DNA of 22,374 bases. Source: a virus. The stretch spans positions 1 through 22,374 of the IMG/VR virus record IMGVR_UViG_3300042355_000500, one strand, 5' to 3'. Of the stretch, positions 1 to 22,374 are shown piece by piece. A model generated the notes under the pieces. That model was given only the letters and a program-made list of their open reading frames with translations. It had not been told where the DNA came from and searched no databases. Position numbers and translations under genes: made by a program. The number at the start of each line of letters is the position of its first letter. Positions within the stretch are counted from its first letter, which is position 1.

Positions 1-57
1 ACCACGTTTGCCGCGCTGGCAATCATCAACTGCTGGGTACTCGCTCGCTACGCATGA
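1..57 (+). CDS. C-terminal end of an unidentified protein (partial)
   Basis: An open frame runs in from the left edge and stops at TGA 55-57. The visible 18 residues (TTFAALAIINCWVLARYA) are hydrophobic with a single Cys and Trp. The stop overlaps the next ATG in an ATGA arrangement, the same junction used by many gene pairs in this window, which is the main reason to believe the frame. Too little is visible to assign a function. The hydrophobic end could be a membrane segment or a buried helix. Confidence 0.55.
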   Translation, partial: TTFAALAIINCWVLARYA

Positions 58-644
58 GCACGTTTTTGATGAACGGCAAGCCCATGTGGTGCCGACCGGC
101 GCGCACTCGGGGCGGTAACGACATGCTGGCGACGCTCGACTCTGACGACGCAGCCAGTGAGCACCTCGGCATCCTGGCCGAGGCGGCGCAGCTGGTGGCC
201 GCGGGTATACGCGCAGGGCTTGTGCAACGTCCGACGGTCATGGACGAGGTCCTGCCTGAGCTGCGCGCGGACAGGCCGAGCAACGTCCATTTTCGCTGCG
301 ACACATGCGGCAACATGTCGCAGCGGGGCCGAAGCTCGATCATGACGACGTGTTTGTCCTGCCGACTGCCTGCCGTTGAGTGTAAGGGTTGCGGCAAATC
401 GTTCCAGCGGAACTGCAAAAAACAGGTGCTTTGCAGCAATGCTTGCAAGGCAAAAGTGGCCAGCATACAGGCGCAAGAACGCGCCAGAAAACGCCCAATG
501 GTGCCGTGCGTTATCTGCCAGCAACCGCACCCGCTGCGGTTTGGCGGCGGCAAGCAAATTATGACCTGCGGGCAAAAGTGCCAGCGTATCTTTTTTAGGC
601 AAATCCAGAAAACGCGCAGGGAGCGCGAGAAAAACAACCGATGA
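54..644 (+). CDS. Triple zinc-knuckle protein, function unknown
   Basis: This 196-residue protein has three four-cysteine zinc-binding modules in its C-terminal two thirds. The pairs are C82/C85 with C100/C103, C110/C113 with C127/C131, and C152/C155 with C172/C176. The N-terminal part (about 25-80) looks helical, and the last 20 residues are strongly basic (QKTRREREKNNR), which suits nucleic-acid contact. I do not recognise a named family. ATG 54 was chosen because it overlaps the upstream stop (ATGA); in-frame ATGs at 72 and 123 are alternatives. It is translationally coupled to the next gene, an exonuclease-like protein, again by ATGA. A DNA- or RNA-binding or regulatory role near the recombination cassette is inference only. 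Confidence 0.75.
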   Translation: MSTFLMNGKPMWCRPARTRGGNDMLATLDSDDAASEHLGILAEAAQLVAAGIRAGLVQRPTVMDEVLPELRADRPSNVHFRCDTCGNMSQRGRSSIMTTCLSCRLPAVECKGCGKSFQRNCKKQVLCSNACKAKVASIQAQERARKRPMVPCVICQQPHPLRFGGGKQIMTCGQKCQRIFFRQIQKTRREREKNNR

Positions 645-1693
645 ACGTCACATTTTCATCGTTGCCATATTTAGCTTTCAAGCAGCAACAAGAACAAAAC
701 GAAATGAACATCCGACATTCAGCATTGCCCAAGCTCGCACTCTGCGGGCAATACGAGGGCGCTTCTGGCACCAGTCCGGCAGCCGAGCGCGGGACCCGAC
801 TCGACGCCATGTTTCGACACGCCTGGGAGCGTGGGGAGTTTCTTGACCGCGACGTACCCGAGGAGGACGTGCAGGCCATCCAGTGGGCTGTCAGCCAGTG
901 CGCCAGGCTTGGCGGTGGACCTGACGGGCTAACCACCGAAGAAAAGCGCTGCCGCATTTTGACTGGTGGGTTCGAGCATTGTGGGACAGCTGACGGCGTA
1001 GCTGTCAAAGGCCGGTGGCTCGTTGACCTCAAGAGCGGGCAGATATACGACTACGCTGCGCAGATGGCAGCTTATGCGCTGGGGCTGATGCAACAGCATT
1101 TCGAGCAGGAGTGGACCTCGCATTTGCTGTTCTGCGACCAGCGCCAGGTTGTCACGCACCGCTGGACCTACGCCAGCGCGTCGGAGCTGGTGCGCAGCGT
1201 CATTGCCAACGTGGGGACGCCTCCAAAGGAAAACGACTATTGCGGCTGGTGCGCAAAGAGCCTGACCTGTGGGGCTCGCGTCCAGAGCATGACTGGCGCA
1301 CTAGTGCCGGTGCAGGCTGAGCTAACGCCAGACAACGACGGGTTCTTGACGTTACTCAACGACCCCGTGCGACTCGGGCGCTTCCTTGCACAGTGCGCGA
1401 CGCTGGAGGACTTCAAGGAGGCCGCCAAGGCGAAGGCGCGCGAGTTACTCGAAGCTGGGCACACCGTGCCGGGCTGGCGGCTGCAGAAAGCCCGCGTCAC
1501 CGAGTACGTCGAGGCTGAGTTTGTCGCCCAGGCAGTCCGCAACGGGGTGATCGGCGCAGACGACGCGATCCTTGCCGGTGGTGCGCTGTCTGCCAAGAAA
1601 GCCGCAGCACTGTGGAGCGCCGCGGGGGCGGTGATGCCGGACGAAATTGTGGGCCGCAAAGTCGGGCAGCAACCTTTGGTACAGTCAAAATGA
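641..1693 (+). CDS. Cas4/AddB-like Fe-S PD-(D/E)XK nuclease (DUF2800-like)
   Basis: The 350-residue product has the hallmarks of a RecB-type PD-(D/E)XK nuclease. The N-terminal helix motif PAAERGTRLDAMFRHA covers about 46-61. The core reads GTAD (D118), then VDLKSG (D129, K131), then Y..Q (Q141) in the usual order. A C201-x2-C204-x5-C210 cluster, plus C35 near the N-terminus, matches the four-cysteine iron-sulfur pattern of Cas4, AddB and Dna2 nucleases. Residues after about 215 form a helical tail of unknown role. Such phage proteins usually act as the exonuclease partner of a RecT-type annealing protein, and a RecT gene lies about 1.6 kb downstream in the same operon. Polarity and substrate cannot be told from sequence. 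ATG 641 overlaps the previous stop; ATG 704 is an alternative that keeps all motifs. Confidence 0.85.
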   Translation: MNVTFSSLPYLAFKQQQEQNEMNIRHSALPKLALCGQYEGASGTSPAAERGTRLDAMFRHAWERGEFLDRDVPEEDVQAIQWAVSQCARLGGGPDGLTTEEKRCRILTGGFEHCGTADGVAVKGRWLVDLKSGQIYDYAAQMAAYALGLMQQHFEQEWTSHLLFCDQRQVVTHRWTYASASELVRSVIANVGTPPKENDYCGWCAKSLTCGARVQSMTGALVPVQAELTPDNDGFLTLLNDPVRLGRFLAQCATLEDFKEAAKAKARELLEAGHTVPGWRLQKARVTEYVEAEFVAQAVRNGVIGADDAILAGGALSAKKAAALWSAAGAVMPDEIVGRKVGQQPLVQSK

Positions 1694-2781
1694 AAATACA
1701 CATCCAACAAAACGACCTGTCGACAGCGCTCGAACGCGCTCGCCGTATCTGCGGCGGGCAACTGCCGGTGACAAGCAACGTCCTGTTCGTCGCCGAGCGC
1801 AACACGCTGACGCTGCTCAGTAACAACCTGTCCGAATCCTTGACCGAGTCCGTGCCGGGGACGATTGATATGCCAGGACGACTGGGGCTTCCGGCGCGCA
1901 AGCTGGCCGCCATAGTTGCCACGCTTCCGGCGGGACTGGTGACTATCGAGGCAGACGGCAAACACACGGCATCCATTACCGCAAGCGCGTCTCGGATTAA
2001 ACTGGTGGGGCTCGACGCCGCAGAATTTCCGATTGTGCACCAGGCTGCCGCAGACATGACCGTGACCAGCGTGGACCTCGACGCGCTACAGGGCGTGCTG
2101 CGGCGTTGTGCGCCAGCGATGAGCGACGACGAGGCGCGGTGGATTATCTGCTCGACGCTGCTGGAGTCCGTGGGGCCCAACATGATCCGGTTGACCGCAT
2201 CGGACGGGCGGCGTGTGGTCCGAGAGACGCTCAACGCCAGCAACAGCGGCAACATCCGCACGCCGATCAACCGGCAGGCGGTGGACTGGTTGTGCAGCCT
2301 CAAACGCAAAAGCGCCACGGTGGACATCGAGATTGACGAGGTTAACGTGACCGTCGCGACCGTAGAGCAGCCTGCGCTGGCGTTTACCACGCGGCGCATA
2401 GAGGGCGCTTATCCGCAGGTGGACAAGGTGATCCCGGCGACGTTTGACAATAGCGCAGTTGTTCCACGCGCTGAGTTTTTGTCAGCGCTCAATCGGGTGG
2501 CGATGCTCGGGGCTGACAGCGTGCGGTTGACGTTCGAGCGGGGCGAGGTGACCCTGTCGGCTCGGGCTGCGGACGTGGGCGAGGCGTCGGAAAAACTGGG
2601 CTGCCAGTACGACGGCGACAAGTACGAGGTTGCGTTCAACCCGGATTACCTGCGGCTGCCGTTTGAGTCGCTGAAACGCGAAGAGTTGTTTATCGACCTC
2701 GGCCAAGGCGGCACCGAGGCAACGGTGGTGCGCGACGGGGGCGCGTACCTTTATGCTCTGATGCCGATGCGACTGAGCTAA
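1690..2781 (+). CDS. dnaN: DNA polymerase III beta sliding clamp
   Basis: The 363-residue product is close to the usual bacterial clamp length (about 366). It starts MKIHIQQNDLSTALERA, carries the LDAAEFPIV motif typical of the end of domain 1, a domain-2 start near SVDLDALQGVLRR, and ends YLYALMPMRLS like canonical DnaN C-termini. A clamp dimer encircles DNA and tethers polymerases and other partners through a hydrophobic pocket. ATG 1690 overlaps the upstream TGA (ATGA) and starts exactly at the family N-terminus; an earlier in-frame ATG at 1612 would add 26 residues translated from inside the nuclease gene and is rejected. Phages seldom carry a bacterial-type clamp, so this gene is notable. 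No polymerase or clamp loader is visible here, so it probably works with host proteins. Confidence 0.95.
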   Translation: MKIHIQQNDLSTALERARRICGGQLPVTSNVLFVAERNTLTLLSNNLSESLTESVPGTIDMPGRLGLPARKLAAIVATLPAGLVTIEADGKHTASITASASRIKLVGLDAAEFPIVHQAAADMTVTSVDLDALQGVLRRCAPAMSDDEARWIICSTLLESVGPNMIRLTASDGRRVVRETLNASNSGNIRTPINRQAVDWLCSLKRKSATVDIEIDEVNVTVATVEQPALAFTTRRIEGAYPQVDKVIPATFDNSAVVPRAEFLSALNRVAMLGADSVRLTFERGEVTLSARAADVGEASEKLGCQYDGDKYEVAFNPDYLRLPFESLKREELFIDLGQGGTEATVVRDGGAYLYALMPMRLS

Positions 2782-3284
2782 TGAGCACGCAAAACTACAT
2801 TGCAATCGACCCAGGCGTGGGCGGCGGCATCGCTTACATTGACACCGACGGCAGCGTACATGCATTGCCGATGCCTAGCACGCTACATGATTTGCAAGAG
2901 CAGATTTCAATCTTGTGCACGCAATATGACGACTACGGAGGGTTTTGCAAAGGCAGGCCAGTTGCAGCAGAGCCAACTGTGTTTTTGGAGGAATTGCCGA
3001 AGTTTGCGGGCAAAATGAGTGGATCAAGCATGGCAACTATGTTTCGCAATTACGGGCGCATTGAGGCATTTCTAGCCGCTTACGGTGCCCGGATTGAGTA
3101 TTTGCCGCCCAAGAAGTGGCAGCAGGCTCTCGGACTTGGCGATAAAAAAACCCACGGGGCACGTTGGAAAGCACACCTCAAAGGACGCGCTCAAGCCCTC
3201 TACCCAAAACTTTCAGTTACACTGAAAACCGCTGACGCTTTGTTAATTCTCGAAGCGGGGCGCACGCTAACAAACAACAAATGA
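2781..3284 (+). CDS. RuvC/RNase H-fold Holliday-junction resolvase-like protein
   Basis: The 167-residue protein begins YIAIDPGVGGGIAYI, the RuvC-type first strand with catalytic Asp D10. It continues with FLEELP (acidic E70/E71), PPKKW at 109-113, and TADALLILEAGR with the late acidic residue D152. That order and spacing match phage RuvC-like endonucleases that cut Holliday junctions or branched packaging substrates. ATG 2781 shares one base with the clamp stop (TAATG), and its own stop overlaps the RecT start. Its base composition looks more AT-rich than the genes on either side, which hints at separate acquisition. It is likely to resolve recombination or replication intermediates before packaging. 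The fold is well supported; the exact substrate is inferred. Confidence 0.85.
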   Translation: MSTQNYIAIDPGVGGGIAYIDTDGSVHALPMPSTLHDLQEQISILCTQYDDYGGFCKGRPVAAEPTVFLEELPKFAGKMSGSSMATMFRNYGRIEAFLAAYGARIEYLPPKKWQQALGLGDKKTHGARWKAHLKGRAQALYPKLSVTLKTADALLILEAGRTLTNNK

Positions 3285-4015
3285 ACAACATGCAACTTAT
3301 TCCATTCGATCAAACTAAGTTAATGGCGCAGGCCATTGCCGAGTCCAAACTATTCGGCATTCAGACCCCGGCGCAGGCTCTTGCGCTGGGCCTGCTCTGC
3401 CAAGCCGAAGGCAGGCATCCAGCCGAAGCCGCTCGCGATTACCACATAATCAACGGCAAGCCGTCGCTTAAGTCCGAAGCCATGCTGGCACGATTCCAGC
3501 AGGCTGGTGGCAAGGTAGAGTGGCATGAGTACACGCATGAATCCGTCTCTGGCACGTTCTCGCATCCGCAGGGCGGGACGCTCAAAGTGTCTTGGACGAT
3601 TAAAGACGCAGAACGCGCAGGGCTGACGGGCAACCCGACTTGGAAGAAATTTCCAAGGCAAATGCTCAAGGCAAGGTGCATCTCCGAAGCCGTGCGCGGC
3701 ATCTTCCCGGCAGTGTTGTCGGGGTGCTACGCGCCGGAGGAGGTGACAGAGTTTGCGCCGGTTCAGGTGCAGACCGAACCCGAACCGCTCGCGATTGAGG
3801 CAACCTCGCAGCCGTTGCCTGAGGCCATCGAGCGGATCAACCCGATGCAGCGGTTGCTCGCAGACAAGTCAGACGCTCAACGTGAAAAAATCACGGCAGG
3901 AGCACTAAAACGCGGTTGGATCAAGCCGGGCGAGACGTACCTTGACATTCCCGCCGACATTGCCACTCAGGCCGTAGCATTTCCCGAACGATTCTTTGCA
4001 GCCTTTTCCATCTAA
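3281..4015 (+). CDS. recT: RecT-family single-strand annealing protein
   Basis: The 244-residue product shows the RecT core order: HIINGKPSLKSEAMLARF (about 55-72), a G-x-V-x-WHEYT strand, SWTIKDAERAGL (about 104-115), then W.KFPRQMLKARCISEAVR and YAPEEV. These are the characteristic blocks of phage RecT/Bet-type annealing proteins, which coat single-stranded DNA and pair it with complementary strands during recombination-dependent replication. The C-terminal 75 residues are a variable tail. ATG 3281 overlaps the resolvase stop by ATGA. It sits between a resolvase and an SSB-like gene and downstream of an Fe-S nuclease, the standard companions of RecT. The N-terminus contains QLIPF, loosely like a beta-clamp-binding pentamer. 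That resemblance is weak. Confidence 0.85.
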   Translation: MNNMQLIPFDQTKLMAQAIAESKLFGIQTPAQALALGLLCQAEGRHPAEAARDYHIINGKPSLKSEAMLARFQQAGGKVEWHEYTHESVSGTFSHPQGGTLKVSWTIKDAERAGLTGNPTWKKFPRQMLKARCISEAVRGIFPAVLSGCYAPEEVTEFAPVQVQTEPEPLAIEATSQPLPEAIERINPMQRLLADKSDAQREKITAGALKRGWIKPGETYLDIPADIATQAVAFPERFFAAFSI

Positions 4016-4020
4016 AACAT

Positions 4021-4425
4021 ATGCCATCACTAAAAATAGAAAACACAGAGTCCACCATGCTTGAACCGGGAATCCATCTTGCCCGCATTGAGGACGCCGT
4101 TGAGGCGGTTTCCGGCGCAGGCAACGAAATGCTGAAACTCAAGGTGAAAGTCGGAGCGCTTACGTTCTCCGCGTGGGTAGTCTTTACGGCCAAAAACGCC
4201 CGCAACGTCGCCGACTTTGGCGTCGCCATTGGGAAAAAGGTGGTCGAAGGAAAGACGCTGACCATTGAAGCCGACGAGTGCGTTGACAAGCTCGCCAAAG
4301 TCGAACTGGGCCACGGTGACCGGGTAAACGAGAAAACCGGTAAGCCGTATTTGGAAATCAAGCGCTGGCTTCCGTTGAGCGCGGGAGCATCCGACGATCT
4401 CGCGCCAGACGAGATCCCGTTCTAA
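4021..4425 (+). CDS. SSB-like / DUF669-like single-stranded DNA-binding protein
   Basis: The 134-residue protein has an OB-fold-like pattern: a first strand around GIHLARIEDAVEAVSGAGNEM, then LKLKVKVG, and further strands before a disordered acidic tail. It ends DLAPDEIPF. Bacterial SSB proteins end in a conserved acidic tip D-[DE]-[IL]-P-F that recruits partner proteins, and this tail matches it. The most likely role is protecting single-stranded DNA and recruiting RecT or replication proteins, in keeping with its place just after recT (5-base gap). Similarity to known SSBs in the core is modest, so a DUF669-type phage protein with the same tail is the alternative. No strong ribosome binding site precedes the ATG. 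Confidence 0.7.
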   Translation: MPSLKIENTESTMLEPGIHLARIEDAVEAVSGAGNEMLKLKVKVGALTFSAWVVFTAKNARNVADFGVAIGKKVVEGKTLTIEADECVDKLAKVELGHGDRVNEKTGKPYLEIKRWLPLSAGASDDLAPDEIPF

Positions 4426-4483
4426 ACTGATGATTCGGGGGGCGCGCATCCGAGTAACGCGCACAATTTTACAGAGACGACCG

Positions 4484-4699
4484 ATGAACAAAAAAGAGAG
4501 ACAGGAAGCGGAGCGAATTGCGGGCGAATTGGAAAAGGTGGAGCGAGTTTTTAGGCGCACGGGGCAGCCGTCGCTTGACGCTGGCAGGATGGAAACGATG
4601 CTGCTTGCCAAGGCTGCGGCAATCTTTGAAGCCAAGCTGGAAGCTGACCCGCTGACGGCAGAGCAGCGGGCGATGCGAGTATTTCAAGAGGCGCTCTGA
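4484..4699 (+). CDS. Small charged helical protein, function unknown
   Basis: This 71-residue protein is almost wholly helical and highly charged, beginning MNKKERQEAERIAGELEK. No known motif was seen. ATG 4484 is preferred over in-frame ATG 4430 because the extra 18 residues are Arg-rich and unlike a natural N-terminus, and because the context ACGACCGATGAAC resembles the start context at 641 (ACAACCGATGAAC). The 59 bases before it show no gene. It ends two bases before the GTG of the helicase-like gene, so the two are likely co-translated. A helper role for the helicase, such as a loader or regulator, is only a guess from position. Confidence 0.65.
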   Translation: MNKKERQEAERIAGELEKVERVFRRTGQPSLDAGRMETMLLAKAAAIFEAKLEADPLTAEQRAMRVFQEAL

Positions 4700-4701
4700 C
4701 C

Positions 4702-6048
4702 GTGCGCCACATTATCATTCCGCAAGCCGAGCAGGCTGAGCGGGCGGTGCTGGGCTGCCTGTTGTTTGACCCAACCAGGGCGCTTGAGACGATCCGAGCT
4801 TGCGGGCTCCGTGCCGGGGATTTTGGCAACCCGCAACTGGGCGACATTTTGGCGGGTGCGCTGCAACTGGCAGACACTGGGACAACGCTAGACAGCATTA
4901 CCGTTTTTCGGCGACTGGCCGAGCGTGGCATCCCGGCGAGCACGATGTCCGACCTGATCGGGCCAGAATCTTTTGCTCCACTTGGCAACTGGTGCCAACT
5001 GATCCGGGAAACTGCGAGCAAAAGGGCGTTGCAGGCTAACCTTGCGCGGGCGCTCGACGCCATCAGCAACGGGCAGGCAGTTGGTGACGTTGTGACGGGG
5101 CTGGGTGAGGCGGTTGCGGTTGCCAGCGCAGCCCATGGGCTGGGCGACATTGTCCAGACGGATTTTGAGGCATTGCTGGCCTACGACACCAAACACGACC
5201 CGAACACTGTAATCGGGGATCGCTGGCTTTGTAAGGGGGGCAGCCTGCTGCTTAACGCCCAAAGCGGGATCGGCAAAAGCTCGCTGACTATGCAGCTTGC
5301 CATTGGCTGGGCGCTCGACCCAACACACGTTTTCGGCGCTGTCTGCACGTTTGGGATGAAAGCCATCAAGCCGCTTAAAAGCCTGATTGTGCAGGCCGAA
5401 AATGACATCGGTGATCAGGCGCAGATACTGCAATCGGTCGTCTGCAAGTTTGCTCGCAACAAGGCCGGGCAGGCGCTTTTGACACAGGAGGACCGCGTAA
5501 TGCTTGGGCAAAACCTGATTTTTTACCGGGACAACCTGCACGCCGGGGCTGAGTTTTTGCGGGTGCTCGAGGCGCTGGTGATCCGGCATGAGCCTGACCT
5601 AGTCTGGATCGACCCGCTGATGTGTTACGTGGGCGACGACTTGAGCGACCAAGCAGTGGTGACCGCATTTTGCAACAGCCTAAACCGCATCAGCGCCAAG
5701 TCGGGCTGCGTCATGTGTCTGATTCATCACCTTCCAAAACCCAAGGAGAACGGCGCGCGCACAGACTCCGACCTCGCTTATTCCGGCTTTGGATCGAGCG
5801 CACTGACAAACTGGGCGCGAGAGGTGGCGACAATGCAGCGGGTTGAGGCGCCAGACGGCGACCCGCCGACGTGCTCGCTGACTATGACGAAGCGGCGAAC
5901 CAGGGCGGGACTGCGAACCGCCGACGGGACCGAACCTGCGTCCCGGATCTGGATCCAGCACAGCCGCGAACAGGAGCGCCAGGGCATGGTTTGGCTCCAG
6001 TGTCACAAGCCAGTTTTTGATGACAGCGAACCCAAAAAGAGACGATGA
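4702..6048 (+). CDS. Replicative helicase-like ATPase: DnaB N-domain plus RepA/RecA-like core
   Basis: The 448-residue product starts with a DnaB N-terminal-like domain (about 7-110; QAERAVLGCLLFDP is the family signature). A RecA-fold ATPase follows with a Walker A-like loop NAQSGIGKSS (185-194; the first Gly is replaced by Ala), an AEND segment (232-235), Walker B LVWIDPL with D304, and IHHLPKP (341-347), the sensor-type motif of RepA/AAA_25 ATPases. It is most likely the phage replicative helicase or a helicase-loading ATPase. The start is GTG 4702, two bases after the previous stop. The stop overlaps the next gene's ATG. Its place directly before an initiator gene that holds iterons parallels the O/P or DnaB/initiator pairs of other phages. 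Confidence 0.85.
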   Translation: MRHIIIPQAEQAERAVLGCLLFDPTRALETIRACGLRAGDFGNPQLGDILAGALQLADTGTTLDSITVFRRLAERGIPASTMSDLIGPESFAPLGNWCQLIRETASKRALQANLARALDAISNGQAVGDVVTGLGEAVAVASAAHGLGDIVQTDFEALLAYDTKHDPNTVIGDRWLCKGGSLLLNAQSGIGKSSLTMQLAIGWALDPTHVFGAVCTFGMKAIKPLKSLIVQAENDIGDQAQILQSVVCKFARNKAGQALLTQEDRVMLGQNLIFYRDNLHAGAEFLRVLEALVIRHEPDLVWIDPLMCYVGDDLSDQAVVTAFCNSLNRISAKSGCVMCLIHHLPKPKENGARTDSDLAYSGFGSSALTNWAREVATMQRVEAPDGDPPTCSLTMTKRRTRAGLRTADGTEPASRIWIQHSREQERQGMVWLQCHKPVFDDSEPKKRR

Positions 6049-6656
6049 AACCACGAAGCGAAACACCAAAAGACGAGGGCCCCTGGGCGTGGCAGTCACG
6101 CGATGCAGCCGCCCGAGCGGGTCAAATCGGGATCAACGCCTACGCGCTTTACTGCGCGCTGACCCACTTTCAAAGCGCGGCAGGACTCGACCAAAAGAGG
6201 CGCTTCCCGGCGTCCTACGAGCAGTTGGCCGACCACGTTGGGTGCGCAAAAAACACGGTCGCGAGGTGCTTGCCAGAGTTGCAAGAAGCGGGTTTGATCC
6301 GCATCTTTTCGGGCTCGAACGGAGCCAAAAGAGCAACCCGGAACGCCTTTTTTTTGGCCTCGATTTGCCAACCCTCACAGGGTCACGGCAGACCCTCACA
6401 GGGTGAGCACGTGAAACCCTCACAGGGTCACGACGTGAAACCCTCAGAGGGTCGCAAGAAAAGAACAAAGAACAACTACACCGCGCCGCCTCAAGCGGCA
6501 GCGGGTGTAGTAGAGAGGAAAGAAGAGGAGTCCACTCGCCCGCCCTTGGGGGGCGGCGGTGGCCCCCGAGAAAACGGAGTGATGCTCGAGGTGAAATTGA
6601 CTCTCGAGCAAATCGAGGAAGGCAGGCGGCTCGCAGCCTTTCGCAACAGCCTCTAA
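6045..6656 (+). CDS. Winged-helix replication initiator (lambda O-like layout)
   Basis: In this 203-residue protein, residues about 27-105 form a helix-turn-helix/winged-helix domain: ASYEQLADHVGCAKNTVARC, then LPELQEAGLIRIF. Such domains start many phage replication proteins. Residues 110-137 are a low-complexity linker with PSQG or PSEG four times, encoded by the iterons listed separately. The last part (about 150-203) is basic or Gly-rich followed by a helix (LEQIEEGRRLAAFRNSL), perhaps a contact point for the helicase. ATG 6045 overlaps the helicase stop. A domain that binds DNA and carries its binding sites in its own gene is the lambda O arrangement. Recognition of the iterons is inferred. 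A transcription regulator is the alternative. Confidence 0.75.
   Translation: MKPRSETPKDEGPWAWQSRDAAARAGQIGINAYALYCALTHFQSAAGLDQKRRFPASYEQLADHVGCAKNTVARCLPELQEAGLIRIFSGSNGAKRATRNAFFLASICQPSQGHGRPSQGEHVKPSQGHDVKPSEGRKKRTKNNYTAPPQAAAGVVERKEEESTRPPLGGGGGPRENGVMLEVKLTLEQIEEGRRLAAFRNSL
6324..6358. repeat. Inverted repeat with T8 run beside the iterons
   Basis: GCCAAAA (6324-6330) and TTTTGGC (6352-6358) are perfect reverse complements around a 21-base loop, and the right arm lies in a run of eight T (6348-6355). It sits 12 bases left of the first iteron, inside the initiator gene. It could belong to the origin as a structured or easily melted flank, or be chance caused by Ala-Phe-Phe-Leu codons. 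Confidence 0.35.
6371..6452. repeat. Four iterons, candidate phage replication origin
   Basis: ACCCTCACAGGGT occurs exactly at 6371-6383, 6392-6404 and 6416-6428, and ACCCTCAGAGGGT at 6440-6452. Start-to-start spacing is 21, 24 and 24 bases, close to two helical turns and in frame with the gene. The fourth copy is a perfect palindrome with 6-base arms around one base; the others have 5-base arms. The flank GTGAA precedes copies 3 and 4. The sequence just after (6455-6480) is A-rich and low in GC compared with its surroundings, as expected for a melting region. Lambda iterons likewise are CCCTC...GAGGG palindromes inside gene O. Origin function is inferred. Confidence 0.7.
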
Positions 6657-6687
6657 AGTTTTCCCGACAACCAACCGACAATAACCC

Positions 6688-7071
6688 ATGACGACGAACT
6701 TGGCAGACATCACCAAAACCGACCTCGCCGCCGAGGTGGACCGCCTCCAATCGCAATTCAACGACCTTGGCGTTGAAGCCCACAAAATTGAAATCGAACT
6801 TGTAGGGGCACGAACTGAAATCACCAAACTGCAAGGCGAACTTACCGAACTCGCTGCCCGTCCGTGCCTGGCGTGCGCACTGGCACCGACTCACGCCGCG
6901 CTTATTACCGAGGCACAGAGATTGATCGACGGAGCAATTCGCCACCGGAACGCAACAATGACCACCGACGGCGTTGCCCGAATGATTTCAAACGAGCAGT
7001 GGCCGCATTTCCTAAAGGCCGTTGAACAGTGGGAGCGCAAATTGGCCGTGGCTGCGCAGGGAGGTGTCTAG
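6688..7071 (+). CDS. Coiled-coil protein, function unknown
   Basis: In this 127-residue protein, residues about 10-58 have the heptad-like pattern of a coiled coil (LAAEVDRLQSQFNDL onward to LQGELTEL). A CLAC pair (C60 and C63) follows, and then a second helical part ending in EQWERKLAVAAQ. The single CxxC pair could bind metal in a dimer or form a disulfide. I do not recognise a family. It opens the block of small genes after the replication region, 31 bases after the initiator stop. ATG 6688 is the first start in frame, with no clear ribosome binding site. Confidence 0.7.
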   Translation: MTTNLADITKTDLAAEVDRLQSQFNDLGVEAHKIEIELVGARTEITKLQGELTELAARPCLACALAPTHAALITEAQRLIDGAIRHRNATMTTDGVARMISNEQWPHFLKAVEQWERKLAVAAQGGV

Positions 7072-7086
7072 CAGGCGTTTTTATTT

Positions 7087-7272
7087 ATGAGCAATATGAC
7101 CACAGCGGAGAAGCGCTGGGAAAGCGAGTACGAGGTCACTGCGGACTACCTGCCGTACAGGCGTTGGTACGTCCGGGCAGACGGTGAGGCATGGGCGCGG
7201 GTGCTGGTGAGCCGGGAGACTGGCATTCCGCTCGAGGAATTGACCGCCAAGTTAGCAGGAGGTGTGAAATGA
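7087..7272 (+). CDS. Small protein, function unknown
   Basis: This 61-residue protein is rich in aromatic residues and Arg (RRWYVRADGEAWARV) and ends LTAKLAGGVK. No family is recognised. The sequence suggests a short alpha-beta fold. Its stop overlaps the next start (ATGA), so it looks like a member of a translationally coupled run of four small genes. A second ATG four codons in (7096) is an alternative start. GGAGGTG lies at its 3' end, where it would serve as the ribosome binding site of the next gene. Confidence 0.6.
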   Translation: MSNMTTAEKRWESEYEVTADYLPYRRWYVRADGEAWARVLVSRETGIPLEELTAKLAGGVK

Positions 7273-7580
7273 CTGACAAACAAATCAACATAGCAATCGC
7301 TAAAGCGTGCGGATGGAAATCGTTTGAAGAAACGGACGGGGATCCGTGGCTTTGGGGCCGCACGGGACAAGATGGCAGGATTGAGAACATGATGGAGGTT
7401 TTACCTTACTGCGCAGACCGCAACGCAATGGCAGATGCGGAAAAGCTGCTGACCTCTACGCAATTGCTCGATTACATTGCCTTTTTGTCTGAAACAACAT
7501 ACGAGGCCGCACTAGCAACAGCACGCCAACGCGCAGAGGCGTTTTTGCGCACGCTGGGTAAATGGGAGGAGGGGGAATGA
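7269..7580 (+). CDS. Phage ABA-sandwich-like (Phage_ABA_S type) protein
   Basis: The 103-residue protein starts MTDKQINIAIAKACGWK, then has a D/W-rich segment, LPYCADRNAMADAEKLL (about 45-61), and an ending helix with ATARQRAEAFLRTLG. The pattern of an INxAxAxACGW start followed by Y..D.NAM..AEK is what I associate with the small phage ABA-sandwich domain family, common in accessory regions and of unknown role. ATG 7269 overlaps the previous stop and follows GGAGGTG at 7258-7264, a good ribosome binding site; this rules out the longer frame from 7191. The stop overlaps the next start by ATGA. Confidence 0.7.
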   Translation: MTDKQINIAIAKACGWKSFEETDGDPWLWGRTGQDGRIENMMEVLPYCADRNAMADAEKLLTSTQLLDYIAFLSETTYEAALATARQRAEAFLRTLGKWEEGE

Positions 7581-7777
7581 CTTGGCGCGAAAAATACCGG
7601 CGTGATCCCGACATTGCCGAGTCAATCATTGAGACGCTCAAGCTGGATCTTAAAGACGCGGAGAAGCGCATTGAAATGCTCCAGTTTGCGCTCGAGCGTA
7701 TCCGCGACAACGAGTGGGTGCAGCTAGGTGGCCCGCCAACTTGGTTGAGCAAAATAGCAGAGGAGGCACTCAAATGA
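7577..7777 (+). CDS. Small coiled-coil protein, function unknown
   Basis: The 66-residue product starts MTWREKYRRDPDIAES, continues with a charged helix (ETLKLDLKDAEKRIEMLQFALERI) likely to form a coiled coil, and ends WLSKIAEEALK. No family is recognised. ATG 7577 overlaps the previous stop and is preceded by GGAGGAGGGGG (7566-7575), one of the strongest Shine-Dalgarno matches in the window; a start at 7562 would place that sequence inside the gene. Its stop overlaps the next ATG. Confidence 0.6.
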   Translation: MTWREKYRRDPDIAESIIETLKLDLKDAEKRIEMLQFALERIRDNEWVQLGGPPTWLSKIAEEALK

Positions 7778-7962
7778 GCCTGAAACCTGAAGAAAGATTC
7801 CACCACGAAATTGCTCTGGACATTCTCGGCGCAAAAATTGCCGAGACTCAACGGCAGTTAAGGACCGCATTGCGCCGGGTTGAGGCACTGGAAACCCAGA
7901 TGCGACGTGAAGGCTGGACGCAGGCTGACCTTGACGACGTTGAGCCTAGTGTGCATCACTGA
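7774..7962 (+). CDS. Small coiled-coil protein, function unknown
   Basis: The 62-residue protein is helical, with a heptad-like core IAETQRQLRTALRRVEALETQ and an acidic end (LDDVEPSVHH). No family is recognised. The start at 7774 overlaps the previous stop (ATGA), with GAGGAGG at 7761-7767 as ribosome binding site; an earlier ATG at 7714 in the same frame lies inside the upstream gene and is unlikely. The gene ends the coupled run of small genes and is followed by 123 bases with no gene that I can support. Confidence 0.6.
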   Translation: MSLKPEERFHHEIALDILGAKIAETQRQLRTALRRVEALETQMRREGWTQADLDDVEPSVHH

Positions 7963-8061
7963 CAGAGACAGAGCTTGCCAAGCCTGATGGCTCAAACCGG
8001 CGAGCCATTACTTCCGCGACACCTGCGGCTCTGACCTTGTTGGGGCAAAAGTGGTGCGACA

Positions 8062-8077
8062 GCCGGGAGAGACCGGC
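8062..8077 (+). promoter_or_regulatory. Hairpin just upstream of the HTH gene start
   Basis: GCCGG (8062-8066) and CCGGC (8073-8077) form a perfect 5-base stem with a GAGAGA loop, 8 bases before ATG 8086. The loop holds the only purine-rich GAGAG near this start, so the hairpin could hide the ribosome binding site. No T tract follows, so it is not a typical terminator. The surrounding stretch 7963-8085 contains no other signal I could support. Confidence 0.3.
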
Positions 8078-8085
8078 ACACTTTA

Positions 8086-8424
8086 ATGACCGACGACCTA
8101 ACGCCGCAGACGCAAGAGGAGCTGCTCGACCTGGGACTGACGGAGGACCAAGTGGATGAGGTGTGGGCGTGGCACGCTCGACGGGCGCGGCAGCTGGCGC
8201 AGACTGCGGGGGGTGTTGCATTGGTACGGATCCTGTCGCACCTGCTGGGTGGGCATAACGACGGTAGGGTATCGGTGCGCCTAGCTGGGATGGCATGGGC
8301 GTACGGGCTGGGGCATTTGACAGGGTACGATAGCGCTGCGGACAACGCGCACGTGCTGGGGGTGAGCAGGCAGGCAATTGGCGAGGCGGTCAAGGCGGCG
8401 CGCAAGGCGATTGAGGGCGCGTAG
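8086..8424 (+). CDS. Putative HTH protein, possible phage regulator
   Basis: This 112-residue protein has an acidic N-terminus (TPQTQEELLDLGLTEDQVDEVW) and a helical middle. Near the end, ADNAHVLGVSRQAIGEAVKAARKAI (about 85-109) reads as a helix-turn-helix: a first helix, the G turn, then a recognition helix starting SRQAI. It stands alone between two intergenic gaps, with a hairpin before the start and a terminator-like hairpin after the stop, which suits a regulator of middle or late expression. I cannot name a family. A small DNA-binding structural protein is the alternative. ATG 8086 has only a weak ribosome binding site. Confidence 0.6.
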   Translation: MTDDLTPQTQEELLDLGLTEDQVDEVWAWHARRARQLAQTAGGVALVRILSHLLGGHNDGRVSVRLAGMAWAYGLGHLTGYDSAADNAHVLGVSRQAIGEAVKAARKAIEGA

Positions 8425-8436
8425 GGCGACCCCTCC

Positions 8437-8466
8437 CCCCTAAAGGAATCTCTTTGAGGGGCTTTT
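8437..8466 (+). terminator. Possible intrinsic terminator after the HTH gene
   Basis: CCCCTAAAG (8437-8445) pairs with CTTT-g-AGGGG (8452-8461), a 9-base stem with one bulged G and a GAATCT loop, followed by CTTTT (8462-8466). It lies 12 bases after the stop at 8424. The T tract is short, so termination may be partial. It would separate the accessory block from the ParB/glycosyltransferase genes. Confidence 0.5.
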
Positions 8467-8523
8467 GATCGGGGTGCAGAGCCGGACGCGTGCCCTTTTT
8501 TTGTGCAATCGGCAAAAAGTGCC

Positions 8524-8555
8524 TTGTTAACAGACCAAACAGGCATATTTTGCCT
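8524..8555 (+). promoter_or_regulatory. Candidate promoter with an operator-like inverted repeat
   Basis: TTGTTA (8524-8529) and TATTTT (8546-8551) are separated by 16 bases, close to sigma-70-type spacing. AGGCA (8541-8545) and TGCCT (8551-8555) form an inverted repeat around TATTT, overlapping the -10. Transcription would begin near 8558, almost at ATG 8559, so the message could be nearly leaderless. The upstream terminator-like hairpin makes a promoter here plausible. Host promoter rules are unknown. Confidence 0.3.
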
Positions 8556-8558
8556 AAC

Positions 8559-9107
8559 ATGGCTGCTAAAAAGCTTGAATCCATACCAGTAGAGGCGCTC
8601 ATTCCCTACGCGCGCAACGCTCGCAAACACTCTGACGAGCAGATCGCGCAACTAGCCGCCAGCATCCGCGAGTTTGGTTTCAACAACCCGGTGCTGGTGG
8701 ACAAAGAAAACGGCATTATTGCCGGGCATGGTCGCGTGTTGGCCGCCCGCAAACTGGGGCTTGAGTCGGTGCCGTGTTTGCGGCTGGATCACCTGACAGA
8801 GACGCAGCGGCGCGCGTATATACTGGCCGATAACCGGCTGGCCGAACTTGGTGGAGGCTGGGATGACGAGATGCTCGGGGTTGAGTTGGCAGATTTGAGG
8901 GAGGCCGATTTTGATTTGGATCTTACTGGGTTTGACGCACCTGGCGCAGATCAAGGCCCCGTTGCGCTAGATGAAGTTAATGAAATCAAGGAAGAATGTT
9001 GCTTGCAAATCGTGTGCAAGGATTGGGATGAGCGCACAGAAGCAGAGTCAATTTTAGGTGGGCGCAAGATTAAATGGGCCGATTTGCGCAAGCTGGCAAA
9101 GCTATGA
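8559..9107 (+). CDS. ParB-like (ParB/Srx fold) DNA-binding or modification-associated protein
   Basis: In this 182-residue protein, residues 8-65 match the ParB N-terminal fold: IPVEALIPYARNARKHSDEQIAQL.. and then NGIIAGHGRVLAARKLG, where GHGR stands in place of GERR. The run ILADNRLAELGGGWDDEML (88-106) and FDLDLTGFD (118-126) are what is usually seen in the ParB-like front part of phage DNA methylases. Here no methylase follows; the C-terminal 40 residues are short (CCLQIVCKDWDERTEAESIL). ATG 8559 was chosen because the fold begins directly after it and a longer start at 8490 adds residues from the leader. It overlaps the glycosyltransferase-like gene by ATGA. It may guide or regulate DNA modification, or act in regulation or partition. 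Confidence 0.85.
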   Translation: MAAKKLESIPVEALIPYARNARKHSDEQIAQLAASIREFGFNNPVLVDKENGIIAGHGRVLAARKLGLESVPCLRLDHLTETQRRAYILADNRLAELGGGWDDEMLGVELADLREADFDLDLTGFDAPGADQGPVALDEVNEIKEECCLQIVCKDWDERTEAESILGGRKIKWADLRKLAKL

Positions 9108-10177
9108 AGGTTGCGTTGCTGGATGCGAGGCAAGGCACTCGTGACCCCGAGGGAAGCCTAACGGTGGCTTATCGGAACATGATAGTGCTCGCTAAAGAAT
9201 TAAACGCGCCGCTATACGTGGACGCGGCTGGGCTCAAAAAAGCACCAGATTATTTTGACGCAATTATTTGCGGTTTTGGCTCTACCTCGTGCGAGCGCAC
9301 AGAGTCAGTGGCTTTTCTCAAGCGCAATCCTCAGGCACAACTCTGGTGGCTGGTCGGAGAGTATGAGCAAAGCACTTTTGCGCCTCTGTTTTACGCTGGC
9401 CGCAAATACGGGGTGTTCCGCAATTTTGAACATTCGCTGCAAAATAAACAGGCCGAGCAGCAAGTGTTTGTAAATCTAAACGCTTTGCTTGCAAGGCCAT
9501 GTGTTAATCCACTTAAGACTCGCAAGTATGGAGCAATCTATTACGGGCGCTGGCGCAAGGATCGGTCCCGTTATTTTGGGCAATATATTGGGCGCAATTG
9601 CTGGCTCAGCACGTCGCCAAAAAATATGAAGATCTTTGCGAGTATCGGGATTGAGCCAAGGTACGCGCGAGGGATGAGTTGGATTGCGGGGCAAGAAACA
9701 CTTAGGCAATTTGCTGCAAGCTTGTATTTGGAGGACGCTTATACGCACGCGCACTACAACTGCCCGGCAAATCGGTATTACGAAGCCTTGTGGTGCGGAG
9801 TGCCAATTCTGTTCCAACGTGAAAGCATTAACACATGGAACAAATATGGAATCCAAATTCCCGCGCAATATGTAATCCGATGCGCCGCAGATGTAGACGC
9901 GATGGCAGCAAAATTAAGCCATCCGCAAGAGATTGCGGCAGCGCTGGATTGGCAGTCTCCGTTAGTGGCGCGCGCGCTCGACGACAAGCGTAACGCGCTC
10001 AACCAAATTAAGCGCGCTCTTGGTATTGCTGCACCAGAGCAGCAACTCCCGCAGCAATTACCGCATCAGGATCACGGCGCAACTGCCGATAAAACGCAGG
10101 GTTTTGCAAGGCATCCTTTGCCGACAAAATTGCGTCTCGAGCCTGACCAAGCCGAGGAAACTTTGCAGCAAACTTAA
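9104..10177 (+). CDS. Glycosyltransferase-like (GT-B-type) protein
   Basis: In this 357-residue protein, MKVALLDARQG is a Rossmann-like first strand. Residues 141-156 (KYGAIYYGRWRKDRSR) resemble the linker/second-domain start of GT-B enzymes, and NRYYEALWCGVPILF (223-237) is the typical sugar-nucleotide-binding block with a conserved Glu (E227). The folded part seems to end near residue 307; the last 50 residues are Gln-rich and overlap a minus-strand gene, so the tail may not be under strong constraint. ATG 9104 overlaps the ParB-like stop. Base composition looks more AT-rich than neighbouring genes, a sign of transfer. Likely acceptors are phage DNA bases, a phage protein or a host surface sugar; pairing with a ParB-like gene makes DNA worth testing. 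Confidence 0.7.
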   Translation: MKVALLDARQGTRDPEGSLTVAYRNMIVLAKELNAPLYVDAAGLKKAPDYFDAIICGFGSTSCERTESVAFLKRNPQAQLWWLVGEYEQSTFAPLFYAGRKYGVFRNFEHSLQNKQAEQQVFVNLNALLARPCVNPLKTRKYGAIYYGRWRKDRSRYFGQYIGRNCWLSTSPKNMKIFASIGIEPRYARGMSWIAGQETLRQFAASLYLEDAYTHAHYNCPANRYYEALWCGVPILFQRESINTWNKYGIQIPAQYVIRCAADVDAMAAKLSHPQEIAAALDWQSPLVARALDDKRNALNQIKRALGIAAPEQQLPQQLPHQDHGATADKTQGFARHPLPTKLRLEPDQAEETLQQT

Positions 10178-10238
10178 TTGCTGATGACCAATCACTTGCA
10201 GCAATCATCCGACGCAGCGTCACAATTTTAAGTTCCAT
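10008..10238 (-). CDS. Small minus-strand phage protein, function unknown
   Basis: This is the only gene I support on the minus strand. The 76-residue product starts MELKIVTLRRM and contains SSAIKFAAKFPRLGQ, DAILSAKDALQNPAFYRQL and RDPDAVIAAGVAAL. From memory this matches small phage/prophage proteins of the form 'DW..AL..A.KFPRLG...AI..A..AL..P.FYRQLG.DPDA'. Above 10238 the same frame turns into low-complexity shadow of the small terminase gene, so the boundary is sharp. Its start codon shares the CATG at 10236-10239 with the terminase start, head to head. Its 3' part overlaps the glycosyltransferase tail by 170 bases. ATG 10208 is an alternative start. It may lower expression of either neighbour by antisense transcription; that is inference. 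Confidence 0.6.
   Translation of the reverse strand: MELKIVTLRRMIAASDWSSAIKFAAKFPRLGQARDAILSAKDALQNPAFYRQLRRDPDAVIAAGVAALVQQYQERA
10163..10221. repeat. Direct repeat and palindrome before the small terminase gene
   Basis: TTGCAGCAA occurs at 10163-10171 and 10196-10204, 33 bases apart. GACGC-A-GCGTC (10211-10221) is a perfect 11-base palindrome 15 bases before ATG 10237. In lambda-type phages cos and terminase-binding sites lie just before the small terminase gene, so this is the expected place for a packaging site. The repeats also lie within the minus-strand gene and could be chance. Confidence 0.3.
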
Positions 10239-10803
10239 GAGTCTTACCGAACAAGTTACTAAGGCCCAAGTCAAAAACATTCTCGCTGCGCTCAAGGCGG
10301 GCAAGCGCATCACCAAGTCCGAACAAGCAATGGTAGCCGCATACGAGGCGGGCACGCTGCCAGACCTAACGCTGGAGGTGGTTGCCGCGCACTTTGGTTT
10401 GAGCCGCCCGGGGGTGTTGCGGTGGAAACGGGCAATGGCAAAGGCTGGGCTCCCGTGGACAACCATTGAAGGCATCCAAAAGTGGCGCGACTCCAAAGCG
10501 CAACAGGCAAGTCCTAGCGACATCAACGGCGTCAAAAAGCAAAAGCTGGAGCGAGAGGTCAAGCGCCTCGACATCAAGATTGCCGAGGACGAGGGGCGCT
10601 TGATCCCAGTGGAGCGCGTGGTGGATGAGACAGTGCGGGTGGTTAGCACTTGGTGCGCAGAGCTGGATGCAATGGTTAACGACCTGCCGGGGCAGCTTGC
10701 TGGACTGGGCGAGGCCGACATCCTTATCCGCCTGCGCAACCGCATTGAGCTGCTTAAGCAAAACGCTAGGACCGCATTTGAGCGACACGTCACACATCCT
10801 TAG
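10237..10803 (+). CDS. Terminase small subunit, Nu1-like
   Basis: This 188-residue protein has a helix-turn-helix at about 45-66 (LTLEVVAAHFGLSRPGVLRW), the Nu1-type DNA-binding module that recognises the packaging site. A charged helix, KKQKLEREVKRLDIKI (about 100-115), is followed by GRLIPVERVVDE (120-131), a recurring block of small terminases. A helical C-terminal part then likely binds the large subunit. It is directly before the large subunit, as in lambda. ATG 10237 shares its first bases with the minus-strand gene start. No clear ribosome binding site is present. Membership in the small-terminase group is well supported by motif order plus position. Confidence 0.85.
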   Translation: MSLTEQVTKAQVKNILAALKAGKRITKSEQAMVAAYEAGTLPDLTLEVVAAHFGLSRPGVLRWKRAMAKAGLPWTTIEGIQKWRDSKAQQASPSDINGVKKQKLEREVKRLDIKIAEDEGRLIPVERVVDETVRVVSTWCAELDAMVNDLPGQLAGLGEADILIRLRNRIELLKQNARTAFERHVTHP

Positions 10804-12565
10804 GGCAGCAGCGCGCGCTGTCCGCCTTGCCTACACCGGCAACCCGCTGGACTGGTTGGAAGCCAACGTCCGTTTCCCGCACAGCTCCCGCTCTACGCAT
10901 TTTGACCGGCAAACCGCTCCTTGGTGGAACGCGGTGTTTGCCGACTTTGCCGACCCTTCCTGCCGACAGACATTTGTCCAAGCCTGCACCGGCGCGGGCA
11001 AGAGCACGGCACTGGAGGCGCTAGTTTGCTGGGCAGTTGCTCAACAACCTGGGCCGATGCTCTCGATTACTCAGACCGACGCGACCTCGGCTGAGTGGAT
11101 GGCAACCAGGTTGCTCCCGGTGCTCAACGCATGCGAACCGCTTCGGGGACTGATGCCGACGAACCGGCATCACACCAAGAAGGATGGCATTTATTTCGCT
11201 CATATGCCGCTGATGCTAGGCGGTGCCAACACTTCCAACGCCCAAGAAAAATCCGTGCAGGTGCTGTTTCTTGACGAATGCTGGCAGTACAGCGACCTGA
11301 TCACTCAGTTCAAAAAACGGTTGCACGACCGCTGGAACGGCTACGCGCTCCTGACCTCCCAGAGCTTTGAGGAGCCGCATCAACTGACCGAGGAATGGAG
11401 ATCTGGAGAGGAGTTCCAGTGGTGTCACTCCTGCCCAGGGTGCAGTCAGTGGGTCAAACCGGCGTGGACTGACATCAAGTATGAGGAGTGCAAAAACGAA
11501 AACGGGGAATGGAACTGGGGCGCGCTGGTAAAAACTGTCCGGCATGAGTGCCCGCACTGCGGACACGTTACGCCAGACACGACGGCAGCTAGGCGTGCAC
11601 TGACTCAGCGCAGCGAGTGGCGCACCGAGGGCAATGACCACGTGGAGGGCTACCGCTCCCGGCGCGTATCGGCCCAGTCTGTTTACTGGATCCGGTGGGC
11701 CGATCTTGTCATTCAATGGTGCCAGGCTTCAGACGCTCGGCATCTCGGGGTGTTGCAGCCGACCAAAGACTTCCGCATGCAGCGGCTCGCGGAACCTTGG
11801 AAGCTGGAAGAGGAACTGCCCGCGCTGGAACTGGAGGCGTCCGAGTATTTCGTGAATGAATGGCAGGACGGCAGGCCGATGGAGAACGAAGCCGCCCGCG
11901 TTTTCACGGTGGACTGCCAGCAAGATCACTACTGGGGCATCTGCCGCGTTTGGCTCAAAGATGGGCATTCTCGCCTACTCTGGGCGGGCAAGATCCTGAC
12001 CGTGGACCAGCTCCGCGAGATCCAGACCAGGCTCAAGGTGCCCGACAAGCGCACGTTGCTCGACGCTGGCAACTCCTTCCACGGACGGATCTATGACACT
12101 TGCGCCCGCTACGGTTGGACCGCGTTAATAGGACGCGCCGAGGATTCCTTTACGGTGCGGGGCAGCGACGGCAAACCCATTCGCCGATACTACTCCGCAC
12201 CGGATCGGGTAGTGGCTCCGACGTACAAAGACCAGCACGGCAAACGCGTGTTTGTCACCTTCTTCTACTGGGCGTCGGATCCGATCAAAGACATCCTAGC
12301 CAACCTCCGCAACACGGGCTCGCCGGTGTGGGAGTTCCCGCAAGACGCGCCCCCAGAGTATGTCCGGCATCTCAACTCCGAGCGCAAGCGGGCGACGGTG
12401 GACAAGAGGACGAAGAAAACGCGCCTGCGGTGGACGGCGACGGGGCGACCTAACCACATGTGGGATGCCGAGGCGATGAACGTGCTGGCGGCGCAGATCC
12501 TTGGGATCCTGCCTGATATGGTGAGCACAGCGCCAGAGGTTGACGAGCAGCCAGCGGCAGAGTAG
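10778..12565 (+). CDS. Terminase large subunit, GpA family
   Basis: The packaging motor and nuclease, 595 residues from the proposed TTG at 10778. Walker A is CTGAGKST (70-77), Walker B is VLFLDE (162-167), and TSQSFEEP (193-200) is the coupling segment. A zinc ribbon with C216, C219, C222 and C258/C261 (CPHC) is typical of GpA. The nuclease part follows with FTVDCQQD (D380) and DAEAMN near the end. The frame stays open to ATG 10625, but residues upstream of 10778 are translated antiparallel-looking sequence within the small subunit and do not resemble the family; TTG 10778 gives a 26-base overlap. Start is therefore uncertain. It would cut concatemers and pump DNA into the prohead. Confidence 0.93.
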   Translation: MSDTSHILRAAARAVRLAYTGNPLDWLEANVRFPHSSRSTHFDRQTAPWWNAVFADFADPSCRQTFVQACTGAGKSTALEALVCWAVAQQPGPMLSITQTDATSAEWMATRLLPVLNACEPLRGLMPTNRHHTKKDGIYFAHMPLMLGGANTSNAQEKSVQVLFLDECWQYSDLITQFKKRLHDRWNGYALLTSQSFEEPHQLTEEWRSGEEFQWCHSCPGCSQWVKPAWTDIKYEECKNENGEWNWGALVKTVRHECPHCGHVTPDTTAARRALTQRSEWRTEGNDHVEGYRSRRVSAQSVYWIRWADLVIQWCQASDARHLGVLQPTKDFRMQRLAEPWKLEEELPALELEASEYFVNEWQDGRPMENEAARVFTVDCQQDHYWGICRVWLKDGHSRLLWAGKILTVDQLREIQTRLKVPDKRTLLDAGNSFHGRIYDTCARYGWTALIGRAEDSFTVRGSDGKPIRRYYSAPDRVVAPTYKDQHGKRVFVTFFYWASDPIKDILANLRNTGSPVWEFPQDAPPEYVRHLNSERKRATVDKRTKKTRLRWTATGRPNHMWDAEAMNVLAAQILGILPDMVSTAPEVDEQPAAE

Positions 12566-12621
12566 GGTACAGGCTCAACCATAACCAAACCGGAAGTGCG
12601 GATATGGTGCAAGCGACGAAG

Positions 12622-12661
12622 CCCCGGCCCGCGTGTGCGGTGTCCGGGGTTTTTCTTGTCC
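12622..12661 (+). terminator. Intrinsic terminator-like hairpin before the W-like gene
   Basis: CCCCGG (12622-12627) pairs with CCGGGG (12644-12649), with an inner CCGC/GCGG stem, followed by TTTTTCTTGTCC (12650-12661). It lies 56 bases after the large terminase stop and 14 bases before ATG 12676. The 16 bases GGGGTTTTTCTTGTCC are identical to those at 15299-15314. It could reduce read-through from the terminase genes into head genes. Confidence 0.7.
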
Positions 12662-12675
12662 TAGTGCATAGGGTG

Positions 12676-12942
12676 ATGGCTCCCGACCAACGGCTTCTTT
12701 TGCAGGTGTTTCTCACGCGCGACGTGGCCGAGCTTCGCGCCATCATCGCCAGTAAGTTTGACTTAGTCACTGCAGGCAAAAGCACGCTGGTGTCGTCATC
12801 CATCGACGGCGCTGCGTTCCAGTTCAACGTGGGCGGCACGCTTTCGCCGTTGGATGTCATCATGTTAGCGCAGCAGGCGCTCAACTACAAAGCCGCAGGC
12901 ATTAACGGGCCGGTGCGCCGGACGCAGGCGTTTTTCACATGA
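12676..12942 (+). CDS. gpW-like head-tail joining protein (tentative)
   Basis: The 88-residue product starts MAPDQRLLLQVFLTRDVAEL. It contains LRAIIASKFDLVTAGKSTLVS, a strand SIDGAAFQFN and a helix LSPLDVIMLAQQALNYKAAG. Size and place between the large terminase and portal genes are those of lambda gpW, which joins head and tail after packaging, and the helix-strand-helix pattern fits. Direct similarity is weak. The start at 12676 is preferred; an ATG at 12604 in the same frame would require translating the terminator hairpin. Its stop overlaps the portal ATG (ATGA). Confidence 0.65.
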   Translation: MAPDQRLLLQVFLTRDVAELRAIIASKFDLVTAGKSTLVSSSIDGAAFQFNVGGTLSPLDVIMLAQQALNYKAAGINGPVRRTQAFFT

Positions 12943-14438
12943 GCCTACTCGACAAATTCAAAAAGCTGGTGGGCCTCGGTGCACCAAAGGTGGGCGCTAA
13001 TTATAACGCGTACAGGAGGCAACGACTCATCGAAGGCGGCGTTTGGGGCGAACCGTACTGGAGGAATCACACCCAGAGCATCAGCCGCGAACTGACCGTT
13101 GGCGAGTGGCGCACGGTCAACTCCGCGGCGCGCAAGCTCTATTGGAATGTGGGAATGGTCAACGCCGCCATCGATCAAAAAAGCATGCTGTCCGTGGGGA
13201 TGGCCATGCGACCCATTTTCACCGGCGCAGACCGCGAGTGGGGCAAGGTTGCCGAGTCCGTACTGCTCGACTGGTTTCAAATCTGCTACCTTGACGGAAA
13301 ATCTTGGTGGGAAGGGCTGCGACTGGAATCAACCGCCATTGACCGCGAAGGCGATCTGCTCACAATCCTGACGACGACCGCCAACGGCTACCCGCAGCTT
13401 CAGCAGGTGCCGTGGCATCAAATCGGCAGCCGAGGCGACGACGGCGTCCTGACCGAGGGCCGATACCGCGGGCTGCGCATTTACAACGGCGTGATCCTGT
13501 CCAAGACCAACAGGGCCATCGCTTACCGCGTGCTAGGCGAGGCGCAGGACGGCAGCGACGACCGCGACATTCCCGTCCAGGCGTGCATGCTCACGATGGA
13601 CCCTCGGGAAGTGGACCAAGTCCGCGGCATCAGTGCGTTTGCGCCTGCCATCCGCGACCTGCTGAGCCTCAAAGATCTCGGCGACGACATCCAAGCGGCG
13701 TCCCGCATGGCCGCAAAAATCGGGCTGCTTGTCACCAACCAACAAGGCATGGCCGATCCCGGCGAGGCCTACAACGCGTTGACCGACACGACGCTCCCGC
13801 AGTGCACGCCGGGGCTGCGCATCACGCCGATGGCAGGCGGGCGCATCGAGTACCTGACCGCCAACGCTGGCGAGTCCATCCAACAACTGGACGCCAAGAT
13901 TCCAACGGAGGCGCAGGACAGGCTACAGGAGCGACTCATCCGCAACGCGCTGCTGGCGGCGCAATGGCCGCCGGAGTTTGGGTGGGATATGTCCAAACTG
14001 GGCGGTGCCAGTGCCAGGATAATTTTGGAGCAGGTGAACCGCGTGACCTCCGAACGACATGCTTACCTTTCGGCGTTTTGCAAAAGGCGGTGCGCATTTG
14101 CCGTGGCGCGCTTTGTCGAACTTGGCATTTTGCCGCCCTATACTGGTGCTGACGCTAACCGCGGCGGTGCTTATCAGTTTCGGTTTACGGAACCGGCGCG
14201 ATTGACCGCTGACAGCGGATATGCCAACCGCGACGCCATCGAGGCGTACCGCGCAGGGATGCGCAGCATGACGGACATTCTCGCCAGCGGTAGCAAAACG
14301 CTGGAGGAGCACTTGGACGAGGTCGAACGCGAGGAACTGGAGATCCGACGCCGCGTGGAACGCTCGGGGCTGACCCGCGATGTTTTCGGCCTGCTCACAC
14401 CCAACGGCAACCCGCCGACAACCGCACCCACCGAATGA
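12939..14438 (+). CDS. Portal protein, lambda family
   Basis: This 499-residue protein forms the ring at the head vertex through which DNA passes. Signatures are the N-terminal YNAYRRQRLIEGGVWGEPYW region, NSAARKLYWNVGMVNAAIDQ (about 61-80), MDPREVDQVRGISAFAPAI (about 216-234) and LSLKDLGDD, the typical core of lambda-type portals. GWDMSKLGGASARI is the later conserved segment. The C-terminus (about 425-499) is charged and disordered. It overlaps the W-like gene and the head protease gene by four bases each. Length is close to lambda gpB (533). Confidence 0.93.
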   Translation: MSLLDKFKKLVGLGAPKVGANYNAYRRQRLIEGGVWGEPYWRNHTQSISRELTVGEWRTVNSAARKLYWNVGMVNAAIDQKSMLSVGMAMRPIFTGADREWGKVAESVLLDWFQICYLDGKSWWEGLRLESTAIDREGDLLTILTTTANGYPQLQQVPWHQIGSRGDDGVLTEGRYRGLRIYNGVILSKTNRAIAYRVLGEAQDGSDDRDIPVQACMLTMDPREVDQVRGISAFAPAIRDLLSLKDLGDDIQAASRMAAKIGLLVTNQQGMADPGEAYNALTDTTLPQCTPGLRITPMAGGRIEYLTANAGESIQQLDAKIPTEAQDRLQERLIRNALLAAQWPPEFGWDMSKLGGASARIILEQVNRVTSERHAYLSAFCKRRCAFAVARFVELGILPPYTGADANRGGAYQFRFTEPARLTADSGYANRDAIEAYRAGMRSMTDILASGSKTLEEHLDEVEREELEIRRRVERSGLTRDVFGLLTPNGNPPTTAPTE

Positions 14439-15250
14439 AATTTCAGCGCGTCATTGAACAGGTTTTTTATCGGCCTTGGCTTATCACTCCCGGCGGTTAT
14501 GCTGCCGTCCGCAAACTGGTGGAGGGCCGAATCCTGCGCGCCAACGGCGAAGGCTATGAAATGCTCGACGGCATGACCAGCAAGCGCGAGGAAATGGAAA
14601 TCGACGGGCAGGGCATCGCGCACATTTGCATCGAGGGCACGCTCGCTAAGGGCATCTCGCCCATCGAGGCGTGCTGCGGGGGGTGGGACTACGAGTGGAT
14701 TGCCGACGACATCGAGGAGGCCGTGGAGGCCAACTGCCGCGGGATCCTGCTTGAGATCAACTCGCCGGGGGGCAACTGCACTGGATGCTCTGAGGTCGTG
14801 GACATGATCCAAGCGCTGACGATTCCCATCGTGGCTTACTCCGACGACACCGCCTGCTCGGCTGCGTACAACATCGCGGTGAGCTGTGACAAAGTTATTG
14901 GCTCCGTGGGCAGCACTTGGGGTTCTATCGGCACGATTATCCCGTGGCTGGATCAGTCCGCAGCGTACGAGGCCGAGGGGCTGCGTTGGGATCCGATCAC
15001 GTCCGGGCCACTCAAAGGCGCAGGCATGGGGCCGTCGCTGACGCCAGCGCAACGCGCCAGCCTACAGCAGCTGGTGGACGACAGCTTCGCGCAGTTCCGC
15101 GACAACGTACTGCGCAACCGCCGTGTTGCCGACGAGTACATGACCGGGGCCGCTTACCTGGCGCCGCGGGCAAAAGCGGGTAACCTCATTGACGCAGTCG
15201 GCACAGAAGAGCTTGCATATTCTGAGCTTCTGCGTATGGTAGGCACGTAG
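14435..15250 (+). CDS. S49-family head maturation protease (gpC-like)
   Basis: A serine protease of the SppA/ClpP fold, 271 residues. EINSPGG (108-114) is the oxyanion-hole strand, S142 in ACSAAY is the nucleophile and K194 in GPLKGAG fits the catalytic Lys of the Ser-Lys dyad. MTGAAYLAPRAKAGNLIDAVG near the end matches the family. In lambda the protease gene also encodes the scaffold as a C-terminal in-frame product; here the scaffold is a separate gene 80 bases downstream. It would trim scaffold or portal during prohead maturation. ATG 14435 overlaps the portal stop. A terminator-like hairpin follows the stop. Confidence 0.9.
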   Translation: MKFQRVIEQVFYRPWLITPGGYAAVRKLVEGRILRANGEGYEMLDGMTSKREEMEIDGQGIAHICIEGTLAKGISPIEACCGGWDYEWIADDIEEAVEANCRGILLEINSPGGNCTGCSEVVDMIQALTIPIVAYSDDTACSAAYNIAVSCDKVIGSVGSTWGSIGTIIPWLDQSAAYEAEGLRWDPITSGPLKGAGMGPSLTPAQRASLQQLVDDSFAQFRDNVLRNRRVADEYMTGAAYLAPRAKAGNLIDAVGTEELAYSELLRMVGT

Positions 15251-15274
15251 TTGTTCATTGGGTTCGTTGTTTTA

Positions 15275-15314
15275 CCCCGTCGGGCTGTCTCTCCCGGCGG
15301 GGTTTTTCTTGTCC
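15275..15314 (+). terminator. Intrinsic terminator-like hairpin before the scaffold gene
   Basis: CCCCGTCGGG (15275-15284) pairs with CCCGGCGGGG (15293-15302), a 10-base stem with one G-T wobble, an 8-base loop, then TTTTT (15303-15307). It lies 24 bases after the protease stop and 16 bases before ATG 15331. Its 3' side GGGGTTTTTCTTGTCC copies the one at 12646-12661. Confidence 0.75.
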
Positions 15315-15330
15315 CGGTGCCTTAGGGCAT

Positions 15331-15741
15331 ATGGAGTCCACTCCGGCAACCCTCACCGACGCGCTGGCAGCGTTGTCCGCCGCACAGGCTGACCTCTCGG
15401 CGCTTAACGCACTTACCGCCGAGCACTCGGCGCTGGTGGCTCAATTTGATGCGCTCAAGAACCGCGCCGCGGAACTCTCCGCTGCTCTGGACCTTGCCAA
15501 CGCCAACAACCGCGATCTGGCCGCAGCGCTCGACGCCATGAAGGCCTCCGAGGCTGACGCAGCGGCAAAGGCGAACGCAATCGTGGCCAACCTCGGCGTC
15601 CCTCCCGTGGCCATCCAACCGGAGGCCGCGACCGCGCCAAAGTCCCGCGACGAGCTTTGGGCGCACTACATGACTCTGGGCTTCGCGGAACGAAATGCGT
15701 TCTACGCGGCCAACAAAACCGCAATGCAGTTTCACTCCTAA
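15331..15741 (+). CDS. Probable capsid scaffolding protein
   Basis: The 136-residue product is Ala-rich and helical. The first 90 residues have coiled-coil repeats (ALAALSAAQADLSALNAL and similar), followed by a Pro-rich hinge (GVPPVAIQPEAATAP), and a C-terminal SRDELWAHYMTLGFAERNAFYAANK. That short C-terminal block, of the form LW..Y..L....R.AFY..., is common in small scaffold or head-assembly proteins and would bind the coat protein. Its place between the head protease and the coat gene supports this. ATG 15331 follows the terminator; GGG at 15325-15327 is the only purine run before it. Alternative: a decoration protein. Confidence 0.7.
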   Translation: MESTPATLTDALAALSAAQADLSALNALTAEHSALVAQFDALKNRAAELSAALDLANANNRDLAAALDAMKASEADAAAKANAIVANLGVPPVAIQPEAATAPKSRDELWAHYMTLGFAERNAFYAANKTAMQFHS

Positions 15742-15760
15742 CCTCTACTAATTCAATACC

Positions 15761-16642
15761 ATGGCTCTCAACGGCGTTTTTCTCGCACAAATCGCGCAGG
15801 CCTCCCTGCCGTTCCTCACCAACGCTTTCGCTCCTTTGCGTGGCATCACGACTGACTTCTCCACGGACGTTGCGTCCGCTGGGCAGTCGGTAACAACCCG
15901 TTTCGCGACGGTCCCTTCCGTCGTGGACATCACCGCCGATGGCTACGCTCCCGTGGCTGGCGACACGACTGCCCGCACGATTACTCTCGACCAGCACCAG
16001 GGCGTTACGCTCGGGTTTACGGACATTGAGGTCCTCCAGTCGTCCATCAATTTTGAGCGCTTGTTTCTGGCCCCGATGGTGCAGGCTCTTGGGGCTAAGG
16101 TGTTCGGGGACATCTGGAATCTGGTGACCGCTGCCAACTTCACGCAGACCGCGCTTTCTTCGAGCGCTGCCAACTTTGACCGCTCCGACGTGATCGACTT
16201 GGCGCAGCAGCTGACCAGTTCGGCTAAGGCTCCGAAGTTCGGGCGCGCGCTGCTCCTCAATCCTGCGTACTACGGATCGGTGCTGAAGACGTTCATCTCG
16301 GCTGAAATCCCGACCATCACCGAGTTCAAAGCCAACAACACCGTCCCGCGGGTGTCTGGCTTTGAGGTTTACGAAAGCGACTTGTGCGACGCCAACGGCG
16401 AAAGCCTCGCCGGGTTTGCAATGCACTCCAGCGCGCTCATCATGGCCGCCCGCCGGGTGAACCCTGAGGCCGCGTTGCAGGATTCTATTGAGATCGCTGA
16501 AGTTATCGTCCCCGACCTCGGGCTTCCGGTCACTTTCAGGCGCTTCTACTCAAGGGAAAGCGGAAAGACGTGCATTTCTTGCTCGGTTATATATGGCTGC
16601 GCGAAAGGTACTAACATGGGCGTCCGCATCGTAACCCCCTAA
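15761..16642 (+). CDS. Major capsid (coat) protein
   Basis: A 293-residue coat protein, probably HK97 fold with a P22-coat-like insertion type. Visible blocks are SVTTRFATVPSV, DITADGYAPVAGDTTARTITLDQHQGVTLGFTDIE (N-terminal arm and E-loop-like strands), GDIWNLVTAANFTQTAL, LLLNPAYYGSVLKTF and a C-terminal P-domain strand VIVPDLGLPVTFRRFY. Position after protease and scaffold, and a strong terminator after the gene, fit the most highly expressed head gene. The ATG lies in CCATGG with no strong Shine-Dalgarno. Two Cys pairs near the end (CISC) are unusual for a coat protein and might form crosslinks. Confidence 0.85.
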   Translation: MALNGVFLAQIAQASLPFLTNAFAPLRGITTDFSTDVASAGQSVTTRFATVPSVVDITADGYAPVAGDTTARTITLDQHQGVTLGFTDIEVLQSSINFERLFLAPMVQALGAKVFGDIWNLVTAANFTQTALSSSAANFDRSDVIDLAQQLTSSAKAPKFGRALLLNPAYYGSVLKTFISAEIPTITEFKANNTVPRVSGFEVYESDLCDANGESLAGFAMHSSALIMAARRVNPEAALQDSIEIAEVIVPDLGLPVTFRRFYSRESGKTCISCSVIYGCAKGTNMGVRIVTP

Positions 16643-16661
16643 CGGCTGAAACCCCTCCACA

Positions 16662-16697
16662 GCCGGGGCGCTCTGTAAATGGGCGTCCCGGCTTTTT
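16662..16697 (+). terminator. Intrinsic terminator after the coat gene
   Basis: GCCGGGGCG (16662-16670) pairs with CGTCCCGGC (16684-16692), a 9-base stem with one G-T wobble, a 13-base loop, and TTTTT (16693-16697). It lies 20 bases after the coat stop. It would trim message past the coat gene so that tail genes are made at a lower level. Confidence 0.75.
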
Positions 16698-16710
16698 CCG
16701 AATATCCCAC

Positions 16711-16932
16711 ATGAAAATCTCACTGGTGCTTGAAGACCTCGGCGCAGGTCCGCAAATCATTTTCTCGACCGGATCGCCAGACGAGGCGCGGCGGTTTTAC
16801 AAGCAGCACAACGGCGCTGGCCGGATCTATCTGGTGGTCAATCCCACGCCGGAAAACGTGAAGCTCAACAAAGCCGCACCAGAGCCGCCAAAACCGGTTT
16901 CTAGGCGCAAGGCAGAGCCAGCGCTGATTTGA
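16711..16932 (+). CDS. Small protein at head-tail junction, function unknown
   Basis: The 73-residue protein starts with a beta strand (MKISLVLEDLGAGPQIIFSTG), continues with a helix SPDEARRFYKQHN, a strand GRIYLVVNP and a Pro/Lys-rich end. It resembles a compact alpha-beta fold. I do not recognise a family. It follows the coat terminator and its stop overlaps the next ATG (TGATG), so it is part of the connector gene series. It could be a lambda FI-like or head-completion factor by place only. Confidence 0.65.
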   Translation: MKISLVLEDLGAGPQIIFSTGSPDEARRFYKQHNGAGRIYLVVNPTPENVKLNKAAPEPPKPVSRRKAEPALI

Positions 16933-17234
16933 TGAGTGAGTGGACCGCCATCACTGAATCCGCGATGAGCCAGGCGCTCGGCTACATGCAGGCTGACAGC
17001 GTGACATACGCTGGCGTTACGGTGGATTGTGTGGCGACCGAAAAAACATCTGATTTACTGACGATGGGCGGCTTTGAGCAGCATTTTGCTGGGTTCGTGC
17101 GACTTCTGAAAGCGGGGTTTCCAGAACCTGTGAATGGCGCAAAACTCAGCGTCAACGGCACCGAGCGCCGCATAACCAGCTGGGACGAGGATCCGATCAG
17201 TTGGAAAATCTACTTGGAGGACGTGACGCGATGA
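16932..17234 (+). CDS. Probable head-tail connector or attachment protein
   Basis: The 100-residue product has a helix, then a beta-rich part: VTYAGVTVDCVATEKT, GFEQHFAGFVRLLKAGF, GAKLSVNGTERRITSWDED and SWKIYLEDV. That pattern of a G-x-V-T strand, an r-strand and a final 'I-x-L' strand is what is seen in FII-like joining proteins. ATG 16932 begins one base into the previous stop (TGATG); the TTG three bases before is not needed. The stop overlaps the next ATG. The function rests largely on place between coat and tail genes. Confidence 0.6.
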   Translation: MSEWTAITESAMSQALGYMQADSVTYAGVTVDCVATEKTSDLLTMGGFEQHFAGFVRLLKAGFPEPVNGAKLSVNGTERRITSWDEDPISWKIYLEDVTR

Positions 17235-17611
17235 CTGACGGGCTTATCGCTGCCGCCATTCAAGCCGCGCTCGCAACCGCTCTGCCCGGTGTTTACGTCG
17301 GCGAGCCGCAAGACGACCAACCAATCCCGGCGCGCGCTGTGCTTATGGAGTTACAGACTGACGTTGTCGTCGGCAGTCCGCTGCAACGTGGCACGTTGAC
17401 GCTCAACGCCATTTCGCAGGCTGACGATTACACGCGGGCGCAGCACGCTGAGTTTACGGCGGCGGTGGACCTCGCCATGCGTTACATCGTTATCACGTCC
17501 AACGCAGTGCAGCTTTACGGCGTAGTGGCGCAGAGCACTGACAATTTGCGCGAGGAGCGGCACTGGCGCACCGCTATGCCTTACGTCATTGGATTCGGAC
17601 CTAAACCATAA
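17231..17611 (+). CDS. Probable tail terminator / completion protein (gpU-like)
   Basis: The 126-residue protein starts MTDGLIAAAIQAALATALPGVYVGEPQ, continues with QRGTLTLNAISQADD and an end strand AMPYVIGFGP. This N-terminal helix plus strand, then a 'tR..~ism.'-type region, fits short siphovirus tail-completion proteins such as gpU, which cap the tail tube. Similarity is not strong enough to name. ATG 17231 overlaps the previous stop, with GGAGG at 17216-17220 as ribosome binding site; an ATG at 17201 in this frame would overlap further and is rejected. Confidence 0.6.
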   Translation: MTDGLIAAAIQAALATALPGVYVGEPQDDQPIPARAVLMELQTDVVVGSPLQRGTLTLNAISQADDYTRAQHAEFTAAVDLAMRYIVITSNAVQLYGVVAQSTDNLREERHWRTAMPYVIGFGPKP

Positions 17612-17617
17612 ACGCTT

Positions 17618-17917
17618 ATGCCTGTATCATTTGGAGCAGTAAACTTTAGTGTGACCGCGCCAAGCGGTTACCTGCAAGAGTCGTCGCAAGAGGCTGTTGT
17701 TGAACTTGCAACGATCCGCGACGCCGAGGGGCAGACCGTGGTGTCTCAGGCCAAGCCGCGCAGCACGACGACTACAACCGTCAAAACCAAAGGCGAGGCC
17801 GATTTGTTGGCCGTACCTGAAGGTTCATTCTCTGGCGCAAAATTGACCGGCTCAAAGGTTTCCGAAACCAACGACGACTTTGCAACCGCCGAGGCAACCT
17901 ACACCCTTTTCCTTTAA
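17618..17917 (+). CDS. Tail-tube-like beta protein, copy 1
   Basis: This 99-residue beta-rich protein has Thr/Ser-rich strands (RSTTTTTVKTKGEADLL) and ends SKVSETNDDFATAEATYTLFL. It is related to the next gene product: both share K-x-KG-x-(A/G)D in the middle and SK..NDDF....AT.T near the end. In siphoviruses the tail-tube protein lies just before the tail chaperones, which is where this pair sits. ATG 17618 follows the previous stop by six bases. The tail role is inferred from place and fold. Confidence 0.55.
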   Translation: MPVSFGAVNFSVTAPSGYLQESSQEAVVELATIRDAEGQTVVSQAKPRSTTTTTVKTKGEADLLAVPEGSFSGAKLTGSKVSETNDDFATAEATYTLFL

Positions 17918-17918
17918 T

Positions 17919-18233
17919 ATGGCCACCTTTGGAATCACTCTTATTGCTGCCGGAGGCTCGATTGTCGAAAGCGTGGACATCGAGATGAAGGCTGAGTTTA
18001 AGCAGCTTATCAACAGCGCCGGCCAACATTCCGAGGCTCGCACATTTGACTCGTCCTACACCGTCAGCGTTAAGGGCAAAGGCGACTCCTGCCCATTCAC
18101 GCTCGGCAGCACCTCGGGGATGCCCGGCGTTGTGAGCGGCAAAGGCATCTGGACCAACGTATCTCTCGACTCCAAAAACGACGATTTTCGCGGCTGGTCA
18201 GCAACGGCAACCGTCTACACCAACGCAGCATAA
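17919..18233 (+). CDS. Tail-tube-like beta protein, copy 2
   Basis: The 104-residue product starts MATFGITLIAAGGSIVESVDIEMKAEFKQLIN, continues AGQHSEARTFDSSYTVSVKGKGD, and ends SLDSKNDDFRGWSATATVYTNAA. It looks like a diverged copy of the preceding gene product, as noted there. The start at 17919 follows the previous stop at once; a longer frame from 17880 would begin inside the previous gene and is rejected. A plausible use is one tube protein and one tube-decorating or variant protein. Confidence 0.55.
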   Translation: MATFGITLIAAGGSIVESVDIEMKAEFKQLINSAGQHSEARTFDSSYTVSVKGKGDSCPFTLGSTSGMPGVVSGKGIWTNVSLDSKNDDFRGWSATATVYTNAA

Positions 18234-18242
18234 CCACATAAC

Positions 18243-18668
18243 ATGCGCCTCCGATTATTAGAGGACAACGAACAACCGGGAAAGAGCTTCAACACCGACC
18301 TTATCGCCGCATGGATTACTTCCGGTGGCGCTTTGGTTAAGCGTGGGGGCTTCCAGCAATTTACGGACGAGGACGGCAAACTGCATGTCCGCTGGATAGT
18401 TAACTGCGACGTGCAAGCCAAGATTGACGGCTCAGATCTTGAGTTTGACGAGTTCCGTAAGCGCTTTGAGGACCTTGAGTGGTGCAAAGCGCATCCCGAC
18501 TCCGATATCAGCTGGATGCGGGCTTTTCGCGACAATAGCCGGGACCTCAAGCGGTTTGCCAAGTCTGCCGCAGTTGGCATTGCGCGAGGCAATAGTCGTT
18601 CGTTTGGCGTGGTTTACCCAGACTCGCCGGAATGGCTCAAGCAGGAGTTCCAAGCGCGCTTTATATGA
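18243..18668 (+). CDS. Tail-region protein, function unknown
   Basis: The 141-residue product starts with MRLRLLEDNE, then has FNTDLIAAWITSGGALVKRGG, a beta pair (KLHVRWIVNCDVQAKIDG), an acidic-aromatic helix (FDEFRKRFEDLEWCKAHP) and ends YPDSPEWLKQEFQARFI. No family is recognised. It is between the tube-like genes and the G-like chaperone, with its stop overlapping the chaperone start (ATGA). ATG 18243 has no strong ribosome binding site. Confidence 0.6.
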   Translation: MRLRLLEDNEQPGKSFNTDLIAAWITSGGALVKRGGFQQFTDEDGKLHVRWIVNCDVQAKIDGSDLEFDEFRKRFEDLEWCKAHPDSDISWMRAFRDNSRDLKRFAKSAAVGIARGNSRSFGVVYPDSPEWLKQEFQARFI

Positions 18669-19012
18669 ATCCGTTTTTCCTCAAACCGACACAAGTCGGG
18701 CCGCTTGAGCTGAGGCCGTGGACGCTGACGACGCAGATTGCTATTGCTGAGTTGGACCTCGGCAAACTGTCAGACCAAGAGCAGGTGATTGCGTGCGCGT
18801 GGCTGCAGTCGCGCGAACCGGAAGAGGTCGAGCAGGCAATCAGCGACGGCACGGCGCTGGCCTCGATTAAGGCGTTTACGCGGGCGTTCCCACTGGCGCT
18901 GGCAAAGCCGGTCGCTGAGTGGTGCAGGCTGCAAGCCGAGGCCGTAGAGGCGGGGCGAGTAGAGGTGCTGCCACAACCCGGCGCAACGCGGGAGGACGCA
19001 CCAAAAAACTAA
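18665..19012 (+). CDS. Tail assembly chaperone, G-like (0-frame product)
   Basis: The 115-residue product starts MNPFFLKPTQVGPLELRPWT, is helical, and ends ATREDAPKN directly at TAA 19010-19012. Lambda-type phages make G and, by a -1 frameshift, a longer G-T protein; both help the tape measure form the tail tube. Here the last two codons AAA AAC lie in A AAA AAC, a strong -1 slippery heptamer, and the -1 frame is open to 19230. ATG 18665 overlaps the previous stop; a start at 18632 is rejected. Function rests on gene order plus frameshift signal rather than similarity. Confidence 0.75.
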   Translation: MNPFFLKPTQVGPLELRPWTLTTQIAIAELDLGKLSDQEQVIACAWLQSREPEEVEQAISDGTALASIKAFTRAFPLALAKPVAEWCRLQAEAVEAGRVEVLPQPGATREDAPKN

Positions 19013-19054
19013 CAGCGCCAGGCTGGGAGGAGTCATTCCTGCTGGTACTGGCGC
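19003..19054 (+). promoter_or_regulatory. Programmed -1 frameshift signal: A AAA AAC with downstream hairpin
   Basis: The 0-frame reads CCA AAA AAC TAA, so A AAA AAC (19003-19009) meets the X XXY YYZ rule and stops immediately after. Five bases later, GCGCCAG (19015-19021) and CTGGCGC (19048-19054) form a perfect 7-base stem, the classic stimulator distance. After a -1 shift reading goes on with codon CTA at 19009, in the frame open to 19230. Confidence 0.8.
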
Positions 19055-19230
19055 GCGAAACAGGATGGACACAGGACCACATACAACGCAGGGCACCGCT
19101 GGCGCAGCTTTTGCGCGTGTATCACGCCGCGATATGGGGCAACGGGGCATGGACTATCCGGCGCACGCAAAAACCGCTGGAAAGCCTGTTTCCGGCGCGG
19201 GGAACGGTGGAGGACGATGATGATGAGTAA
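19009..19230 (+). CDS. T-like part of the frameshifted G-T tail chaperone
   Basis: The -1 frame after the slippery site reads LTAPGWEESFLLVLARET, then LAQLLRVYHAAIWGNGAWTIRR, and ends ARGTVEDDDDE, 73 residues before TAA. The full fusion starting at 18665 would be 188 residues. A free-standing start at 18919 in this frame gives an Arg-rich N-terminus from inside the chaperone gene and is unlikely, so this part should be made only by frameshift. The acidic end and helical body fit a T domain that binds the tape measure. Its end overlaps the next gene start. Confidence 0.7.
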   Translation, partial: LTAPGWEESFLLVLARETGWTQDHIQRRAPLAQLLRVYHAAIWGNGAWTIRRTQKPLESLFPARGTVEDDDDE

Positions 19231-19996
19231 CGAAATCGTCATCACTACCAACGCTGGGTATTATTCCGAACGGTTTGCCCGATATTTGGCACGCTCGATT
19301 CAGATCACACGGCGCACCACCGAGGCAGTTGTCCGAGAACAGGCCAAAATGCTTGTGCAGGTAGCTTTTGCGTACACGCCTCCGATGAGTGGGAAAATAC
19401 GCCAGGACAAAACTGCCAAGTTTCCCAAAGGCTACCGGGCGTCACAAAAGGCGATTGAGCGCACGTTAAAATTGGCGACGATCATCAAAAACCGCGGCGT
19501 CATTGAGCGCTCATTAGAGCGTGCACGCGACGAAAACAAACGAGCGCAGCTGACGGCAATTCTGGAGGAGTTGGATCAGCCTGCGCAACGCGTTGTGGCC
19601 TATGTCAAACAATACCAGAGGCCGAATAAGCAGTGGCCTGCCAGTACTCAAAAGTTTCACACGACCAGAGAAAAGCGAAAGCAGGCGGTGATTATTTTGT
19701 CCCGAACCATTGGAGCAACAGCTGCGGGCTGGTGCGCGGCAGCTGACCGGCTCGGAGTGCGATACCCCGATTGGATTGCCAGGTGGAAAGCGCGAAACAG
19801 CGGCAGCATGGTGCTCAGAGTGGAGCCAACGCTAATCCAGTTTACAGCGCGCAACGCCAACCGGCACAGCGATGCTGGAGCAATCCAGCGCTCGCTTGAC
19901 AAAGCGTTTGATGAGCAAGCGAGAGCAATGCGTGCAAGTTTGATTTCCGCAATCAGCGACGGCGTTTTGCGCCGGGAGGATGTTTTCGGGAGATAA
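19217..19996 (+). CDS. Tail-region protein, possibly gpZ/gp10-like
   Basis: This 259-residue protein is basic and helical. Residues about 15-70 (FARYLARSIQITRR.., VQVAFAYTPPMSGK) resemble the N-terminal helix plus 'a.P...G' element of HK97 gp10 or lambda gpZ tail proteins, but the middle (about 70-175, RYRPNK-type basic helices) is longer than in those families. The end (MRASLISAISDGVLRREDVFGR) is helical. Lambda Z lies before U; here the gene is between the chaperone and the tape measure, so the assignment is tentative. ATG 19217, 19220 and 19223 are possible starts; GGTGGAGGA at 19207-19213 precedes them. Confidence 0.6.
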   Translation: MMMSNEIVITTNAGYYSERFARYLARSIQITRRTTEAVVREQAKMLVQVAFAYTPPMSGKIRQDKTAKFPKGYRASQKAIERTLKLATIIKNRGVIERSLERARDENKRAQLTAILEELDQPAQRVVAYVKQYQRPNKQWPASTQKFHTTREKRKQAVIILSRTIGATAAGWCAAADRLGVRYPDWIARWKARNSGSMVLRVEPTLIQFTARNANRHSDAGAIQRSLDKAFDEQARAMRASLISAISDGVLRREDVFGR

Positions 19997-19998
19997 TT

Positions 19999-21387
19999 AT
20001 GGCGAACACGATCACAATCGCGGCAGACACCAGTCGCTTTGTTGCAGGTGTCAACCAAGCGAACCAAGCCATGCGCGGGCTTGGCAGCACCATCCAAACT
20101 GCGATGGGAGGCAATTTCATCGCCGCTGGGATTATGCAAGCGATGGGGCAGTTTTTGACGCTGCAGGGAGTCATCAGGGCCGTGACCTTTGCCGCGGACG
20201 GACTCCGGGACGCGCTGCAACTCGGCGACGACTTGGTGGACCTCAACGCGCAGACCGGCGTCGCCATTGACAAACTGCTGGAATTACAGATGGCATTTGA
20301 CCTCAACGGCATGAAAGCCGACCAGTTGCAGCCGGTCATTGCCAAGCTGCAGCGCTCCATTGCGGACGCCGCCAGCGGCAGCGACGAGGCCGCGCTAAAG
20401 TTTGCGCGCATGGGCATTAACATTGCCGACATTCAAGGGCTGACTGCCGATGAGCAGCTAATGAAGGTTGGCGAGGCCATTTCAAAAATACAAAACCCGG
20501 CAGCGCGATCCGCGGCGGCAATGGACATTTTCGGGAAGGCTGGTGCCAAGCTGCTTTCGGTGTTTGCTTCGACTGCGATCCAAGACACAAGCACCCAACT
20601 CGACGCTCAAAACGAAATGCTGTTGCAAAATGCAAGTGGCATGGACGAGGTCCGCGCTGTCCTCGGTAAACAAAGCGACATGCTGCTGCAAAACGCAGGT
20701 GTTTTTGCGCGGGCAAGTGACATTTTGGGACTGACGGGCAGCAAGGTGCACGGCTTTTTTGTGGGCATCGCCAGCGAAACGATTCCGCAAATGATGGACG
20801 CCATGGATCGGCTGGCCAAAATCGACTTGAGCGAAGTCGGGAAAAGTCTTGGCGACGGGATTGCAATTTCCATCGAACTGATTGGGCGATTGATTGACAA
20901 AATCCGACCGTTTTTTGAAATCAGCGAAAAACTTGCAAAAACGCAGTCAACTTATGGCGGGCAGGCGTTTATGGGCATGGGAGGCATGGGCATGGGAGGC
21001 ACTGGAGTGTCTCTTTCGGAGGCCACAAAGACGGCAGAAAAACCTGCGCCAAAAACGGGATTTTTTGACGACATCATTGCCGACATCGAAAAGAAACGAG
21101 CCGAGGCTCGCAAAAAATACGCAACGCCGGAAGCAGCGCCGACAGGGATGGATATTGCCAGTAAAGGCGTTATGTCCGCAGCCGCGCCGCTTATTGCGAC
21201 CAGCATGGCAAAGGTCGGCGCAATCGGCTCGGCAGTTTGGGGCGGTGACCAAGGCATCAACGTCCAGCGCGACCAGCTGGCAGTACAGCGGCGCATTGCT
21301 GACAGCATTGACCGGTTTTTACAGGCCGCACAGCCAATACAAAACCCGTTTCTGGGCAACGTAACACCTCAGCTGGGAGTCATTTAA
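19999..21387 (+). CDS. Tape measure-like tail protein
   Basis: In this 462-residue protein, the start MANTITIAADTSRFVAGVNQANQAMRGLG and the following GNFIAAGIMQAMGQFLTLQGVI are typical of tape measure N-terminal parts, with amphipathic helices throughout (LDLNGMKADQLQPVIAKLQRSI, AARSAAAMDIFGKAGAKLL). Two 21-residue units in tandem at 209-250 share a MLLQNA block. A Gly/Met run (FMGMGGMGMGG) is encoded by a 15-base tandem repeat. The tape measure sets tail length; this one is short compared with lambda gpH (853), so a short tail or a second part downstream is possible. Position directly after the chaperones and a Z-like gene fits. Confidence 0.75.
   Translation: MANTITIAADTSRFVAGVNQANQAMRGLGSTIQTAMGGNFIAAGIMQAMGQFLTLQGVIRAVTFAADGLRDALQLGDDLVDLNAQTGVAIDKLLELQMAFDLNGMKADQLQPVIAKLQRSIADAASGSDEAALKFARMGINIADIQGLTADEQLMKVGEAISKIQNPAARSAAAMDIFGKAGAKLLSVFASTAIQDTSTQLDAQNEMLLQNASGMDEVRAVLGKQSDMLLQNAGVFARASDILGLTGSKVHGFFVGIASETIPQMMDAMDRLAKIDLSEVGKSLGDGIAISIELIGRLIDKIRPFFEISEKLAKTQSTYGGQAFMGMGGMGMGGTGVSLSEATKTAEKPAPKTGFFDDIIADIEKKRAEARKKYATPEAAPTGMDIASKGVMSAAAPLIATSMAKVGAIGSAVWGGDQGINVQRDQLAVQRRIADSIDRFLQAAQPIQNPFLGNVTPQLGVI
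20971..21000. repeat. 15-base tandem repeat in the tape measure gene
   Basis: ATGGGCATGGGAGGC occurs twice in tandem (20971-20985 and 20986-21000) without a mismatch. It encodes MGMGG twice. The unit is a multiple of three, so gain or loss of a copy by slippage keeps the frame and would give length variants of the flexible linker. Confidence 0.85.
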
Positions 21388-21390
21388 TTT

Positions 21391-22071
21391 ATGGCGACAC
21401 AAGTCAAAATTGAGCAGTCAATGGGGATTGACCGCTGTGTGATGCAGACCATCACGCAGCAGAGCCTTGAGGGAGAAATCGAAATTAACCCGGACGCCAG
21501 AAGCTACCGACAGGACCAGACCGATGGCGTTTACACACTGGTCGAAGAGTTCCTCATCAGCCAGGGCGAGCCGCAGTTTTCCTTTGACGGCAGCATTGGC
21601 ACCGAGCCGCTTGAGACGCATCCGTATTTTAACTCAGGACCCGACGAAATATCCGACTACTTAAAAGGCTTGTGGGCAACGTACAAAAAGAATCCCAACG
21701 ACGCATTTTTGCGCGGCAAGGGCACAGGCGCGACGCCAGAAAACCAGCTGAACCTCTGGCAACCTGCTGCGGAAACCAACCCAGCATTTGCCAAGTTTTA
21801 CACGTTTATAAAACGAGGCGTTGAGTCGTATTACGTTGGACGTTGCACCGTTAGAGTTACGGTGCTTGAAGCTGGAGCGCCAGACATGTCTATGCTCGGC
21901 AGAATTGATGTCTGGGAAGGCGGCTGGCCTGCGGGATTTACACCACCAGCAGGAGCAAACTTTTTGCTGTCAGGCATTAGATCACAACAGGAAGGCGACC
22001 AATTCCGAACCACCTACGAGTACATGTCGTCGTCCGCAAACTCGTCCTGGGACATTTACCTTTACGCGTGA
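21391..22071 (+). CDS. Distal tail-region protein, function unknown
   Basis: The 226-residue protein is beta-rich: SLEGEIEINPDARSYRQD, a DGVYTLVEEFL strand, GEPQFSFDGSIGTEPLETHPYF, GVESYYVGRCTVRVTVLE, and the last strands TTYEYMSSSANSSWDIYLYA. An HPYF-containing segment followed by a Pro/Gly loop is near residues 73-90. It is four bases after the tape measure stop. Genes here usually code for the distal tail or baseplate hub, so that is its likely place, but I do not recognise the family. Its stop overlaps the next gene (GTGA). Confidence 0.6.
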   Translation: MATQVKIEQSMGIDRCVMQTITQQSLEGEIEINPDARSYRQDQTDGVYTLVEEFLISQGEPQFSFDGSIGTEPLETHPYFNSGPDEISDYLKGLWATYKKNPNDAFLRGKGTGATPENQLNLWQPAAETNPAFAKFYTFIKRGVESYYVGRCTVRVTVLEAGAPDMSMLGRIDVWEGGWPAGFTPPAGANFLLSGIRSQQEGDQFRTTYEYMSSSANSSWDIYLYA

Positions 22072-22374
22072 TTCCTTATCAACAACGTGGCACGCCGGTG
22101 TCGCCGTCGGCGTTTAATCAACTGATCGACCTAGTCAAAAGCTCACTGCTGACCGCGGTGACTGGAGGCACGTTTTTGCGCGGGGCTGGAGGCACGGTGA
22201 TTAATGTCGCACCAAGCGCAAGCGGCGCATCAAGCGAAGCGGGCGCTGTGTGCCAGTATTTCGAGGTCACCGACGCCAGCGACGAAGCCGGGCTTAAAGT
22301 GCAGGTCGCTCAAAATCTGATTGCGGGGCGCTGGCCTGACGGCATGGGGCTGGATTTCCCGCCATTCAAACTGG
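22068..22374 (+). CDS. N-terminal part of a distal tail gene (partial)
   Basis: An open frame starts at GTG 22068, overlapping the previous stop TGA 22069-22071, and runs off the right edge. The 102 visible residues start MIPYQQRGTPVSPSAFNQLIDLVK, have a Gly-rich strand pattern (GGTFLRGAGGTVINVAP) and end GRWPDGMGLDFPPFKL. GTG is preferred because of the overlap and because no nearby ATG fits. No family is assigned. A tail fibre or host-contact protein is likely from position, but not shown. Confidence 0.65.
   Translation, partial: MIPYQQRGTPVSPSAFNQLIDLVKSSLLTAVTGGTFLRGAGGTVINVAPSASGASSEAGAVCQYFEVTDASDEAGLKVQVAQNLIAGRWPDGMGLDFPPFKL

Follow-up and report, generated by a model that had tools for sequence, protein, structure and literature searches.

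We found that the DNA from position 6371 to about position 6566 of an uncultivated phage record is very likely a replication origin that lies inside the gene of its own initiator, the protein that would bind it and load the neighbouring helicase. The record, IMGVR_UViG_3300042355_000500 (22,374 nt, possibly a fragment), was analysed over its whole length, which we call the window. The initial annotation had proposed an in-gene origin of the lambda type on the basis of the window's letters; sequence comparison now strongly supports this idea, through a palindrome array present in 49 genes, the co-change of the recognition helix with that array, frozen synonymous sites, and an A-rich tract followed by a palindrome. 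The features of the region, with the evidence for each in brackets, are as follows.

4702..6048, plus strand: helicase gene (DnaB N-terminal domain and AAA_25) that shares 4 nt with the initiator gene (Pfam, PHROG)
6045..6656, plus strand: initiator gene, 203 aa, with an N-terminal winged helix (Pfam, PHROG, 48 relatives)
6240..6284, plus strand: recognition-helix segment, residues 66-80, KNTVARCLPEL type, class A (helix class predicts iteron class, 49/49)
6371..6383, plus strand: iteron 1, ACCCTCACAGGGT (exact sequence)
6392..6404, plus strand: iteron 2, ACCCTCACAGGGT (exact sequence)
6416..6428, plus strand: iteron 3, ACCCTCACAGGGT (exact sequence)
6440..6452, plus strand: iteron 4, ACCCTCAGAGGGT, a perfect palindrome with a single base at its centre (exact sequence)
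6453..6474, plus strand: A-rich tract without T, the presumed opening site (sequence)
6475..6511, no strand given: hairpin H1, with an outer stem of 7-8 bp, a bulge, an inner stem and the loop CTCAA (compensation, DNA fold)
6527..6566 (about), no strand given: hairpin H2, less strong than H1 and perhaps active on the minus strand (compensation, minus-strand fold)

The initiator product passed the family cut-off of HTH_36 (PF13730; 25.9 vs 25 bits) and matched PF13545 with 29.4 bits, and its PHROG matches were replication initiation or O-like families, the O-like ones at E 5e-6 and weaker. Its predicted structure, of low overall confidence (mean pLDDT 58), consists of helices and a wing up to residue 108, a disordered part encoded by the repeats, and then a single C-terminal helix. 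A sequence search of the PDB with the initiator gave no significant match, and a fold search of the PDB returned generic winged helices only. The helicase product matched PF13481 (E 6e-20) and PF00772 (E 4e-8), and in PHROG the DnaB-like and primase-helicase families. On the 5' side of the initiator gene, the window encodes the sliding clamp DnaN and a RecT-like annealing protein; ParB-like, terminase and portal genes lie 3' of it. The clamp gene, at 1612-2781, encodes a homologue of the DNA polymerase III beta clamp in which all three domains were matched, and it overlaps the preceding gene.

The array consists of four 13-bp palindromes at steps of 21/24/24, all in frame within the ORF at 6045-6656, where they encode the peptide PSQG. 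Their exact positions and spacing at 6371-6452 agreed with those in the initial annotation, which had also argued that codon use alone could not account for them. Residues 105-140 were recoded synonymously 200,000 times with the phage's codon usage, and more than one copy never arose; under the same usage, the probability of the observed codons in all four PSxG blocks was ~5e-13, so codon use is indeed insufficient. A count of the motif outside the array, proposed at the same time, found no further copy of ACCCTCANAGGGT on either strand of the 22,374-base record. When up to three mismatches were allowed, there were 12 matches vs a shuffled mean of 4.1, a number reached in 1 of 100 shuffles, and eight of the 12 were the four iteron sites counted on both strands.

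The gene was compared with 48 usable relatives from IMG/VR, giving a set of 49 genes. Three more IMG/VR scans with other class members yielded no new contigs, and the set of relatives appears saturated in this database. Species genomes gave 39 pattern matches, none confirmed as relatives, and a collection of 50,697 named-phage records gave no DNA match and a single weak protein match. Neither the place of the palindrome array nor its central codon position differed among the 49 genes. The number of iterons was mostly four, with three in relative L052 and five in L037, L074, L079 and L081; in L037 (2577-3239) the A-rich stretch ahead of H1 is also partly repeated, which looks like a duplication of part of the origin. 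The initiator and origin occupy at least two genomic contexts. The gene directly 5' of the initiator is a non-helicase gene in L022, L027, L028, L031-L035, L037, L038, L040 and L055, and also in L073, L074, L079 and L081; in at least 16 relatives, such neighbours encode products of about 190-220 aa or 385-391 aa. The 49 genes fall into seven classes by their recognition helix and repeat.

Class A: helix KNTV(A/S)RCL, repeat ACCCT-CAC-AGGGT
Class B: helix RGTV(K/N), repeat GT(A/C/T)CA-N5-TG(G/A)AC
Class C: helix RTVCR, repeat ACGCC-N5-GGCG
Class D: helix KT(I/V)QRCL, repeat GGACT-N3-AGTCC
Class E: helix RGTVRIAI, repeat AGGTC-N7-GACC
Class F: helix RTVARCL, arms of the TGACT/TGCCA type
Class G: helix ATVARCL, repeat GT(A/C)TC-N5-GA(T/G)AC

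Codon choice shows that the repeats are conserved as DNA, even though they encode PSQG in the phage studied here. Same-residue codon agreement in classes A-C was 0.97-0.99 in the iterons vs 0.51-0.62 in the N-terminal 60 codons. The spacers between the iterons (6384-6439 in the window) are constrained as well, with a synonymous-site agreement of 1.0 in classes A-C; in classes A, B, C and E they often contain CACGTG or ACGTGA. Across the 73 tabulated copies of class B, the outer bases of the arms are invariant, and the centre and the peptide vary. In one and the same class F array the repeat runs in both orientations, as TGACTGTGTGGCA and as the reverse complement TGCCACACAGTCA. We weighed the explanation that the protein needs a PSQG peptide repeat and that the DNA repeat is its by-product. 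The repeat is in frame and does encode PSQG, but the codon use discussed above would not produce such copies and already contradicts this explanation; sister classes encode other peptides at the same place (STPHGR, NAPQAR, RDCES, RSPQDL or NATQS), the class B arms are kept while the middle residues vary freely, and the inverted copies of class F give different peptides. The peptide as the cause of the array was thus ruled out by the codon statistics, the class F inversions and the variable class B centres, and we find this explanation scarcely conceivable.

We found that the class of the recognition helix predicts the class of the repeats in 49 of 49 genes, across all seven classes, and no mismatched combination of helix and repeat class occurred among them. 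When the iterons alone were clustered, the groups were identical apart from a merger of C and F at the cut used. On the tree of the neighbouring helicases, the class changed 14 times vs a shuffled mean of 15.7; since this is about as many switches as shuffled labels give, the class has been exchanged and not inherited with the neighbouring helicase. Helix and iterons co-occurred in independent pairs on supported branches in 8/8 cases for class A, 9/9 for class B and 4/4 for class C, the last being too few for significance. In pairs such as L014 and L054, identity is 87% upstream, drops to 45% across the recognition-helix DNA and 51% across the repeats, and reaches 100% from the A-rich tract on, a pattern that places the exchange boundary right at the edge of the array. 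The consistent pairing of helix and repeats is partly due to linkage, as the two lie ~100 nt apart, and given this physical closeness it is strong but not absolute evidence that they are matched. The class motifs are nearly absent outside the initiator gene. Taken together, these comparisons indicate that the recognition helix and its putative target repeats are swapped between phages as a matched set.

Next to the array, the A-rich tract is 22 bp long, with about 64% A+T, and lies within GC-rich DNA. It is A-rich in all relatives, with indels that change the frame. H1 directly follows the tract in 49 of 49 genes; its length is 34 nt in L036 and 37 nt in all the others. In an alignment of 25 distinct sequences, 97.6% of the cells were paired and 8 of the 10 pairs showed changes in both partners; two-sided changes affected 72 cells and one-sided changes none, while sliding the partner by 1-3 columns brought the 72 down to at most 14. 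H1 was retained in a different reading frame in L008, L017, L036 and L040, and its fold as DNA had an energy of -16.5 kcal/mol (z -6.6). The arm types of H1 are common to several repeat classes, which places H1 outside the exchanged cassette. For H2, 90.9% of the cells were paired, and 54 had changed on both sides vs 16 in the best slid control; H2 emerges from the sequences less strongly than do the array, the class matching, the exchange, the codon constraint and H1. The minus strand of H2 gives the better fold, and the loop formed there (mostly CTCAAG) is similar to that of H1 on the plus strand; of the mispairs in H2, 39 were A-C and 21 G-T. The mispair bias and the loop likeness hint at use of the minus strand, and we hypothesize that H1 and H2 act on opposite strands. 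We dropped the idea that the two are exact mirror copies, as the lengths of the words shared between them favoured neither orientation. The candidate origin had initially been drawn at 6371-6452; the array part of this span holds, and its limits do not, since the origin extends to H1 at 6475-6511 and probably to H2 at ~6527-6566.

Hairpins that are transcribed with the gene could also be mRNA elements, serving in pausing, stability or translation control outside any origin. Compensation is equally expected for RNA, and H2 has some G-U type pairs. Conversely, the seven outer pairs of H1 were Watson-Crick in 25 of 25 sequences, without a single G-U; we found no T-run, terminator or promoter at H1 or H2, and an Rfam search of the hairpins gave no match. 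In addition, the hairpins follow the A-rich tract, where lambda has its palindrome. We therefore consider the mRNA reading possible but doubtful. Another explanation attributes the perfect compensation of H1 to a mutational process, template switching between the arms, more than to structural selection. The total lack of one-sided intermediates is what templated correction of a quasi-palindrome would leave. Templating accounts for the mode of change but not for persistence, and the fixed place and bipartite stem in 49 of 49 genes, kept through frame changes, need selection; this explanation thus seems unlikely.

For the origin that we favour, we infer the following course of events. The winged-helix domain (residues about 15-108) would bind the four palindromes, presumably as one dimer each, and the bound initiators would build a nucleoprotein complex. 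Strain from this complex would open the adjoining A-rich tract, where the DnaB/RepA-type helicase that the phage itself encodes in the overlapping gene would be loaded. H1, and probably also H2, would be nucleic-acid structures beside the opening. Their folding on exposed strands might serve to position a helicase or primase, a role that we regard as a fair conjecture short of even chances.

The same palindromes might instead be an operator at which the protein, as a repressor, binds within its own coding sequence to control the operon, not to start replication. Its wHTH fold is that of Crp and MarR-type regulators, the sites are palindromic, and a match between helix and site would be expected here too. 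However, the array is set >300 nt into the gene and has no promoter signal in its vicinity, the PHROG matches are replication initiators, the neighbour is a helicase, and the A-rich tract and hairpins come next, as in lambda ori. We judge a purely regulatory role to be quite improbable, and autoregulation could exist in addition to the origin role. The weakest points of the origin reading are the short A-rich tract and the skew, as GC skew across the record had no clear switch and was uninformative as an origin signal. The non-helicase 5' neighbours, the marginal likeness to lambda O described below and the low-confidence structure model also count against it.

Most of what is known about phage origins inside genes comes from a few model phages. 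The 49 natural variants, with seven pairings of helix and target, provide a data set for the recognition code of winged helices, and one suited to asking whether exchange of origin specificity serves to escape competition among replicons. The hairpin kept by compensation after the A-rich tract makes the role of the palindrome at lambda ori testable. We tentatively consider, as a possibility more doubtful than not, that replication specificity here is a plug-in, a cassette of helix and matching iterons passed among lineages whose remaining replication genes are shared, and that it creates compatibility groups, with constant, strand-opposed hairpins setting helicase loading or priming on the two strands. 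If this were true, the hairpin role might also explain the palindrome beside lambda ori.

The closest likeness in layout is to lambda. The lambda iterons lie at 39034, 39054, 39078 and 39101 (steps 20/24/23) and are followed by an A-rich stretch and then a palindrome. Lambda O and P22 gene 18, whose steps are also 20/24/23, share with our phage (21/24/24) four palindromic iterons just after the winged-helix domain, inside the initiator gene, and the order of iterons, A-rich tract and palindrome is common to lambda and our phage. As among the classes described here, the arm sequence of lambdoid phages differs together with the N-terminus of O. In contrast, the A-rich tract is 38 bp in lambda vs 22 bp here, the lambda palindrome is 28 bp (arms GTCAGAG/CTCTGAC) vs 37 nt for H1, and O has 299 aa vs 203 aa. 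Among the ORFs scanned, we recognised no P gene and no O-like C-terminal domain of the kind that recruits the P loader; lambdoid phages have a P loader or a downstream helicase, whereas our phage has its own helicase upstream. Membership of the O family (PF04492) was rejected, with no Pfam match up to E 0.1 and marginal kinship to the lambda O profile in hhalign (probability 33%, 37 columns aligned). The initiator probably works like lambda O/ori, with the same layout, without being a member of the O family. The kinship of its CCCTC...GAGGG core with that of lambda, suggested in the initial annotation, is probably a coincidence, since the arms that six sister classes carry at this position are unrelated.

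Several lambdoid O genes also have a hairpin behind the A-rich tract. The hairpin is C-rich/G-rich in P22, mEp213 and phiES15, and in phage mEp043 (L098, 982-1013) there is a strong hairpin at this place even though the lambda-type palindrome has been replaced. H1 is strictly kept in our family, whereas the palindrome is broken in PhiR12_1 and Turner; we dropped the notion of a universal hairpin at this place in lambdoid O genes, as it is weak or broken in these two. Older lambda work reportedly describes a 28-bp palindrome beside ori. Passages of three papers define lambda ori as iterons and an AT-rich region and do not use the word palindrome (PMC3349717, PMC6022878, PMC7466680). Ectopic copies of lambda ori block lambda replication (PMC4488673). 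Such blocking suggests, without proof, a reason why changing specificity could pay.

The oriV of the IncQ plasmid RSF1010 combines iterons, an opened region, two hairpins on opposite strands (ssiA/ssiB) and a RepA-type helicase. An RSF1010-like placement of H1 and H2 on opposite strands would rest on loop likeness, strand stability and mispair counts. RSF1010 has a dedicated primase, whereas no primase domain was recognised in the ORFs scanned here, in a record that may be a fragment. In the RepA_N plasmid pSK41, the winged-helix N-terminal domain of the initiator binds four Rep boxes that lie within the rep gene; our phage shares boxes inside the gene by layout only, and our initiator had no Pfam match to the RepA_N domain (PF06970). 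In pPR9, ~500 bp containing the HTH_36 domain and the origin replaced those of pSK41 as a unit, and the two replicons are compatible (PMC5703833). We regard pPR9 as the best precedent for exchange of the cassette. pSK41 and pPR9 are Firmicute plasmids with another C-terminal domain, whereas the family described here is phage-borne, with many exchanges across seven classes, and has hairpins in addition.
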